Shown here: positions 1 through 64,000 of the stretch, piece by piece
How positions within the stretch are numbered: position 1 is the first letter of the stretch
Layout: each line of letters starts with the position of its first letter
From: Halostagnicola kamekurae
Lineage (GTDB): Archaea; Halobacteriota; Halobacteria; Halobacteriales; Natrialbaceae
Length of the DNA: 64,000 nt
Direction: 5' to 3'
Assembly: GCF_900116205.1 (NCBI RefSeq)
Contig: NZ_FOZS01000002.1
Location: forward strand, 1,116,001 to 1,180,000
The notes under the pieces: generated by a model
Told to the model about the DNA's origin: nothing
Databases searched by the model: none
The model's input: only the letters and a program-made list of their open reading frames with translations
Made by a program: the position numbers and the translations under genes

Positions 1-2
1 AG

Positions 3-2297
3 TCGAACGATCACCTCGCGCTCGTCTACGACTCGAGGGACGAACAGCTCCAGACCGCGATCCCGTTCGTTCGACAGGGGCTCGAACGGGGCGAGCGGTG
101 TCTGTACATCGTGGACGAACACGACAGGGCGGAGATCAAATCGGTGATGGAACGTGCAGGAATCGACACGGAAGCGGCCCTCGAGTCCGGCGCGTTGACG
201 ATCGATACGGTCGAGAATACGTACCTCCGAAACGGCGACTTCGACCCCGACCAAATGCTATCGCGGCTTTCGACGGAGATAGCCGATGCCGCCGACGCGT
301 ACGAGGGCTTTCGAGTAACCGGGGAGATGACGTGGATGCTCGACGCTGCGGTCGGTCTCGAAGATCTCATCGAGTACGAAACCAAGCTCGATCAGTTGAC
401 TCCCTGCGCAGACGCTATCGCGCTCTGTCAGTACGACCGCGAGCGGCTCTCGGCGGAACTGATTCAGGATATCATCGAGACGCATCCGTACGTCGTTCAG
501 AACCAGACCATCTGCCAGAATTTCTACTACACGCCGCCCGAGGAGTTCTTCGGCGCGGAGAGTACGGAAAACACCGTCGATCGGATGCTGGAGACGCTCC
601 ACGACCGATCGACGACGAAAAACGAACTGAAAGAGCGCCGCCGGTCCCTGCAGCGACAAAACGAGATTATGGCCGACGGGAGCCAGAGCTTCGAGGAAAA
701 GCTCCAGTCGGTGTTCGAACTCGGCTGCGAGCGGTTCGATCTCGATTTCGGCGGGTTGGCTCGCGTCGACCCGGACGAGAACTCGTTCGAACTAGAGCAC
801 ACGAACGCTCCTTGCGAGACGTTCGAACCGGGTCTCGAGCTCCCGCTTTCGGAGACGTTCTGTCCCGCGGTGATCGACGGCCCCGACGTCGCGACCGTCA
901 CCGAGCCATCGGTCGCCGACATCGGCGAGACGACGGCCCATCAGGAATGTGAGCTCTCGACGTACATCGGAACCCATCTGCCGTTCGAAGCCGCGAGTGA
1001 TCGGACGTTCTTTTTCGCCGCCAGCGACTCGAGGCCGGAGGGATTTACCGACGACGAGCGAGCGTTCCATCGACTGCTGAGCCAGTGGGTCAGATACGAA
1101 CTTCAGCAAGAAGAACGCGAGCGACACCAGCGGACGTTGTACGAGATTGCCGCCGACACCGATCGCACGTTCGAGGAGAAACTGGACGCGATTTTCGCGC
1201 TCGGCTGTGAGCGCTTCGACCTCGAGGCCGGTTGCATCGCGCGGATCGACGAATCCAGCAACGAACTCGAGATCGAACTGACGAGCGACCCCGCCGAGAC
1301 CGTTCTCACCGATCGAACGGTCCCGCTTTCGGAAGCCTACTGTCAGACAATCGCCAGCGGTCGGGAAACTGTCAGTATCACCGATCCGGCCGGTGACGGA
1401 TTCGAAGGGATAGCGGCCTACGAGGAGTACGGTATCGAGACCTACCTCGGGACGCGAATCGAACTCGAGGAGTGTCAGAACCGCACGTTCTTTTTCGTCT
1501 CGAGCGAGGAACGCTCGCGCGAGTTTTCCCCGGCGGAACGGACGTTCCACCACCTGATGGGCCAGTGGGTCAAGTACGAACTACAACAGAAACACCGCGA
1601 AGAGGCTCTGAGAGAATCGAACGAACGACTCGAGCAGTTCGCGTACGCGGCCTCACACGACCTGCAGGAACCGCTGCGCATGATCTCGAGTTACCTCGAA
1701 CTCATCGACAGTCAGTACGGCGACGAACTCGACGACACCGGACGAGAGTTCCTCGAGTTCGCCGTCGACGGCGCAGAGCGCATGCGGAAGATGATCGAGG
1801 CGTTGCTCACCTACTCCCGCGTCGAGACCCACGGGAACAACTTCGAACCGGTCGAGTTAGACGACGTCGTCGCGGACGTTCGCGAGAGTATCAGTATCCG
1901 TATCGACGAGCAGGACGCGGAGATCACCGTCGATGCGCTCCCCTGCGTCATCGGAGATCAGAGCCAGTTGCGACAGGTCCTGCAGAACCTGTTCACCAAT
2001 GCGATCAAGTACAGCGGCGAGGGATCGCCCCGCATTCGCGTCTCGAGCGAGCGACGCGGCGGGGAGGTGATCGTCTCTGTCAGCGACGACGGGATCGGCA
2101 TCGACTCGGACGACACCGCCCGGGTGTTCGACGTCTTCGATCGACTCCACAGCCGGAGAGAGTACGAGGGAACCGGTATCGGCCTCGCGATCTGCGAGCG
2201 GATCGTCGAACGCCACGGCGGGGACATCTGGGTCGACTCCGAACCCGGCGAGGGGTCGACGTTCTCGTTTTCGCTACGGGCGGCGGACGCCCGATAG
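3..2297 (+). CDS. MEDS-GAF-GAF sensor histidine kinase (5' end outside window)
   Basis: The open frame runs in from the left edge without a start, so the N-terminus lies outside the window. The first ~200 visible residues (HLALVYDSRDEQ, then a helical linker) look like a MEDS/DcmR-type sensory domain. Two GAF domains follow, near 690-1110 and 1130-1580. They are visibly duplicated, since each begins with a FEEKL...GCERFDL block. A HisKA domain follows with the phospho-acceptor His in SHDLQEP (codon 1656-1658), then a HATPase with N box (NLFTNAIKYS), G1 (DDGIGID) and G2 (GTGIGLAI). It should autophosphorylate on His and signal to an unlinked response regulator; no receiver domain follows. No transmembrane segment is visible, so it is probably a cytoplasmic sensor. 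The ligand is unknown. Confidence 0.9.
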   Translation, partial: SNDHLALVYDSRDEQLQTAIPFVRQGLERGERCLYIVDEHDRAEIKSVMERAGIDTEAALESGALTIDTVENTYLRNGDFDPDQMLSRLSTEIADAADAYEGFRVTGEMTWMLDAAVGLEDLIEYETKLDQLTPCADAIALCQYDRERLSAELIQDIIETHPYVVQNQTICQNFYYTPPEEFFGAESTENTVDRMLETLHDRSTTKNELKERRRSLQRQNEIMADGSQSFEEKLQSVFELGCERFDLDFGGLARVDPDENSFELEHTNAPCETFEPGLELPLSETFCPAVIDGPDVATVTEPSVADIGETTAHQECELSTYIGTHLPFEAASDRTFFFAASDSRPEGFTDDERAFHRLLSQWVRYELQQEERERHQRTLYEIAADTDRTFEEKLDAIFALGCERFDLEAGCIARIDESSNELEIELTSDPAETVLTDRTVPLSEAYCQTIASGRETVSITDPAGDGFEGIAAYEEYGIETYLGTRIELEECQNRTFFFVSSEERSREFSPAERTFHHLMGQWVKYELQQKHREEALRESNERLEQFAYAASHDLQEPLRMISSYLELIDSQYGDELDDTGREFLEFAVDGAERMRKMIEALLTYSRVETHGNNFEPVELDDVVADVRESISIRIDEQDAEITVDALPCVIGDQSQLRQVLQNLFTNAIKYSGEGSPRIRVSSERRGGEVIVSVSDDGIGIDSDDTARVFDVFDRLHSRREYEGTGIGLAICERIVERHGGDIWVDSEPGEGSTFSFSLRAADAR

Positions 2298-2327
2298 AGG
2301 GGGATGGGAGGATTCGTCACCGAGTAA

Positions 2328-2651
2328 CTGCGAGAGGGCGAATTAACGCCACTCGAGCCGATCGACACCGTAAACGATAGACACCCCATCGACCGGTCCC
2401 CCACGAGCGAAACGTCGCGAGCCGACGGCCCGCCGGACGCGAGCGACGGATGGCGGCCCGCCGGGTTCGCAAGCGTCGCCGTTGCGGTGATCGGGCTCTG
2501 GCTGTTCGTCGGAGCGACGTTCCTCGAGCCGAGCGGCGGTTCGTTCCGGAGTACTGCCGGCTCCGGGCTGGTCGTCGCTTGTCTGTCGGGATACGACGCC
2601 TACGAATCGCGAGAAGCGAGCGCCATCGTGTCAGACTCCGACCGAGGATGA
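2328..2651 (+). pseudogene. possible small two-helix membrane protein lacking a start codon
   Basis: Between the kinase and the next gene, the frame 2328-2651 encodes a Gly/Ala/Val-rich hydrophobic segment (GFASVAVAVIGLWLFVGATF) and a second weaker one, ending YDAYESREAS. This resembles small haloarchaeal SPW-repeat-like membrane proteins, but only in general style. No ATG or GTG lies in frame before the hydrophobic part. An in-frame ATG at 2304 is separated from it by a TAA at 2325-2327. It is either a gene broken by that stop, one using a rare start, or chance. The remaining few bases around it show nothing else recognisable. Confidence 0.35.
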
Positions 2652-2663
2652 CCGTGGGCCCGC

Positions 2664-2909
2664 CTACTGCGTGCGTGTCGACTCGAGGGTTCGGAGCCGG
2701 TGAGCGGCGGCGTGATGGCCGGTCGCGACGACGGCGAAGACGACCATCGCGACCGTGAAGCCGACGGCGATCGCCGGCGAGACGTCGTTGACGTAACTAT
2801 TACCCAGCTGGCCGAGCGCGAGGAGCAGCGGCGCGATCGAGACGAGCGAACTTTCGATCGGCGATTCGTGAAAGAGTTCGGTGAACCGTTGAATGTCGGG
2901 CAGTGCCAT
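2664..2909 (-). CDS. small two-helix membrane protein
   Basis: This 81-residue protein starts at MALPDIQRF. It has a soluble amphipathic N-terminus and two hydrophobic segments, roughly residues 27-46 and 51-69, followed by a basic/polar tail HHAAAHRLRTLES. The frame stays open further upstream, but that part is Arg/Ser/Pro-rich shadow sequence, so the ATG at 2909 is preferred. It is divergent from the next gene, with ~120 bp between the starts that must hold both promoters. No function is recognised; it looks like one of the many conserved haloarchaeal small membrane proteins. Confidence 0.7.
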   Translation of the reverse strand: MALPDIQRFTELFHESPIESSLVSIAPLLLALGQLGNSYVNDVSPAIAVGFTVAMVVFAVVATGHHAAAHRLRTLESTRTQ

Positions 2910-3033
2910 AGTGCGAGCGAAGCTATCCGTTCTGAGGGATGCGGTATCGTATTCTTTTTGGTCCGTTCGTCGGTCGCTACTCGCCGACGCGCCGGACCGA
3001 TACGTTCTTTCTCCCCGCTTCCCAAGGGGGACT

Positions 3034-3585
3034 ATGCGGATCCGAGAGTTCAAGGACGTGCTCGAGGACGTCACCGACCACGACGCCGACCCGGAGGGCT
3101 GGCGGGCGGTCGCCGGCGACCGGGCCGGTGGCGTCGGAGAAGACATGTACCTCGCCCATCCCAGCGCGGGCGTATTCTTTCTGAAGACCTACGCCAAGAA
3201 TCCCTTCGAGGTCCACGGCGTCGGGACGCGGGTCGCTCGCAGTCTCGACGACGAAATCGGGTCTTTCCTGCCCGAACGCGAGAGCGGCGGCCGGTTTGCA
3301 GTCCAGTCTCCGCCCGAGGACGAAGACCACGCCGAATCGGTCGCAAACCGACTCGAGACGGTCGTCGAGACCCACGCAGACGCCCCGACGACGCCGGAGG
3401 ACTTCTTCGACGACGTGATGGACGCCCTCGAGAGTCCGGCCTTCGGGCCGATGGCGTACGATCAGTACGACCGGCCGGACGAACTCGACAGCCTCGCGGA
3501 CCGCTTCGACGAAGCGGAGAAGCTCCTGAGCGAGGAACTCGACGACCTCATCGAGGCGGACGAGGTCGACCGCGGGTTCATGTGA
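3034..3585 (+). CDS. conserved haloarchaeal hypothetical protein
   Basis: This is an acidic soluble protein of 183 residues starting MRIREFKDVLEDVTD. The ATG at 3034 is preferred to upstream in-frame starts because the earlier residues are non-acidic and unlike haloarchaeal coding sequence. The protein has a mixed alpha/beta N-terminal half (MYLAHPSAGVFFLKTYAKNP) and a helical, strongly acidic C-terminus (LADRFDEAEKLLSEELDDL). No membrane segment, cofactor motif or catalytic signature is visible. The coding style is clearly real; the function is unknown. A degenerate tandem repeat follows the stop codon directly. Confidence 0.75.
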   Translation: MRIREFKDVLEDVTDHDADPEGWRAVAGDRAGGVGEDMYLAHPSAGVFFLKTYAKNPFEVHGVGTRVARSLDDEIGSFLPERESGGRFAVQSPPEDEDHAESVANRLETVVETHADAPTTPEDFFDDVMDALESPAFGPMAYDQYDRPDELDSLADRFDEAEKLLSEELDDLIEADEVDRGFM

Positions 3586-3590
3586 GCACA

Positions 3591-3715
3591 TCGCTGGCGG
3601 CCTGCTAACCGTCTCGGTGGTGACCCGCTAACCGTCCGCTGGGAGCCGCCAACCCCCTCGGTGGTGGCCCACTAACTGCTTCGCTGGCGACCCGTTGGCC
3701 GCTCGCCGGTGAGGC
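3591..3715. repeat. degenerate ~22-23 bp tandem repeat array
   Basis: Directly after the stop at 3585 come about five imperfect units of 22-23 bp: 3605-3627, 3628-3649, 3650-3671, 3672-3694 and a more diverged one at 3695-3715, with a partial unit at 3591-3604. The shared pattern is CTAACCG / CT(C/G)G(G/C)TGG(T/C)G / ACCCG. The array fills most of the gap to the next gene at 3744. It could arise by replication slippage; no reading frame gives a sensible repeat protein. Confidence 0.75.
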
Positions 3716-3743
3716 TTTGTACGCCGGTCCCCAGTCGCTACGT

Positions 3744-4130
3744 ATGACCGTCGAGGACACGGTTCGCGAGTACTACGAGACGCTGCGTCGAGGCGGGCAG
3801 TTGGAGTCGTACTTTCTCGAGGCGCCGTCGACGACAAAATTCGGCGTGAGCGAGTCGCTGTTCGGCTACGACGCGGTCGCCGACGCGCTGGCCGAACAGA
3901 CCGAGACGACCGCCGACTGGACCGTCGACAGCCATAACCTCGTCGCGACGGACCACGGCGCGTACGCGACCGTCGCCGACGAGGTGACGTTGGCGTGGAC
4001 GGACACGCAGAGCGGGGAGCGGTGGCGATTCGAGACGCGCTGGAGCGGGACGCTCGAGCGACGAGACGGGGACGCTGGCGCGGACTGGCGGTTCCGAGCG
4101 ATGCACGTCAGCGCGCCACACCAGCTGTGA
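3744..4130 (+). CDS. SnoaL/NTF2-like domain protein
   Basis: A 128-residue protein starting MTVEDTVREYYETL. The pattern is that of a single NTF2-like (SnoaL/DUF4440-type) fold: an N-terminal helix with the YYETLRRGG motif, then beta strands ending in WRFETRWSGTLERRD and WRFRAMHVS. Such proteins bind or isomerise small ligands, or act as stress-related ketosteroid-isomerase-like proteins; the substrate cannot be inferred. Its stop overlaps the GTG start of the next small gene by four bases, so the two are probably co-translated. Confidence 0.75.
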   Translation: MTVEDTVREYYETLRRGGQLESYFLEAPSTTKFGVSESLFGYDAVADALAEQTETTADWTVDSHNLVATDHGAYATVADEVTLAWTDTQSGERWRFETRWSGTLERRDGDAGADWRFRAMHVSAPHQL

Positions 4131-4327
4131 GCCGACGGAACGTCCCCCGGAGCGGACGGTCGGTGAGCGCTCGGCTACAAGCCGGGTTCGTCGCGCTCGT
4201 CTCCCTCTCGAGCGGTCTGATGGCGCTTTTCGGGGGCGGGACGGTGCTCGTCGTCGCACTCTCGGTGCTGGCCGGACTGGTGGTGGGGGCCAGCCTGCTC
4301 TGGTACATTCGCTGGATTACCAGCTGA
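4127..4327 (+). CDS. small two-helix membrane protein, GTG start overlapping previous gene
   Basis: This 66-residue protein begins at GTG 4127 within the GTGA shared with the upstream stop. After a basic N-terminus (SRRNVPRSGRSVSARL) come two hydrophobic segments, about residues 20-40 (FVALVSLSSGLMALFGGG) and 42-62. Positive charges at the N-terminus predict a cytoplasmic N-terminus (positive-inside rule). The four-base overlap suggests translational coupling with the NTF2-like protein. The function is unknown. Confidence 0.65.
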   Translation: MSRRNVPRSGRSVSARLQAGFVALVSLSSGLMALFGGGTVLVVALSVLAGLVVGASLLWYIRWITS

Positions 4328-4391
4328 GAACCGGGGGAACCGAACTGGCCACTGTCCCGACCACAGAAGAGAGTCGATGAACGAACGTCGA

Positions 4392-4727
4392 TCACTCCTC
4401 GGTCGGGCGTTCGATCAGACGGGCGACCGTCACGACCGTGTTAAATTCTGACGGCGCGCCGCGGATTTTCACGGTTTGCTCGGCCGGATCGTACTCGATG
4501 AACTCGACGGTGCTCGCCTTCGGAAGGTGGACGTGCTGTAACTCGAGTTCGAGTTCGGCGAGGAACTCCTCGGGTATCTCGGGGGGCGGCGTGTTCGTCT
4601 CCCAGGCGGCGACGACGTCTAACAGTTCCTCGACCGAAACCTCGCCCCCGCTATCTTTCAGGTGATAGAGGACGTGACGGCGCCGTTCGTCTCCCAGCAG
4701 GTCGAAGACGGTATCGAGCGAAACCAT
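4392..4727 (-). CDS. DUF7344-type winged-helix regulator
   Basis: A 111-residue acidic protein starting MVSLDTVFDLLGDERRRHVLYHL, the standard opening of the haloarchaeal DUF7344 winged-helix family. The middle part (LELQHVHLPKASTVEFIEYD) matches the typical LxHxHLPKLxxxGxIEYD region. Members are short DNA-binding-like proteins, often single-domain, with poorly known targets. Another family member with an added membrane region lies at 44969-45565. It is transcribed convergently with the small membrane gene ending at 4327. Confidence 0.8.
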   Translation of the reverse strand: MVSLDTVFDLLGDERRRHVLYHLKDSGGEVSVEELLDVVAAWETNTPPPEIPEEFLAELELELQHVHLPKASTVEFIEYDPAEQTVKIRGAPSEFNTVVTVARLIERPTEE

Positions 4728-4828
4728 TGCTACCTAGTGGTATCCGATCGATATAGCTGGCGTGTTAGTCATCAGCCCGCCTGAGTATCAGCGAAAAAGA
4801 ACGGTCCGATGGCGCGGACGACGAGCAC

Positions 4829-5785
4829 CTAGCGTTCGATGCGTCGAACCCACGTTTCCGGCGCGTCGAGTTCGTCGTGACTCGGCAGGGCTTCGGGCTG
4901 TTCCCACACCCGACTCGCCGTCTCGAGGTCGCGAATTCGAACGACGTGTTCGAAGAAGTTCTTCCCGCGTTCGTACTGGCGTTGTTTGAGTCCCAGCCCG
5001 AGCAGTCGACGGAACAGCCGCTGGAGTGGACCCCGACCCTGTCGCCGCGCGTCTAGCTTTCGCCGAAGGTCCGCGTATTCGTCGTCGAACGCGTGGTCCA
5101 TCAGCAACTCGGCGTAGCCCTCGACGACGGTCATCGCGGCGTCTAGCTCGCGGAACGTCGCCTTGTCGAAGCTCCCGTCGGCGAGCGAGTCGATCCCCCG
5201 TTCCATCCGACGCTCGAGGTGATCGGAGAGCCACGGCGCGGCCCCAAACTCGGCGGCGTGTGTCACCTCGTGGAACGCGATCCAGCGCCGGAACCGATTC
5301 GGATCGACCTCGAGGGCCGCGGCCGCGTTGAGAATGTTGGGTCTGACGAAGTAGAGCGCGTGATCGTCCGTGGGCCGGTCGGCGAGCAACAGCGGATCGT
5401 ACTGGCCCAGAACGTTTCGACCGAGAAAGGACAGCAGGACTGTCATCGTTCCCGTGTTGATCGTGCGAGCGACGCCCGGGAACGCCTCGGTGTGGCTCTC
5501 GATTGGTGCCATCACCCGCTCAAAGGTCGCGACGTTGGCGTCGATCCAGTGATGGCGGTTCTGGATCTCGATGGTGTCGGGAACGTCGAACGTTGCCCCC
5601 GAGACCTCTCGAATCCCCGCTCGCGCTTCGCGAACGTCTCGAGCGTAGGCCTCGCGCTCACCCGGGGCCAGCTCGAGCGACCCGGCATCGGTCGCGGCCT
5701 TGGCGGCCTCGGCGGCGGAGCGCCAATCGACCGCGTCGTCCCCCGACGCGCCCGCAACCGCTCGAGCGCTGCGATAGAGGTTCAT
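4829..5785 (-). CDS. zinc-dependent metalloprotease-like protein (DUF2342 / F420-associated family)
   Basis: This 318-residue protein has a clear HExxH zinc site at residues 172-176 (HEVTH), with the downstream acidic helix VVEGYAELLMDHAFDDEY supplying a likely third ligand. The arrangement matches the uncharacterised 'coenzyme F420 biosynthesis associated' zincin-like family found in actinobacteria and haloarchaea. The C-terminus (KQRQYERGKNFFEHVV) is also typical of it. There is no signal peptide, so it is probably cytoplasmic. A role in F420 biosynthesis is only a phylogenetic association; proteolytic activity is inferred from the motif. Confidence 0.8.
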   Translation of the reverse strand: MNLYRSARAVAGASGDDAVDWRSAAEAAKAATDAGSLELAPGEREAYARDVREARAGIREVSGATFDVPDTIEIQNRHHWIDANVATFERVMAPIESHTEAFPGVARTINTGTMTVLLSFLGRNVLGQYDPLLLADRPTDDHALYFVRPNILNAAAALEVDPNRFRRWIAFHEVTHAAEFGAAPWLSDHLERRMERGIDSLADGSFDKATFRELDAAMTVVEGYAELLMDHAFDDEYADLRRKLDARRQGRGPLQRLFRRLLGLGLKQRQYERGKNFFEHVVRIRDLETASRVWEQPEALPSHDELDAPETWVRRIER

Positions 5786-5859
5786 AGAGTGAGTAGAACA
5801 AGCGGACGCAAAAGCGTTCGGCTCGGTTGCTGGCTGCGTGTCCTCGGCGGCGAGTACGG

Positions 5860-6159
5860 CTAGTTGACGATGACGTCCGGTTCGTCTCGTTGCTCGAACT
5901 CTTCTTCCTCGTCGTCCTCGCCACGGAACTTCTTCATCGCGACGCCGATGCCGACCAGGAGGGCGAGTCCGACGAGGACGCCGAGTGCCCCTTTCCCGCT
6001 CGAGTCGTCGTCGGCCGCCGCCTCGTCGTCGCGGTCATCGGATTCGACGTCGTCAGCCTCGGCGGTCTCGCCGAAGGGGAGCGCGTCGTTGATCGTTTTC
6101 GGACCCAGTTGCGTGTCGCCGTCCAGATGCAACTCGATGAGGGTGAATTTCTTTCCCAT
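5860..6159 (-). CDS. small acidic protein with C-terminal membrane anchor
   Basis: This is a protein of about 99 residues, taken from MGKKFTLIELHLDGDTQLGP; an upstream in-frame ATG would add only five residues. It has an ordered N-terminal part, a very acidic linker (DDVESDDRDDEAAADDDSS), one transmembrane helix (GALGVLVGLALLVGIGVAM), a short basic stop-transfer segment (KKFRG) and an acidic tail. This is a tail-region anchored protein with the charged linker and tail typical of haloarchaea. No function is known to me. Confidence 0.75.
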   Translation of the reverse strand: MGKKFTLIELHLDGDTQLGPKTINDALPFGETAEADDVESDDRDDEAAADDDSSGKGALGVLVGLALLVGIGVAMKKFRGEDDEEEEFEQRDEPDVIVN

Positions 6160-6454
6160 ACGGAACCAGTCCACGGGCGTCCACTTAGCCGTTGTGCTGG
6201 GTCGAACGAGTGTTTTCGGTGAGTGGGAGAGACCACCGACGGCTTCAAACGGGCGATCCCGTCGAGTCGGTCGCGTCTTCTCGCTCCTCTCTGTCGGCCA
6301 GCGCTACTCGTCTCGGGGTAGGTATCGAAGATTTGCTACTATTCATTCGTCGGAATTATAGCGTCTCAGAGAACGAGATTGGCGTTTTCGTGGTATTTGA
6401 CCCGTATCGGAGACGACCGGTACGATTAAGTGTTCATCACTTGCGCTCTTTCGT
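6160..6454. other. intergenic region with divergent promoters
   Basis: This stretch of about 295 bases separates the divergent membrane-anchor gene and the lsm gene. The right half is less G+C-rich (around 6325-6365 and 6420-6435). GATTAAGTG at 6425 is about 30 bases before the lsm start and could be its TATA element, giving a nearly leaderless transcript. No RNA gene or repeat was seen. Confidence 0.4.
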
Positions 6455-6682
6455 ATGAGTGGACGACCGCTGGACGTCCTCGAGGCGTCACTCGACGAAC
6501 GGGTCACCGTCCGATTGAAAAGCGGCGACGAGTACGTCGGCGACCTCACGGGTTACGACCAACACATGAACCTCGTCTTGGAGGACGTCTCGATTCCCGT
6601 CGAAGACGAACTCACGGACGACGCGCCGGGCGAAGACACAACCATTATACGCGGCGATAACGTCGTTTCGATCACTCCATGA
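6455..6682 (+). CDS. lsm: archaeal LSm (Sm-like) RNA-binding protein
   Basis: This 75-residue protein has the complete Sm fold: Sm1 ([28 protein letters not shown]) and Sm2 ([10 protein letters not shown], the classical RG(D/N)xVxxI). Sm proteins assemble into rings that bind U-rich RNA and take part in sRNA and mRNA handling. In haloarchaea the lsm gene is linked and co-transcribed with rpl37e, and here the two overlap in an ATGA. A short acidic insertion ([12 protein letters not shown]) lies between Sm1 and Sm2, as usual in halophiles. Confidence 0.97.
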
Positions 6683-6855
6683 CTGGCGCAGGAACCCCGA
6701 GCCAAGGAAAGAAGAACAAGACGACACACGTCAAGTGTCGACGCTGTGGCGAGAAATCGTACCACGTCAAGAAGGGCAAGTGCTCCTCGTGTGGCTTTGG
6801 CAAGTCCGCCAAACGACGCGACTACGAGTGGCAGTCGAAGACCGGCGACAACTGA
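6679..6855 (+). CDS. rpl37e: 50S ribosomal protein L37e
   Basis: This 58-residue protein starts at ATG 6679, which overlaps the lsm stop in ATGA. It contains the L37e zinc ribbon with Cys20-x2-Cys23 and Cys35-x2-Cys38 ([20 protein letters not shown]) in a basic context, ending [10 protein letters not shown]. It is a structural component of the archaeal large ribosomal subunit that binds 23S rRNA. The lsm-rpl37e overlap is a conserved archaeal arrangement and implies coupled translation. Confidence 0.97.
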
Positions 6856-7030
6856 TTCTGCGGATATTCGCGTCTGCTGGTACCGTCTGCCGTCTACTAT
6901 CTGCGGTTTTCGATTCGATTGACCGCTTCGTAATCGGTATGTCGGTCCCGTTTTGTACCCAGTGAGTCGCTCGAGCGGGGCGACCACCGCTAATGGACAG
7001 TCCTTAGTTCTGGGCGACGAACCGGACGGT

Positions 7031-8224
7031 ATGGAGACGACAGACGCCTTCCGCGGCCTCGAGTGTATCGACTGCGGGGCGACCTTCGACGCCGAGGACG
7101 CGACCCACGAGTGCCCGGACTGCGGGGGGATTCTCAACCCGACCTACGAGTACGGGGCGATCGACCTCGATCGCGACTCGATCGAGTCGCGGCCGTTCGA
7201 CTCGCTGTGGCGCTACGAGGAACTCCTCCCGTTCGCCCGAGACTCGGCGGTGACGATGGACGAGGGGACGACGCCGCTGGTCGAGTGCGAAAAGCTGGCC
7301 GAGGAGTTGGGCGTCGGTCGCGTGCTGGTTAAAGACGAGGGTCGGAACCCGACGGGGACGTTCAAGGATCGGGGCCAGACCGTCGCGGTGACGGCCGCAA
7401 CGCAGCACGGAGCCGACACCGTCGCGCTGGCGTCCGCGGGCAACGCGGGCCAGGCCGGGGCGGCCTACGCCGGACGGGCCGACCTCGACTCGGAGGTCTT
7501 CGTTCCCTCCCGCTCGAGTTTCACGAACAAGGCGATGATCAACGTCCACGGCGGCGAGATGAACGTCGTCGGGGGGCGAATCGGCGACGCCGGCACCGCC
7601 TTCGAGGAGGCGCTCGCGGAGAACGATGACTGGTACTCCCTGCAGACGTTCTCGACGCCGTACCGCCACGAGGGAAAGAAGACGATGTTCTACGAGATCG
7701 TCGAACAGCTCGAGTGGGATATCCCCGACGCGATCGTCTACCCGACCGGCGGCGGGGTCGGGCTCGTGGGGATGTACAAAGCCGCCCAAGAGTTCGAGCG
7801 CCTCGGAATTACCGACGAACTGCCGAAACTCTACGCCGCACAGGCCGAGGGCTGTGCGCCCATCGTCGAAGCCTTCGAGGCGGGACGCGACGAGCACGAA
7901 CCCGTCGAACACCCGGACACGATCTGCGGCGGGATCGAGATCCCCGATCCCGGCGCGAGCCCGTGGATTCTCGAGGCGCTCAGAGAGACCGACGGCGGCG
8001 CGGTCGCTACCGACGACGACGACATCTTAGAGGCCGCGATCGCGGTGGCGAAAGGGGAGGGGCTCGAGATGGCACCCACCTGCGCCGCCGCCGCGAGCGG
8101 GGCGTGGGAACTGGCGGAGAACGGAGAGTTCGACGGCGACGAAACGATCGTGATCCTGAACACCGGCACCGGGAACAAGGAAGCCGACGTGTTGCGCAGT
8201 CACCTGATGGGCCACGGGATCTGA
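7031..8224 (+). CDS. thrC: threonine synthase
   Basis: This 397-residue PLP-dependent lyase converts O-phosphohomoserine and water to threonine. It starts with a four-Cys zinc ribbon (Cys12, 15, 28, 31) that is common in archaeal ThrC. The PLP lysine is Lys112 in NPTGTFKDRG, and the phosphate-binding glycine loop is YPTGGGVGL. The length and domain order are normal. The ATG at 7031 is chosen because it directly precedes METTDAFRGL; earlier codons are not acidic. It is monocistronic by spacing, about 175 bp after rpl37e. Confidence 0.95.
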   Translation: METTDAFRGLECIDCGATFDAEDATHECPDCGGILNPTYEYGAIDLDRDSIESRPFDSLWRYEELLPFARDSAVTMDEGTTPLVECEKLAEELGVGRVLVKDEGRNPTGTFKDRGQTVAVTAATQHGADTVALASAGNAGQAGAAYAGRADLDSEVFVPSRSSFTNKAMINVHGGEMNVVGGRIGDAGTAFEEALAENDDWYSLQTFSTPYRHEGKKTMFYEIVEQLEWDIPDAIVYPTGGGVGLVGMYKAAQEFERLGITDELPKLYAAQAEGCAPIVEAFEAGRDEHEPVEHPDTICGGIEIPDPGASPWILEALRETDGGAVATDDDDILEAAIAVAKGEGLEMAPTCAAAASGAWELAENGEFDGDETIVILNTGTGNKEADVLRSHLMGHGI

Positions 8225-8365
8225 GGCCCGTAGTCGATTTCGAGCACCGGTAGCGGAACCCTTAGTGGTCGCTTGACCGGCGAATCAAGAGGAGACATAT
8301 TGTGCTTTGGTATCGCGGGACAAACCACGGCTACCGTTTTTGTGTCACGATTCGTTGCCTGTCGC

Positions 8366-9112
8366 ATGGAGGTTGAGGAGTACTTCGACGATACCGCCGC
8401 GTTTTACGACGCCGTCTACGGCGAAAGCGTCGACGGCGACCGCGAGTTCTATCGAGACCTGGCCACCGATGTGGACGGCCCCGTCCTCGAGATCGGCTGT
8501 GGGACGGGCCGGATCTACCTCGAGTTGCTTCGAGCGGGCGTCGACGCCGACGGCATCGACGTCTCGAGCGGAATGCTGGACGTTCTTCGCGGGAAGGCGG
8601 CCGAAGACGGCCTCGAGCCGACCGTGTGGGAAGCCGACGTGACGGAGTTCGAGGCCGGCCGGGAGTACGCGCTCGTGACCGTCCCGTTTCGCGCGTTCTT
8701 GCACCTCACTGAAATCGACGAGCAACTCGAGGCCCTCGAGCGGATTCACGACTCCCTCGCGTCCGACGGCCGTCTCGTCCTCAACGCGTTCGCCCCGAGT
8801 TTCGAGGTCATCTGCCAACAGTACGGCACGTGGGAAAAACGCCATCTCGAGGTCGACGGAGCGTCGTACACGTACCGAACGAAAACCGAAATCATCGACG
8901 AGGTCGAACAACTCGCCCGGGTCCGGGCGGTAGTTTTCGATGGGGACGGCGACCGGCTCTTCCAAACTGATACGCCATTGGCGCTGGTCTCGAGACGCGA
9001 GTTCGAACTGCTCTTTCGACTCTCACCGTTCGCTTCGTGGCGAGCGTTCGGCGGCTTCGACCGCGAACCGCTCGAGAAGGCGAGTCAGGAGATGGTCTGG
9101 ATCGCCGAATGA
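8366..9112 (+). CDS. class I SAM-dependent methyltransferase
   Basis: This 248-residue protein starts MEVEEYFDDTAAFYDAVYGE. Motif I is VLEIGCGTGRIYLELLRAG, followed by an acidic residue at the end of strand 2 (DGIDVSSGML), the ordinary SAM-binding Rossmann fold. The C-terminal part (VLNAFAPSFEVI...YRTKTEIIDEV) is typical of small-molecule methyltransferases of the ubiE/tellurite family. The substrate is unknown. No neighbouring pathway gene helps. Confidence 0.88.
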   Translation: MEVEEYFDDTAAFYDAVYGESVDGDREFYRDLATDVDGPVLEIGCGTGRIYLELLRAGVDADGIDVSSGMLDVLRGKAAEDGLEPTVWEADVTEFEAGREYALVTVPFRAFLHLTEIDEQLEALERIHDSLASDGRLVLNAFAPSFEVICQQYGTWEKRHLEVDGASYTYRTKTEIIDEVEQLARVRAVVFDGDGDRLFQTDTPLALVSRREFELLFRLSPFASWRAFGGFDREPLEKASQEMVWIAE

Positions 9113-9229
9113 CTCGTTCTCCATTGTGGCCGACGGCGTGGGTGCACGTGACACGGAAACCGGCCGTCCTCGCGCGGTTTCGAGAGCGATTTAGGCACCG
9201 GACGCGTTCGATTCGGGGAGACCGAATCA

Positions 9230-10003
9230 ATGTCGACTGATACGGAGACGGGCGGATCCGCCCCGCCAGACTCGTCCCCGCCCGAGAGCGAACGCCCTCC
9301 GGCAGAAACGCAGACCGGCTCAGTGACGTTCTCTCGAGACGGGATCCGGACCGGAATCCTCACGTGCATCCCGATCGCGATCGGCGTCGGCGGCTACGGC
9401 GTCGCCTTCGGCGTGCTCGCGCGCCAGTCCGGACTGAGCGTCGCCGAAGCCGCGCTGATGAGCGCGGTGGTGCTCGCCGGCGCGTCCCAGATCGTCGCGG
9501 TCGAACTCTGGGCCGATCCGATCCCGGTGGCGGCCATCCTCCTCGCGACGTTCGCGATCAACCTGCGGTACTCGCTGATGGGCGCAGCGCTCAGGCCGTG
9601 GTTTCGCAAACTCACCTCGAGGCAGGCCTACGGGAGCCTGTTTTTCATGGCTGACGAGAACTGGGCGCTGACGATGCGCGATCTGAAGTCGGGCAGCGGG
9701 CGTGGCGCGTTCCTGCTGGGAAGCGGACTCGCACTCTGGCTGTTCTGGGTCGTCTCGACCGTCCTCGGGGCGACCGTCGGCGGCGCGATCGGCGACCCGC
9801 AGCAGTACGGCTTCGATTTCATCCTGGCCGCGGTGTTCGTCGCGCTCGCGGTCGAACTCTGGGAGGGGACCTCGACGCTGGTCCCGTGGCTCGTCGCGCT
9901 GGGAACGGCCATCGCCGCCGCGAACGTCCTCCCCGGACAGTGGTACGTCATCGTTGGCGGTCTCGCGGCCGCGCTCGTCGAGGTGATTCGCCATGACGGG
10001 TGA
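9230..10003 (+). CDS. azlC: AzlC-type branched-chain amino acid exporter, large subunit
   Basis: This 257-residue integral membrane protein has a polar N-terminal extension (~35 residues) followed by about eight hydrophobic segments. GYGVAFGVLARQSGLSVAEA and FAINLRYSLMGAALRPWF are diagnostic of AzlC, which with AzlD forms a permease exporting branched-chain amino acids or their analogues. The next gene, AzlD, starts 11 bases before this gene ends, so the two are an obligate translationally coupled pair. A substrate specificity for this pair cannot be read from sequence. Confidence 0.93.
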   Translation: MSTDTETGGSAPPDSSPPESERPPAETQTGSVTFSRDGIRTGILTCIPIAIGVGGYGVAFGVLARQSGLSVAEAALMSAVVLAGASQIVAVELWADPIPVAAILLATFAINLRYSLMGAALRPWFRKLTSRQAYGSLFFMADENWALTMRDLKSGSGRGAFLLGSGLALWLFWVVSTVLGATVGGAIGDPQQYGFDFILAAVFVALAVELWEGTSTLVPWLVALGTAIAAANVLPGQWYVIVGGLAAALVEVIRHDG

Positions 10004-10313
10004 GGGTGCGCTCTCGCTCGAGCCGATCGTCGTCGCCGTGATCCTGGCGATGGCGGCCGCCACGGTCCTCACGAAAGTCGGCGGCCTGTGGCTGTTGAGC
10101 CGATTCGACGTGAGCGACCGCCTCGAGGCGGGACTCTCGGTGTTACCGGGCGCGATCGTGATCGCGCTGCTGGGTCCCGAACTCGCGGCTGGCGGACCCG
10201 CCGAGTGGGGCGCCGGCGGCGTCGTACTGCTCGTCATGTGGCGAACGGAGAACATCTTGCTGGCGCTGGTGTCTGGCGTCGTCTCCGTCGTCGCTTTCAG
10301 AGCGGTCGTCTGA
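9993..10313 (+). CDS. azlD: AzlD-type small membrane subunit
   Basis: This 106-residue protein has three or four hydrophobic helices with the AzlD pattern ([20 protein letters not shown], then [11 protein letters not shown] and [20 protein letters not shown]). It is the small partner of AzlC in branched-chain amino acid export. The start ATG at 9993 lies inside the azlC 3' end. Its length is normal for the family. Confidence 0.92.
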
Positions 10314-10465
10314 GCGCCGATGATCGGGGCGCTCGAGTTCCGTACCCGCGTTCGATACCGTTGGACCCGAGACCACAGAATACCGGCCCGGAGCGTTATA
10401 CGGACCGATTCTCGGGAAGCGACCGATTCGCAGGGCTTTTGCTCGTTGTCGGAAAACGGGGCGGT

Positions 10466-11167
10466 ATGACTACGCCATGGGAGGACTGGAACCACATCCT
10501 CAAGATCGATCCCGACAAGGATCTTCCGGAGGGTGTCACCTACGGCGACCTCTGTGCGACCGGAACTGACGCCATCGAAGTCGGGGGGACGATGGGAATC
10601 ACCGAGGAGAACATGAGCGCCGTCATCGAGGCCTGTGCCGAACACGACGTCGCGCTCTATCAGGAGCCCTCGAGCCCCGACGTGGTCGTCGAAGACGACG
10701 CGCTCGACGGCTACCTCATTCCGACGGTGTTCAACGCTGGCTCGCCGTTCTGGATCACCGGCGCGCACAAGGAGTGGGTTCGACTCGACACCGAACTCGA
10801 CTGGGAGCGAACGTCGACGGAGGCGTACATCGTCATGAACCCCGACGCGGACGTCGCGACCTACACGGAAGCCGACTGCGACCTCTCGGCCGAAGACGTC
10901 GCCGCCTACGCGCAGATCGCCGAGCGTATGTTCGGACAGGAGATCGTCTACCTCGAGTACTCGGGGACCTTCGGCGACCCATCCATCGTCGAAGCGGCGG
11001 CCGAGGCGACAGACGAGTCGACCCTGTTCTACGGCGGCGGCATCGACGGCTACGATTCGGCCTTCCGAATGGCGACCCACGCCGACGTGATCGTCGTCGG
11101 CAACCTCGCTCACGAAGCAGGCGTCGAGGCGGTCCGCGAAACGGTCGAGGCCGCTAACGACGCCTAA
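10466..11167 (+). CDS. phosphoglycerol geranylgeranyltransferase (GGGP synthase)
   Basis: This 233-residue TIM-barrel enzyme makes the first ether bond of archaeal lipids, joining sn-glycerol-1-phosphate and geranylgeranyl diphosphate. Recognisable segments are [11 protein letters not shown] at the N-terminus, [21 protein letters not shown] and the phosphate-binding [16 protein letters not shown]...ADVIVVGN. It is the short group I form typical of haloarchaea. The ATG at 10466 is chosen because MTTPWEDW is the usual opening. It stands alone by spacing. Confidence 0.95.
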
Positions 11168-11275
11168 CGTATTCTTGGTGATGTGACCAGCGGCCGAGAT
11201 TGTACTTACGCCGATCGCGCTGGAAAATGTATCACTGGCCTAAACGGTTTTGCGTGTTGCCCGGCGACGTGGGGT

Positions 11276-11920
11276 ATGAGCCTCCTCGCCGAATTCGAAG
11301 TGGCGTCTCCAGATTTCGTGCTGGGGCCGACGCTCGAGGCCGCACCGGCGCTCGACATCGAACTCGAGCGCCAGTACGCGCTCGTGCCGGAGCAACCAAT
11401 TCTCTTCTGCTGGATCCGCTCTCCCGACGAGACGAACGTCGACCGCGCGCTCGAGCGAGATCGGACGGTCGCGCGATTCGATCGCCTCGAGCGAAGCGGT
11501 GGTCGAGACCTCTATCGCCTCGAGCGAAGTGATCGAAGCCGAACGGAGGTCATCGAGAGCTACCGACGGTGGGTCGCACTCGGGGGCGAACTGCTCACCA
11601 GTCGGGCCGTCGACGGCCGCTGGACGTTCGAGATGCGGTTTCCTGATCGCGGCTCCTTTACCGAGTACCACCGGTTCCTCGAGCGGCAGGGCGTCGAGTT
11701 CGACTTGCTGCGAATAGCCGACGGCGAGCAGACGGGAGAGAGCGTTCTGACTCAATCCCAGCGTGAGGCCCTGACGCTTGCGAACGAGTACGGGTTCTTT
11801 TCGGTGCCCCGCGAGGCGACCCTGAGCGATATCGCCGGCGCGCTCGGCATCTCGGATCAGGCGGTCAGCGAACGCATCCGGCGAGGACAGGCGCGTTTGA
11901 TAGAAGCGTACCTTGCGTAG
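11276..11920 (+). CDS. bacterio-opsin activator-type HTH regulator
   Basis: This 214-residue protein starts MSLLAEFEVASPDF. The N-terminal ~150 residues form a sensory domain of the Bat/HTH_10-associated type (VDGRWTFEMRFPDRGSFTEYHRFL). The C-terminal HTH_10 is complete: LTQSQREALTLANEYGFFSVPREATLSDIAGALGISDQAVSERIRRG. Such proteins are abundant haloarchaeal transcription factors; targets and ligand are unknown. A paralogue with the same layout is encoded at 46166-46825. Confidence 0.9.
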   Translation: MSLLAEFEVASPDFVLGPTLEAAPALDIELERQYALVPEQPILFCWIRSPDETNVDRALERDRTVARFDRLERSGGRDLYRLERSDRSRTEVIESYRRWVALGGELLTSRAVDGRWTFEMRFPDRGSFTEYHRFLERQGVEFDLLRIADGEQTGESVLTQSQREALTLANEYGFFSVPREATLSDIAGALGISDQAVSERIRRGQARLIEAYLA

Positions 11921-11946
11921 GCGATCGGCCGGAGATTCGAGCGATT

Positions 11947-12792
11947 TCACTCGAGAAGCAGCGTTTCGAGTTTCGGCAGCGCCGCCGTCACGTTTTCGCG
12001 GTGGACGATCTCCGCAGCGTCGTCACTGGGCGTCGACTCGAGGTTGACGATCCCGAGCGTCGCGCCGGTCGAACTCGCCGCCCGAGGGAGCGACGCGGCG
12101 GGTTCGACGACGAGCGAGGAGCCGATCGCGAGGAAGACGTCGCTTTCGCGGGCGAGCGAACGGGCACGCTGGAGCGTCGCACCCGGAAGCTGCTCGCCGA
12201 ACAGGACGACGTCGGGTTTGTACGTCCCCCCGCAGTCACAGGTCGGCGGAAGTTCGCCGTCAGCGACTCGCTCGCGAGCGTCCTCGGCGTCGATGCGACG
12301 GCTACACATCGCACAAACCGCCCGGTGTGCGTTTCCGTGTAGCTCGAGGAGTGTCGTCTCCTCGTCGCGGTCGGTATCGGAGCCGGTCCGGTTTCCCTCG
12401 TCGAGATTGGTACCGGCGTCGTTCTGGCGTTCCTCGTCGGTTTTCGGTTCGCCAGCTGGCAGCGTCCGTTCGTGCAATCCGTCCGTGTTCTGGGTAACGA
12501 TCGCGTCGAGATAGCCCGCCGATCCAAGCGCCGCGAGCGCTTCGTGTGCGACGTTCGGTTCGTAGCCGTCGCCGAACATCGCCTCGTGAAGCTCGAGTCG
12601 ATCCTCCCAGAATCCCTCGGGGTCTCGTCGAAATCGCCCGTAGGTGAACTGGCCTTCGTCGAAGCGCTCCCAGACGCCGCCTTCCCCTCGAAACGTCGGA
12701 ACGCCCGAGGGCGCCGAGATTCCCGCGCCGGTGAACGCCACGACCGTCTCCGCTCGTTCGATCTCGTCGGCGAGTCGCTCGAGGTCGTCCAT
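11947..12792 (-). CDS. Sir2-family NAD-dependent protein deacylase
   Basis: This 281-residue sirtuin has the NAD site [17 protein letters not shown], the QNTDGLHER motif, the catalytic His in LELHGNAH, a zinc ribbon (CAMC ... CDCGG) and a C-terminal NAD loop ([18 protein letters not shown]). It removes acyl groups from lysine using NAD and acts in the cytoplasm. An acidic, low-complexity insertion of about 28 residues ([20 protein letters not shown] and following) sits between QNTDGLHER and the catalytic His, where most sirtuins have a short link. The start at 12792 gives [15 protein letters not shown]. Confidence 0.93.
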
Positions 12793-12963
12793 ACTCGATA
12801 CTCGAGGCGCCACACCAAAGGCTGTGTGATGGACGGAGAGACGGCGAGCTGCCCCGCAACCGCCGAGCGGTCGCTGGAACTCGAGTCGTCTCGACGACCG
12901 GGGTCGAATCGGCCGCGAGCGCGAACGATGGCGCTTAAGTTGCGGCTCCGAGAATCGGTGGGT

Positions 12964-14268
12964 ATGCAGGACAGAACCTACACTGCCGACGCCGAGCCGG
13001 GCGACGACGTCACCGTCGCCGGGTGGGTCCACGAGATCCGAGACCTCGGCGGCATCGCCTTCCTGATCCTCCGCGACGCGACCGGGAAGATCCAGATCAA
13101 GTTCGAGAAAGACGAGATGGACGAGGACCTCGTCGAGACGGGACTGGGCGTCGCTCGAGAGAGCGTCGTGAAAGTCTCCGGCGCCGTCGAGGAAGAGCCG
13201 CGCGCGCCGACGGGCGTCGAAGTGACGCCCGAATCGCTCGAGGTCGTCTCGGCCGCGGATCCCGAACTGCCGCTCGACCCGTCGGGGAAGGTCGACGCGG
13301 AGATGTCGACCCGACTCGACAACCGGACCCTCGACCTCCGCAAAGAGGAGGTACAGGCCGTCTTCGAGATCCGTGCGGAGATCCTCCGGGCCGTTCGCGA
13401 GCAGTTCCGCGAGTTCGACTCGACGGAGATCACCACGCCGAAGATCGTCGCGACGGGGACCGAGGGCGGGACGGAGCTGTTCCCGATCACGTACTTCGGC
13501 GAGGAGGCCTTCATGAACCAGTCGCCACAGCTGTTCAAACAGCTCATCGCCGGTTCGAACATCGAACGCGTCTTCGAGATCGGCCCGATCTTCCGCGCCG
13601 AAGAGCACAACACGCCGCGACACCTGAACGAGGCGACCTCGATCGACTTCGAGGGGGCCTTTTGCGACCAGAACGACGCGATGGATGTCGTCGAAGGCGT
13701 CGTCACCGCGGCTTATGAGGCGATCTCGGCGAACTGTCAGGACGAACTCGAGGCGCTCAGCCTCGAGGAGGAGTTCGAGGTGCCTGACAAAGCGTTCCCG
13801 CGCATCAGCTACGAGGACGCCATCGAACGGATCAACGCCACGGGGGAACTGGACGAACAGCTCGTCTGGGGCGACGACCTCTCGACGGCGGCCGAGGAGG
13901 CCCTCGGCGCAGACGTCGGCGGCCACTACTTCATCACCGACTGGCCGAGCGAGATCAAGCCGTTCTACATCAAGGATCACGACGACGACGAACAGCTCTC
14001 TACCGGCTTCGATCTGATGCACCCGCGGATGGAGCTCGTCTCCGGCGGCCAACGCGAGCACCGACACGAGAAGCTCATCGAAGGCTTCGAGCAGCAGGGA
14101 CTCGACCCCGACCAGTTCGAGTACTACACGAAGATGTTCAAGTACGGCATGCCGCCTCACGCCGGCTTCGGTCTTGGCGGCGAGCGACTCGTGATGACGA
14201 TTCTCGGCCTCGAGAACATTCGAGAGGCAGTTCTGTTCCCGCGAGACAGACAGCGTCTGTCGCCATAG
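12964..14268 (+). CDS. aspS: aspartyl-tRNA synthetase (archaeal type, probably non-discriminating)
   Basis: This 434-residue class II synthetase has an N-terminal OB fold ([23 protein letters not shown]), motif 2 ([20 protein letters not shown]) and motif 3 ([16 protein letters not shown]). It has the compact archaeal/eukaryotic length, without the bacterial insertion. Family knowledge suggests that haloarchaeal AspRS also charges tRNA-Asn, followed by GatCAB amidation; that is not visible here. The ATG at 12964 yields the expected [16 protein letters not shown]. The stop codon lies inside a set of perfect hairpins. Confidence 0.96.
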
Positions 14269-14317
14269 GCGACAGCGCAACTGTCGAGGGGGAGTTCGCA
14301 GGATCTCCGATCCTGCG
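14245..14317 (+). terminator. overlapping perfect hairpins at aspS stop
   Basis: Three perfect inverted repeats with three-base loops occur in 73 bases: GACAGAC-AGC-GTCTGTC (14245-14261), CTGTCGCC-ATA-GGCGACAG (14257-14275, containing the TAG stop) and CGCAGGATC-TCC-GATCCTGCG (14297-14317). The first two share CTGTC and cannot form together. GACAG at 14271 can also pair with CTGTC at 14281. The last hairpin is followed by TTATT, so it may be the terminator, with the others acting as an RNA switch or stabiliser. Confidence 0.5.
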
Positions 14318-14397
14318 TTATTCCCGCGTGATCGTCAGCGACTGGGCCTCCGACGAAATCTTCAACGTTATACCCGCCGGGACGAAAGCACGGTCAC

Positions 14398-15225
14398 ATG
14401 CGCGAGGAAGCGACGGCGTTCGTCCCGGGCCACATTACGGGATTTTTTAGCGCACATCCGAACGAGGACCCGGCCAAGGCCGGCTCTCGAGGCGCGGGAC
14501 TCACCCTATCGGACGGCGTCGAAGTGACGGTCAGTCCGGCCGAAGAATCCGTCGTCGTCCTCGACGGTCGGGAGATCGACGTCGAACCCGTCACGAGAGT
14601 GCTCGAGTCCCTCGAGGTGTCCGCTCGCGTCGAGGCTCGAGCCGAGATACCCCTCGGTGCCGGGTTCGGCGTCTCGGGCGCGATGGCGCTCGGAACGGCG
14701 CTCGCGGCCAATCAGGTCTTCGACCGTCGGCGCTCGCGAAACGAACTGGTGACGATCGCCCACGTCGCGGAAGTGCGAGCCGGAACCGGCCTCGGCGACG
14801 TCGTCGCGCAGGCTCGCGGTGGCGTTCCGATCCGTCTCGAGCCGGGCGGCCCGGCGGCGAACGAACTGGACGGGATTCCGGCGCGATCCCGCGTCGAGTA
14901 CGTCTCGTTCGGACAACTCTCGACTGCCGAGGTGCTGTCGGGCGATACGGAGGTGCTGTCGGCCGCGGGCGAGCGGGCGCTCTCGCGCGTCGTCGACGAG
15001 CCGACCCTCGAGACGTTCGTCGAGGCCTCGAGCGGCTTCGCTCGCGAGGCGGAGTTGCTCACGCCGACCGTTCGCGACGCGCTCGATGAGGTCGCCGAGG
15101 TCGACGGGCGGGCGTCGATGGCGATGCTTGGCGACACGGTGTTCGCGCTCGGAACCGGGCTCTCGGACGCCGGCTACGAACCCGATTCGTGCGAAACGTA
15201 TCCGGCGGGTGCGGTCCTCAGATAA
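14398..15225 (+). CDS. pantoate kinase (GHMP family)
   Basis: This 275-residue archaeal CoA enzyme phosphorylates pantoate to 4-phosphopantoate using ATP. It opens with the family signature AFVPGHITGFFSAHPNEDP, and the GHMP glycine loop is EIPLGAGFGVSGAMALGTAL. The second conserved stretch is GLGDVVAQARGG. The next gene on the same strand encodes the following enzyme, phosphopantothenate synthetase, 112 bp downstream, which supports the assignment. Confidence 0.93.
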   Translation: MREEATAFVPGHITGFFSAHPNEDPAKAGSRGAGLTLSDGVEVTVSPAEESVVVLDGREIDVEPVTRVLESLEVSARVEARAEIPLGAGFGVSGAMALGTALAANQVFDRRRSRNELVTIAHVAEVRAGTGLGDVVAQARGGVPIRLEPGGPAANELDGIPARSRVEYVSFGQLSTAEVLSGDTEVLSAAGERALSRVVDEPTLETFVEASSGFAREAELLTPTVRDALDEVAEVDGRASMAMLGDTVFALGTGLSDAGYEPDSCETYPAGAVLR

Positions 15226-15337
15226 CGCCGTCGCTTCTCGCAGTGATCTCGCCACCGGCGAGCCAAAGCTGTTAGTCAGGGAGACGAACGCCTCGAGAAT
15301 CGGTCGGCTTTTTATCGGAGAACGCGAGCGACGAGTC

Positions 15338-16117
15338 GTGAGCGATCACGAGACCGTCCCCGCCGAGGTCGACCACGAGGAGGAGATTCCCGAGGATCAC
15401 CCGAGATATCAGGACCTGCTCACGCGCCACCGGATCGAGGCCGGCGTGGAGAAGGGGATCACGCATCTACAGGGAATGCACGCTGAAGGCCGCGGGAGCG
15501 CCTTCGATTACCTCCTCGGCGAGGAGACGATTCCGAGCGCCGCGGCCGCCGAGCGCGCGGCCGCCGCACGACTGTTGCTCGCGGACGAGCCGGTTCTCTC
15601 GATCAACGGGAACGTCGCCGCCCTGGTTCCCGGAGAGATGGTCCAACTCGCCGCCGCCGTCGACGCCGACCTCGAGGTCAACCTGTTCAATCGCACGCCC
15701 GAGCGGATCGACGCTATCGTCGACCATCTCGCCGAGCACGGGGCCGAGGACGTAAAGGGGATCGAGGCGGACGCACGCATTCCGAACTTGGACCACAAGC
15801 GCGCGAAGGTCGACTCGGACGGCATTTACGCGGCTGACGTCGTCGTGGTTCCCCTCGAGGACGGCGACCGAGCCGAAGCGCTCGAGGCCATGGGCAAAAC
15901 TGAAATCGTCATCGACCTCAACCCGCTCTCGCGGTCACCGCAGGTCGCCGAAATTCCGATCGTCGACAACATCATTCGCGCCGTGCCGAATATGACCGAG
16001 CACGCACGGGAGCTCGAGGGTGAGACGGAGTCGACCCTTCAAGCGATCGTCGAGGAGTTCGATCGGGACGAAGCGCTCGAGGCGGCCGAACAGCGGATTC
16101 GATCCGGGCGGCTTTGA
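15338..16117 (+). CDS. 4-phosphopantoate-beta-alanine ligase (archaeal phosphopantothenate synthetase)
   Basis: This 259-residue protein joins 4-phosphopantoate and beta-alanine with ATP, replacing bacterial PanC/PanK. Characteristic stretches are IPEDHPRYQDLLTRHRIEAG, GRGSAFDYLLGEET, VSINGN-like SINGNVAAL, EVNLFNRTPER and the C-terminal VDNIIRAVPNMTEHA. The GTG at 15338 is chosen because VSDHETVPAEV begins the acidic haloarchaeal sequence; upstream codons are not coding-like. It works with the pantoate kinase upstream. Confidence 0.93.
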   Translation: MSDHETVPAEVDHEEEIPEDHPRYQDLLTRHRIEAGVEKGITHLQGMHAEGRGSAFDYLLGEETIPSAAAAERAAAARLLLADEPVLSINGNVAALVPGEMVQLAAAVDADLEVNLFNRTPERIDAIVDHLAEHGAEDVKGIEADARIPNLDHKRAKVDSDGIYAADVVVVPLEDGDRAEALEAMGKTEIVIDLNPLSRSPQVAEIPIVDNIIRAVPNMTEHARELEGETESTLQAIVEEFDRDEALEAAEQRIRSGRL

Positions 16118-16133
16118 GGCAGCGCATCTCCCT

Positions 16134-16196
16134 CAGTTCGAACGGACGACGGCGCAGTTCGAGAGAACGACCGCTCAGTTCGAGAGGACGACCTCG
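16134..16196. repeat. three 21-bp tandem copies at the 3' end of an amidohydrolase gene
   Basis: Units at 16134-16154, 16155-16175 and 16176-16196 share CAGTTCGA(A/G)(C/A)G(A/G)ACGAC. The third unit contains the last codons of the minus-strand amidohydrolase gene (read as REVVLSN), whose stop lies at the junction with the second. The other two units are extra copies beyond the stop. Reading on past the stop would give AVVLSN-like repeats. It looks like slippage-driven duplication of a gene end. Confidence 0.85.
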
Positions 16197-17197
16197 CGAA
16201 TGTCGTCGACGCTCGCGCGCCGAACGACCGCGCGGACTGGGTCTCTGGCGCCGCCGAGGTTTCTCGAGTCGCCGTCGAAGACGATGAACTTCCCCTTCTT
16301 GCCGGGCTCGAGCACGCCGTACTCGAGATCGGCTATTTCAGCGCCGTTGACCGTGGCCATTCGGAGAATCTCCTCGGCAGGGACGTCGGTGAGCTTCGAG
16401 AGCATCGCCATCTCCCGGAACATCGACGGCGAGTTGAGCATCACATTGTCGGTCCCGAGCGCGACGGTCGTGCGCTCGAGGAGGTCCGAGACGGGCGGCA
16501 GGCCGACGCCCGTGACGAGATTCGAGCGGGGGCAGATGGCGATCGGCACCTCGCTGTCTTCGATCCGCTCTAGGTGAAGCGGTTGCGGATGGACGACGTG
16601 GACGAGAAAGTCCGGATCGAGATCGAGCGCCGGGTTGATGTCGCTCTCGTCGACCTCGCCGGCGTGGATGCCGAAGGGCTTGCCCGCGTTTCGGGTCGCC
16701 CTGCGCTCGCGGTCGAAGACGTCGTCGTTCGCGCCGCTGGCCCCGAACCCGTCGCCCGCCTCCATCGCCTCGATCGAGCCGCGAGCCATCGCTAGCGCCT
16801 CGATGTCCTTCTCGGCGGCGGCCTCGCGGAACATTTCGACGCCCTCGACGTCTCCCTCGCGGAAGTCGAGGCAGGCGGCCGTGCCCGCACGTTCCATGTA
16901 CTGGAGCGACTGGCTCATCGCAGAGACGAGTTCGTTTCGCGACGCCTCGCGCAACAGGCGGTGTTTCAGCCCGTCCGGAGGCGCGACGAGTTCCTCGAGC
17001 GAGAGGCCGCCGCCGGCCTCCTTGGCGATCGAGTCACCGATGTGGGTGTGTGCGTTGATGAACGCGGGGACGATGACGTCGTCGCTCTCGACGCGTTCTT
17101 CTTCGATTCGGTCGATACGGCCGTCGCTGCCGACGACGAGTCGTCCTTCGACGGGTTCGAACTCCCTCCCCCGAAGAATCGTGCCCGTACGTTCCAT
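16175..17197 (-). CDS. amidohydrolase (metal-dependent deaminase-like)
   Basis: This 340-residue protein starts MERTGTILRGREFEPVEG. The metal-binding barrel is visible: FINAHTHIGDS (first two His), FGIHAGEVDES (third His and catalytic Glu), a further His in LVHVVHPQ, and the Asp in LGTDNVML. The pattern is that of the cytosine/guanine/SAH deaminase-like amidohydrolases. The C-terminus ends the beta-sandwich with GVLEPGKKGKFIVFDGDS. The exact substrate is not predictable. Longer in-frame starts exist upstream, but the added residues are basic shadow sequence. Confidence 0.9.
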   Translation of the reverse strand: MERTGTILRGREFEPVEGRLVVGSDGRIDRIEEERVESDDVIVPAFINAHTHIGDSIAKEAGGGLSLEELVAPPDGLKHRLLREASRNELVSAMSQSLQYMERAGTAACLDFREGDVEGVEMFREAAAEKDIEALAMARGSIEAMEAGDGFGASGANDDVFDRERRATRNAGKPFGIHAGEVDESDINPALDLDPDFLVHVVHPQPLHLERIEDSEVPIAICPRSNLVTGVGLPPVSDLLERTTVALGTDNVMLNSPSMFREMAMLSKLTDVPAEEILRMATVNGAEIADLEYGVLEPGKKGKFIVFDGDSRNLGGARDPVRAVVRRASVDDIREVVLSN

Positions 17198-17323
17198 AGG
17201 TCCCCTTTCGCTGTCATCCCCTTGAACCGTTCGCTGGTGGTCGGGCGAGACCCGTTGTCGGAAATCCGACAATGGGAGAGCTGGAACGGACATCTTTTGG
17301 CCACCGAACCGCTACGAATCGAT

Positions 17324-17788
17324 ATGAACAGACGGGCCGTGCTCGCCGGATCCGTTGCGATTTCGCTCGCCGGCTGCCTGAACAGGGGGCGAGGTCGCGG
17401 GAATCAGGGCTCGGATCGGATCAGGGAGACCGGCGATATCGAACTGCTTATCGACGGCTCCGAGTTCGACCTCTCGCAGGACAAGTTCCAGTCCGAGAAC
17501 GTCGACGACGAGTCGCTCTCCTTTCACCTCCACGAGGGCGACGACGACTGGTATATGGAAGGGAAGAGCCGCGTGACCATCGCGGAGGGCCTCGACTTGC
17601 TCCCGGCGTTCGAGTACACACAGGAGAACGGAACGCGTCGGCTCACGATCGACGGCACGACGTACGACGAGAGCGAGGACGGAACCGAAATCTCGAGTTT
17701 CGTCGACGGCGAGGAGGTCGACCCAGCCGAATACACGCTGGCCGACGGCGACGACCTGCGGATCGAGATCACCACCGACGAATCCTAG
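17324..17788 (+). CDS. small Tat/Sec lipoprotein
   Basis: This 154-residue protein starts MNRRAVLAGSVAISLAGCLN, with an RR near the N-terminus and a lipobox LAGC, so it is a membrane-anchored lipoprotein facing outward. The mature part begins with a Gly/Arg linker and continues with an acidic domain that has repeated beta strands (HLHEGDDDWYMEGKSRVTIA). The domain is not recognised. Its stop and the stop of the convergent HD gene share a CTAG, an overlap of four bases. Confidence 0.8.
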   Translation: MNRRAVLAGSVAISLAGCLNRGRGRGNQGSDRIRETGDIELLIDGSEFDLSQDKFQSENVDDESLSFHLHEGDDDWYMEGKSRVTIAEGLDLLPAFEYTQENGTRRLTIDGTTYDESEDGTEISSFVDGEEVDPAEYTLADGDDLRIEITTDES

Positions 17789-19026
17789 GCGCTCGAGTCG
17801 CCGCCGAACTGATCCAGTGTCGTGTACAACCCGTCCCGAACGTCGCTGACCAGCGGCCCGTCGATGTCCAGTCCGAGAACGTCGAGGGCCGCACGACCGA
17901 CCCGCACGCTCGAGTCTGCAGGCGAGTAGACGCCGAGTCGCCACTGTGAGTACTGGGCCCCGCGCAAGGCGTCGACGAGCGGTGACTGCTGGCCAAGCGA
18001 CCGTACCTCGCCGTTTACCATCACTCGAGACGTCGACTCCGTCATCGACGGTCGGCCCGGAACGTCCAGGATCACCGCGTCCGCGTCGACGCCGGCCTCG
18101 GCGGCGATCTCGCGTTCGAACTCGCGAATCGTCTCGTGGTCGGCCTCGATGATCCCGCCGGGCACGTCGTCGATTTCCGCCCAGACGGCGCGCTTGTAGA
18201 GGTCACGGTGATCGAGCCTACGGGCGTACGCCGCCGTCTCGGGACTCGAGCGCAACGCGGCGATCAGATCGTAGTCGTCCATGCGCTGGAGCGTCGCCGC
18301 GTCGGTCTCGGTCCGCTCTATGAGCCGCTCGCCCGCTCGTCTGAGCATCGCCTTGCTGATCCGAGCGACGCTGTGACTGTAGACGGTCGGGTTCATGAGC
18401 GCCCGCGCGACGAGGAGGCTCTCTGCGGTCTGGACGTTCCCCTCGGCGAGGACGAGTTCGCCGTCGACGAAGGAGAGTTCGCGAACGAGGCGTCCGTGGT
18501 CGATGGTTCCGTACGGGACGCCGGTGTGGTGGGCGTCTCGGACGAGGTAGTCCATCCGATCCACGTCGAGTTCGCCCGATATCAGCTGGCCGAATCGTCC
18601 GTCGCCGGCGACGAGATCCGCGACCGACGCCGGGTCGAGGTCGTGCGCTCGAAGGACGTCCCCGACCGCGCCGTCGGCCAGCAGGTCGTGGACGTCGTCG
18701 TGGTATCGGCCCGTCCGGCGGTGGGTCACCGACTCGAGGTTGTGACTGAACGGACCGTGTCCCACGTCGTGCAAGAGCGCGGCGGCCTGGACGCGCTTGG
18801 CCAGTGGCCCGTCCACGCCGAGTTGCTCGAGTGCCTGACACGCGAGGTGATAGACGCCGAGGCTGTGCTCGAATCGGGTGTGGTTCGCCGATGGATAGAC
18901 CAGCGACACGGTTCCGAGTTGTCTGATCCGTCGGAGCCGTTGCATCTGGGGCGTGTCGATCAGCTCTCGAGCGACGCCCTCGATCTGAATGTGGTCGTGG
19001 ACGCTATCCTTGATCACCTTCATCAC
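17785..19026 (-). CDS. HD-domain phosphohydrolase (dGTPase/SAMHD1-like)
   Basis: This 413-residue protein starts MMKVIKDSVHDHIQIEGVAREL, the usual opening of this family. The HD metal site is split as in the family: NHTRFEHSLGVYHLA provides R-x-x-H and ALLHDVGHGPFSHNLE provides HD and further His ligands; a later Asp is in DYLVRDAHHTGVPYG. It probably hydrolyses nucleotides or nucleotide-linked substrates; dNTPase activity is an inference from the family. The 3' end overlaps the convergent lipoprotein gene. Confidence 0.92.
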   Translation of the reverse strand: MMKVIKDSVHDHIQIEGVARELIDTPQMQRLRRIRQLGTVSLVYPSANHTRFEHSLGVYHLACQALEQLGVDGPLAKRVQAAALLHDVGHGPFSHNLESVTHRRTGRYHDDVHDLLADGAVGDVLRAHDLDPASVADLVAGDGRFGQLISGELDVDRMDYLVRDAHHTGVPYGTIDHGRLVRELSFVDGELVLAEGNVQTAESLLVARALMNPTVYSHSVARISKAMLRRAGERLIERTETDAATLQRMDDYDLIAALRSSPETAAYARRLDHRDLYKRAVWAEIDDVPGGIIEADHETIREFEREIAAEAGVDADAVILDVPGRPSMTESTSRVMVNGEVRSLGQQSPLVDALRGAQYSQWRLGVYSPADSSVRVGRAALDVLGLDIDGPLVSDVRDGLYTTLDQFGGDSSA

Positions 19027-19321
19027 CGGCGTTTCGGCCGGATACTACAAAAACCGTCGTGTCACAGTGGAGATTGTTTCCCGGTTACATCCTCTGAGAC
19101 GGCCGTCCACGCGCTATAGCAGTATTAGTAAAATCCAAATGGAACTGATGGCCCCACCGTCACGACGGCCAAACCCAAAGTATTACAACCAATCTTTCAC
19201 TACCTAAAGTTAAATTGATTACCGTGCGCTGGTGGTTCGATTACGGTCGGTCAGGCGGCAGGCGTCTCGAGACCGCAGAACGTCTAGTCGTCGGCTGCGA
19301 CGTGCCCGGAGTTGATACCCC
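19027..19321. other. A+T-richer intergenic region upstream of the ABC operon
   Basis: About 295 bases lie between the divergent HD gene and the peptide transporter operon. A clearly A+T-richer block covers about 19115-19225 and includes CTTTCACTACCTAAAGTTAAATTG-like sequence. Possible TATA elements there would leave a leader of about 100 bases before the GTG at 19322. I see no RNA gene, repeat array or ORF that looks real. Confidence 0.4.
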
Positions 19322-20275
19322 GTGATACGTGCCCTCTTTCGACGCCTCGGGTCGTTCGCGGTCGTGCTCGCCGGCGTTTCCTTTCTCACCTACGGGCTCG
19401 TGTTTCTCACGCCGGGCGATCCGGCGTCGACGATCCTTCGAGAGCAACGTCAGAGCCCGCCATCGAGCGCCGCAACCGAAGCGTTTCGCGCGGAACACGG
19501 CCTCGACGAACCGTTCGTGACGCAGTACGTTTCGTGGCTGACGGACGCAGTTCGAGGCGATCTCGGCACCTCTTATGCCCGTTCGGAGCCGGTATCGTCG
19601 CTGCTGATCGAGTACCTTCCGAACACGCTCGAGCTAGCCCTCGCGGCGATCGGTATCTCGCTGCTGCTGGCCGTTCCGACGGGCGTCGTCAGCGCCGTCT
19701 ATCACGACACCTGGATCGATCGAACCGGCCAGCTCGTCGCGACCCTGGGCGTTTCGATGCCGAACTTCTGGCTCGGATACCTCCTGATTCTCGTCTGCTC
19801 GCTCCGGCTCGGGCTGACGCCCGTTTCGGGCGCTGGAACGATCGATCACCTCGTGCTCCCCGCGATCACGCTCGGCACCGCGACGGCGGCGGTCCTCACG
19901 CGATTGGTTCGCGCCTCGATGCTCGAGGCGCTCGAGGCGGAGTACGTCGATACCGCGCGGTCGAAAGGCGTCCGCGAGCGGGTCGTGGTGACCAAACACG
20001 CGCTTCGAAACGCCCTCGTCCCCGTCCTGGCGCTCGTCGGCCTCCAGTTCGGGTTCGTGCTCAACGGCGCGGTCGTCGTCGAAGTCGTCTTCCAGCGACC
20101 GGGCCTCGGAACCCTGCTCGTCGACGCGGTCTTCGCTCGAGACGTTCCGGTTATCCAGGGCGTCGTGCTCGTGACCGCGACCGCGTTCGTCGCCATCAAC
20201 CAGCTCGTGGACCTCGCCTCGCTCGCGCTCGATCCGAGACTCGAGCCGACGTCGATCGGCGGTGGTGCCCGATGA
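19322..20275 (+). CDS. dppB: peptide ABC transporter permease, DppB-like
   Basis: This 317-residue permease has a GTG start at 19322. It has an N-terminal membrane helix, the family N-domain (VFLTPGDPASTILREQ, GLDEPFVTQYVSWLTDAV), five further helices and the EAA loop region near DTARSKGVRERVVVTKHALRNA. The DPP/OPP permease family imports di- and oligopeptides, and in haloarchaea also other small solutes. It is the first gene of a tight operon; the next start overlaps in ATGA. Confidence 0.93.
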   Translation: MIRALFRRLGSFAVVLAGVSFLTYGLVFLTPGDPASTILREQRQSPPSSAATEAFRAEHGLDEPFVTQYVSWLTDAVRGDLGTSYARSEPVSSLLIEYLPNTLELALAAIGISLLLAVPTGVVSAVYHDTWIDRTGQLVATLGVSMPNFWLGYLLILVCSLRLGLTPVSGAGTIDHLVLPAITLGTATAAVLTRLVRASMLEALEAEYVDTARSKGVRERVVVTKHALRNALVPVLALVGLQFGFVLNGAVVVEVVFQRPGLGTLLVDAVFARDVPVIQGVVLVTATAFVAINQLVDLASLALDPRLEPTSIGGGAR

Positions 20276-21201
20276 GCGAGTCGGACACCGCCGGTGACCG
20301 AGCGCGTCTCGTCGCGAGTCGGCTCGTCGACGCGGTTCGCGAACGTTCCGCCACGCGCGCCGGGACGAGGCTCCGTTCGAACGGACAGGTTCGCCTCGGC
20401 AGCGCGATCGTCGGCACGCTCGCTCTCGTCGCTCTCGTCGGCCCGCTGGTCGCACCCTACGATCCGACCGCGCAGGTGCTCGAGGCTCGACTTCGGGGCC
20501 CGACGCTCGCCCACCCGCTCGGAACCGACGCGCTGGGCCGGGACGTGGCCACCCGCATCGTCTACGGGGCGCGCGTCTCGCTCGGGCTCTCCCTGGTTGC
20601 GACGGGCGTCCGGGTCGTTCTCGGTACGACGATCGGGCTCCTAGCGGGTGTCAGCGGGGGCATCGTCGACGCGGCGTTGATGCGACTGGTCGACGTCCAA
20701 CTCGCGTTTCCGGGCCTGATCCTCGCGCTCGTGATCGCGGGCACGCTCGGACCGAGCCTGCCCAACGTTGTAATCGCGCTCTCGGTGGTCGGGTGGGCCA
20801 CCTACGCGCGGGTCGTCCGCGGGGCCGTCCTCGGCGTCAAAGAACAGCCGTTCGTGGAGTCGGCCCGCCTCTATGGCACCCCCGTCCGCCGGATCGCGAG
20901 ACGCCACCTGTTGCCGAGCGTCGTCAGTCCGGTCGTCGTTCTGGCGACGCTCAACCTCGGCACCGTTATCCTGGCCGCCGCCGGCCTCTCGTTTCTCGGC
21001 CTCGGCGCGCAACCGCCGACGGCCGAGTGGGGGACGATGATCGCCGACGGCCGCACGTACCTTCGGTCCGCACCGTGGCTCATCACCGCTCCCGGCGTCG
21101 CGATCGCGCTCACCGTGATCGGGTGTAACTCGCTGGGGGACGGACTGCGCGACGCCCTGGATCCGAACCACCTCGAGGACGGAAAACGGAGGCGATCTTG
21201 A
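20272..21201 (+). CDS. dppC: peptide ABC transporter permease, DppC-like
   Basis: This 309-residue second permease starts at ATG 20272, overlapping dppB in ATGA. After a soluble N-terminus it has the family landmark APYDPTAQVLEARLRGPTL followed by HPLGTDALGRDVATRIVYGA, then five or six helices with the EAA-type loop ESARLYGTPVRRIARRHLLP. It pairs with DppB to form the translocation pore. The in-frame open sequence upstream of 20272 is only a shadow of dppB. Confidence 0.93.
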   Translation: MSESDTAGDRARLVASRLVDAVRERSATRAGTRLRSNGQVRLGSAIVGTLALVALVGPLVAPYDPTAQVLEARLRGPTLAHPLGTDALGRDVATRIVYGARVSLGLSLVATGVRVVLGTTIGLLAGVSGGIVDAALMRLVDVQLAFPGLILALVIAGTLGPSLPNVVIALSVVGWATYARVVRGAVLGVKEQPFVESARLYGTPVRRIARRHLLPSVVSPVVVLATLNLGTVILAAAGLSFLGLGAQPPTAEWGTMIADGRTYLRSAPWLITAPGVAIALTVIGCNSLGDGLRDALDPNHLEDGKRRRS

Positions 21202-21202
21202 C

Positions 21203-23518
21203 GTGGGTGCGACGCTGACGGTCGAGGACCTCCACGTTCGGTTCCAGAACGGCTCGGACCCGGTATACGCCGTCAACGGGGCGTCGTTCGAACTCAGGGC
21301 CGGCGAAACCGTCGGACTCGTCGGCGAGAGCGGCTGTGGCAAGTCGGTCACGGCGCGATCGATCGTCGGCCTCGAGGAGCCGGGGGAAATCGTCGAGGGG
21401 AGCATCGAGTTCGACGGAATCGAGACGACGACCGCCGACGACCGCACGCGTCGACGCCTGCGCGCTCGAGCGCTCGCGCTCGTGTTTCAAGACCCGTCGA
21501 CGGCGCTCAATCCGGTCTACACGGTCGGCGAGCAGATCGCGGAGGCGATCCGAGCATCGAGAAGGGTAGGCGGGCAGTCGATACTAGAGGAACTCGCCAC
21601 GAGCGTACGTTCTCGTCTTCGGACTCGACGGACGAGACAGCGCGTCCTCGAGTTGTTAGAGACCGTGGGCATCCCGCGGCCCGAGGCGCTGATCGACGCC
21701 TACCCCCACCAGTGTAGCGGCGGCATGCGTCAGCGGATACTGCTCGCCATCGCGCTCGCTCGCCGGCCCGAGATCCTGATCGCCGACGAGCCGACAACGG
21801 GACTCGACACGACGACCCAGCGCGCGGTTCTCGATCGACTCGAGGCGCTCACTGACGCCACCGAGATGGGCGTGCTCCTGATCAGTCACGACTTCGGGGT
21901 CGTCGCCGAACGCTGCGACCGCGTTCTCGTCATGTACGACGGCGACATCGTCGAGCGGGGGCCGGTCGATTCGATTCGTTCGAACCCCGCTCACCCGTAC
22001 ACGAAGACGCTTCTCGGCTGTCTTCCCGGCCGATCCGACCCCCGAGTATTCGATCGGTCCGATCCAGGGTCGCGACCGTCGATGTCCTCCGGATCGCCGT
22101 CGGATCGCTCGGCTCCGCCGTCCGGGTGCGTCTTCGCCGATCGCTGTTCGTTCGCGCGATCGACCTGTCGGGAACGGAGTCAGCCGACGGTCGCCGTGGG
22201 CGGCGAGCGCTCGAGCCGACTCGAGAGCGACGCCCACACCGTTCGCTGCGGCGTGCGGGAGGCGAGGGAGGCGACGCTCGAGTCGATGCCGACGCGGGAC
22301 CCAACCCGGTCCACGGACGGCCTCGACGCGAACGGTTCGTCTCGTGAGCGAGGCAGCGACCCGAAGCCGATGGTCGACGGTGGGTCGACCGTCCGCCGTC
22401 GGCGCGTCGATGCCGAGGCGTCGATAGAGTCCGCCACCTCCGCCCCGAACGCTTCCGGTCCGTCCGGCGAGCGCTCGGACCGACCCCTGATCGAACTCGA
22501 GGACGTGCGAAAGCGCTTCCGACGGTCCGAATCGCTCGTCGATCGGCTCCCGTGGCTCGGAGCGGACGACCCCATCCGCGCGGTCAGAGGCGTCTCGCTC
22601 GAGCTATCGTCGGGCGAGACGCTCGGGCTCGTCGGCGAGAGCGGCTGCGGGAAATCGACGCTCGCGCGGCTCGTCACCGGAATCGAGGTGCCGACGGCGG
22701 GGGCCGTTCGCCTTCGCGGAGAGGCCGTCGGCGGCGTCGACTCCCGGACGAACGACCAGCTCGCCGAGATCGGCACCGTCTTCCAAAATCCGGGAGCGAG
22801 TCTCAATCCGAAGCGGACGGTCGGCCAGTCGATCGCAGAGCCGCTGATCGAGGCCGGGTGGGACGACGCGCGGCGGGCGGATCGCGTCGACGAAGTCCTC
22901 TCGCTCGTGGCGCTCTCGCCCGATCTGGCCAATCGGTATCCGCGTCAGCTCTCGGGCGGGCAACGCCAGCGCGTCGCGATCGCTCGAGCGCTCGCGCCGG
23001 AGCCGTCGGTGCTCGTCCTCGACGAGCCGACGGCCGCCCTCGACCCGTCGACGCAGGCGACGATACTAAGCCTCCTCGCGGACCTTCAGGACCGACTCGA
23101 GATCGCGTACCTGTTCGTTTCCCACGATCTCGCGGTCGTGCGGACCGTCGCCGACCGCGTCGCGACGATGTACCTCGGGCGGTTCGTCGAGGTCGGACCG
23201 GTCGATCGGACGATGTCCGACCCGACGCATCCGTACACTCAGGCGTTGCTGGACGCCAGCCCGCGGCTATCCGCGTCTGATGGGTCCGACGACCGTCGGC
23301 TCGCCGGTGACCCGCCGGACCCGTCGGCGCCGCCAGAGGGATGTGCGTTCCACCCCCGCTGCCCGGCCGCGACCGAGGAGTGCACTCGAGTCGATCCGTC
23401 GCTCGAGGCGACGGGCGATTCGAAGTCTCGGTGCCTGTACGCGCCGGATTGGACGGCAACAGACCAGCGGTCGAATACCGATCGGGCGGGCCGATCGAAC
23501 GACGCTAACTCAAAATGA
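21203..23518 (+). CDS. dppD: fused double ABC ATPase, DppD-DppF type
   Basis: This 771-residue protein carries two complete ATPases. The first (residues ~1-330) has Walker A GESGCGKS, signature CSGGMRQR and Walker B ILIADEPTTG. The second (~430-771) has Walker A GESGCGKS, signature LSGGQRQR and Walker B VLVLDEPTAA. Each half ends in the Cys-containing oligopeptide-transporter C-terminal module (CVFADRCSFARSTC and CAFHPRCPAATEEC). They are joined by a ~100-residue low-complexity linker. The family normally has separate DppD and DppF proteins. GTG start at 21203, one base after dppC. Confidence 0.93.
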   Translation: MGATLTVEDLHVRFQNGSDPVYAVNGASFELRAGETVGLVGESGCGKSVTARSIVGLEEPGEIVEGSIEFDGIETTTADDRTRRRLRARALALVFQDPSTALNPVYTVGEQIAEAIRASRRVGGQSILEELATSVRSRLRTRRTRQRVLELLETVGIPRPEALIDAYPHQCSGGMRQRILLAIALARRPEILIADEPTTGLDTTTQRAVLDRLEALTDATEMGVLLISHDFGVVAERCDRVLVMYDGDIVERGPVDSIRSNPAHPYTKTLLGCLPGRSDPRVFDRSDPGSRPSMSSGSPSDRSAPPSGCVFADRCSFARSTCRERSQPTVAVGGERSSRLESDAHTVRCGVREAREATLESMPTRDPTRSTDGLDANGSSRERGSDPKPMVDGGSTVRRRRVDAEASIESATSAPNASGPSGERSDRPLIELEDVRKRFRRSESLVDRLPWLGADDPIRAVRGVSLELSSGETLGLVGESGCGKSTLARLVTGIEVPTAGAVRLRGEAVGGVDSRTNDQLAEIGTVFQNPGASLNPKRTVGQSIAEPLIEAGWDDARRADRVDEVLSLVALSPDLANRYPRQLSGGQRQRVAIARALAPEPSVLVLDEPTAALDPSTQATILSLLADLQDRLEIAYLFVSHDLAVVRTVADRVATMYLGRFVEVGPVDRTMSDPTHPYTQALLDASPRLSASDGSDDRRLAGDPPDPSAPPEGCAFHPRCPAATEECTRVDPSLEATGDSKSRCLYAPDWTATDQRSNTDRAGRSNDANSK

Positions 23519-25065
23519 GCGATCGAATACCGACGCAGCTAAATCGACGTACCGCGCTGAAAACGGCCGCCGGAGCCGGCGTCCTCGCGCTCGCCGGTTG
23601 TCTCTCGAGCGATATCGAGACGGCCGACATGCGCATCGGCGCGCCGTGGGAAGCCTCCCCCGATCCGCTCGACGGCGGCAGCATGCTCCGACGCCTCGGC
23701 GTCACGGAAGCGCTGGTGGGCGTCGATTACGACGCGAACCCGGCACCCGAACTCGCGACCGACTGGGAGCGCCGCGACGAGCGCCGCTGGCAGTTCACGC
23801 TGCGCGAGGACGTGACCTTCCACGACGGCGACTCCCTCGACGCGGCGGCCGCAGTCGAATCGCTAGAGCGCACGCTCGAGTCGGCCGCCTTCGCGGCGCT
23901 TCCGATCGAAGGGGTCGAGGCCACGGACGACGCCACGGTCATCGTCGAGACCGAAACCCCGTTTTCGCCCCTTCCGGCCCACCTCTCGCGAAACGAGGCG
24001 GTGATTCTGAACCCGGCCACGTTCGACGAGGACGGCTCGGTCTCGGAGCCGGTCAGCACCGGGCCGTTCGCCGTCGACTCCTTCGAGAGCGCCGGCGGGC
24101 TCTCGTGTACTCGACACGCGGCGTATCACGGCGACGAGCCGGCGATCGAATCCGTCCGCTACGAACGCGTCGAGGACGACCAGACGCGGCGCATGAAACT
24201 CGAGGGCGGCGAACTCGAGATGGCGAGAATCCTGCCGCGACGGGCGATCGACGCGCTCGAATCGGCCGACGGTATCGACGTGTACACGCCCGAGATCCCA
24301 CGGATCAGGTTCCTGACGTTCGATACGACCTCGGCGCCGTTCGACGACGAACGCGTCCGGCGGGCGGCGAACTACGCGATGGATCTCGAGTCGCTCACCG
24401 AGTCGGTCCTCGAGGGCGTCGACGATCCGGCCGTGGGACCGTTTTCGACGGACGTCACCGAGTGGGCGAACCCCGATCTGGACGGCTACGGCCACGACCC
24501 CGAGCGGGCTCGCGGCCTGCTCTCAGATGCGGGTTGGTCGGCCGACCCCGGGCAAGACGGCGTTCGAACGCGCGACGGAGAGCCGCTCGAGATCGAGATC
24601 CCCACGTTCGACGCCAGGAGCCTCCCGCTGATCGCCAAGGTGTTGCAATCGGACCTCTCGGCGGTCGGCTTCGACGTCGACGTGCGGACGATCGAGTACA
24701 ACGCCATGCTCGAGCAGGTCAGCCAGGGCTCGTTCGACGCCTACCTCACGTCGTGGGGGACGCTCTACTATCCGGACCCCGACCGACTCGCCGAGCTGTT
24801 CCACTCCGAGGAGGCGACGCTCCACCACGGCTACGAAAACGAGACCGTCGATACGCTCCTCGAGGAAGCGCGCAAACTAACGAGTCGGAGGGCGCGAAAA
24901 GACCGCTATTACGAGATCCAATCGATCGTTCTCGAGGAGTCGCCGGTCGCGTTTCTCACGAACTACACGACCGTCGTCGCGACCCAGACCGATGTGAACG
25001 GCTACGAACCGCACCCGGTCGAATCGCGGTACGGCCTCGAGTCGATCACCGTCGGCGACGAGTGA
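23515..25065 (+). CDS. dppA: peptide ABC transporter substrate-binding lipoprotein
   Basis: This 516-residue SBP_bac_5 protein has an N-terminal signal with lipobox (VLALAGCLS), so it is anchored outside the membrane. Family landmarks are VTEALVGVDYDANPAPELATDWERR, FTLREDVTFHDGDSLDAAA, STGPFAVDSFES and the C-terminal QSIVLEESPVAFLTNY. It overlaps the ATPase gene by ATGA and ends the operon. The ligand could be a peptide or another small solute; the order permease-permease-ATPase-receptor is unusual but conserved within haloarchaea to my knowledge. Confidence 0.93.
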   Translation: MSDRIPTQLNRRTALKTAAGAGVLALAGCLSSDIETADMRIGAPWEASPDPLDGGSMLRRLGVTEALVGVDYDANPAPELATDWERRDERRWQFTLREDVTFHDGDSLDAAAAVESLERTLESAAFAALPIEGVEATDDATVIVETETPFSPLPAHLSRNEAVILNPATFDEDGSVSEPVSTGPFAVDSFESAGGLSCTRHAAYHGDEPAIESVRYERVEDDQTRRMKLEGGELEMARILPRRAIDALESADGIDVYTPEIPRIRFLTFDTTSAPFDDERVRRAANYAMDLESLTESVLEGVDDPAVGPFSTDVTEWANPDLDGYGHDPERARGLLSDAGWSADPGQDGVRTRDGEPLEIEIPTFDARSLPLIAKVLQSDLSAVGFDVDVRTIEYNAMLEQVSQGSFDAYLTSWGTLYYPDPDRLAELFHSEEATLHHGYENETVDTLLEEARKLTSRRARKDRYYEIQSIVLEESPVAFLTNYTTVVATQTDVNGYEPHPVESRYGLESITVGDE

Positions 25066-25095
25066 AATCGGGAACGGATACCAGCGTGGCGGACG

Positions 25096-25164
25096 CCGAG
25101 CCGATCACTCCGGCGAGGTAAACGGCGAGTCGATTCAGCGTACCTAACGGCGAGTCGATCACTC
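25096..25164. repeat. imperfect repeats of a gene 3' end
   Basis: Three imperfect copies of GGCGAGTCGATCACTC occur about 25-28 bp apart: near 25096-25111 (GCCGAGCCGATCACTC), 25124-25139 and 25149-25164. The last includes the stop of the minus-strand oxidoreductase gene (tca at 25159-25161). AACGGCGAGTCGAT is exact in the second and third copies (25121-25134 and 25146-25159). Confidence 0.65.
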
Positions 25165-26157
25165 GTTGACGAGCAGTATCTTGCCGCTGAAATCCCCTTC
25201 TTCGGCGCGTCGATGCGCTTCGGCGACGTTCTCGAACGCGAACCGGTCGTCGACGTGCGGTTCGATGACTTCGTCGTCGACCAGCGTCGCGATATCCTCG
25301 AGTTCGCGCCCGATCCGTTCCTGGTGCTCGCCGAGCAAGACCGGGAGGATAACGAGCACGACGCCGAGCTCGAGCGAGCGCTGGTGCATCGCCGAGAGGT
25401 CCTGGGTCGAACTCGACTCGGTCGTGACGACTGTGCCGTACGGTCGAACGGCCTCGAAGGCCGTCTGGATGTGGTCGTCGCCGACCGGATCGAAGACGAC
25501 GTCGAAGCCGCTGCCGCCCGTGTGTTCTGCGACGTAGGATTCGACCTCGGTTGCGGTGTAGTCGACCGTCGCGTCCGCTCCGAGCGCGCTCGCGAGTTCG
25601 CGTTTGTCGTCGCTCGAGGCCGTCGCGACCGTGTGCGCACCGAGCCAGTCCGCCACCTGCACGCCGACGTGGCCGACGCCGCCCGTCGCGCCGTAGACGA
25701 GCACGTCGTCGCCGAGCGAGACCGTCGCCTTCTCGACGAGCATCTCCCAGGCGGTGAGCGCGACGACCGGCAGCGCCGCGCTCTCCTCGAGCGAGATCGA
25801 TTCCGGAGCGCGGGCGAACGTTCCCGCGTGGCCGACGACGTAGTCGGCGAGCGAGCCCTGTCGCCCCGCGCCGCCGGGCATTCCGTACACCTCGTCTCCC
25901 TCCTCGAACCGCGTGACGTCCGCGCCAACGGCGTCGACGACGCCGGACACGTCACAGTGAAGCGCCGCGGGGAGGTCGGGTGTGAAGTCGGGAATCGCAC
26001 CCTGCCGGATCTTGTAATCGACGGGGTTGACGCTCGAGGCGACGACCTCGACGCGAATCTCCTCGGATTCGGGCTCCGGAACGTCGCGCGTGGTTTTCTC
26101 GAAGACCTCCGGATCGCCGTACTCTTCGATCACGTGGGCAGTCATCTCGGAAGACAT
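25159..26157 (-). CDS. NADPH:quinone reductase-like MDR oxidoreductase
   Basis: This 332-residue zinc-free medium-chain dehydrogenase/reductase starts MSSEMTAHVIEEYGDPEVFE. The catalytic N-domain has SSVNPVDYKIRQG and HCDVSGVVDAVG; the Rossmann fold has VYGATGGVGHVGVQVADWLGA; there is no GHE zinc motif. It is probably an NAD(P)H-dependent quinone or enone reductase in the cytoplasm. The upstream open frame to 26517 overlaps the neighbouring gene in antisense and is not coding-like. Confidence 0.9.
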   Translation of the reverse strand: MSSEMTAHVIEEYGDPEVFEKTTRDVPEPESEEIRVEVVASSVNPVDYKIRQGAIPDFTPDLPAALHCDVSGVVDAVGADVTRFEEGDEVYGMPGGAGRQGSLADYVVGHAGTFARAPESISLEESAALPVVALTAWEMLVEKATVSLGDDVLVYGATGGVGHVGVQVADWLGAHTVATASSDDKRELASALGADATVDYTATEVESYVAEHTGGSGFDVVFDPVGDDHIQTAFEAVRPYGTVVTTESSSTQDLSAMHQRSLELGVVLVILPVLLGEHQERIGRELEDIATLVDDEVIEPHVDDRFAFENVAEAHRRAEEGDFSGKILLVNE

Positions 26158-26240
26158 GTCGATTCGCCGTTCGGCCGCCGGCGGGGAATATGCGGCGGTT
26201 GCGGCGATCGAGTGTGGAGAGTTGTGGTGTCGGGAGTGGA

Positions 26241-26930
26241 TTACTCGATCCGATCCAGAAACGAGCAGAGCGCGTCGACCGCCGTCTCGAACACCGCTTC
26301 GCCCTGTTCCGCTGTCGCGCCCGTTGGGTCCCCGACTGCGCCGTTCTCGCTGAACTCCTCCGTGAACCGGTGGACGACGCCGCCGTCTACCGTGTCGTCC
26401 CACTCGAGGGCGTCGCCGGCGACGGGGTCGCCGACGTCGTCGGGATACAGGTAGAGCAAGACGGCCGTCTCGAGTTCCCCTGCGTGGCCGACGTGTTCGT
26501 CGACGGCGCGCATCCACTCCCAGAGGAACGCCTCAAGGTCGGGTTCCGCAGCGTCGGCGACCTCGCGGGCCAGGTTCCCGAGCGTCCCGCCGTTGCCGCC
26601 GTGGCCGTTGACGAACACGACCCGTTCGACGCTCGAGTCAGACAGCGACTTGAGGATGTCGCGGACGTAGCTGGCAAGCGTCTCGGTCGAAACCGAAAGC
26701 GTCCCGGGAAAGTGTCCGTGGTACGGTGCGACGCCGACGGGAAGCGCCGGTAGCACGACCGAATCCGCCGTCGACTCGCGGTCTGCCGCCTCGGCCATCG
26801 CCCGCGAGATGATCGTGTCGGTCCCGACCGGCGCGTGCGGGCCGTGTTGTTCCGTGCTGCCGACGGGTAAGAGCGCGGTCGTCGGCGCTGTCTCTTCTAC
26901 CTCGGTCCAGGAACTCGTCTCGAGTCGCAT
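26241..26930 (-). CDS. creatininase-family amidohydrolase
   Basis: This 229-residue protein has the metal-binding pattern of the creatininase/FAPy-deformylase family: PVGSTEQHGPHAPVGTDT (Glu, His, Asp ligands), VAPYHGHFPGT, and VFVNGHGGNGG with the second His cluster, plus GHAGELETA. Archaeal members include ArfB, the formamide hydrolase in F420/riboflavin synthesis, and mycofactocin MftE-like enzymes. I cannot decide among these functions from sequence and context. The start gives MRLETSSWTEVEE. Confidence 0.88.
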   Translation of the reverse strand: MRLETSSWTEVEETAPTTALLPVGSTEQHGPHAPVGTDTIISRAMAEAADRESTADSVVLPALPVGVAPYHGHFPGTLSVSTETLASYVRDILKSLSDSSVERVVFVNGHGGNGGTLGNLAREVADAAEPDLEAFLWEWMRAVDEHVGHAGELETAVLLYLYPDDVGDPVAGDALEWDDTVDGGVVHRFTEEFSENGAVGDPTGATAEQGEAVFETAVDALCSFLDRIE

Positions 26931-26973
26931 TATGGGAAAAACTCGAGTCAGCGCATAAGAAATATCGATTCGC

Positions 26974-27037
26974 GTGCGCCAGTTAGCGCCACCGAGTCGG
27001 GTGCGCAGGCAACACCGTAGGTGTGCCAGTCAGCGCC
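26974..27037. repeat. 17-bp direct repeat at a gene 3' end
   Basis: GTGCGCCAGTTAGCGCC (26974-26990) and GTGTGCCAGTCAGCGCC (27021-27037) differ at two of 17 positions. The second contains the stop of the minus-strand GH3 gene (tca at 27030-27032). Between them lies a small inverted repeat, ACACC-GTA-GGTGT, at about 27012-27024. It may act in termination. Confidence 0.6.
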
Positions 27038-29606
27038 GGTGTTTGAGCTGGCGATAGAGTTCCATCACGTCCATGAAGTCCTCGTCGCCGTCGTTGTCGA
27101 TGTCGTAGCGACCCGGCGTCGGTTCGGGGTCGGTGATCGAAGCGGTCTTCCCGACGGTCAGCGTCGTCGTCTCACCGCCGTCCTCGTCGCTCGCGTTCAC
27201 GCCCCAGTCGGAGCCGACCGTGAGCTCGTACTCGCCGGCTTCGACGACTCTCGAGCGCCAGCCGGGCACGTCACCGGGGACGACCTCGAGCGTCGACAGG
27301 TCGAGCTCGAGAGAGACGGTTTCGCTGTTCCCGGCGGCTACGGATACCCGCTCGAAGCCCATCAGTCGCCGGTGGGGCTGGAGCACGGAGCCGTAGGATT
27401 CGGTGTTGTACACCTCGACGATGTGTTCGCCGCCCGTGTCGCCAGTGTTGTGGACGGTCACTTGTGCGGTAATCGTCGGCGTCGACGCGGGATTTTTGAC
27501 GGCGTCGGTCGACAGCGACAGGTCGGAATACTCCCAGTCGGTGTAGGAGAGGCCGTAGCCGAACTCGAACTGAACCATCTGATTGCCGGCTCCGTCCGGG
27601 TGACGCGGCGGGTACTCGTCGTAAATCTGCGGGACGTGCCCGACGTGGGACTCCCAAGTGAACGGGAGCTTCCCCGAGGGGTTGTAGTCGCCGAACAGCG
27701 TATCGACGACCGCGACGCCGGTGTCGCTCCCAGGCTGGCCGGCAAAGATCACGGCGTCTAGGTGTTCGAACGTCTCCGCCGTGCCGCGCGGACACCCGGC
27801 GAGGATCACGCCGACGAGTGGGACATCATCGCTGGTCTCGGCGTCGACAAGTTCGACGAGTTCGCGCTGGGCGGGCGGGAACCGCATCTTGTCCCGGTCG
27901 CCAAAGCCCTCGTTGTGCGTCCCCTCGCCGAGGACGACGACGACGGCGTCGGACCCGGGCGCGGCCGATCGGATCGCCGCCTCCTGCTCGTCGGTCACGT
28001 CGAAGAAGCCGTTGTCGAAATTCTCGTAGAGACTCTCGAAGGCGGCCGGGTCGTACTCCGTCGGCACGTGCGTGAGCCCGTCGCCGAGCCGCGATTTCAG
28101 TTCGCCCTCGATCGTGTTCTGGCGAGGGCGCGGGCCGTCCTCGGTCAGGTTGCCGTCCTCGATCCCCTGCCAACCGAGCGTCCAGCCGCCGTGTTGCATC
28201 AGGAACCGGTTCTCGGTCCCCTCAAGGACGCCGGGACCGGTCAAAAGCAGGTTCTCGACGCCCTCGAGCGGCAGCGTCTCTTCCTCGTTTCGCAGGAGGA
28301 CCAGCGACTCCTTGGCGAGGCGCTCGGAGACATCTCGTGCGCCGCCGACGAGGTCGCCGATCTCGTCTTCCGGCACGAGCGGCTCCTCGAACAGTCCGAG
28401 GTCGGCCTTGAGCGCGAGAATGCGTCGAACGGACTCGTCGATGCGGGCTTCGGAAAGCTCGCCGCTCTCGACGAGGTCGACGGCGGTGTCGATGAACTGC
28501 GTCGGCGCGACCTCGCCGCCGCACATGTGCATGTCGACGCCGGCCTCGATACCCCGCCGGACGGCCTCTCGCCACCCCTCGTCGGTGTCCGGCAGGTACT
28601 CGTGGTTGCTGATCAGCCGCTCGAAGTCGTCCCAGTCGGTCAGGACGACGCCCTCGAAGCCGAACCGGTCCCGCAGCACGGTCGTCAGGAGCCAGCGCGA
28701 GACGTGGGCCGGCTTGCCGTTGACCGCGCCGCTGTTTACCATCACCGTCTTGGCCTCCTCGAGTCCGCGCCGATAGGGGTCGAATTGCCTGGTTCGAAGG
28801 TCCCGCATCGAGGTCCGGGCGTGAGTCCGGTCCGAGCCGGTGTTCGGCGTGCCGTAGCCGGCGAAGTGTTTGACGGTCGCGGTGACCCGTCCCGTACGCT
28901 GGAAGCCGCGGGCGCGAGCTTTCCCCATCTCGCCGAGCAGCATCGAATCCTCGCTGTGGCCTTCGAAGTATCGTCCCCAGCGCATGTCGCGGAGGACATC
29001 GAGCGTCGGCCCGAAGATCCAGTGGCCGCCCATCGCCGCGATCTCCCCGCCGGTGTGGGTCGCCGCCCGCTCGACCAGATCGATGTCGCGGGTGACGCCC
29101 ATGTTCAGCCGTTGTGGGAAGCTCGTACAGCCCTCGAGCAGGGTGTTCCCGTGCAGGGCGTCACAGCCCCAGATGAAGGGGATCGCGGGATCGGTGTGAT
29201 TCACGGCGAACTTCTGGAGCCTGTTGAGTCCCGCGACGAACTTCTCGCCGTCGAACGTCGGCCCCGTCGCGGCACCGTTGAGCAGCGAACCGACGTGGAG
29301 TTCCGTAAAGAGCTCTCCCACCGTGTCGACGTCGTCGTGGTCGTTGAACGCGGTGTCGGGACCGAACCCATCGCCGAGGTTGTCGATCGCGACCTGCGTC
29401 ATCTGTCCGACCTTCTGCTCGAGTGTTAGCTCCTCGAGCAACTGATCGACTTCTCGTGCGTTCATCCGATCTCCCTTCTCGCCGGCTGCAACGGTGTTCG
29501 ATCCGATGGCGACGCCCGAGGTCGCCGTCGCAGTCCCGGCCGCTTTCATGAAGCTGCGCCGGGACGCGTCCGTTTCGTCAGACTCGAGTTTGTCATTATC
29601 TGTCAT
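27030..29606 (-). CDS. secreted glycoside hydrolase family 3 beta-glucosidase with dockerin-like end
   Basis: This 858-residue protein starts MTDNDKLESDETDASRRSFM. The twin-arginine signal (RRSFMKAAG) predicts folded export. The GH3 N-domain (~55-390) contains GVVLTDWDDF with the nucleophile Asp. The GH3 C-domain runs from ~410 (SLVLLRNEEETLPL) to ~640 (PSGKLPFTWE), and a fibronectin-III-like domain follows (VTVHNTGDTGGEHIVEVY). The last ~25 residues (GRYDIDNDGDEDFMDVMELY) match one calcium-binding half of a type I dockerin. It should release glucose from beta-glucosides outside the cell. Upstream in-frame codons are basic and not coding-like. Confidence 0.93.
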   Translation of the reverse strand: MTDNDKLESDETDASRRSFMKAAGTATATSGVAIGSNTVAAGEKGDRMNAREVDQLLEELTLEQKVGQMTQVAIDNLGDGFGPDTAFNDHDDVDTVGELFTELHVGSLLNGAATGPTFDGEKFVAGLNRLQKFAVNHTDPAIPFIWGCDALHGNTLLEGCTSFPQRLNMGVTRDIDLVERAATHTGGEIAAMGGHWIFGPTLDVLRDMRWGRYFEGHSEDSMLLGEMGKARARGFQRTGRVTATVKHFAGYGTPNTGSDRTHARTSMRDLRTRQFDPYRRGLEEAKTVMVNSGAVNGKPAHVSRWLLTTVLRDRFGFEGVVLTDWDDFERLISNHEYLPDTDEGWREAVRRGIEAGVDMHMCGGEVAPTQFIDTAVDLVESGELSEARIDESVRRILALKADLGLFEEPLVPEDEIGDLVGGARDVSERLAKESLVLLRNEEETLPLEGVENLLLTGPGVLEGTENRFLMQHGGWTLGWQGIEDGNLTEDGPRPRQNTIEGELKSRLGDGLTHVPTEYDPAAFESLYENFDNGFFDVTDEQEAAIRSAAPGSDAVVVVLGEGTHNEGFGDRDKMRFPPAQRELVELVDAETSDDVPLVGVILAGCPRGTAETFEHLDAVIFAGQPGSDTGVAVVDTLFGDYNPSGKLPFTWESHVGHVPQIYDEYPPRHPDGAGNQMVQFEFGYGLSYTDWEYSDLSLSTDAVKNPASTPTITAQVTVHNTGDTGGEHIVEVYNTESYGSVLQPHRRLMGFERVSVAAGNSETVSLELDLSTLEVVPGDVPGWRSRVVEAGEYELTVGSDWGVNASDEDGGETTTLTVGKTASITDPEPTPGRYDIDNDGDEDFMDVMELYRQLKHRR

Positions 29607-29781
29607 GATACTGAGAGAGACAACTATATCCTGGGTAAATAATTTTCCGGGGTAGGGAGTACGAACGGCGACTGTAAGGGAGAAATAGAGTTCCGTACGA
29701 TCAGCGTACACAGAACGCCGATGAAAACCGAAAATCCGCCCGTTATGTCGACACTGAGGCCAGTCAGTTCGCCCTAAATCC

Positions 29782-30396
29782 TTACTCGAAGTCGCCGCGG
29801 TGAACGATCTCCGAGAGCGGTTTTCGACCGTTCGGCGCTTCTCGTTCCTCGAGTTCGTCCGGCAACGTTTCGGGCGGAGCACGCTCGCCGACCGCGAACA
29901 TCGCCTCGACCTCGAACTCGTCGGGAATCTCGAGTTCGTCAGCCGCTCGCTCGTAATCGAACCCGGACATGCCGTGAACGACGAGACCGCGACGTGCGCC
30001 CTCGAGCGCGAGGTTCTGCCACGCCGCACCGGTATCGAAGGAGTGGACCGGCGCGGGCTCGCCGTTGTGGTCGAACGTCGTCTTGGAGAGGATAACCGTG
30101 AGGATGGCAGCGTCTTCGGCCCAGGCGTTGCCCTCGTTCAGGAAGTCGACGAACTGGTCCCATTCGTCGTCCTCTCGAGTCGCGTAGACGAACCGCCAAT
30201 GCTGGTTGTTAAACGCGGAGGGAGCCCATCGAGCGGCTTCGAACAGTGGGAGGTACTCGTCTTCCGCGAGCGGTTCGCCGGTCATCGCACGGGGCGACCA
30301 GCGGTTGACGAAAAGCGGGTCGATGTCGTGGTCAGGGTCGCGGTTCTCGGCAACTTCGTCCTCGAGTTCGCGTTTCGCGACTGCTGTTTCTTGCAT
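29782..30396 (-). CDS. nitroreductase-family flavoprotein
   Basis: This 204-residue protein is taken from MQETAVAKRELED. It has the family pattern: NRWSPRAMTGEPLAEDEYL with the FMN-binding Arg/Ser, FEAARWAPSAFNNQHWRFVYA, and the C-terminal GLVVHGMSGFDYERA. It is an FMN-dependent NAD(P)H oxidoreductase, acting on quinones, nitro compounds or enones. The longer in-frame extension upstream lacks acidic character. The gene lies downstream of the VapBC relic on the same strand. Confidence 0.9.
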   Translation of the reverse strand: MQETAVAKRELEDEVAENRDPDHDIDPLFVNRWSPRAMTGEPLAEDEYLPLFEAARWAPSAFNNQHWRFVYATREDDEWDQFVDFLNEGNAWAEDAAILTVILSKTTFDHNGEPAPVHSFDTGAAWQNLALEGARRGLVVHGMSGFDYERAADELEIPDEFEVEAMFAVGERAPPETLPDELEEREAPNGRKPLSEIVHRGDFE

Positions 30397-30487
30397 CGTC
30401 TCGTCATAGGAGCCCCGAGTATGTGGGTATTTTTGGACGGGGTGGTAACCAGGTAACGCTCGCGTCGTCGGAGAGTGATACCGAATA

Positions 30488-30595
30488 TCAAATGGAGGGG
30501 GTGTCATCGCGCTCTTCGAGGGCACGAATTGCGGCGTCCCGAAGCCAGCCGTCGTCTTCCATCAGTGCTATGAGGGAGTCAGTTTCGACGTACAC
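30488..30595 (-). pseudogene. truncated VapC (PIN-domain toxin) remnant
   Basis: A GTG at 30595 opens a frame of only 35 codons: VYVETDSLIALMEDDGWLRD and then AAIRALEERDDTPSI. This matches the beginning of VapC toxins, including the first catalytic Asp of the PIN domain (ETD), but the frame stops where a full PIN domain (~120 residues) should continue. None of the other frames downstream restores it. It begins four bases after the VapB-like stop, the normal TA order. It is inferred to be an inactive remnant after deletion. Confidence 0.6.
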
Positions 30596-30598
30596 GGC

Positions 30599-30863
30599 TT
30601 ACTCCTCACCGTCCCGCGACCGGTCTTTCGCTTCCGCTTGAATCTCTCGAGAGATCACCTCGCGTGCATCCGCTTTCCGTTCGTCGGCATCCGTCTCTGC
30701 GAAGGCATCGCCAACGGCGTCTCGGAGCCTCCAACGGGTCCTCGTCGACGGGGAAGAGCGCGACGTGGCTCGGGAGTTCGACGATGCGATACCGATCACC
30801 GAACCGCTCGCGGACGTCCTTCGGGAGGTAGATCCGTCCCTGTTCGTCCGTCGATTTCGACAT
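30599..30863 (-). pseudogene. VapB-type (AbrB/SpoVT) antitoxin with frameshift
   Basis: From ATG 30863 the frame reads MSKSTDEQGRIYLPKDVRER and then FGDRYRIVELPSHVALFPVDEDPLE, an AbrB-type swapped-hairpin DNA-binding domain. It then turns to basic nonsense. The expected helical, acidic C-terminus (LRDAVGDAFAETDADERKAD) is present in another frame and ends at 30599. The change of frame occurs at about 30725-30733, fitting loss of one base or gain of two. Because the adjoining VapC is truncated too, it is probably a true pseudogene; a single-base assembly error is the alternative. Confidence 0.65.
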
Positions 30864-30964
30864 ACTAGACACGCATCATACGGGAGAAGCCAAAACCGTT
30901 CCCGTGTATGTAGTGTATTTTCCCACTCTCGGTCAGTCGAGGAGCCGTCTCGCTACCAGTGCGC

Positions 30965-32041
30965 CTAGTCGTCGGCCGGCGCGGGTGACTCGCGTTCGAC
31001 GTCGATCTCGCCGGCGTCGAGTTTCGCCTCGACGTTCCGGGCGGCCTCGACCATGTTCGCCATCTTGCCGTAGGCGACCTCGCGCGGGAGCAACTTCACG
31101 CCGCAGTCGGGCGAGACGACGAGCTGTTCCGGCGGAACGATCTCGAGTCCCTTCTGGATGTTCTGCTCGATCTGTTCGACCGATTCGACCTCGGCGACGT
31201 GGACGTCGGTGACGCCGAGTGCGAGATCCGCGGTGAACTCGGGATCTTTGAAGACCTCGAGCTGGTCGTAATCGCCGTTGGCGAGTTCGAGGTCGAACTC
31301 GTCGACGGGGAACTCGAGGATCTCGGGGTAGATGCGGGAGTAGTCGCCGTAACAGACGTGGAGGCCGATGCGGACCTCTTCGGGGATGTCGCTGACGATG
31401 TGCTCTAGGGCCTCGCCGACGATGGCGTGGTCGTCCGGCGTGGTCGCGAGCGCGGGCTCGTCGATCTGGATGTAGCGCGCGCCGGCGTCGACGAGCTTTT
31501 CGATCTCCTCGTTGACGAGGTCCGCGAGCTCGAGCGTGAGGTCGTCATCGTCGTCGTAGGCCTCGTTGAACGACCAGTTCGCGAGGGTGTACGGCCCCGT
31601 GATTGGGACCTTGACCGGCCGGTTCGTCGCCGCGGCGGTGAACTCGTACTCGTCGACGAGCCAGCTCTCGTCGTACCCGACCTCGCTGACGACGCTCGGT
31701 TTGTCGAAGTAGTTGTGTCCCCAGACCTTGACGGGCCCGTTGAACTCGTAGCCGTCGATCCGGTGGGCGAAGAACTCGACCATCTCGTTGCGCCGCATCT
31801 CGCCGTCGACGACGACATCGAGGCCCGCGCGCTCGTGTTCGTTGGTGATGAGGCGGGCGGCGTCGTCTTTTGCCTCCTGATAGTCGTCCTCGTCGAATCC
31901 GTGATCCTCGTCCTGATAGAGTTCTTTCGCGCGATTGAGCCACTTCGGTTTGGGGTAGCTCCCGACGACGGTCGAGAGCAGGAAGTGGTCGTTTTCGTGG
32001 CCGTCCGGTCGGAACTGGTCTTTGTTCTGGTTCGTGCTCAT
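30965..32041 (-). CDS. metE: cobalamin-independent methionine synthase, catalytic (MetE C-terminal) protein
   Basis: This 358-residue protein corresponds to the C-terminal barrel of MetE. The N-terminal FLLSTVVGSYPKPKWLNRAK is the family opening. Zinc ligands appear as His and Cys in GLHVCYGDYSR and Cys in VSPDCGVKLLPREVA, and the homocysteine-binding segment is YIQIDEPALA. It transfers a methyl group from a folate or pterin donor to homocysteine. The gene overlaps the paralogous gene upstream by four bases, so the pair replaces a single long MetE. Confidence 0.93.
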   Translation of the reverse strand: MSTNQNKDQFRPDGHENDHFLLSTVVGSYPKPKWLNRAKELYQDEDHGFDEDDYQEAKDDAARLITNEHERAGLDVVVDGEMRRNEMVEFFAHRIDGYEFNGPVKVWGHNYFDKPSVVSEVGYDESWLVDEYEFTAAATNRPVKVPITGPYTLANWSFNEAYDDDDDLTLELADLVNEEIEKLVDAGARYIQIDEPALATTPDDHAIVGEALEHIVSDIPEEVRIGLHVCYGDYSRIYPEILEFPVDEFDLELANGDYDQLEVFKDPEFTADLALGVTDVHVAEVESVEQIEQNIQKGLEIVPPEQLVVSPDCGVKLLPREVAYGKMANMVEAARNVEAKLDAGEIDVERESPAPADD

Positions 32042-33042
32042 GCGGCTGTCACCTCGGCGAGATCCGCGGCTTCCGCAAGGATCTCGAGTTTCGCTTCGTG
32101 TTTGTTGTACGGCAGGTGGAAGGTCCCGGTGTTCGTCGACAGGTAGACGGTCTCGAAGTCGGTGACGGGAATCTGGTCGAAGACCCAGTCGGTCCGGTCC
32201 CGAACCGCTTCGGGGTCCTCGACGAGCGTGTTCTGTCCGTCGGCGAGCGCCAGCGAAATGTCGTCGGTCGCGCCGTACTCCTGAATGTTGTAGAGGTTGT
32301 CCTCCTGTTCGGAGACGAAGTCGAAGCCGACGGCGTCGATGTCGGCGTCGAGTAAGTGCGCGTAGGTCTTCTCCTCGAGTGCGCCCCAGTAGGGGTGGGC
32401 GACGACGTCCGCGTCGGTCGCGGCGGCGACGGTATCGATCGCCTGGCTCGCGCGTTCGTCGAGACCGTCTTCGGGAGCGTCCTCGACGAGCGACGGCTCG
32501 AGTAAGTACAGCGTTTCGACCTCGGGGAAGGCCTCGACCTCGCCGGCGAGAAAGTCGGCGATAGCCGCGAGAAAGTCCGCGTCGTCGCCGTAGTGCTCGT
32601 CGGTCGCGAGTTCGGCCAGCGAGTAGGGACCGGGAAGGACCGCCTGCAGATCCTCGCCGTCGGCGAGTTCGGCGGTCGCCTCGAGTTCGGAGGCGACGTC
32701 GCCGGAGAAATCGAGTTCGCCCGAGACCACGGGCTCGCGGTAGAAGTTGTTGTTGTCGTAGTAGCGGACGATGCCCCGCGTCTCGACGGCGTCGTGGACC
32801 GCGAGCGGATGTGCGAGCATGTCGTCCCAGCGAAGTTGACCGTCGCCGATGCGGTCGAGGCCGGCCTCCCGCTGGACGGAGACGACTTCTTCGCGTGCCC
32901 GCTCGTAGGTCGAGGCGATCTCGCCCCCCTCGTCGCCGTCGATGAGGTCGTGTTTCTGGTGCCCTTTGAGATCCGAGAGATCATCTTTCGCCCAGTCGGG
33001 GAGCGCGAACAGCCCCGCCGCGGTCGAAACGTATTCGGTCAT
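32038..33042 (-). CDS. MetE-like partner protein (second methionine synthase component)
   Basis: This 334-residue protein is homologous to the MetE barrel: GLFALPDWAKDDL at the start, VQREAGLDRIGDGQLRWDDM, VLPGPYSLAEL, YLLEPSLVED and the C-terminal LYLSTNTGTFHLPYNKHEAK. The zinc motifs of the catalytic copy (HxC and SPDCG) are not evident, so it is likely a donor-binding or structural partner, comparable to the N-terminal half of bacterial MetE. It precedes metE with a four-base overlap. The 33043-33090 A+T-rich stretch just upstream likely holds the promoter. Confidence 0.88.
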   Translation of the reverse strand: MTEYVSTAAGLFALPDWAKDDLSDLKGHQKHDLIDGDEGGEIASTYERAREEVVSVQREAGLDRIGDGQLRWDDMLAHPLAVHDAVETRGIVRYYDNNNFYREPVVSGELDFSGDVASELEATAELADGEDLQAVLPGPYSLAELATDEHYGDDADFLAAIADFLAGEVEAFPEVETLYLLEPSLVEDAPEDGLDERASQAIDTVAAATDADVVAHPYWGALEEKTYAHLLDADIDAVGFDFVSEQEDNLYNIQEYGATDDISLALADGQNTLVEDPEAVRDRTDWVFDQIPVTDFETVYLSTNTGTFHLPYNKHEAKLEILAEAADLAEVTAA

Positions 33043-33198
33043 GCGTGGTCCCGGCTAGGCTATGCCGACGCTTAATATTTTCCATCCATAGTAATACACA
33101 GCAGTAATTACGCCGGCTGCGTCTCGGATTGATGCGAGCGCGCTCGAGCGGAGCCGGTGACGAAGGATCTAAGGGGCGAACGGCGACAGTGTGTGTCA

Positions 33199-34254
33199 AT
33201 GGAGACGACCCATCGGTTGTTCGTCGACGACTCGCGGGACTTGCGGGCGGTCGCCGACGATTCTGTGGAACTCGTCGTGACGTCCCCGCCGTACCCGATG
33301 ATCGAAATGTGGGACGATCTCTTTGCGGATCTGGATCCGGCTATCTCGAGCGAACTCGAGTCTGGAAACGGACAGGCGGCGTTCGAGGCGATGCACACCC
33401 AGCTCGATCAAGTCTGGGACGAACTCGAGCGAGTGCTGGTCGACGGCGGCATCGCCTGTATCAACGTCGGCGACGCGACCCGATCGCTCGAGGACAGCTT
33501 CCGGGTCTATCCGAACCACGCCCGCGTGACCGAGGCGTTCGAGGATCGCGGATTCGATCCGCTCCCGGATATCCTCTGGCGGAAGCCGACGAACAGCGCG
33601 GCGAAGTTCATGGGAAGCGGGATGATCCCGCCCAACGCGTACGTCACGCTTGAACACGAGTACGTCCTGATCTTCCGCAACGGCGGGGATCGGCGGGCGT
33701 TCGAACCGGGCGCGGACCGGCGCTACGAAGCCGCCTACTTCTGGGAGGAGCGCAACCGCTGGTTCACGGACGTCTGGACCGATGTCAAAGGCGAACTACA
33801 GGGCCTCGAGGGCGTCCCCGACGACGTTCGCGAGCGCTCGGGCGCGTACCCGCTCGAGATCCCCTACCGGCTGCTCTGTATGTACTCCGCGTACGGTGAC
33901 ACGGTGCTCGATCCGTTCTGGGGCACCGGAACGACCACCCTCGCCGCGATGTGTGCCGGCCGGAACTCGATCGGCTACGAACTCGAGGACACCTTCCTCG
34001 AGGTCTTCGAAGACAGAATCGACGATATCGGAACGCTCTCGAGGAGCGTCGGCCGAACCCGCCTCGAGCGCCACCGCGAATTCGTCGACCGGCGACGGGC
34101 CGACGGCGACGACCTCGGCTACGAGGCCGTCAACTACGAGACGCCCGTGATGACGAAGATGGAGTCGGAGGTTCTGTTCAGGGAAGTCGAGTCGGTGAAC
34201 CGCACCGATTCGGGGTACGCGGTCGAGCACGTTCCACTCGAGACGCGGAACTGA
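33199..34254 (+). CDS. zim: orphan DNA methyltransferase, N4-cytosine type (Zim-like)
   Basis: This 351-residue beta-class DNA methyltransferase has catalytic motif IV TSPPYPM near residue 29 and SAM motif I DPFWGTGTTTLAA near residue 240, so IV precedes I. TSPPY is characteristic of N4-cytosine enzymes. Haloarchaea carry a conserved orphan methylase, Zim, that modifies CTAG, and the sequence style fits it, but I identify it by memory of the family only. No restriction endonuclease or specificity gene lies nearby. The start is ATG 33199, METTHRLFVDDSRDL. Confidence 0.88.
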   Translation: METTHRLFVDDSRDLRAVADDSVELVVTSPPYPMIEMWDDLFADLDPAISSELESGNGQAAFEAMHTQLDQVWDELERVLVDGGIACINVGDATRSLEDSFRVYPNHARVTEAFEDRGFDPLPDILWRKPTNSAAKFMGSGMIPPNAYVTLEHEYVLIFRNGGDRRAFEPGADRRYEAAYFWEERNRWFTDVWTDVKGELQGLEGVPDDVRERSGAYPLEIPYRLLCMYSAYGDTVLDPFWGTGTTTLAAMCAGRNSIGYELEDTFLEVFEDRIDDIGTLSRSVGRTRLERHREFVDRRRADGDDLGYEAVNYETPVMTKMESEVLFREVESVNRTDSGYAVEHVPLETRN

Positions 34255-34348
34255 CGACCGCGACCGGCGAGGCGCTCGACGGCCCGATCGTTCGATTCGA
34301 GGGCGTCAGCGGCGCGAAGCTTTTCCTTCCAGAGCACTCACACACTGT

Positions 34349-37300
34349 ATGAACCGTGGTATCGCGGATCTCGATCGATCGTCGATCCACGTTCTCGTCG
34401 CGGGCACGTCGCCGTGGACCTCGGCAGTCGCCTCGTCGCTCGAGTCGAGCGACCTATCGGTCGAGGGGCCGGTCGATCGGCTCGACTCCGAGCGCCTCGA
34501 GGATGCCGATTGTCTGCTCACGAACGACCGAACGGCGCTCTCGAGCGTCGACCCGACGGTCCCGGTAATCGTCTCAGTTGACGACGAGCAACCGCAGATC
34601 GGTCGGCTCCTCGAGGCGGGCGCGACGGACGTGATTCGAAGCGACGACGCGCGGAACTCGAGTCTGCTCACCCATCGGATCGAGCGAGCGATCGCGTGTT
34701 CGCCGTCCCGATCGGACGCGGCGAGTGACCGCCTGTGTCGAAAACTGCTCGAGCACACTCGAGAGCCGATACTGGTACTGGACGAAGATCGGCGACAGCG
34801 ATTCGTCAGTCCGGCTATCGAGCGGTTTACCGGCACCGGACCCGAAGCGTGTCGGGGCGAACTCATCGACGACGTGATCCATCCGGCCGACGCAGACGAT
34901 TTCGTCGAGGCGTTCGAGTCGGTTATCGCGGGCGGACCGGGAACCACGACGACCTGCGAGTACCGGTTCCAGCACGCGGACGACACCTGGCACGTTCACG
35001 AGGCCGTCCTCACGAACGAACTCGACGACGGCGTGATCGACGGCGTCACCGTTGCGATCCGTGACCGCACCGAGAGTACGCAAATCGAGCGGGAGTTGCG
35101 CAAATCGTTCGAACGAGTGACCGACGCGTTCATCGCGCTCGATTCGCAGAACAGGTTCACGTACGTCAACGACCGCGCCGAGGAGTTCCTCGGATTCTCC
35201 CGATCGGAGCTGATCGGTCGACAGTTCCTCGACGTCTTTCCCGAACTCGAGGGAACCGAATTCGAGGCCGAGTCCCTCGACGTGATCGACAGTCAGGAGC
35301 CGAGAACGGTCGAAGGCTACCTCGAGCGATACCAGCGCTGGATCGAAGCCCGGCTGTTCCCGTCGGAATCCGGCATCTCGATCTACTTCCGGGACGTCTC
35401 CGATCGAGTCGACCGCGAACGAACGCTCGTCGAACGGACCGAGCGCCTCGAGACCATCATCGAGAACGTTCCCCTCATCGTTTCGGTCCTCGACGACAAG
35501 GGGACCTTCACGTTCTCGAGGGGGAAGGCCCTCGAGCGGCTCGATCTCGAACCCGGCGAGGTCGTCGGCGAATCGTTTTTCGACGAGTTCGGCGAGTATC
35601 GGGCTGCCTGTGCCGACGCGGAGCGGGCCCTCGAGGGCGCTCCCGTCCACTCCCGCCGACGGATCGGCGACCGCGTGTTCGAGACGTGGTACCGTCCGAT
35701 CATGGACGGCGAGACCGTCGACAGGGTCATCAACGCGTCGGTCGACGTCACGGAGCGAGCGCAGTACGAGGACACCTTGAGCGCGCTGCAGGAAGCGACT
35801 CGACACCTGCTTTCGGTCGATACGAAACAGGAGGCCTGCGAGTACATCGTCGACGTCGCCGCCGACGTCCTCGACCTCGATACCGTCGTGTTCCGCTTCG
35901 ACGAGCGGGCGAACGAGCTCGTTCCCGCCGCCTCCGGCGCTGAGATCGAAGACTCGATAGAAATCCCGGACCGATTCACGCCGGGCGACAGCATCGCCTG
36001 GGAGACGTTCGTCGCCGGCGAACCGCGGCTGTTCGACGACATCAGAGACTCTCCGGCGCTGTACGACGAATCGACGAGCGTTCGAAGCGCCCTCTACGTC
36101 CCGTTCGGCGAACACGGCGTGATCGCCGCGGTGTCGACGGAGCGCGGTCGATACGACGAGGAGACGTTCGAACTCGCGCAGTTGTTCGGCGCGACCGCCG
36201 AGGCCGCGCTGGATCGGATCGGGCGGACGCACCGCCTTCGCGAGCGCGAACAGGAACTCGAGCGACAGAACACGCGCCTCGAGCGCCTGAACCGCGCGAG
36301 CCGGTTGCGCGAGGAGATCGAAGAGCACCTGCTGCGTGCGAACACGCGCTCGGAGATCGAAAGCGGGATCTGCGAGCGACTGGCGTCGATGACCGAGTGT
36401 TCGTTCGCGTGGATCGGCGAGCCGGATCCGGGCGGGAACCACGTCGTGCCTCGAGCGGACGCCGGACACGGAACCGGCTATCTCGAGTCGGTGTCGGTGA
36501 CGACCGTCGACGACTCGGCGACGGAGCCCGCGGGCCGAACGGTCCGCACCCGGCAGCCGACCTACGTCGAAAACGTCGCCAGCGACCTCCGAAACGGGGA
36601 GTGGCGAACCGAAGCGCTCTCTCGAAACTTCCAGTCGGTCTACGCCGTCCCGCTGGTCTACGACGAGTTTACCTACGGCGTACTGATCCTCTACGGGCCC
36701 CAGTTCGAGGGGTTCGACGAAACGATCAGGTCGATGCTGGCGGAACTCGGCGAGACGATCGCGTACGCGATCGATACGGTCAAACGAACCAACCCGGTGG
36801 GCGAAACCGAGCGAACGGAGATCGAACTCGAGATCGAATCCGGGACGATCGTAAACGCCATTGCCGACGCGTTCGACGTCGAGGGACGCGTCGAGGGAAC
36901 GATTCCGCAGGCCGACGGCTCGACGACCGTCTTCGTCCGAACGGTTCGAGACGCCGCCGAACTCGAGTGGTCGTCGCTCGAGGGCGTCCGGAGCGCGTCG
37001 ATTATTACGGAGACCGAGGACTCCGCGACGGTCCAGATACGCCTCGAGGGGCCGTTTTTCGGCTCGGTCGTCGAGGCAAACGGCGGCGCGTTGCGGGAGT
37101 TGCGGACCGACGGATCGACCGCGCGAGCGACGGTCGACGTCCCCAATACGGTCGACGTCCGAGAAGTGATCTCGGGTATCAACCGCCGCAGGTTCGCCGC
37201 GACGATGGTTTCGAAACGGGACAAATCGTCGACGCACCCGCCAGCGATCGGCCGACGTTCCGGGAAGCCGCTTCTCGAGGAGTTCACCGACCGACAACGG

Positions 37301-37480
37301 GAGGTCGTTCAGACGGCGTTTCACAGCGGATTCTTCGAGTGGCCGCGCCGAACGACCGGGGAAGACGTCGCGGCCTCACTCGATATTTCGCCGCCGGCGT
37401 TTCACAAACACGTCCGCGCGACCGAGCAGACGGTGTTTTCGTCGCTGTTCGATACGGAGATAACCACTGATGGTGGTTAA
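34349..37480 (+). CDS. multi-PAS/GAF bacterio-opsin activator-type regulator
   Basis: This 1043-residue protein has a degenerate receiver-like N-terminus (~1-100; PVIVSVDDEQPQIGRLLEAG), three PAS domains (~120-240, 250-360, 365-480), two GAF domains (~485-625 and 650-800), the GAF/HTH-associated domain (~825-970) and a C-terminal HTH_10 (FTDRQREVVQTAFHSGFFEW, ISPPAFHKHVRATEQ). It is a one-component or phosphorelay-linked transcription factor; ligands are unknown. The receiver-like part lacks the usual phosphorylated Asp context. The stop codon lies in overlapping inverted repeats, and a HalOD1 gene follows. Confidence 0.93.
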   Translation: MNRGIADLDRSSIHVLVAGTSPWTSAVASSLESSDLSVEGPVDRLDSERLEDADCLLTNDRTALSSVDPTVPVIVSVDDEQPQIGRLLEAGATDVIRSDDARNSSLLTHRIERAIACSPSRSDAASDRLCRKLLEHTREPILVLDEDRRQRFVSPAIERFTGTGPEACRGELIDDVIHPADADDFVEAFESVIAGGPGTTTTCEYRFQHADDTWHVHEAVLTNELDDGVIDGVTVAIRDRTESTQIERELRKSFERVTDAFIALDSQNRFTYVNDRAEEFLGFSRSELIGRQFLDVFPELEGTEFEAESLDVIDSQEPRTVEGYLERYQRWIEARLFPSESGISIYFRDVSDRVDRERTLVERTERLETIIENVPLIVSVLDDKGTFTFSRGKALERLDLEPGEVVGESFFDEFGEYRAACADAERALEGAPVHSRRRIGDRVFETWYRPIMDGETVDRVINASVDVTERAQYEDTLSALQEATRHLLSVDTKQEACEYIVDVAADVLDLDTVVFRFDERANELVPAASGAEIEDSIEIPDRFTPGDSIAWETFVAGEPRLFDDIRDSPALYDESTSVRSALYVPFGEHGVIAAVSTERGRYDEETFELAQLFGATAEAALDRIGRTHRLREREQELERQNTRLERLNRASRLREEIEEHLLRANTRSEIESGICERLASMTECSFAWIGEPDPGGNHVVPRADAGHGTGYLESVSVTTVDDSATEPAGRTVRTRQPTYVENVASDLRNGEWRTEALSRNFQSVYAVPLVYDEFTYGVLILYGPQFEGFDETIRSMLAELGETIAYAIDTVKRTNPVGETERTEIELEIESGTIVNAIADAFDVEGRVEGTIPQADGSTTVFVRTVRDAAELEWSSLEGVRSASIITETEDSATVQIRLEGPFFGSVVEANGGALRELRTDGSTARATVDVPNTVDVREVISGINRRRFAATMVSKRDKSSTHPPAIGRRSGKPLLEEFTDRQREVVQTAFHSGFFEWPRRTTGEDVAASLDISPPAFHKHVRATEQTVFSSLFDTEITTDGG

Positions 37481-37520
37481 CTGATTAACCCCATCTCAGA
37501 TCGGCCATTACACAGTTAAC
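37461..37520. promoter_or_regulatory. overlapping inverted repeats with GGTTAA/TTAACC half-sites
   Basis: TAACCAC-TGATG-GTGGTTA (37461-37479) overlaps GGTTAA-CTGA-TTAACC (37475-37490), and a further GTTAAC palindrome is at 37515-37520. They span the stop codon of the large regulator and precede the HalOD1 gene (37592). They may be a protein-binding operator or alternative RNA hairpins. Confidence 0.45.
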
Positions 37521-37591
37521 GGTCAAACTCTTTACCGCGACTCTCAAAGTGGGCGCTGTCTCCGAGACGCGTATGGGGATACGCAAATACC

Positions 37592-37897
37592 ATGACCGAA
37601 ATGACTACAGAGTCTTCGCTTACGACTGACGAGCAAAACGTTACACAGTACAACCGACTCGACTCACGACCGATCAGCGTCGCCGTCGCCGAAGCGGTCG
37701 CCGAGTTCTGCGACGAGGAGGTGACGGAACTCGAGCCGCTCCACTACGCGATCAACGCCGACGCCCTCGAGCGACTGTTCGAACCCCGGTCGAACGGCCT
37801 TCGATCCGGCGGATCGGTCACCTTCGAGTACAACGAGTGTCTGGTGACGGTAACCGCCGACGGCGAGATCACCGTCGAGTCTGGCTCGCTCGAGTAA
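37592..37897 (+). CDS. HalOD1 output-domain protein
   Basis: This 101-residue protein has the haloarchaeal output domain HalOD1: RPISVAVAEAVAEFCDEEV, LEPLHYAINADALERLFEP and the terminal strand pair VTFEYNECLVTVTADGEITV. HalOD1 occurs alone or attached to receivers and is thought to mediate signalling output; the mechanism is unknown. Its position just after a Bat-type regulator suggests regulation by it or a common response. The start ATG at 37592 is followed by MTEMTTESS; a second Met is three codons later. Confidence 0.85.
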   Translation: MTEMTTESSLTTDEQNVTQYNRLDSRPISVAVAEAVAEFCDEEVTELEPLHYAINADALERLFEPRSNGLRSGGSVTFEYNECLVTVTADGEITVESGSLE

Positions 37898-38140
37898 ACG
37901 GATCGAATTCGTCTTCTCCCGTCCATCGATACCCGGCCGAGTGGAGGGAAACAGCTATGTATTGTCGAATGTTACCAGTGTGCATGAAACCTGGCGAAGC
38001 GGGACGGACGATGAAAGACGTGAGCCACACGCCCCCGAACGGCAACTCGGTTACGAACGTCTGGGACCGGGGCAAAGTCGAGTAACCGGACTCGCCCACT
38101 CGGGTCGCCGTTTGAATTTCCGACCCGAAGTCGGCCAACG

Positions 38141-38148
38141 TTTATAAT
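38141..38148 (+). promoter_or_regulatory. TATA box for the glycine-zipper gene
   Basis: TTTATAAT lies with its centre about 27 bases before the ATG at 38171. That matches the haloarchaeal spacing from TATA box to transcription start, so the transcript would be leaderless, starting at or beside the ATG. An in-frame ATG at 38147 overlaps the box itself and cannot be used. Confidence 0.65.
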
Positions 38149-38170
38149 GGACACTCACGAAACTAGTCGT

Positions 38171-38395
38171 ATGAAAAGCGAGATCAAACGACGGCTGAGC
38201 CGCGCACGCTACGCTGCAATCGGCGCGGCGGTCGGCGCGGCGATCGGCGGGTTCGTGAGCAGAAACGGCGCGAGTACCGGCGGCGCAATCGGCGGGGTCG
38301 TCGGAGCGGTGGTCGGTGAAAAGCGGATCGCCGCGAGTTCACTCGTCGGCCGAGTCAAAGATCGGGACGGAGCCAGACCCGCGGACGGAGACTGA
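38171..38395 (+). CDS. glycine-zipper small membrane protein
   Basis: This 74-residue protein is taken from MKSEIKRRLSRARYAAIGAA, because the TATA box at 38141-38148 is positioned for a leaderless transcript there. The middle part is a glycine zipper (AAIGAAVGAAIGGFVSR, TGGAIGGVVGAVVGEKR) with small residues at regular spacing, the pattern of membrane-inserting proteins. The N-terminus is basic and the C-terminus is mixed. Function unknown; bacterial relatives in style are outer-membrane-associated lipoproteins, but here there is no lipobox. Confidence 0.7.
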   Translation: MKSEIKRRLSRARYAAIGAAVGAAIGGFVSRNGASTGGAIGGVVGAVVGEKRIAASSLVGRVKDRDGARPADGD

Positions 38396-38424
38396 ATCGA
38401 ATCGCTTCGATCGGTCGCATCGGC

Positions 38425-38429
38425 TCGTT
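38425..38429 (+). terminator. T-tract terminator candidate
   Basis: TTTTT occurs 30 bases after the glycine-zipper stop, within the short convergent gap to the LLM gene. Haloarchaeal termination often uses short T runs. No hairpin is associated. Confidence 0.35.
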
Positions 38430-38452
38430 TTTGGTCTCGAGAGAACGCTCTT

Positions 38453-39460
38453 TTAGACGAGTTCTCCGAGCGCCTCCATCGTTCGCTCGATGTCCGCCTC
38501 GGCCGCCCCGCGAACCGATCCGACTCGAACGGCGTCGACGCCATCGATCGCCGCGTAGGATTCGACCCAGTCGCGAACTTCTTCGGGTGTGCCGGCGGGG
38601 GCGAGTTCGTCGAGCAGTTCGTCGGGCAGCGCCGCCGCCATCGCCTCCGTGTCCCGCTCGCTCCAGGCCTCCCTAATTTCCGAAACCACCGATCGATACC
38701 CCTGTTCGGCGACTGAATCACCATAGTAGGGCCCGTACGCGCCGAGCATGAACGCGAGCGTCGACCGCGCGAGCCGACGCGCTCGTTCGCGATCCTCCGA
38801 GGCGATTCCCCGAACGATCGGGCTCACTCTGAGCGCAGAGCGGTCCCGCCCGGCGAGGTCGGCACCGCGTTCTAAGTCCTCGAGTCGCGTCTCGAGCCCG
38901 TCCGCCGTGAACAGCTGCGGTGCCCAGCCGTCGCCGAAGCGACCGGCCATTTCGGTCGCTTTGGGACCGAGCGTCGCGACGTCTATCGGCGGCGGGCGCT
39001 CGGGTAGGTCACGTTCGTAGTCCAGTCCGGCAATGTCGAAGATCTCACCCTCGTAAGCGGGCGTTCCGTTCTCGTAGACCGTTCGGATGATCTCGATCGT
39101 TTCGCGCGTCCGACGCAGCGGTCGATCGAAATCCGACCCGTGCCAGCGTTCGGTGATCGCCGGCGAACTCGGGCCGAGGCCGATGCGGTAGCGGCCGTCG
39201 GACACCTCCTGAAGCGTGAGGGCGGTCTGGGCCAGCATCGCTGGCGAGCGACCGAACGGGGAAATAACGTCGTTGGAGATACCGATGTCGCTCGTCCGAT
39301 CGGCGACGAGCGTCAGGGCCGGAACGACGTTCCACCCGGTCGTTTCGCCCATCGTGACGCGACTGAATCCGAGCGATTCGGCGAGGCGTGCGCGCTCGGC
39401 GACCGACTGGGGCGTGTCGTGAGAGTCGAGTCTCACGAGGAGGTCGAGGTCGGCGTTCAC
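38453..39460 (-). CDS. LLM-class (F420/flavin-dependent) oxidoreductase
   Basis: This 335-residue bacterial-luciferase-like TIM-barrel protein starts at GTG 39460 (VNADLDLLVRLDSHD). GGAGG eight bases before it supports this start. Family landmarks are RLAESLGFSRVTMGE, ISPFGRSPAMLAQTALTLQE, GRYRIGLGPSSPAI and LGPKATEMAGRFGDGWAP. In haloarchaea such proteins are F420-dependent and related to methylene-tetrahydromethanopterin reductase; the substrate is unknown. A 14-codon frame starting at 39501 ends in a TGA overlapping the GTG start. Confidence 0.88.
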   Translation of the reverse strand: MNADLDLLVRLDSHDTPQSVAERARLAESLGFSRVTMGETTGWNVVPALTLVADRTSDIGISNDVISPFGRSPAMLAQTALTLQEVSDGRYRIGLGPSSPAITERWHGSDFDRPLRRTRETIEIIRTVYENGTPAYEGEIFDIAGLDYERDLPERPPPIDVATLGPKATEMAGRFGDGWAPQLFTADGLETRLEDLERGADLAGRDRSALRVSPIVRGIASEDRERARRLARSTLAFMLGAYGPYYGDSVAEQGYRSVVSEIREAWSERDTEAMAAALPDELLDELAPAGTPEEVRDWVESYAAIDGVDAVRVGSVRGAAEADIERTMEALGELV

Positions 39461-39501
39461 TGTGCTGCCCTCCGGCCGGCGACCGCAGCGGTCGTTGCCA
39501 T
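39457..39501 (-). other. possible leaderless 14-codon upstream ORF
   Basis: ATG at 39501 opens MATTAAVAGRRAAQ and ends in a TGA that shares GTGA with the LLM gene start. The TATA box at 39525-39532 is centred 27 bases before this ATG, so transcription would start at the ATG itself. It may be translated and couple translation into the LLM gene, or be fortuitous. Confidence 0.35.
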
Positions 39502-39524
39502 TACCTCCATTGGCGTGTTGAATC

Positions 39525-39532
39525 ATTATAAA
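39525..39532 (-). promoter_or_regulatory. TATA box of the LLM gene
   Basis: Read on the minus strand this is TTTATAAT, centred about 27 bases upstream of 39501. The predicted transcription start therefore lies about 41 bases before the GTG start of the oxidoreductase, leaving room for the Shine-Dalgarno-like GGAGG. Confidence 0.55.
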
Positions 39533-39572
39533 CTTCTGCGTCGAGCTACCGCTCCCCGTCGGATCGTCGCGG

Positions 39573-39773
39573 AGGGCGATCGCCCTCGGCGGAACCGCGA
39601 CGGGCGAACACGACATCGGACTCGGTAAACGCGACTCCCTCGAGGACGAACACGGCAGTCACGCCACGGACGCGATGAGAGCGATCAAGCGGACGTTCGA
39701 CCCGGACGGGATTCTCAACCCCGGAAAGATATTTCCGGAACGCGCGGACAGCGACGAGGGTCGGAGTCGGTGA
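39573..39773 (+). pseudogene. C-terminal remnant of a GlcD-type FAD-linked oxidase
   Basis: The frame reads RRAIALGGTATGEHDIGLGK and then KRDSLEDEH, followed by AMRAIKRTFDPDGILNPGKI and FPERADSDEG before a TGA. This is the C-terminus of glycolate/D-lactate oxidase (FAD_binding_4 / FAD-oxidase_C) proteins, including GEH-x-x-G and LNPGKIF. Only ~65 residues of ~450 or more are left; there is no start, and the frame closes at 39519. The rest has been replaced by the start region of the divergent LLM gene, so an old deletion or rearrangement removed the gene body. Confidence 0.75.
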
Positions 39774-39829
39774 CGATCACCGCCGAAATTGGCTGCAGTA
39801 TTATGGGTTTCTCCGTCGTTATTCGTGCT

Positions 39830-40690
39830 ATGTCACTGTCACGACACGGGTCCGGCTTCGAGGCGACCGCTCGGGCATACCTCTCGCAGGTCCACCCCGT
39901 GTTCATGTTGCCGCCCCTCGCCGCCGCCGTGTTCGGTGCGATCCTCGCCCGTGAAATCGATCCGGCGCTCGCGACGATCCACGTCGTCGCAATCTTCGCG
40001 GCCGTGTACACCGCCCACGTCAAAGACGGGTACGTCGATTTTCACGGGCGGGGCGAAGACGACGACCACCCGCTCACCGAGCGCGGGTGTCGCCTCGCGC
40101 TCGCGGCATCGACCGTCGTTTTCGTCGCGTGTTGTCTCCTTCTCTGGGCGCTGGTCGGACCGATCGCCGTCGCGCTCACTGCGCCGACGTGGGTAATCGC
40201 GTACCACCACGCGCCGCAACTCGATACGAATCCCGTGACGGCGACGACCGGATATCCCCTCGGGATCTCCCTCGCCATCCTCGGCGGCTTTTTCGTCCAG
40301 ACCGGGACGCTCACCCCCGTCGTCGTCGCGTTCGCGCTCGTCTTCCTCACGCTGCTGTCGGGAATCAAAGTGATCGACGACTCGCAGGATTACGAGTACG
40401 ACCGCTCGATCCGAAAACGAACCGTCGCCGTCGCGCTCGGTCCGGAACGAGCGACCGCCGTCGCGTACGGGCTGATACTGACGGCCCTGTTCGCCGTCGT
40501 CGGCTTCGCCGCCGTTCGGGTCTTCCCGCCGACCACGGTCCTCGCTTCGCTCGCGTTCGGTGTCGTCGCGCTCTTCGCTCGCCGAAGCGGACCGGAAATC
40601 GCGACCATGCTCCTCGTTCGAGGCTCCTACGTGTTCCTCGCCGTCCTCGTGGCCGCGGTCTGGTTCGAACCCCTCGCTTCGTTGCGGTGA
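39830..40690 (+). CDS. UbiA-family prenyltransferase
   Basis: This 286-residue membrane protein with about eight helices has two acidic motifs: first KDGYVDFHGRGEDDDHP (~D65-D77) and second DDSQDYEYDRSIRKRTVAVALG, the latter with the usual YDxxxxKxTxAVxLG. UbiA enzymes attach isoprenyl chains to aromatic or glycerol acceptors in the membrane (menaquinone, lipid or other). The substrate cannot be fixed. The ATG at 39830 (MSLSRHGSG) is chosen; an alternative Met nine codons upstream adds only a short non-conserved part. Confidence 0.88.
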   Translation: MSLSRHGSGFEATARAYLSQVHPVFMLPPLAAAVFGAILAREIDPALATIHVVAIFAAVYTAHVKDGYVDFHGRGEDDDHPLTERGCRLALAASTVVFVACCLLLWALVGPIAVALTAPTWVIAYHHAPQLDTNPVTATTGYPLGISLAILGGFFVQTGTLTPVVVAFALVFLTLLSGIKVIDDSQDYEYDRSIRKRTVAVALGPERATAVAYGLILTALFAVVGFAAVRVFPPTTVLASLAFGVVALFARRSGPEIATMLLVRGSYVFLAVLVAAVWFEPLASLR

Positions 40691-40702
40691 GCCCCGATCG
40701 CG

Positions 40703-40951
40703 CTAGAAGACCGTTATTAGGTACAGAATCCAGACCGTGACGTTCGTGAGACCGAACGCGGCGAACAGATACCCGATCCACGAACGACTCATCAGGTCCG
40801 TCAGCTTGTAGCCGCTGTAGGTCGCGACGAGACCGACGATCGGAACGAACAGCGACCCGAGCGCGGAAATCACCGCACCCCAGAGGTGGGCCGGGTTCCG
40901 TTCGTTCGCCAGCTTCAGGTCGTCGACGATCGATGGGGTCGTGGAATTCAT
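40703..40951 (-). CDS. small two-helix membrane protein
   Basis: This 82-residue protein has an amphipathic N-terminus (MNSTTPSIVDDLKLANERNP) and two or three hydrophobic segments (AVISALGSLFVPIVGLVATY and YLFAAFGLTNVTVWILYLIT). The stretch is conserved-looking and has no charged residues in the helices. It is convergent with the UbiA gene, 12 bases apart. No function is recognised. Confidence 0.7.
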   Translation of the reverse strand: MNSTTPSIVDDLKLANERNPAHLWGAVISALGSLFVPIVGLVATYSGYKLTDLMSRSWIGYLFAAFGLTNVTVWILYLITVF

Positions 40952-41082
40952 GGCTCTCGAGCGGTGCTACGGGCTAGATACGTTTAAACTGACCGGTCAG
41001 TCAGGATGTTGCGTTACCACAGCGAAGCGTACGTTCGCCAAATTTCGCCGCCAAATTCCGCACAAACCGACCTAGGTTTCGT

Positions 41083-42264
41083 TCAGGAGGCCGTCGAGAC
41101 GATTTTGACGACGTCGCCCTCCTCGAGTTCGTGCGTGTCGGCGATTTCGCGGCTCGATTTCGCGTCGACGGCGTGGAGGTAACCGTCGCCGATGTCGGAG
41201 TGAACTGCGTACGCGAGATCGACAGGCGTCGAGCCGTCGGGTAACAAGAACGCGTCGGGCAACACGTTCCCGCTGCCGTCGGACCACTTCGAGGCATCCT
41301 CGACGGGGTAGGCCGTGATGTACTCGAGCAGGTCGTAGACGGCGTAATCGAGGGCTTGCTGGACGCCGGTACCGTTCCAGTCGGCCATCGTCTCAGAGAG
41401 ATCCGAGAGCGCGTCGCGCTGGGCGTCGCTCACGTCGTCGCCGATCTCGACCGTCTCGTCTCCGGGATCGTACGCCGCGAGTCCGGCGCCGGCCGCCCGT
41501 CTGAGCGCGAGTTCGCCCTCCGCGGTCGTCGGAACGACCGGCTTGTCGAGATCGAGCAAGCGCTCGACGTTCTCCTCGGGCGCGATATCGATCTTGTTCG
41601 CCGCGACGACGATCGGTTTCGTGCGCCGGCGAACGTCTCGAGCGAGGGTTTCTCGGTGGTCGTCTGTCCACTGAATTGGATCGTCGGGGTACTCGAAGTC
41701 CCGAAGCGTGCGGGCGACGTCCGTCGGCGTCGCCCCGAATCCCGTGAGCATGTCGGCGAGCGCGTCGTCGATGTCGAAATCCGGCGACCGAGACTTCCGC
41801 TCGATCGACTCCCAGTTCCGATCGACGATGTCCGCCAGCCAGAGGTCCATCTCTTCTTCGACGAAGTCGATGTCCTCGAGCGGGTCGTGCGTGCCGATGT
41901 CGACGGGTTCGCCCTTCTCGTTGGTGGCGCCCGACGCGTCGACGACGTTGACGATGACGTCCGCGTTCGTCAGTTCGTCGAGGAACTGATTGCCGAGTCC
42001 CTTGCCCTCGTGAGCCCCCGGAACCAGCCCGGCGACGTCGAGCAGTTCGATCGGGACGTACCGTTTGCCGTCCTCGCAGTCGTCGCTCGTACAGCGCTCC
42101 TCGCGCTCGAGACACGGGCAGTCGGTCCGAACGTAGCTCACGCCTCGGTTCGCGTCGATAGTCGTAAAGGGATAGTTGGCGACATCGACTTCTGCCATGG
42201 TCGCCGCGGTGTAGAACGTGGACTTGCCGGCGTTTGGCTTTCCGGCAAGTGCGATCGAGAGCAT
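41083..42264 (-). CDS. ychF: YchF/Obg-like GTPase (OLA1 family)
   Basis: This 393-residue protein starts MLSIALAGKPNAGKSTFYTA. The P-loop is GKPNAGKS at residues 8-15; the switch region is NYPFTTIDANRG; G3 is LLDVAGLVPGAHEGKGLG; G4 is NKID; the C-terminal TGS domain (AYAVHSDIGDGYLHAVDAKS) ends in GDVVKIVSTAS. The archaeal members have a Cys cluster (CPCLEREERCTSDDCEDG) inserted after the switch. It hydrolyses GTP or ATP and binds ribosomes in other lineages. Confidence 0.94.
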   Translation of the reverse strand: MLSIALAGKPNAGKSTFYTAATMAEVDVANYPFTTIDANRGVSYVRTDCPCLEREERCTSDDCEDGKRYVPIELLDVAGLVPGAHEGKGLGNQFLDELTNADVIVNVVDASGATNEKGEPVDIGTHDPLEDIDFVEEEMDLWLADIVDRNWESIERKSRSPDFDIDDALADMLTGFGATPTDVARTLRDFEYPDDPIQWTDDHRETLARDVRRRTKPIVVAANKIDIAPEENVERLLDLDKPVVPTTAEGELALRRAAGAGLAAYDPGDETVEIGDDVSDAQRDALSDLSETMADWNGTGVQQALDYAVYDLLEYITAYPVEDASKWSDGSGNVLPDAFLLPDGSTPVDLAYAVHSDIGDGYLHAVDAKSSREIADTHELEEGDVVKIVSTAS

Positions 42265-42560
42265 ACCTACTCGTCGTTCGGTCCCGAAAACTGTCTTTCG
42301 GTTCAGGGAGTCTGGCGGCGCGGTTCTGGCCCCATCAATGTTCGGGTCTGGCGGTACTCGCCGCCCTGTCGACGGACCGCGCTCGACCTGTGCTGTTCGA
42401 CCGGCCTCGTTCGGCGTGACTCCCTCGTCGGACCGTACTCGACGTGTCCTTGTACGCCGATCGTGGCAAAACCGGGACAGCAGCCGCCCAGAATCCATCC
42501 ACCGACATCCTTTCAGCTGAAGGCTTCGAACTCATCACCGCTGCGCGTGAACGCCCGCAC
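42265..42560. other. intergenic region between divergent ychF and DUF2267 genes
   Basis: About 296 bases. It remains G+C-rich, with no low-complexity or repeat structure that I can see, and no obvious TATA element for the rightward gene. The possible 5' extensions of either gene are basic and not coding-like. Confidence 0.35.
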
Positions 42561-42971
42561 ATGCAGTACGAAGAATTCACCGGCGAGGTACAACACCGCG
42601 CTCAACTCGACTCTCGAGAGGACGCGCTGAGTATTTCGCGTGCGACGCTGACGACGCTGTCGGAGCGAATACAACCCGGCGAGGCGTCGAACCTCGCCGC
42701 TCAGTTACCCGACGAACTCGGCCGATTCCTCGAGCAGGTCGACGACGTAGAACGCTTCGACTACGACGAGTTCGTCGACCGCGTGGACGAACGCAACGAA
42801 CTCGGCGAGGAGGATCCGTCGGAAGCGGCATTTCACGCGCAGGTCGTCATGGACGTTCTCGCAGAGGGGGTCGAAGCGGGTGCGCTCGAGGACGTTCGCA
42901 TGCAACTCCCGCTCGAGGAGGGGTACGACGTGCTCTTCGAAATCGCCGAGAGCGAAGGATATCCCGCATAA
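42561..42971 (+). CDS. DUF2267 domain protein
   Basis: This 136-residue acidic protein has two related halves: MQYEEFTGEVQHRAQLDSRE and FDYDEFVDRVDERNELGEED, each followed by a helical A-x-x-V/A-L segment. That is the DUF2267 signature (FLxxVxxRxxLxxxxAxxAxxAVLxxLxxRLxxGEAxxLxAQLP). Members occur in bacteria and haloarchaea and have no known activity. It is likely soluble and cytoplasmic. Confidence 0.85.
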   Translation: MQYEEFTGEVQHRAQLDSREDALSISRATLTTLSERIQPGEASNLAAQLPDELGRFLEQVDDVERFDYDEFVDRVDERNELGEEDPSEAAFHAQVVMDVLAEGVEAGALEDVRMQLPLEEGYDVLFEIAESEGYPA

Positions 42972-43000
42972 CGGTCGTTTTCGGAAGACGTTACAGGCGC

Positions 43001-43423
43001 TCACTCGAGAAACCGCGCCTGCACGTTCCCGCTGGTTTCGGGTATCGCACACCGGTCTTTCTTCCCGAACCAGCGATAGCGCCGGTCAGCGACGAAATCG
43101 TACGCGAAATCGCGAAGCCGTTGCGGCAGGTACTGGAGCGGCCACAGGAGCCGGTAGACGCCGCCGAGCAACGTCGCGATTCGAATAATGGCTCCCGACT
43201 TCACGTAGGAGTCCTCGCCCTCGATCAACACGACCGACTCGAGTTCGTCCGTCGGGAGGTCGTGCTCGGCGAGCAGGCGCTGGCCCGCGTCGGATTGCAG
43301 CGACGCGAAGTAAAATCGCTCCTCGGTATCTCGCGGGATGATGAACTGCACGAAGCCGTTACAGAGCGTACAGACGCCGTCGAAGAGTACGATCGGGCCG
43401 TCGTCCGGAATCTCCTCGCCCAT
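43001..43423 (-). CDS. DCC-family thiol-disulfide oxidoreductase
   Basis: This 140-residue protein has the DCC-family motif LFDGVCTLCNGFVQF, with Cys18-x2-Cys21 in a thioredoxin-like redox position, and the second conserved region VYRLLWPLQYLPQRLRD..YRWFGKKDRC. Such proteins are thought to be thiol reductases or disulfide carriers, mostly cytoplasmic. The function in archaea is unknown. It is convergent with the DUF2267 gene, 29 bases apart. Confidence 0.88.
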   Translation of the reverse strand: MGEEIPDDGPIVLFDGVCTLCNGFVQFIIPRDTEERFYFASLQSDAGQRLLAEHDLPTDELESVVLIEGEDSYVKSGAIIRIATLLGGVYRLLWPLQYLPQRLRDFAYDFVADRRYRWFGKKDRCAIPETSGNVQARFLE

Positions 43424-43523
43424 TGGATACCGTCTCTACGGCGCGTTCGTAATTCAGGCTTCCGGTCACGAACGCCGTCGCGAACGCTCGAGCGACCTGT
43501 TGAACGCGACCTACGCCTACGGT

Positions 43524-44255
43524 CTACAGCTCGATCGCCATCATCACCTCGTCGGCGTACTCGCCGTCGAGTTTGTAGTGGTCCGCTCGGACGGCTTCGG
43601 TCTGCCAGCCCTGGGACTCGAGGAAGTCGATCGCCTCCTGGTTCACCGATGGAACGCTCTGGTAAACTTTTTCGTAGCCGTTGACCCCGGCCCACTCGAG
43701 GCCTCGCGAGAGCAGATGCGCCCCCAGACCGTTGCCGCGGTACTCCTCGAGGACGCCGACGGTGAGCTCTGCGGTGTGGCTCAACTTCTCGAGTTCGGGC
43801 GCGTTGAGGTGCACCCAGCCGACGACTTCACCGTCGACCGTCGCGACGAAGAACATCCGCGACTCGAGTTCGTTGTACCGGAGCAACGCGTCCTCGCGGT
43901 CGATTTCGTCCGCGACGCTCTCGGCGACGATGTAGGTCTTCTCCTCGGCGACCCGCCGGATCGCGCCGACGATGCCGGACAGGTCCTCCTGTCTCGCCGG
44001 TCGTATCTGGAACTCGAACGCCTCGGTGGTGTACTCCTCTCGAGCGCCGCCGTCGATCGTCACCCTGAGCTTGCCAGCCTCCGACTCGAGGCGGCCGTCA
44101 CGTTTGAGGATGGCAACGTGATGGCGAAAGCCGCCCGGATCGATACCGAGGGCTCGGCGGACGCCCTCGGGATCGACGGCCCCCTTTCGCTCGACGTGTT
44201 CGTAGATTCGTTTTCGGTCGTCGTGGCCGAACTCGAGTTCTTCGCTGAAGGCCAT
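43524..44255 (-). CDS. winged-helix plus GNAT acetyltransferase
   Basis: This 243-residue two-domain protein has an N-terminal ~75-residue winged-helix-like region (DRKRIYEHVERKGAVDPEGV, GFRHHVAILKRDGRLESEAG) and a C-terminal GNAT domain (QIRPARQEDLSGIVGAIRRV, FFVATVDGEVVGWVHL, acetyl-CoA loop LEEYRGNGLGAHLL, FLESQGWQ). The fusion suggests a transcription-linked acetyltransferase or an autoregulated enzyme; the substrate is unknown. The start Met lies at 44255. Confidence 0.88.
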   Translation of the reverse strand: MAFSEELEFGHDDRKRIYEHVERKGAVDPEGVRRALGIDPGGFRHHVAILKRDGRLESEAGKLRVTIDGGAREEYTTEAFEFQIRPARQEDLSGIVGAIRRVAEEKTYIVAESVADEIDREDALLRYNELESRMFFVATVDGEVVGWVHLNAPELEKLSHTAELTVGVLEEYRGNGLGAHLLSRGLEWAGVNGYEKVYQSVPSVNQEAIDFLESQGWQTEAVRADHYKLDGEYADEVMMAIEL

Positions 44256-44429
44256 GGTATGCTAGTCCATCCCAAAATACTTAGTCCTTGGCTCCGAACG
44301 CGCGAGACTGTCCTGGCGGGTGCGTTCGTTTCGTACAGCGCCGGGAAGCGATCCGGCGCGCGAGCCAGCGGTCGGAACCGAGAGATTGATACTCGAGTCC
44401 TCGAGAGCGAGTAGCGGTTCGAACGGAGT

Positions 44430-44933
44430 ATGATCGGCCTCGAAGTCGTCGGCGTCGGAACAGCGCTCGCGGTCACGATCGGCCTCGGACTGGTCGCCCA
44501 CGAGTGGACTCACGCTCTGGTTTTGCGGCTCGGAAACGTCGAGTACGACGTGTCGTACTTCCCCGCGCGGTCGGGCGGCGTGATCGGCGCGCTCGCGAGC
44601 TATCCGTGGGCGGTGGTCGAACCGGTCGCGGCCGACGCCGACAGGACCTGGGTGCTCCGCCTCGCCGCGGTATCGCCGCTCGCGCTCTCGAGTCCGGTCT
44701 TCGTCCTCGCCGCGAGCGGGATCGTCCCAGCCGACGATCCGATCGTCGCGGGGATCGCGATCGGCGTCCTGGCCTGTGCGTTGCCGAGCCCGCAGGACTT
44801 CTCCGTGGCGTTCTACGCTCACCGCCGCGGCGGCAGTCGCTCGAGCGACCGACGAGAAAGACCAACCCGCGACGAGTCACCATCCGACGACGAGTCACCG
44901 CTCTGTGACGGGTCAGCAGCCCGCGACTCGTGA
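44430..44933 (+). CDS. membrane HExxH metalloprotease-like protein
   Basis: This 167-residue protein carries HEWTH (residues 24-28) inside its first hydrophobic segment (TIGLGLVAHEWTHALVLRLG), as in intramembrane zinc metalloproteases (site-2/M50-like). Further hydrophobic stretches follow (VLRLAAVSPLALSSPVFVLA, VAGIAIGVLACALP). A possible third ligand region is LPSPQDFSVAFYAH. The C-terminus (~35 residues) is polar and has a short duplicated motif DESP. It is small for a typical M50 protease, so it may be a minimal form or a non-proteolytic relative; activity is inferred only from HExxH. Confidence 0.7.
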   Translation: MIGLEVVGVGTALAVTIGLGLVAHEWTHALVLRLGNVEYDVSYFPARSGGVIGALASYPWAVVEPVAADADRTWVLRLAAVSPLALSSPVFVLAASGIVPADDPIVAGIAIGVLACALPSPQDFSVAFYAHRRGGSRSSDRRERPTRDESPSDDESPLCDGSAARDS

Positions 44934-44968
44934 CCCCGCGACGAGACTACGCGCTCGAGAGACGCCGA

Positions 44969-45565
44969 TCACGATACTGACGGAACCGTCTCGGAGCCGT
45001 CCCGTTTCGACCACCAGTGGCCGACGGCGACGGCGCCGACCGTCGCTAAGACGAGCAGGGCGAGTCCAGTCGAGGGCCCCACGCCGAACTCGTGGATACT
45101 CGCGCCCGTAAATACGACGCAGAGGAGGACCGCGACCCCGTATCGACGGGGCCACGGATCCGGCGTGGCGTCGACCGGATCGACCGCGAGGTAAGACTCG
45201 AGCTGTCGCGCTCGGCGACGCCGCTCGACGATGCCGCGATCCTTGTCGTACTCGACGATGCCGTGCTCGTCGAGTTTCGGGAGGTGGGTCTGGTACAGCG
45301 AAATGTAGACGCGCTGGCGATCCGAGGAGGAGAGTGACTCGACCGTCGTTTCCTCCTCCCAGGCGGCGACCTGTTCGGCGAGATCGCGCAGTTCGACCCG
45401 CCCGTCCGCTCGAGCCATGTATCGAACCACGTCGCGACGGCGGCTCGTCTGCAGGAGGTGAAACGCGTCGTCTTTCGCGATCGCCGTCGGTCGGTCCGTC
45501 GGCTCGGTCGACGAACCGGACTCGACCGACCGCCGTCGAAATTTGTTTTCGCCACCAACACCCAT
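44969..45565 (-). CDS. DUF7344 winged-helix protein with membrane anchor
   Basis: This 198-residue protein has the DUF7344 domain (DDAFHLLQTSRRRDVVRYMA, VYISLYQTHLPKLDEHGIVE and YDKDRGIVERRRRA) followed by two hydrophobic segments (YGVAVLLCVVFTGASIHEFG and GLALLVLATVGAVAVGHWWS). This is the membrane-anchored form of a regulator family present also at 4392-4727. It may sense a membrane or extracellular signal. Its upstream gap of 600 bases holds several hairpins. Confidence 0.85.
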   Translation of the reverse strand: MGVGGENKFRRRSVESGSSTEPTDRPTAIAKDDAFHLLQTSRRRDVVRYMARADGRVELRDLAEQVAAWEEETTVESLSSSDRQRVYISLYQTHLPKLDEHGIVEYDKDRGIVERRRRARQLESYLAVDPVDATPDPWPRRYGVAVLLCVVFTGASIHEFGVGPSTGLALLVLATVGAVAVGHWWSKRDGSETVPSVS

Positions 45566-46165
45566 TATTCGTGAACACTATTCTCACCTCACATAAAACT
45601 GTGACATGTTGTCATACATCCGGGTCACAGACGACGATGCTCGAGAACACGCGACCGCCGTTTCCGACGCCGAAAAGACCCAGCGGGTCCGTCATCGGAC
45701 CCGATCGGGCCCAGTAGGTGGCCACACAGCCACGAGTGGCCGTAAAACGCTGATTGAGCATGAGTGATCCACGGGGTACACAGGGGATGTACCCCTCGTC
45801 CGCGGCTGGGAACCGCGGTCCACCGGCACTCACAGGGATAGTCAGGAGCCGATTCGTCGCGTTCGATCGTCGGAACCACACCGACATCAGTACTGTGGTT
45901 CTATCCAATATTAAAGCTAACTATGGGCGCAATATCCAGATAGTTCGGAGTTAAAATGCAGAATACAGCCAGAAATGCCCCAGAAGTCCCACATACATCT
46001 AAATATATTGGTTCGAGGAAGGAAAGTTGCGCGAGTCACAACCCACTGGCTCGCCCGTCGTCGATCACTACTCGAACAACGGCGATCAGTACCCGACAGA
46101 CGTCGATCAAGACACGCCGGTCGATGAACTCCCGGGGATCGAATCGCGTCTCGAGTTGCCAATCG
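45566..46165. other. 600-base intergenic region with hairpins and an A+T-rich block
   Basis: No convincing gene is seen. The left part has four perfect inverted repeats in 45685-45795. The right part (about 45880-46025) is clearly A+T-richer than the surroundings and holds possible TATA elements (CCAATATTAAAGC near 45907, ATCTAAATATATTGG near 45998). Small open frames here (for example 98 codons on the minus strand, ending at 45612) have non-acidic composition and no acceptable start. The region probably serves as a regulatory leader or encodes an RNA. Confidence 0.5.
45685..45795. ncRNA. candidate structured RNA: four consecutive inverted repeats
   Basis: The perfect inverted repeats are GGGTCCG-TCAT-CGGACCC (45685-45702), the palindrome CCCGATCGGG (45700-45709), GGCCAC-N10-GTGGCC (45720-45741) and GGGGTACA-CAGGGGA-TGTACCCC (45773-45795). 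Together they occupy 111 bases upstream of the membrane-anchored DUF7344 gene. They could form a folded leader or independent RNA in either direction. It has no recognised similarity to a known RNA family. Confidence 0.3.
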
Positions 46166-46825
46166 TCAGGAGTCCAGTCCAGTGGGAGCGATTCGGTTCG
46201 AGAGTTCGGCGCTCACGAGCGCCGAGTGACTTCGGCGCAACCGTTCGGAGAGCGCCTGGTGGGAGATGTCGAGTTCCGATGCCAGTTCCTCGAGCGTGAC
46301 CTGTCGCGGAACGTCGAAGTAGCCGAGCTCGTGGGCTTTCACGATCGTCTCGTACTGCGTCTTCGTCAGCGGTGTCTGGCTGTCCGGCGAATCGTCCATC
46401 GGACTGACCCGCGTGACCCGGACGCCGAAGTCCTCCTCGTCGAACGCGGCGTGACACTCGGAGACGTCCGCTCGCTCGTGAAAGAGCAACTTGAGCGACC
46501 AGCGACCGTCCGCCCCGCTCGCCTCGAGGATCGCGCCGTCGTGCTCCGAGACGATCCGCTGGAACGTTTGGATTCCCTGGTTGAACTCGAGGCGGACGAC
46601 CCACCGCCCGTCGCTCGCGTCGTCCACCGACGCGACGATGTCGGCGGACGGGTCCGACTCGAGCGCCGATTCGATCTGCTCCCAGTCGGGTCCCGTGACG
46701 TACACGAGCGGCGGGCCGCCGCCGATCAGCCCGCTTATCAGAAACTCGAACGTCGGCACGCGATCGAACGTCTGTGCGAATCCGAGGTGCTCGGCCGGCA
46801 CGTCGAGTTCGACCACTGTCGTCAT
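46166..46825 (-). CDS. bacterio-opsin activator-type HTH regulator
   Basis: This 219-residue protein starts MTTVVELDVPAEHLGFAQTF. The N-terminal sensory domain resembles that at 11276-11920, and the C-terminal HTH_10 is LTKTQYETIVKAHELGYFDV and then PRQVTLEELASELDISHQAL. The in-frame Met a few codons upstream (46843) is less typical. Its own 3' side faces the hairpin-rich intergenic region. The target genes are unknown. Confidence 0.9.
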   Translation of the reverse strand: MTTVVELDVPAEHLGFAQTFDRVPTFEFLISGLIGGGPPLVYVTGPDWEQIESALESDPSADIVASVDDASDGRWVVRLEFNQGIQTFQRIVSEHDGAILEASGADGRWSLKLLFHERADVSECHAAFDEEDFGVRVTRVSPMDDSPDSQTPLTKTQYETIVKAHELGYFDVPRQVTLEELASELDISHQALSERLRRSHSALVSAELSNRIAPTGLDS

Positions 46826-47055
46826 GATCCACACCCACCACAAACACGTATAGACGCGTTGTGTTAGCGGTAGCCTTTCCCGCCTCCATCACCGGGAGAC
46901 AGTCCCGTCGCCGTGAGGCTCACGGGTAGTTAGCAGTCGCGACCATCCCCGGTCTCCACCCGCTGAACTGATCACCCGACCGTCGGCCCTCGAGGGGCGA
47001 ACATGCAAAAGCAAGCCCGCGGTATTTGTTCGGTCACGACGACTGTTCGGGTACG

Positions 47056-47478
47056 ATGTACGAGACGCTCTTGATCCCGACCGACGGCAGCGAGGAGTCT
47101 CGCGCGGCGATCGATCACGGCATCGCGCTTGCCGAACGACTCGAGGCGACGGTGCACGCTCTCTCGATCGTTCCCGAGGGACCACACGGTGCCATGAAAC
47201 GAGACGAGTTACGCGCAGAGCCACAGGAAGAAGCCCGCGAGGCCAACCGGCTCGTCGAGTCCGCCGCGGAAGACGGCGGCGTCGACGTGACGAGCGAGGT
47301 TCGCGAGGGCGTCCCACAGGAGGCGATCCTCGAGTACGCAGGCGAAATCGGTGCGGATATGATCGTCCTCGGGACCGTCGGGCGGACGGGGCTCGATCAC
47401 GTACTGCTCGGCAGCGTCGCCGAAGAGATCGTCCGCAACTCGAGCGTTCCCGTCGTGACCGTCCAGCCCGCGGAGTAA
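47056..47478 (+). CDS. universal stress protein, UspA family
   Basis: This 140-residue single-domain protein starts MYETLLIPTDGSEESRAAID and has the ATP-binding loop GTVGRTGLDHVLLGSVAE followed by VPVVTV, the ordinary UspA fold. Members respond to stress and starvation and bind ATP or related nucleotides. Haloarchaea encode many copies, so a specific role cannot be assigned. An adenine-binding-type motif is conserved here. Confidence 0.93.
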   Translation: MYETLLIPTDGSEESRAAIDHGIALAERLEATVHALSIVPEGPHGAMKRDELRAEPQEEAREANRLVESAAEDGGVDVTSEVREGVPQEAILEYAGEIGADMIVLGTVGRTGLDHVLLGSVAEEIVRNSSVPVVTVQPAE

Positions 47479-47721
47479 GGCGGTCGACACCGGCGCGAAT
47501 TGCGGTTTCTGGAAGGTTCTCATTACCCGGCTATCATGAGACGAACTGGCCATTCCGGCACACTCGTCTCCCCACCACCCGTCGCTTCGACGAGGTTGTT
47601 GCAATCACGCACAGTTATCGAATCGAGAATTTCGTCGCAAATAGCTAGTGAAACCTCGTATATCAATATCAAGCGAATGACGGGCGTCGGGTTATCCAGC
47701 TTCGAACCCGATACCTACGTG

Positions 47722-48381
47722 ATGCCATCTGAAAAAAGACTGTCCCGACGACGGATGATTCAGTATACAGGTGCCGCCGCAACGACGGCGGTCATTGCGG
47801 GCTGTGGCGGTAGCGGCGGCGACGACGGCGACGGCGGTAATGGCGGTGACGGCGGCGATGGGGGCGGCGGCAACGGCGGTGAAACCGACGTCTCCGCGTG
47901 GGAAGGCGTCGAAGAGATCGAACTCGAGGGCGTGACCTCGGGATGGGTCGGCATCGCACCCGATCCGATCGCCGACGAGGAGAACCCGACGCTGGTCCTG
48001 TTCAACGGTCAGGAGTACACGATCACGTGGGAGAACGGCGACGGCCAGGAACACAACTTACAGATCCTCAACGGCGAGGGGGAGGTCGTCGACGATTACG
48101 AAACCGACCTCATCTCGAGCGAGGGCGAATCCGCGACGCTCGAGGGAGTTCAGGCCAGCGACGAGATGACGAACTACATCTGTGAACCCCACCAAAACAC
48201 GATGGACGGCGACATCCAGATCGAAGAAAACGGCGGCGGAGGCGACGGGGCGGGCAACGAATCCGAGGACGGCACTGGAAACGAAACGGCTACTGGCAAC
48301 GAATCCGAGACGGGAACCGGCAACGAGACTGGGAACGAAACCGACGGCGGAAACGAAACGAACGGAAACGAATCGGCGTAG
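47722..48381 (+). CDS. halocyanin-like blue copper lipoprotein with sequon-rich tail
   Basis: This 219-residue protein starts MPSEKRLSRRRMIQYTGAAA, a Tat signal with RRR at 9-11 and lipobox VIAGC (Cys28). A Gly/Asp-rich linker follows, then a cupredoxin domain with His in DGQEHNLQIL and Cys, His and Met in ICEPHQNTMDG, the type 1 copper ligand set. It carries electrons on the outer membrane face. The last ~50 residues are Gly/Asn/Glu/Thr low-complexity with seven N-x-S/T sequons, a likely glycosylated spacer. An extended in-frame start exists upstream but is not coding-like. Confidence 0.9.
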   Translation: MPSEKRLSRRRMIQYTGAAATTAVIAGCGGSGGDDGDGGNGGDGGDGGGGNGGETDVSAWEGVEEIELEGVTSGWVGIAPDPIADEENPTLVLFNGQEYTITWENGDGQEHNLQILNGEGEVVDDYETDLISSEGESATLEGVQASDEMTNYICEPHQNTMDGDIQIEENGGGGDGAGNESEDGTGNETATGNESETGTGNETGNETDGGNETNGNESA

Positions 48382-48425
48382 TCACGAAAATCCGTTAGAT
48401 ACCGCCGACCGAAGCGCAGCGCCAC

Positions 48426-48430
48426 TTTTT
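48426..48430 (+). terminator. T-tract terminator candidate after halocyanin
   Basis: TTTTT occurs about 45 bases after the halocyanin stop, in a short G+C-rich gap. It is suggestive of a haloarchaeal termination site; no stem is associated. Confidence 0.35.
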
Positions 48431-48540
48431 CGAGGTCACTCGGGAGCCACACCCGTCCGCGAGTAGCGAGCGGCCTTCGCGCGCGAGTGAATCGACGATC
48501 GAACGCAAGAATAAGGCGGGTTCAGCGTGACGGTTCGACG

Positions 48541-48924
48541 ATGCACTTCGATCACGCGGGAATCGCGACCGACGATGCGCGCTCGCTCGCTACGCTGTAC
48601 GCCGATCTCTTCGGCCTCGAGGTCGCCCACGAAGAGGAGTTCGACGGGCTTCGCGTCGTCTTCCTCGAGTGTGGCTCGGGTTATTTCGAACTCCTCGAGC
48701 CCCTCGAGGAGGGAACGATCGCACGCTATCTCGAGAACCAGGGGTCCGGCATTCACCACCTCGCGTTGGCGACCGACGACCTCGAGGGAGCGCTCGATCG
48801 CGCACGCGAACACGGTGTGACGCTCATCGACGAGGAACCGCGGCCTGGCGCGTGGGGACACTCGGTCGCGTTCGTCCACCCGTCGGACACGGGCGGCATT
48901 TTGATCGAGCTGGTCGAGCACTGA
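48541..48924 (+). CDS. mce: methylmalonyl-CoA epimerase
   Basis: This 127-residue glyoxalase/bleomycin-resistance fold protein starts MHFDHAGIATDDARSLATLY. It has the metal-binding pattern: His in FDHAGIA, Glu in SGYFELLEP, His in GIHHLALATDD and Glu at GGILIELVEH. The family interconverts R- and S-methylmalonyl-CoA in the propionate and amino acid degradation pathway. Mutase genes are not in the window. The length is normal. Confidence 0.92.
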   Translation: MHFDHAGIATDDARSLATLYADLFGLEVAHEEEFDGLRVVFLECGSGYFELLEPLEEGTIARYLENQGSGIHHLALATDDLEGALDRAREHGVTLIDEEPRPGAWGHSVAFVHPSDTGGILIELVEH

Positions 48925-48954
48925 GAACCGCGCTTGTTCGAGTACGAGAACCGC

Positions 48955-49593
48955 TCAACCGAAGCTCTCGATAAGCGCGTCGTCCGAATCGCCGCCCGCG
49001 GCGTCGATACTCTCGGCGACCGTCGTCACGAACTCGCTGAACCCGAACACGTAGAACTGTCCGTCTCCGAGGCGATCCGACACCGCTCCCTCGAGAGCCT
49101 CGGTAGCACCGTCCTCGAGGATCGTAACGGGCGCGCCGTCGGCCTCGAGCGCCTCGAGTCGATCGCGGTGTGCCGGCTCGTCGTCCTGGTAGATGATCGC
49201 GGCGTCTCGGCCGTTTTCTTGTGCTGCTTCGGCGATCGCGACCGCCGGCCCGACGCCGGGTCCGCCCGCGACCGCGACGACGTCGGTCGAGCCGTCGTAG
49301 GCGATAGTCCCCATCGGTCCTTCGATGGCGACCGTTTCCCCGCCCTCGAGGGACGCGAGCCACGGGGAGAGGTCGCCGTCGGGATCGATCCCGACCGTGA
49401 TCTCGAACGTGTCTTCGGCCGTCGGCGACGAGAGCGTGTAGTGGCGCGCGAGTTCCTCGCCGTCGGGCGCCGCCCGCAGGAGCACGAACTGCCCCGGGCG
49501 GGGGTCGAACGACTGGGGTGACTCGAGTTCGATCGCGACCGTTCCCGGTCCGACGTCGCGAACCGATTCGACGCGGACTTGCGTACCATCCAT
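48955..49593 (-). CDS. FAD/NAD(P)-binding ferredoxin-reductase-like protein
   Basis: This 212-residue protein has the FNR superfamily fold: FAD-binding RHYTLSSP (the RxYS motif), GPMGTI in the phosphate region, and the nucleotide-binding GGPGVGPAVAIAEAA, followed by AAIIYQDDEPAHRDRLEAL. It has no iron-sulfur domain, so it is a stand-alone flavoprotein domain. Likely it passes electrons between NAD(P)H and a one-electron carrier such as ferredoxin or halocyanin; the partner is unknown. Confidence 0.87.
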   Translation of the reverse strand: MDGTQVRVESVRDVGPGTVAIELESPQSFDPRPGQFVLLRAAPDGEELARHYTLSSPTAEDTFEITVGIDPDGDLSPWLASLEGGETVAIEGPMGTIAYDGSTDVVAVAGGPGVGPAVAIAEAAQENGRDAAIIYQDDEPAHRDRLEALEADGAPVTILEDGATEALEGAVSDRLGDGQFYVFGFSEFVTTVAESIDAAGGDSDDALIESFG

Positions 49594-49784
49594 GGGTGGG
49601 CGTTCGGCCGAGGCGCGAAAAGTCGTTCCGTTCTCCGCCGAAAACCTTCACTACGATCGTCCACAATACTGGGACAGAAACGGCCCGTAACCCGGTTTAC
49701 CGGCAACATATCGGCCGGTGCTCCGTGGGGACGGTTGAGCTTTCAGAAGGCTTTTCATTTGGTGGGGGCAAGGTGCGACATAAC

Positions 49785-51542
49785 ATGGCTGCGGACCTAA
49801 ATTGGGCAATCGGAGGTGAGGCCGGGGACGGGATCGACTCCACCGGGAAGATCTTCGCTCAGGCGCTCTCCAGGGCAGGACGGCACGTATTCACATCCAA
49901 GGACTTCGCGTCCCGAATCCGCGGCGGGTACACCGCTTACAAGATTCGGACGTCGGTCGATCAGGTACAGAGCGTCGTCGATCGACTCGACATCTTGGTC
50001 GCGCTGACCCAGCGAACCATCGACGAGAACCTCGACGAACTCCACGACGGTAGTGCAGTCATCTACGACGGCGAGCGGTCGTGGGAGGCAGAGATCCCCG
50101 ACGAGATCACCGCCGTCGACGTTCCGTTGAAGTCGCTCGCCGAAGACGCGGGGGGAGCGATCATGCGAAACATCGTTGCGCTCGGCGCGGCGTGTGAGAT
50201 CACGAACTTCGACGTCGAGTACCTCGACGAATCTCTCGAGAAGCGCTTCGGGGGGAAGGGCTCGAAGATCGTCGAGAACAACAAGGAGGCCGCTCGGCTC
50301 GGACAGGAGTACGTTCGCGAGAACTACGATTTCGACGAACTCGAGTACGATCTCGAAACGACCGACAACGACTACGTCCTCCTGAACGGGAACGAGGCGA
50401 TCGGCATGGGCGCGATCGCGGCCGGTTGTCGGTTCTACGCCGGCTACCCGATCACGCCCGCGACCTCCATCATGGAGTATCTCACCGGCCGGATCGAAGA
50501 CTACGGCGGTCACGTCGTCCAGGCCGAGGACGAACTCTCGGCGATCAACATGGCACTCGGAGGCGCGCGCGCCGGCGCTCGAGCGATGACCGCGACGTCC
50601 GGAGCGGGGATCGACCTCATGACCGAGACGTTCGGGCTCGTCGCTACCAGCGAGACGCCCCTGGTCATCTGTGACGTCCAGCGCTCGGGTCCCTCGACCG
50701 GAATGCCGACGAAGCAAGAACAGGGCGACCTCAACATGGCGCTGTACGCTGGCCACGGCGAGGTCCCCCGGTTCGTCGTCACGCCGACGAGTATCACCGA
50801 GTGTTTCTGGAAGACCGTCGAGGCGTTCAACCTGGCTGAGAAGTATCAGACGCCCGTCTTCCTCGTCTCCGACCTCGCGATGTCGGTGACCGAGCAGACG
50901 TTCCCGCCGGAAGCGTTCGACATGGACGCGGTCGAAATCGATCGCGGCAAACTCGTCGAGCAGGACGAGGTCGACGAGTGGCTCGACGACGAGGGCCGAT
51001 TCCGCGCCCACGCCGTCACCGACGACGGCGTCAGCCCGCGTGCCAAACCCGGCACGATCGACGGCGCGCACATGAGCACCGGCCTCGAACACGACGAGCT
51101 CGGTCGCCGGACCGAGGAGGAAGGCGAACGCGTCCAGCAGGTCGACAAGCGAAACCGCAAAGTCGAGACCGCAAAAGAACGCGAGGAGTGGGACTACCGG
51201 GAGTTCGGCGACGCCGACTCGGAGAACCTCATCATCTCGTGGGGTTCGAACGAGGGCGCGCTCGTCGAAGCCCTCGAGTACCTCGAGGACGACGGGATCA
51301 GCGTTCGCGTCATCTCCGTCCCGTACATCTTCCCGCGGCCCGACCTGACCGAGGAGATCGAGGCGGCCGAGGAGGCGATCGTCGTCGAGTGTAACGCGAC
51401 GGGTCAGTTCGCGGATCTACTTGAGCACGATACGCTTACCCGTCTGAAGCGAATTAACAAGTACACGGGCGTGCGCTTCAAAGCGGACGAACTCGCGACG
51501 GAGATCACCGACAAACTCGCAGAGGAGGTTCCAGCACAATGA
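49785..51542 (+). CDS. korA: 2-oxoacid:ferredoxin oxidoreductase, alpha (gamma-alpha fusion) subunit
   Basis: This 585-residue protein starts MAADLNWAIGGEAGDGIDST. It contains the gamma domain (GKIFAQALSRAGRHVFTSKD and following) and then the alpha domain (MGAIAAGCRFYAGYPITPAT, TATSGAGIDLMTETFGL and GVRFKADELATEITDKL). With the beta subunit it oxidises 2-oxoglutarate, pyruvate or a similar acid with CoA and reduces ferredoxin. The haloarchaeal KOR/POR pair is a key TCA-cycle enzyme; substrate specificity is not decided here. The next gene overlaps in ATGA. Confidence 0.95.
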   Translation: MAADLNWAIGGEAGDGIDSTGKIFAQALSRAGRHVFTSKDFASRIRGGYTAYKIRTSVDQVQSVVDRLDILVALTQRTIDENLDELHDGSAVIYDGERSWEAEIPDEITAVDVPLKSLAEDAGGAIMRNIVALGAACEITNFDVEYLDESLEKRFGGKGSKIVENNKEAARLGQEYVRENYDFDELEYDLETTDNDYVLLNGNEAIGMGAIAAGCRFYAGYPITPATSIMEYLTGRIEDYGGHVVQAEDELSAINMALGGARAGARAMTATSGAGIDLMTETFGLVATSETPLVICDVQRSGPSTGMPTKQEQGDLNMALYAGHGEVPRFVVTPTSITECFWKTVEAFNLAEKYQTPVFLVSDLAMSVTEQTFPPEAFDMDAVEIDRGKLVEQDEVDEWLDDEGRFRAHAVTDDGVSPRAKPGTIDGAHMSTGLEHDELGRRTEEEGERVQQVDKRNRKVETAKEREEWDYREFGDADSENLIISWGSNEGALVEALEYLEDDGISVRVISVPYIFPRPDLTEEIEAAEEAIVVECNATGQFADLLEHDTLTRLKRINKYTGVRFKADELATEITDKLAEEVPAQ

Positions 51543-52405
51543 GCTCAGACGTACGATTCACCGATTTCAAATCCGACAAGCAGCCGACCTGGTGTCCCGG
51601 ATGTGGGGACTTCGGCACGATGAACGGCATGATGAAAGCCCTCGCGAACACCGGCAACGATCCCGACAACACGTTCGTCGTGGCGGGGATCGGGTGTTCG
51701 GGCAAGATCGGGACCTACATGCACAGCTACGCGCTGCATGGCGTCCACGGGCGTGCCCTGCCGGTCGGTACCGGCGTCAAGATGGCCCGACCCGACATCG
51801 AAGTGATGGTCGCCGGCGGCGACGGCGACGGGTACTCGATCGGTGCCGGCCACTTCGTCCACGCCGTTCGCCGAAACGTGGACATGACGTACGTGGTCAT
51901 GGACAACCGCATTTACGGGCTGACGAAGGGACAGGCCTCGCCGACTTCGCGCTCGGACTTCGAAACGTCGACGACGCCCGAGGGACCACAGCAGCCGCCG
52001 GTCAACCCCCTCGCGCTCGCGCTCGCATCGGGTGCGACCTTCATCGCCCAGTCCTTTAGCTCGGACGCGATGCGCCACGCCGAAATCATCGAGAAGGCGA
52101 TCGAACACGACGGCTTCGGCTTCGTCAACGTGTTCAGTCCGTGTGTTACCTTCAACGACGTCGACACCTACGACTACTTCCGCGACACGCTCGTCGACCT
52201 CAAGGAGGACGAGGATCACGACCCGACGAACTACGAGGACGCCAAGGAAGTCATCACGGACGGCGAAATGGAGTATCAGGGCGTGATGTACCAAAACGAG
52301 GAGGCGCTACCGTATCACGAGCAACACGGCGTCACCGAGGACATGTCCGAGATTCCGGACGGCGCACCCGAGGACGCCATGGACCTCGTTCGCGAATTCT
52401 ACTGA
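51539..52405 (+). CDS. korB: 2-oxoacid:ferredoxin oxidoreductase, beta subunit
   Basis: This 288-residue TPP-binding subunit starts MSSDVRFTDFKSDKQPTWCP. It has CPGCGDFGTMNGM, a Cys-containing cluster-ligand region (GIGCSGKIGTYMHSYALHG), and the TPP motif GDGDGYSIGAGHFVHAVRRN with YVVMDNRIYGLTKGQ. It pairs with the alpha subunit directly upstream. The C-terminal region (YQGVMYQNEEALPYHEQHG) is typical. Confidence 0.95.
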   Translation: MSSDVRFTDFKSDKQPTWCPGCGDFGTMNGMMKALANTGNDPDNTFVVAGIGCSGKIGTYMHSYALHGVHGRALPVGTGVKMARPDIEVMVAGGDGDGYSIGAGHFVHAVRRNVDMTYVVMDNRIYGLTKGQASPTSRSDFETSTTPEGPQQPPVNPLALALASGATFIAQSFSSDAMRHAEIIEKAIEHDGFGFVNVFSPCVTFNDVDTYDYFRDTLVDLKEDEDHDPTNYEDAKEVITDGEMEYQGVMYQNEEALPYHEQHGVTEDMSEIPDGAPEDAMDLVREFY

Positions 52406-52611
52406 ACCGACTTCAGTTTTAGAGCGACTCGAGAACGATTTCGCTCTCCGGATCACCACAGCCACCAGTTGCTCGAAACGTCGCTGACGGGCAGCGTCGG
52501 CCACTACGTACGCCGCACCGTTGTCGGCGTCGCCGTCTCGCGTGATACCGTCTGGGCTGTCCGATCACGTCTCGAGTTGGCCACGCGAAAACCGGACGAA
52601 CCGGTGAGCGC

Positions 52612-53268
52612 TCAGACCGGGTGCTCGACAGACTCGAGCAGGACCTCGACGTTGGCTCCCTCGTCCTGGAACAGTTCCGGATACATACCGACGAGAACCA
52701 GATAGTCGCCCTCGTGACCGAACGAGGCCACGAGGAGGTCGACGTCGATCGCTTCGCCCTGATACTCGGTCTGTCCCTGCAGACGGTCGACGTCGCGACT
52801 CTCTCCGAGAATCGACACCGAAAAGGTCTCCTCGTGCTGGATGTCCCGAATATCCGTCTCCCCGTTCTCGATCTGACCCCGGAACTCGTCGAGTAACTCC
52901 TCGCTGTCCATGCCGTCGATGGGATTGAGCGACCGGCCGGCGACGCTCATGTTGGGCGTCGAGACCGCGACGAACGCGGTCGCCTCCTGTGATTGGCCCC
53001 GAATATCGAGCGCTTTCGCGTAACTCGAGAGCCAGAATCCGGCTTCGATCTCCCGTTCGACGCCGGCTTCGACCGTCTCTTCGAAGGTCCGTTCCTCGAC
53101 GGTCAGCTCTTCGAATCCCGTCTCCTCGAGCGCGCTGTCGGTCGGCGCGACGCGGTCGGAACTGAATTCGAGCGGCCCGTCGCCGGTGATGAAATCGAGA
53201 CAGCCAGCGAGGGCTGCGATCGAACCTGTCACTCCCGCTGCAAGAAACCGTCTGCGTGAAGAACTCAT
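52612..53268 (-). CDS. haloarchaeal lipoprotein (DUF6517-like)
   Basis: This 218-residue lipoprotein starts MSSSRRRFLAAGVTGSIAAL, with a Tat-type RRR and a lipobox LAGC, and continues with a repeated beta-rich domain (SNPNM-like segment STPNMSVAGRSLNPI). It belongs to the abundant haloarchaeal DUF6517 type, I believe. Mature protein faces the outside. No binding partner is evident. Confidence 0.82.
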   Translation of the reverse strand: MSSSRRRFLAAGVTGSIAALAGCLDFITGDGPLEFSSDRVAPTDSALEETGFEELTVEERTFEETVEAGVEREIEAGFWLSSYAKALDIRGQSQEATAFVAVSTPNMSVAGRSLNPIDGMDSEELLDEFRGQIENGETDIRDIQHEETFSVSILGESRDVDRLQGQTEYQGEAIDVDLLVASFGHEGDYLVLVGMYPELFQDEGANVEVLLESVEHPV

Positions 53269-53415
53269 TACCTACCGTATTCGTTAGCAACAGCATATTC
53301 GTTGTGGCTGGTTCATTCGATCCGACAGGATAGACGAGCAGGCGACGGCCGACGCCGAGACGGCCGTCACGGATACACATCAAGAGTTATCGGGGTTGGC
53401 TCCCCCCGTTGTACC

Positions 53416-54537
53416 ATGACGGAGTTCTCTCATCGGGTCGAGCAGGTATCGATCAGCGGGATCCGGGAAGTGTTCGAAGCCGCGGGCGAGGACGCGATCA
53501 ACCTCGGACTCGGGCAACCGGACTTTCCAACGCCCGAGCACGCTCGAGCGGGAGCGATCGAGGCTATCGAGTCCGAGAAGACCGACGCTTACACCTCGAA
53601 CAAAGGGACGCGGTCGCTTCGCGAGGCGATCTCCGGAACGTACGACCGCGAGTACGGAATCGACGTCGATCCGGCGGACATCATCGCGACGTCCGGCGGG
53701 AGCGAGGCGCTTCACCTGGTGTTAGAGGCGCACGTCGATCCGGGCGAGGAAGTCATTTTCCCCGATCCCGGCTTCGTCTCCTACGACGCGTTGACGAAGA
53801 TCGCCGACGGGACTCCAAAGCCGGTCCCGCTCCGGGAGGATCTCACGCTCGATCCGGCGACCGTCGAGGAGGCGATCACCGACGATACGGCCGCGTTCGT
53901 GGTCAACAGCCCCTCGAATCCGACGGGTGCGGTCCAGTCCGAGGAGGACATGCGCGAGTTCGCGCGCATCGCGGACGAACACGATGTCCTCTGTCTCTCC
54001 GACGAGGTGTACGAGCGAATCGTCTTCGAGGGCGAACACCGCTCGCCGCTCGAGTTCGCCCAGAGCGACAACGTCGTGGTCGTCAGCGCCTGCTCGAAAA
54101 CATACTCGATGACAGGCTGGCGACTCGGCTGGGTCGTCGGATCGAATCGGAGAATCGAACGCATGCTCCGGGTCCACCAGTACGGGCAGGCCTGTGCGAG
54201 CGCACCGGCGCAGTACGCCGCAGAGGCGGCCCTGACCGGTCCGCAGGACCCCGTCGCGGAGATGGTCGACGCGTTCGAGCGGCGCCGAGACCTCGTCGTC
54301 GACGGTCTCGAGGACGCCGGCCTCGAGGTCCCGACGCCCTCGGGCGCGTTCTACGTCATGCCCAAAGTCCCGGACGGCTGGTGTGAGGAAGTCCTCGAGC
54401 GCGACGTGGTGGTCGTGCCGGGCGACGCCTTCGGCGCACACGGCGAGGGCTATGCGCGACTCTCCTATGCGACCGGAACGGAAGAACTCAAAGAAGCGCT
54501 CGAGGTCATCGACGCGGCGACCCGGGCGGTGCGATAG
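53416..54537 (+). CDS. class I PLP-dependent aminotransferase
   Basis: This 373-residue aminotransferase starts MTEFSHRVEQVSISGIREVF. PLP-binding features: INLGLGQPDFPTPEHA, TSGGSEALHLV, NSPSNPTGAV, DEVYERI, and the lysine in SACSKTYSMTGWRLGW, ending with YARLSYATG. It is likely an aspartate, alanine or aromatic aminotransferase; the family is too broad to fix the acceptor. The start ATG 53416 is chosen because the upstream extension is basic. Confidence 0.93.
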   Translation: MTEFSHRVEQVSISGIREVFEAAGEDAINLGLGQPDFPTPEHARAGAIEAIESEKTDAYTSNKGTRSLREAISGTYDREYGIDVDPADIIATSGGSEALHLVLEAHVDPGEEVIFPDPGFVSYDALTKIADGTPKPVPLREDLTLDPATVEEAITDDTAAFVVNSPSNPTGAVQSEEDMREFARIADEHDVLCLSDEVYERIVFEGEHRSPLEFAQSDNVVVVSACSKTYSMTGWRLGWVVGSNRRIERMLRVHQYGQACASAPAQYAAEAALTGPQDPVAEMVDAFERRRDLVVDGLEDAGLEVPTPSGAFYVMPKVPDGWCEEVLERDVVVVPGDAFGAHGEGYARLSYATGTEELKEALEVIDAATRAVR

Positions 54538-54663
54538 GGACGTCTAAGACGGCTACACCGCCCAGTTCGACGGCCAGACGAGACGACAGGCGTAGAACTT
54601 CTATCGACTGATCTTTTCGTCGATTCCAAGAAACGATGGCCTCGTGGATTGGACCTGCGAGGC

Positions 54664-55107
54664 TCAGTTTACGTCCTCGTCCTCGAGGCGCTCGAGGACC
54701 TCTCTTGCGTTCTCGACGGCGGCTTCTTTTTTCGCGGGGTAGGCCTCGACTTTCGCGCGGAACGTGATCCCGTCGCCGAGTCGGCTCTCGCCGTTGAACG
54801 CGGCCTGTTTGTCGAGCGTGAGATAGAGTTCGGTGTTTTCGGTCACCCGCTGGTCGAGTTCGGCGATCAGGCCGTCGAAATCCTCGAGATCCGCGAGTCT
54901 CGAGAGGACGTGGCGCACGTCGTCTGCGTTTTCGGCGCGCGCCGAGAGGACGAGGATCCGATCGCCGTAGTGGCCCTCGCTCTCGACGCGCTCTATTTCG
55001 AACTCCTCGGGGAGGAAGGTTCGGAGCGCGCTCTCGACGCGTTTTTCGTCCTCGGTGGCGTAACAGAACGTTCGCAGATCGACGTAGTGAAGCGGGATTT
55101 GTGGCAT
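54664..55107 (-). CDS. RNA-binding protein (COG1325/PF01877 type)
   Basis: This 147-residue protein starts MPQIPLHYVDLRTFCYATED. It has the pattern of the archaeal exosome-associated or predicted RNA-binding family (EGHYGDRILVLSARAENADD, LDQRVTENTELYLTLDKQAA and VEAYPAKKEAAVENAREVLE). Family members are linked to RNA degradation or ribosome assembly. The companion small gene lies 36 bases upstream on the same strand. Confidence 0.88.
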   Translation of the reverse strand: MPQIPLHYVDLRTFCYATEDEKRVESALRTFLPEEFEIERVESEGHYGDRILVLSARAENADDVRHVLSRLADLEDFDGLIAELDQRVTENTELYLTLDKQAAFNGESRLGDGITFRAKVEAYPAKKEAAVENAREVLERLEDEDVN

Positions 55108-55143
55108 CGGTCCTGAGAGAACGGGCGTGTCGCTGGTAGGTAG

Positions 55144-55353
55144 TTACTCGTCGGCGTCGTCCGGGTCGGCGTCGTCGGGAGCGGCCTCGAGGGCGTCTTC
55201 GGGAACGCCCGACTCCTGACCGTCCTCGAAGCTGATCGTGTAGGTGACGTCGCCGAACATAGATTCCATCGTCTGGGTGACCGTCCCGACTTCGCCGTCG
55301 AATTCGCTGTGTTTGTCGTGGAGCACGACGTGGTCGTCTTCCTCGAAGCTCAT
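55144..55353 (-). CDS. small KOW/SH3-like acidic protein
   Basis: This 69-residue protein starts MSFEEDDHVVLHDKHSEFDG. The N-terminal ~50 residues are beta-rich with V-L-H-D-K and EVGTVTQTMESMFGDVTYTIS, like a KOW/SH3-type barrel, and the end is an acidic tail (DDADPDDADE). It may bind nucleic acid or protein. It precedes the RNA-binding protein gene on the same strand, which suggests co-expression and a possible RNA-related job. Confidence 0.7.
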   Translation of the reverse strand: MSFEEDDHVVLHDKHSEFDGEVGTVTQTMESMFGDVTYTISFEDGQESGVPEDALEAAPDDADPDDADE

Positions 55354-55441
55354 AGGTCGCTCTTCCCTGCCATTGCGTAAAAAGGGACTGATTCGGTTTC
55401 GACGGCTCGACGGGGAGACCGCGAGCGCGACTGCAGCCGGG

Positions 55442-56125
55442 TCAGGCCTCGATTCCGAGCTCCTCGAGGAGCGTCTGGCCCGCGGCGCTCGAGGAACCGG
55501 GACCGCGTGCGGTTATCAGATCGCCGTCGACGGTGACGCTCGTCTCCGAATCGAGTTCGGCGTCCCAGTTTCCGCCCGCGGCGATCACTTCGTCTTCGAC
55601 CCAGTAGGGGAGTTTTCTGCCGTCTGGCATCAGGTCCTCGTTGTCGACGATTCCCTCCTCCCACTCGTTCGGGAAGCCGGTTACCTCGCGGTCGTGGACG
55701 ATGAACGCGCCGTGGCTGTCTCGCGTGAACGCGAGAATGGCAACGGCGTGGCAGACGACGAGTGCCTTTCCGTCGCCCTCGATCGTCTCGCGAAGGATCG
55801 TCCGCGCGTGTTTGTCCTGATTAACGTCCCACTCGGTACCGTGACCGCCCGGGAAAACGACGGCGTCGTACTCGCCGGCTTGCGCCTTCGCGAGCGGAAT
55901 GGGATCGTTCAGCCGCTCGTCGGTCTCGTGGACCTCCATGACGTGTTCGGCGGTTTCCTCGCCGACCTGTTCTGGGTCGGCAGAGCGCTCGTCGATCTGC
56001 GGCGGGCCGCCCGTCGGTGTCGCGACCGTGATGTCGACCCCCGCGTCGGTGAGCGTCTCGAGCGGCTCGACGCATTCTTCTCCCCAGTATCCCTCCTCGC
56101 TGACGACGAACAGTGCTCGAGTCAT
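55442..56125 (-). CDS. DJ-1/PfpI family glutamine amidotransferase-like protein
   Basis: This 227-residue protein starts MTRALFVVSEEGYWGEECVE. The nucleophile elbow is LVVCHAVAILAF with Cys, and the family Glu/acid region lies at YWGEECVEPLE. The pattern PGGHGTEWD and YWVEDEVIAAGGNWD is typical of DJ-1/Hsp31-type proteins. It may be a chaperone, deglycase or protease-like enzyme. The upstream in-frame extension is not coding-like. Confidence 0.9.
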   Translation of the reverse strand: MTRALFVVSEEGYWGEECVEPLETLTDAGVDITVATPTGGPPQIDERSADPEQVGEETAEHVMEVHETDERLNDPIPLAKAQAGEYDAVVFPGGHGTEWDVNQDKHARTILRETIEGDGKALVVCHAVAILAFTRDSHGAFIVHDREVTGFPNEWEEGIVDNEDLMPDGRKLPYWVEDEVIAAGGNWDAELDSETSVTVDGDLITARGPGSSSAAGQTLLEELGIEA

Positions 56126-56268
56126 GTGCGCCCGTTCGGGAGCCAGCACATTAACGCCGGTCCAACCCCTCGGTTCTGCCGCAATCGCCGCCGCCGACCT
56201 GTTACGAGAGCGGACGGTCACGAGCGACGAGGGTGGTCTTTTTCGCCGCTGGCGACGTAGCCCGATTT

Positions 56269-56727
56269 ATGGCACAGCGACCGAACCCCTTCGAGGAGCT
56301 CGAGAAACTGATCGATCGGCTGAGCCGGCAACTGCGGTCACCGCGGCGATCCGGCAGCAGCGGTGACGCTGACGGCGGGGACCTCGGTACGAGCGTCGGA
56401 TCGCGCGGAACCGGCGTCGACGTAACGGATGCAAACGGGGAGTTCGTCGTCGTGATCGACGCGCCCGGATTCGAGCGCGACGACATCGAGCTCACGCTGA
56501 CGAACCGGCGGCTGAAGATCGACGGCGAGCGCGAACAGGCCGTCGACGACGCCGAGGACACCTACCTTCGGCGCGAGCGGCGCACGCACTCGTTCAGCCG
56601 ACAGCTAACCCTCCCCAGCCCCGTCGACGCGGACGGCGTCGAAGCACACCTCAATAACGGCGTCGTGACGATCAGGCTGCCGAAACGCGATTTCGACGAC
56701 GCGGCGCGTTCGATCGATATCGAGTGA
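56269..56727 (+). CDS. hsp20: Hsp20/alpha-crystallin small heat-shock protein
   Basis: This 152-residue protein starts MAQRPNPFEELEKLIDRLSR. The alpha-crystallin core is visible: VDVTDANGEFVVVIDAPGFE, LTLTNRRLKIDGEREQ, and the C-terminal strands YLRRERRTHSFSRQLTLPSP and HLNNGVVTIRLPKRD. The N-terminal ~45 residues are low-complexity Ser/Gly/Arg. Small Hsps hold unfolding proteins. It is convergent with the DHH phosphoesterase gene, 45 bases apart. Confidence 0.93.
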   Translation: MAQRPNPFEELEKLIDRLSRQLRSPRRSGSSGDADGGDLGTSVGSRGTGVDVTDANGEFVVVIDAPGFERDDIELTLTNRRLKIDGEREQAVDDAEDTYLRRERRTHSFSRQLTLPSPVDADGVEAHLNNGVVTIRLPKRDFDDAARSIDIE

Positions 56728-56772
56728 ATCCGCGGACGGGCAATCGTCCGACCCGGTCGTGCTACAGGCCGA

Positions 56773-57780
56773 CTACTCGTTCCCGTTATCGAGGTTCAGC
56801 GCGTCGAAAAACCGCTTCTCGAGGCGGGTGCTGGCGAACTCGAGTAACTGGTTTTCGTCCCCCGCGACATCCGCGAACAGTCCGAGATCGATGCGGCCGC
56901 CGGCCATGTCGTGGTGGCCGCCGACCGCTCCGAGTTCGCCGAACGCGTTTTGTAACGTCTTTCCGGCCTGCACTCGCGGGTCGATCGATCGGGCGCTCAG
57001 TCGGATCGAACCGTTGACGATCCCGTAGATGAGGACCGTATCGACGCCCTCGAGGTTGAGCAGGTAGTCCGCGGCCTGCGGGAGCGCGTCGGTCTCGGTG
57101 GTTCGCCCCACGCTCGAGGCTAGGGACGAACCCCGCCGCGTCCGCGACGCGATGGCGTGTCCGATCGCGTCGAGCGTCGCCGGAGAGAACGCGCTTCCGT
57201 ACAGTTGCTCTAACATCTCGAGGTCCGCCTCTGGGTACACCGCCAGCGCGGCCTCGTACTCGCGTTCGGTCGGCTCGCGGACGAAATCGAGTCGTTCCCG
57301 GTGCAGCGCAAAGAGCAGTGCAGACGCCAGTCGCGTCGCGAGGGCCATCTCGAGGTCGAAGAGGTACTCGACGAAGATCGTCGCGGTCGCGCCGTAATCC
57401 GTTCGAACGTCGACGAACGCCGCCTCGACGTCGCTGTCCGGGTGGTGGTCGACGACGATCGACGGTTCGATCGACGCCGGTACCTGCGTGTTCTGGCCGG
57501 GAACCGCGTGATCGACGAACGCGAGGGAGTCGTCTTCGGCAATCGACGCGTTTCGGATCGGCGTGACGTCGATATTGAGCATGTTGACGAAGGCCCGATT
57601 TTGCTGGTGTGAGATTTCTCCCCCGTAGACTGTCCGGGTCTCGTTTACGCCGTTGTGTTTTGCGATCCGCTCGAGCGCGAGCGCGCTGGCGAGGCAGTCG
57701 GGATCCGGGTTGTCGTGACAGACGATGGTGAGCGAATCCATCTCCGCGAGCGTTTCTCCCAGATCTTCCGCTCGAGACAT
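56773..57780 (-). CDS. DHH-family phosphoesterase (RecJ/nanoRNase-like)
   Basis: This 335-residue protein is taken from MSRAEDLGETLAEMDSLTIV. The first acidic motif is HDNPDPDCLASALAL, the DHH signature is VDHHPDSDVEAAF, and the DHHA1 substrate-binding motif is GGHHDMAGGRID. It likely degrades short nucleic acids or cyclic dinucleotides (nanoRNase/pAp phosphatase type) with manganese. The ATG at 57780 is preferred over one six codons upstream. Confidence 0.92.
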   Translation of the reverse strand: MSRAEDLGETLAEMDSLTIVCHDNPDPDCLASALALERIAKHNGVNETRTVYGGEISHQQNRAFVNMLNIDVTPIRNASIAEDDSLAFVDHAVPGQNTQVPASIEPSIVVDHHPDSDVEAAFVDVRTDYGATATIFVEYLFDLEMALATRLASALLFALHRERLDFVREPTEREYEAALAVYPEADLEMLEQLYGSAFSPATLDAIGHAIASRTRRGSSLASSVGRTTETDALPQAADYLLNLEGVDTVLIYGIVNGSIRLSARSIDPRVQAGKTLQNAFGELGAVGGHHDMAGGRIDLGLFADVAGDENQLLEFASTRLEKRFFDALNLDNGNE

Positions 57781-58036
57781 ACCTAATCCTACGGACACGA
57801 GCGGTTTGTAAGTCGCGCCAAGATGTCGGCTGCGATGACTGGAAATACCGTATTAACTCTCGAAACTGGTTGGTACGCCGACACTTCGTCGGCGAATTCT
57901 CCGTGTTCAGATCCAAATACTGTTGATGAGTAACGTGCGTTTCAGGTCAATCTGCGCTCGAACACGGAAGAGAGTTCGGTCACGGGCCGTCCGTCCGCGC
58001 GATGGAGTCGGTCGACACCACGCGCTGGGAGGTTCC

Positions 58037-59047
58037 CTAGCGGTCGCGTCGTCGGCCCGTCAGCGCCTCGCTGGCCGGCGCGAACGGAATCGGCGTGCCG
58101 CGGTCGTTCTCGAGCGCTCGCTCGTAGAGCAACGACGCCGCGGCGACCGTCTCGATTCCGGTGCCGCCGCTGTCGAAGACTGTTATCTCGTCGGCGGCGG
58201 TTCGACCCGGTTCGGTGCCGGCGACCACGTCGCCGAGTTCGGCGTGGACGTGCTCGTCCGAGACGCGACCCGCCTCGCGCGCCGCGATAAACGATCCCGC
58301 ATCCTGTGACACCCGCTCTCGGAGGTCGGGAACGTACGTCGACCGTTCGATCGTCGTCGCGTCGAGTTCCCGTTTGTCGGGGTGGTATTGCCCCATCGCC
58401 GTCACGTGCGCGCCGGGCTCTAGGTGCTCGCCGTCGAAAACCGGCTCGGTCGACGTCGTCGCCGTGATGACGACGTCCGCGCCCGATACCGCGGCTTCGC
58501 TCGAGGAGACGGCCCGAACCGACGCCTCGAGTTGGTCGTCGAACTCGTCGGCGAACGCAGCCCGGTTTTCCGCGGTCGGCGAGTAGACGCGGACCTCCTC
58601 GAAGTCACGAACCGTGGCAGTCGTGTGGACCTGTCCGCGAGCCTGTGGCCCGGTTCCGACGACGGCGAGTGTCGTCGCGTCCTCGCGCGCCAGCGAGTCA
58701 ACGGCGACGGCTCCCGCCGCGCCGGTCTTGAACGGGTTCATGCTCGCGCCGTCGAGAATCGCGAGCGGTTCGCCCGACTGCGCGTCGAAAAGCGGCGTCA
58801 CGAACCACGCGTCGCCGGCGTCGAACCCGGCGCTGTACATGTAGCCCCCCATCGCGCCCGTTTCGGGCAACAACGCGGCGTAATCGGTGAACATCCCGTC
58901 GGGATCGGTTCGGAAGTACGCCGAGCGCGGATCCGCGGGGGCACCGCGACCGCGCTGGCGATACCCCTCTCGCACCGCCTCGACGTATTCGGCAGGCGAG
59001 GCGAGGTCTTCGATAGCGTCGCTCGAGAGAAACAGCGTTTCGGTCAT
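58037..59047 (-). CDS. ornithine cyclodeaminase / alanine dehydrogenase family
   Basis: This 336-residue protein starts MTETLFLSSDAIEDLASPAE. It has the family NAD-binding loop (LAVVGTGPQARGQVHTTATV), the mu-crystallin-like ordering (DPDGMFTDYAALLPETGAMG, GAMGGYMYSAGFDAG and KTGAAGAVAVDSLAREDATT) and the C-terminal GGTGIETVAAASLLY. It may be alanine dehydrogenase or a ketimine reductase; lysine or ornithine deaminase activity cannot be chosen from sequence. Confidence 0.9.
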   Translation of the reverse strand: MTETLFLSSDAIEDLASPAEYVEAVREGYRQRGRGAPADPRSAYFRTDPDGMFTDYAALLPETGAMGGYMYSAGFDAGDAWFVTPLFDAQSGEPLAILDGASMNPFKTGAAGAVAVDSLAREDATTLAVVGTGPQARGQVHTTATVRDFEEVRVYSPTAENRAAFADEFDDQLEASVRAVSSSEAAVSGADVVITATTSTEPVFDGEHLEPGAHVTAMGQYHPDKRELDATTIERSTYVPDLRERVSQDAGSFIAAREAGRVSDEHVHAELGDVVAGTEPGRTAADEITVFDSGGTGIETVAAASLLYERALENDRGTPIPFAPASEALTGRRRDR

Positions 59048-59098
59048 ATCGAACAGATCGGGACCGAACGAGAAAAAGACAGTGAGAGCGCCTCGAGA

Positions 59099-59314
59099 TC
59101 AGTCGGCGTTGATCGGCGGTCGGGCCGTGCCGGTTTCGTCGCCCGAATCGATGGGTGCGTTGACGAACATCGCGTGACCGATGAGCGTCATGGCGACCAT
59201 CGATCCGACCGGAATCGCTGCCGTTATCGAAACGCCGACGACGGTGAGTGCGACGGTAATGCCGAGCAGTGCGACTGGGATGAGGGCCAGAACAATGTCG
59301 TAATATCCAGTCAT
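59099..59314 (-). CDS. small two-helix membrane protein
   Basis: This 71-residue protein starts MTGYYDIVLALIPVALLGIT. Two hydrophobic segments (IVLALIPVALLGITVALTVV and AAIPVGSMVAMTLIGHAMFV) are followed by a polar tail (DSGDETGTARPPINAD). A TATA-like TTATATTA on the minus strand lies about 30 bases upstream (59341-59350), which fits a nearly leaderless transcript. The style matches other conserved haloarchaeal small membrane proteins. Confidence 0.75.
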   Translation of the reverse strand: MTGYYDIVLALIPVALLGITVALTVVGVSITAAIPVGSMVAMTLIGHAMFVNAPIDSGDETGTARPPINAD

Positions 59315-59676
59315 AATGTATACTATCCTATGTGGAATAGTAATATAAGTGTTTCCCATAATCGCCTGATACTGGACCGATTTCAAATACTGATCCAGCT
59401 CATAAATAACTCGTAAGTTATGAGGATACCATACGCTCCGAGAACCTTTCTCATCTCTAATGATTAGGTGGTTGATGATACCGATCGACATCCATAGGGT
59501 ACAGATAATCCACGCCGAACCGCAAGACTCGGTCGGGGACGATCGATCGATCAGTCGAGTGAACGAACGAGCATTGGAATGGTGGACCCGTTGTACCTTC
59601 GAAAACAGTATATGCCCATTACCATATATGTCAATTTCAGTATTGTAATCGGGCGGGGTGGATGCCGACTGCGAGT
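59315..59676. other. A+T-rich intergenic region with inverted repeats
   Basis: About 360 bases with clearly lower G+C than the rest of the window, between two small membrane protein genes. It holds the TATA element for the leftward gene, the inverted repeat CTCATAA-N12-TTATGAG (59399-59424), a GATCGATCGATC run near 59540 and TATATG-CCCATTAC-CATATA near 59608-59627. No gene or RNA is recognised; open frames here (for example 62 codons from 59460) lack acidic haloarchaeal composition. Confidence 0.5.
59399..59424. promoter_or_regulatory. inverted repeat in A+T-rich gap
   Basis: CTCATAA and TTATGAG form a perfect 7-bp inverted repeat across 26 bases; ATAACT and AGTTAT give an alternative inner pairing. 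It lies about 85 bases upstream of the small membrane gene at 59099-59314 and could bind a dimeric regulator. Confidence 0.4.
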
Positions 59677-60096
59677 TCAGCGCAGGGCGACGGCGACGGC
59701 CGTACGCCAGAGAACGAGGACGACGAGGCCGAACCCGGTGATCACGAGGTTGAACGGGAACGCGCCACCGCCCTCGAAAAGCGGCGACGAGCGGATGATC
59801 AGACCGAGATTCGCCCCGGCTATCCAGGCCAGAGCGGTGTATCGAACCGCTCGAGTCGGGTCGGCGTAGGTTTCTCTCGCATAGAGGCCGGCCAGCAGGG
59901 CGGTTATCGCCCATCCGATGAGAAACGGGGTGATCGGCTCGAGCGCGCCGAGGGGGTTCGCCAGCGGATCCTCGCTGTGGTGGAGGTACCCGTACGTGAC
60001 GAGGCCGGCGACGGCGACGATATCGACCGCCGCGATGCCGAGCCGTTCGCGCGAGAAGACGGTCGAGGCGGATCGCCCTCGAGTGTCGGTGCTCAT
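59677..60096 (-). CDS. DUF3054-like membrane protein
   Basis: This 139-residue protein is taken from MSTDTRGRSASTVFSRERLG. It has four hydrophobic helices (IAAVDIVAVAGLVTYGYLHH, ITPFLIGWAITALLAGLYAR, VRYTALAWIAGANLGLIIRS and PFNLVITGFGLVVLVLWRTA). The TPFLIGW region resembles the DUF3054 family of bacteria and haloarchaea, a family I recall without a function. An upstream Met at 60132 is possible but not conserved-looking. Confidence 0.78.
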   Translation of the reverse strand: MSTDTRGRSASTVFSRERLGIAAVDIVAVAGLVTYGYLHHSEDPLANPLGALEPITPFLIGWAITALLAGLYARETYADPTRAVRYTALAWIAGANLGLIIRSSPLFEGGGAFPFNLVITGFGLVVLVLWRTAVAVALR

Positions 60097-60243
60097 GTCT
60101 CTCACTGGGTCCCCGTACCTATTGTGTCCCACGGTTTCTACGGCGAGCGTGACTGATACCCGTCGAACCGTCTCATCAACTCAGAAGACAGGAGGAGGGG
60201 TCTCGGCGAAGGGAGCCGAGAGTCGTCCAACGGACAGTGCCGA

Positions 60244-60266
60244 CGTGCGAGGACGGGCCTCGCACG
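60244..60266. repeat. perfect 8-bp inverted repeat
   Basis: CGTGCGAG and CTCGCACG flank a seven-base spacer (GACGGGC). The arms are G+C-rich and perfect, and the element is in a gap between a leftward and a leftward gene, so it may be an operator of the DUF3054-like gene, a stem in an RNA, or a terminator of rightward transcription. Confidence 0.4.
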
Positions 60267-60375
60267 GAGCGACAGTGGCGACGGCGCGTATTTGTTACTG
60301 GTTGCTTTCGACGCGACGGGGCGTCTGCGCTCTCGATCTGCGGTCAGTACGGCCGGCCTACTACCACGGACTCGA

Positions 60376-60411
60376 GCGCTCGCTTCCCGTTGATAGCAAA
60401 CGAGCGAGCGC
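60376..60411 (-). terminator. hairpin downstream of tpiA
   Basis: GCGCTCGCT (60376-60384) and AGCGAGCGC (60403-60411) form a perfect 9-bp stem with an 18-base loop that itself contains CGTT/AACG. It begins 18 bases after the tpiA stop, so it is well placed to end tpiA transcription or protect its mRNA. Confidence 0.5.
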
Positions 60412-60428
60412 CAGGAAATTTCGGAGAG

Positions 60429-61073
60429 TCAGAGTGGGTCGACGAGATCGGCGAGCGCGGCCGCGGGATCGTCCGCCTTCGCGACGCCGCTCGCGAGCAA
60501 CACGCCTTCCGCACCGAGATCGGCGGCGGAGACCACGTCCTCGCCCGTGCTGATGCCCGCACCACAGAGGACCGAGACATCGTCGTCGACGCCGTCGGCA
60601 GCGTCGACAGCGTCCTCGACGACGTCGGGATCGGCCTGACTGACCGGCGTTCCCGTGCCGATGAGTTCCGGCGGCTCGACGGCGACGGCGTCCGGTCCGA
60701 GCGCCGCGCTCGCGCCGATCTGCGCGGGGTTGTTCGCACAGACGATGGTCTCGAGTCCGGCGCGCTCGGCGGCGCGAATCGAGCCGTCGATATCCGCGAG
60801 TTTCAGTCGCTTTTCGGAGTGGTTGATGAGCGTACCCTCGGCGCCTGCCTCGGCGAGCGATTCGGCCAGCGCGTGACCTGTGTTGCTGCCGTGGTCGATC
60901 GGATCGACGTGCTGGGCCCACGTCTCGACGCCCGTCGCCGCGACCCGCTCGACGTGAGCGTCCTGCGGTGCGACGGCGAGTCGAGCGTCCGTTTTCTCGT
61001 CGACGTCGCGAACGGCTTCCGCGACGGCGACCGGGTCACACGGATACGTCTTCAAATTGACGAGGATGAACAT
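60429..61073 (-). CDS. tpiA: triosephosphate isomerase
   Basis: This 214-residue archaeal-type TIM starts [20 protein letters not shown]. Active-site residues: Asn/Lys in VNLKTY, the His in LINHSEKR, and the catalytic Glu in [11 protein letters not shown]; the phosphate loop is [11 protein letters not shown] and [10 protein letters not shown]. It interconverts DHAP and glyceraldehyde-3-phosphate. It is shorter than bacterial TIM, as usual in archaea. It is one of the core metabolic genes in the window. Confidence 0.95.
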
Positions 61074-61189
61074 ACCCGAGACAGGCCCGCGAGAACGGAA
61101 AGAGGTTTCGACAGTCGTGCGGATCGATGGGCCGACCAAACGGTCCGAAATACGACTACGATCGAGGTGTACCGCCGAAGTACGTCCGA

Positions 61190-61747
61190 TCAGTCCTTTC
61201 GCTTGACCACGTCGCCGAGGGTGTAACTCCCGCTCGCGGAGCCGCCGTCCCAGTCGGCGTCCTCGCTCGAGCCGCTTTCGCTTGCGAGGCTCACGTCGAG
61301 GAACTTCTCGAGTTTCGACTGCACGCTGTCGGTCGGAAGCGTATCGCCGCGCTCGAGTTTCGTGATGAGACTCGCCTTCTCGTTGAGTTCGTTCGCGAGT
61401 TCCGACTGGCTGAGTCCTTTCTGTTCGCGAGCCTGTCGGATCCGGTCGTCGTAGTCGGTCGCGATCTCGTCCATGTCGTCGAACATGTCCGTTCGGCGGG
61501 TCGAGCCGCCGGAACTCGTTGAACCGCTCGAGGTCGAACTCGAGGCGTTAGCGCTCGAACTCGAGCCCGAAGAGCCGCCGGAGCTCGAACCCGTCGAGTA
61601 CTTCGTCGACGTGCTCGAACTCGAGGAACCCGTCTTCACCTCGGTGCCGAAATCTGTGCAATCCGAACACACGTCAAGCTTGGCACCCTCAACTTTGATC
61701 GTTTTTGGGGACGACGTCTCGGCGCCACACATTTCGCACTGAACCAT
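61190..61747 (-). CDS. multiprotein bridging factor aMBF1
   Basis: This 185-residue protein starts [21 protein letters not shown] zinc ribbon (CEMC ... CSDC) is followed by a long Ser/Gly/Thr-rich linker (~residues 40-85) and an XRE-type HTH ([40 protein letters not shown]). The order zinc ribbon-linker-HTH is that of archaeal MBF1, a transcription or translation-related factor. The start at 61747 is supported by a TATA element ~27 bases upstream. Confidence 0.93.
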
Positions 61748-61771
61748 GGGAGAGTCTATATTCCGGTGCGT

Positions 61772-61777
61772 GATAAA
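61772..61777 (-). promoter_or_regulatory. TATA element of aMBF1
   Basis: Read on the minus strand, TTTATC is centred about 27 bases before the ATG at 61747, which predicts a leaderless transcript. A second A+T stretch (GAATATAG) nearer to the start is too close to act as TATA box. Confidence 0.45.
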
Positions 61778-61844
61778 CCATGCGGCGAGCATCGAGGCGG
61801 CGAAACGGGCGCTTCGTTCGCAACTTGCTTCGAGGGCGTCGCGA

Positions 61845-62459
61845 TCACTCGAGCGCCGACCAGGAGTAGTAAAACCGCTGGAGAGCGGTAAGGTGTCCGA
61901 CCACCGCAAGAAAGACCAGCAGCCAGCCGACGACGGTGAGACCGCCGGGGGTCACGTTCGCGAGCGGGTAGGCGAGAAAGCCGACAGCGCCGATGATCGC
62001 GAGCCGGTCCGCTCGCCCCACGAGGCCGCCGTAGACTCGATCCAGCCCCACCGCCTGGGCCTGGGTTCCGAGGTAAGAGGTCATCACGACCCCGGTGACC
62101 GCGAGGAATCCGAGGACGTAGTCCTCGATACCGGCGGCCAGTCCGGCGATGACGACGATGTCGGCGTACCGATCTAGCACGTGATCGAGGAGGTCGCCGG
62201 CCGCGGACGCGACGTCTTGCTCGCGCGCGAGCGCGCCGTCGATGATGTCCAACCAGCCGTTGACGAAGACCAGAATCGCCGCGGCGACGAACCAGATCGG
62301 ATCACCGCGACCGCCGAGCGCGAAGGCGACGGCCGCCGCGATAGCCATGCCGAACGCCAGCACGCTGACTCCGTTGGGCGTCATCCCGATTCGGTCGAAC
62401 CCCTTCACGAACGGATCCAGAAATCTCGAGATGTAGGGCCGGAACTGATCCAGCGTCAT
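61845..62459 (-). CDS. archaeal CDP-alcohol phosphatidyltransferase (phospholipid synthesis)
   Basis: This 204-residue membrane enzyme starts MTLDQFRPYISRFLDPFVKG. It has the CDP-OH-P motif D-x2-DG-x2-AR-x8-G-x3-D-x3-D, read as DIIDGALAREQDVASAAGDL and then LDHVLD. This family attaches polar headgroups to CDP-archaeol; archaetidylinositol phosphate synthase is the likely type, as sequence and length suit it. About six helices follow. The AK6 gene overlaps it by four bases. Confidence 0.9.
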   Translation of the reverse strand: MTLDQFRPYISRFLDPFVKGFDRIGMTPNGVSVLAFGMAIAAAVAFALGGRGDPIWFVAAAILVFVNGWLDIIDGALAREQDVASAAGDLLDHVLDRYADIVVIAGLAAGIEDYVLGFLAVTGVVMTSYLGTQAQAVGLDRVYGGLVGRADRLAIIGAVGFLAYPLANVTPGGLTVVGWLLVFLAVVGHLTALQRFYYSWSALE

Positions 62460-63016
62460 GCGAGATACCCCACGAAGTCGACCTCGCCCGCGGACGGCTC
62501 GCGCTCGCCCGTCACGACTGCCTCGAGTGCGCTGGCGACTTCCTCGGGCGTCCGATTCGTCGTGTCGATCTCGTAGACCGACTCGAGGCCGTGGCGATCG
62601 ACGGCCTCGCCGAGGATCACGTCGAGCGCCTCGCTTTCTGCGTTCTCGCTCGCTTTCGCAGCCGTCTCGCCGCGGTCGGTCAGCCGCGTCTCGAGCGTTT
62701 CCGGCTCGCATCGCAACACGGCGACCCGATCGGCGGCGAAGTGGTGTGCGAGATGCGACTCGATCAGCACGTCGTCTCGTCCCTCGAGCCACGCCTCGAG
62801 CGCGTCCATGTCCGCGACCTTGCTCTGTCGGTCCTCATCGACTTCGGTGTACAATGCCTCGTCCTCGAGCACCTCGTTTAGGTGAACGATTTTGAGCGTC
62901 GAATCGCCGACAGAGAGCCGATCGGACGGCGAATCGTCAGCGGCCGCTCGAGCCGCCAGCGCGTCCGTCGCGGTGGTCTTTCCGGTTCCAGGGGTACCCG
63001 TGACGGCGACTCTCAC
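62456..63016 (-). CDS. AK6/Fap7-type adenylate kinase
   Basis: This 186-residue P-loop kinase has a GTG start at 63016 (VRVAVTGTPGTGKTTATDAL), with the P-loop GTPGTGKTT. The family motif FHLNEV-like region is VHLNEVLEDEALYTEVDED, followed by VLIESHLAHHFAADRVAVLR. Archaeal AK6 (Fap7) proteins are linked to 16S rRNA maturation in small subunit assembly and have adenylate kinase activity. It overlaps the transferase gene and hisC by four bases each. Confidence 0.9.
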   Translation of the reverse strand: MRVAVTGTPGTGKTTATDALAARAAADDSPSDRLSVGDSTLKIVHLNEVLEDEALYTEVDEDRQSKVADMDALEAWLEGRDDVLIESHLAHHFAADRVAVLRCEPETLETRLTDRGETAAKASENAESEALDVILGEAVDRHGLESVYEIDTTNRTPEEVASALEAVVTGEREPSAGEVDFVGYLA

Positions 63017-64000
63017 GAGTCGGACACCTCCGGCGCGTTCGGGTCCGCGGGATCCTCGGCCGCCCCGTCCTCGGGGAGTCCGAGGTCCGCGAGGACCGCG
63101 TTCAGCGTCTCGACCGCGCGTTCGGTTTCGGCGTCGGTCCCACAGGTGATCCGGATACACCCCGGCAAGCCGAAACTCGTGCAGTCGCGGACGATGACGC
63201 CCCGCTGTTGCATCTCCTCGGCTACAGCCGCGGCGTCGCCGACGGCGACGAGGACGAAATTGCCCTCGCTCGGCCAGACGTGCGCATCGATCGTTTCGCG
63301 CATGTACTCGCGCGACTCGAGCGTCGTTTCGACCGTTCGCTCGACGTGCTCGTCGTCGTCGAACGCCGCCAGCCCCGCGCGACAGGCCAGTTCGCTCGCC
63401 GCGAAGGGGGTGTTCACGCGCGCGTAGGCGTCGCCCCACGCCTCGGGAACGACGGCGTAGCCGAGCCGGACTCCGGCGAGGCCGTAGGCCTTCGAGAACG
63501 TCCGCAATATCGCGACGTCGTCTCGAGCGTCGAAGCCGTCGCGACCCTGGGTCAGCGCGAGCGCGCTGTCGACCGCGGCGAACTCGCCGTAGGCCTCGTC
63601 GACGACGACGAGGGTTTCTTCGGCCGTTTCCTCGGCGACGTGCTCAATTTCTGCGAGATCGATCGTCGTGCCCGTCGGGTTGTGCGGGCTCGTCAGGTAG
63701 ACGACCCGCTCGCCGTCGTAGGCCTCGAGGACGGAGTCGGCCGTCTGTTCGAAATCCTCCGCGCGCTCGAGGGCGTAGGTCTCGACGGCACCGTGGTGGA
63801 ATCGGGCGCTCATGCCGTAGTAGGCGAAGCCCGGTTCGGGAACTAACACGGCGTCGTCGGGCTCTAGCATCGCCCGGTGGAGGTAATCCAGCGCGCCGTC
63901 GCCGCCGTTGGCGAGCCACACCTGCGAGTCGTCGACGCCCCACTCGGCCGCGATGGCCGCGGTGAGATCCGCGTGAGCGGCTTTCGGGTAGGCGTTGACG
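63013..64000 (-). CDS. hisC: histidinol-phosphate aminotransferase (5' end outside window)
   Basis: The gene enters from the right edge, so its start is not visible. Visible parts are NAYPKAAHADLTAAIAAEWG, WLANGGDGALDYLHRAMLEP, YLTSPHNPTGTTIDLAEIEH, VVVDEAYGEF, the PLP lysine in LRTFSKAYGLAGVRLGYAVV and the C-terminal FVLVAVGDAAAVAEEM. It makes histidinol phosphate in histidine synthesis. It overlaps AK6 by four bases, so hisC, AK6 and the transferase form a tight three-gene unit. Confidence 0.92.
   Translation of the reverse strand, partial: VNAYPKAAHADLTAAIAAEWGVDDSQVWLANGGDGALDYLHRAMLEPDDAVLVPEPGFAYYGMSARFHHGAVETYALERAEDFEQTADSVLEAYDGERVVYLTSPHNPTGTTIDLAEIEHVAEETAEETLVVVDEAYGEFAAVDSALALTQGRDGFDARDDVAILRTFSKAYGLAGVRLGYAVVPEAWGDAYARVNTPFAASELACRAGLAAFDDDEHVERTVETTLESREYMRETIDAHVWPSEGNFVLVAVGDAAAVAEEMQQRGVIVRDCTSFGLPGCIRITCGTDAETERAVETLNAVLADLGLPEDGAAEDPADPNAPEVSDS

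Follow-up and report, generated by a model that had tools for sequence, protein, structure and literature searches.

The locus lies in a stretch of 64,000 nucleotides from the haloarchaeon Halostagnicola kamekurae (contig NZ_FOZS01000002.1, positions 1,116,001 to 1,180,000), here called the window, and all positions below count from its first letter. Between a gene for a BAT/HTH_10 regulator and a gene for a DUF7344 protein, an initial annotation had noticed four consecutive inverted repeats and taken them as a candidate structured RNA, either a leader or riboswitch-like element of the DUF7344 gene or an independent small RNA. All four repeats exist as described, the first (GGGTCCG-TCAT-CGGACCC) at 45685-45702 and the second, the palindrome CCCGATCGGG, at 45700-45709, followed by GGCCAC/GTGGCC and GGGGTACA/TGTACCCC (Table 1). 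CCCGATCGGG is no element of its own: it shares bases with the first hairpin and belongs to a longer stem of terminator-like form. Over 45685-45795, perfect stems add up to an arm length that is rarer than chance (16 of 2000 dinucleotide shuffles were as high), and the same total was found in 33 of 1727 segments of 111 bases across the 64 kb. Judged by such stem totals, the repeats alone are suggestive of an element but not decisive. They belong to a larger unit on the minus strand, longer than first reported, for which a predicted RNA gene is set out in Table 1 with its neighbors.

Table 1. Genes and predicted RNA features at the locus (positions in the window)
Feature	Position	Strand	Basis or remark
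BAT/HTH_10 regulator gene, upstream neighbor	46166..46843	-	Pfam PF04967 + PF15915
Promoter, BRE-like stretch and TATA box (CCATAGTTAGCTTTAATATTGGAT)	45903..45926	-	position-specific conservation, 86 loci
Predicted RNA gene, ~214 nt	45673..45886 (5' end near 45886, 3' end near 45673)	-	fixed promoter-to-H1 distance, terminator-like 3' end, family conservation
H1, 5'-terminal hairpin GUCGG/CCGAC	45869..45885	-	98.6% of cells paired (74 sequences)
P2 hairpin, GUGAGUG (45833-45827) with CACUCAU (45766-45760), clade-specific insert in loop	45760..45833	-	insert position in relatives
Insert hairpin CCGCGG/CCGCGG	45800..45818	-	loci L007-L010, window's genus
Insert hairpin GGGGTACA/TGTACCCC (fourth repeat of the initial annotation), clade-specific	45773..45795	-	
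Highly conserved core CCGUGGAUCACUCAUGCUCAAUCA	45751..45774	-	near-invariant columns in alignment A3
H3 hairpin GGCCAC-UCGUGGCUGU-GUGGCC (third repeat)	45720..45741	-	pairing and covariation
Terminator-like stem including the first two repeats	45677..45712	-	-25.0 kcal/mol, TTTT directly after
TTTT after terminator-like stem	45673..45676	-	
DUF7344 gene, downstream neighbor, with its own TATA-like element near 45590-45604	44969..45565	-	Pfam PF24035

A covariance model built from 20 of the first 29 sequences (alignment A1), the window's own sequence not among them, matched 82 of 392 genomes of the order, mostly once per genome. The matches comprise 81 of 96 genomes in the window's family and one of 296 in other families; this lone match outside (G353, E = 0.0093) is apparently false, its DNA reading as protein-coding by inspection. 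The covariance search in other haloarchaea, which the initial annotation had proposed as a check, thus finds the predicted RNA conserved within the family and nothing credible outside it. Queried with the minus strand of 45660-45910, a DNA search gave matches in 84 of 125 family genomes at E ≤ 0.01. The strong ones lie mostly on the core and H3; many of the weakest, on other parts of the query, may be chance. When 17 family genomes (15 negatives together with G020 and G021) were searched again at E ≤ 10, one further real member was recovered, G020, and at the sites of the other 16 weak model matches the H3 loop was absent. The promoter regular expression was silent in all 17 genomes, the real G020 included, and is therefore uninformative there. 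Matches to the exact pattern occurred in 18 named contigs, whose genera all stand under Natrialbaceae in the NCBI taxonomy, with one title naming the family only. The plasmid records searched gave no match, and a seeming viral copy (contig L145, whose ORFs look phage-like by inspection) was set aside as chance, the relaxed pattern lying inside overlapping ORFs. These searches point to a predicted RNA gene kept across much of one haloarchaeal family, the Natrialbaceae.

Further comparison used 97 loci drawn from part of the matched genomes, that is, 99 loci minus G353 (outside the family) and G099 (no loop found by the script). A typical locus has the promoter followed by H1, a linker that varies, P2 together with the core, and H3; a minority add a terminator-like hairpin and T run. 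Because the loci were picked partly by regular expressions for the loop and the promoter, the conservation of these two elements is somewhat selected, whereas the changes in the H3 stem and the fixed distance described below are not.

The promoter was profiled in 86 loci, the other 11 of the 97 having a weak promoter match or a contig end too near, and consists across loci of a BRE-like CAA and the TATA box TTTATTA. Of the 86 profiled loci, 77 gave a distance from the TATA box to H1 and 9 were not scored; the spacing was 30 nt in 49 loci and 29 nt in the other 28. An archaeal TATA box is expected about 25-30 nt before the start of transcription, and the RNA is thus expected to start at or just before H1. 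At the level of sequence, the predicted RNA has a promoter of its own, a mark of haloarchaeal intergenic sRNAs. In several relatives the TATA box lies, by eye, between CCAAYA and TATTGG, which form an imperfect inverted repeat at 45903-45926 and its counterparts; this repeat could be an operator overlapping the promoter.

The structure was assessed in alignment A3, which holds 74 of the 97 loci and was made with MAFFT without structure guidance; the 23 loci left out are 19 long forms, the window's own included, and four without a recognised promoter. The covariation score of the whole structure in these 74 sequences is 0.200, which none of 500 shuffles reached, and sliding the partner columns brought it down to 0.044-0.104, so that the pair measures were lowered, not abolished. 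In H3, 98.8% of cells are paired and eight of nine pairs have changes on both sides; RNAalifold recovers the same stem. The H3 loop UCGUGGCUGU is identical in 89 of the 97 loci, which were found partly by that loop, and variants occur in G020 (one changed base) and G021 (a degenerate form). On this comparative basis the GGCCAC/GTGGCC hairpin is the signature of the family and the strongest element of the predicted RNA. The refuting outcome named in the initial annotation, stems kept in no relative, does not hold for this hairpin. H1 hardly varies, with a compensatory change in one pair only. P2 can be drawn in two registers, which pair 69.2% and, in the alternative, 80.5% of cells in the insert-free set; the proposed P2 pairing is weakly supported, or moderately at best, and its uncertain register may differ between clades.

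In the window's genus and several other clades, the P2 loop carries extra sequence; the GGGGTACA/TGTACCCC hairpin lies within such an insert. At one locus (G083, L096 3001-3200) the model matches as two adjacent pieces, which represent either an insert-bearing form or two neighboring copies. A 19-nt part of the core is present with at most five substitutions in 83 of the 97 loci, and of the 14 loci without a match to the regular expression, seven have a two-base deletion common to one genus. In the family genome G099 (L201, about 2175-2400), an HTH_10 gene is followed by a stretch resembling the core and by a stem of the H3 kind that carries another loop; neither a TATA box nor H1 is visible there, and the locus is perhaps a decaying copy.

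Folding energies were compared between the two strands. On the minus strand, 45660-45910 folds with z = -3.55 and none of 200 shuffles is as stable; on the plus strand, z is -1.44 and 12 of 200 shuffles are as stable. Over 86 relatives the mean z is -1.85 for the RNA strand vs. -1.52 for the other, the RNA strand being lower in 50 of the 86. Since folding energy in relatives is modest and differs little by strand, the strand call rests on the promoter and the terminator-like signals. The minimum-energy fold of the window also contains a long closing stem that would draw on the 3' arm of H1, itself conserved; this stem was not adopted.

At the 3' end, the GGGTCCG/CGGACCC hairpin followed by TTTT looks like a terminator. 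In the first 70 nt past H3, 35 of the 97 loci have a hairpin and T run vs. 145 of 1940 dinucleotide shuffles (7.5%); with a limit of 100 nt, 42 of the 97 loci have one vs. 11.5% of dinucleotide shuffles. The shorter limit matters for the reading of these counts, since seven of the 42 loci have the hairpin and T run at 82-84 nt past H3, in several cases where the DUF7344 promoter has its T run. The other 62 loci have no such signal within 70 nt, and where it is missing we infer the 3' end of the RNA.

Several explanations other than an RNA gene of its own were weighed against these data. A fortuitous clustering of inverted repeats, in intergenic DNA that is rich in GC, would agree with the recurrence of the same stem total elsewhere in the window, and also with the fate of the individual repeats in relatives, where H3 is family-wide, a stem of the terminator-like kind recurs in a minority and GGGGTACA/TGTACCCC is clade-specific, so that two of the four are not conserved as such; it is, however, contradicted by the compensatory changes in H3 and by the conservation across the family, and is extremely improbable. 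An mRNA for a microprotein would account for the AUG or GUG that 75 of 83 loci have at the same place in the core. The downstream frame, however, is not kept: the distances from this conserved position to the H3 loop spread over the three frames as 24, 31 and 28 of the 83 loci, and the 14 translations compared differ after the first few residues. The earlier statement that no protein is encoded here agrees with the lack of any reading frame kept over these loci, and we give the microprotein very little chance.

A cis-acting leader or riboswitch of the DUF7344 gene, one of the options of the initial annotation, has in its favor that DUF7344 is the next gene downstream, on the same strand, in 33 of 95 loci. 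In the other 62 the downstream gene is different or unassigned (GNAT 17, a group labelled 'M50' 16, phoU 4, a group provisionally labelled 'EmrE?' 3, unassigned 22), and some of these neighbors are convergent, phoU among them. Neighbor counts come from a simple ORF caller; in G121 it passed over an upstream HTH_10 gene in favor of a different ORF. The 'M50' label does not come from Pfam, in which the one member tested has no family, and the one member tested of the 'EmrE?' group is bacteriorhodopsin-like by Pfam. At L067 3211-3945 a bacteriorhodopsin-like gene (Pfam PF01036) stands convergent to the RNA, and two others group with it by BLAST. Also against a leader, the DUF7344 gene has a promoter-like element of its own: in the window a TATA-like element lies 33 nt before its start, the regular expression finds one 33-41 nt before the start in 15 of the 32 other loci with a DUF7344 neighbor, and similar-looking boxes stand before DUF7344 in several loci that the expression missed. 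In addition, the window has the terminator-like stem and TTTT between the predicted RNA and the DUF7344 gene. The RNA is probably no DUF7344 leader; we consider that option quite improbable and have dropped this part of the earlier proposal.

More weight has to be given to the gene on the other side. It is possible, though we hold it to be somewhat unlikely, that the RNA and the upstream BAT/HTH_10 regulator form one functional module, with the RNA as regulated output or partner. The upstream neighbor is an HTH_10 gene in 75 of 94 loci. In an orthologue survey of 28 hand-picked genomes (16 RNA-negative, 12 RNA-positive), a close HTH_10 orthologue is missing in 14 of the 16 RNA-negative family genomes (no match at E 1e-25, or at most 38% identity), and one of the two that retain it, G021, shows a degenerate H3-like sequence after the HTH_10 gene. 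Furthermore, the RNA occurs behind both HTH_10 genes of the incomplete genome G121, in two different copies (L114, loop index 3029 on the reverse strand; L204, loop index 2460), as if the pair had been duplicated together. The same survey also holds evidence against a module: the orthologue is missing in seven of the 12 RNA-positive genomes (matches of at most 44% identity), most of them picked for a non-HTH_10 upstream neighbor, and G085 has the HTH_10 gene with no detectable RNA. In G016, gene and RNA are about 30 kb apart. A single deletion that took out both neighbors would account for much of this pattern. The pattern fits a functional link and fits simple linkage too. The more specific proposal, a two-part module of RNA and adjacent regulator that is inherited, duplicated and lost together in many genomes and has the H3 loop as its contact point, we regard as unlikely.

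Two observations concern the DNA around this gene. In many relatives (e.g. L070, L074 and L078), translating the frame ahead of the HTH_10 start gives similar residues (GWRERLPET...VYTS), which suggests conservation of a 5' region or promoter of the HTH_10 gene. G002 carries, on a different contig (L006 1501-1600), a second copy, with 74% identity, of the AT-rich stretch that matches 45918-46017 of the window.

Taken together, the locus likely holds a stand-alone non-coding RNA gene on the minus strand, with its own promoter and a product that would act in trans as a regulatory RNA. Of the options first proposed, the independent small RNA is the one that stands, given the fixed spacing of the promoter, the compensatory pairs of H3, the conservation in the family and a terminator-like 3' end in about one third of loci; promoter, non-coding nature, H3 structure and family-wide conservation are all supported, as read from DNA sequence only, and from them we infer that the predicted gene is transcribed. 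Transcription would begin at H1 or slightly upstream of it, driven by the archaeal promoter whose TATA box is at 45915-45907, and would end once RNA polymerase has passed a GC-rich hairpin and a run of U. The product would measure about 214 nt here and, in many relatives that lack the insert, roughly 150 nt. Such an RNA would keep its 5' hairpin, the core GGUGGAUCACUCRUGCUC, and H3 with a free stem sequence and the nearly fixed loop. A stem that covaries freely under a loop that is nearly fixed, with a core also conserved, would suit a recognition hairpin in a trans-acting RNA, and the H3 loop and core may be contact sites for an mRNA or a protein. A trans-acting regulatory RNA is the most likely nature of the product, by a mechanism of this presumed kind.

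Candidate partners of the core and the H3 loop were sought by complementarity. In five genomes of the genus, complements of the core gave, beyond the RNA itself, one site with three mismatches and no candidate above background, and complements of the H3 loop were no commoner than a reversed control; extended mRNA targets of either were rejected, with complements at background in these five genomes. Pairing with rRNA was also rejected: against the genome's own SSU and partial LSU loci, flanks included, 7, 31, 10 and 30 of 60 shuffles were as good for SSU with core, SSU with loop, LSU with core and LSU with loop, respectively. For a box C/D or H/ACA guide, there is no Rfam match, and many shuffles formed duplexes with the genome's SSU and partial LSU rRNA as good as the best ones of the core and H3 loop. 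The core carries UGGAUCAC, a word that the 16S rRNA of the same genome also has within its 3' tail; a shared word of this length was found for 80 of 20000 core shuffles, in a comparison made after the fact, and UGGAUCAC changes in some clades. On a bolder and unlikely reading, the core with this word could imitate the anti-Shine-Dalgarno region.

To our knowledge, few archaeal regulatory RNAs have a structure supported by covariation. An RNA with a nearly fixed loop on a covarying stem, and mostly a single match per genome, offers a definite molecule for study, and its link with the BAT/HTH_10 regulator offers a first testable function. Rfam (4227 families) gave no match at the gathering threshold over the whole window, and for 45560-46165 only three chance-level matches at E up to 10; a tRNA search of the window found none. 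A search of open-access papers, supplementary tables aside, found no description of this RNA, which might nevertheless figure as an unnamed transcript in some published list.

Two known groups of haloarchaeal RNAs come closest. sRNA132 of Haloferax volcanii is an intergenic phosphate-starvation sRNA of 138 nt with two stems and a linker and, like the RNA predicted here, a haloarchaeal intergenic sRNA with its own BRE/TATA promoter (PMC6560208). Identity with sRNA132 was first suggested by phoU beside some loci and was set aside; its authors report sRNA132 only in the genus Haloferax (PMC6560208). Our model, in contrast, finds nothing credible among the 296 genomes outside the window's family, and only four of the 95 downstream neighbors belong to the phoU group; on these grounds the two RNAs are probably distinct. 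The intergenic sRNAs of haloarchaeal communities are similar in being conserved non-coding RNAs of Halobacteria with promoter elements and no assigned function, but the main text of that study contains no word starting with 'Natr', and the comparison is one of descriptions (PMC7002113).
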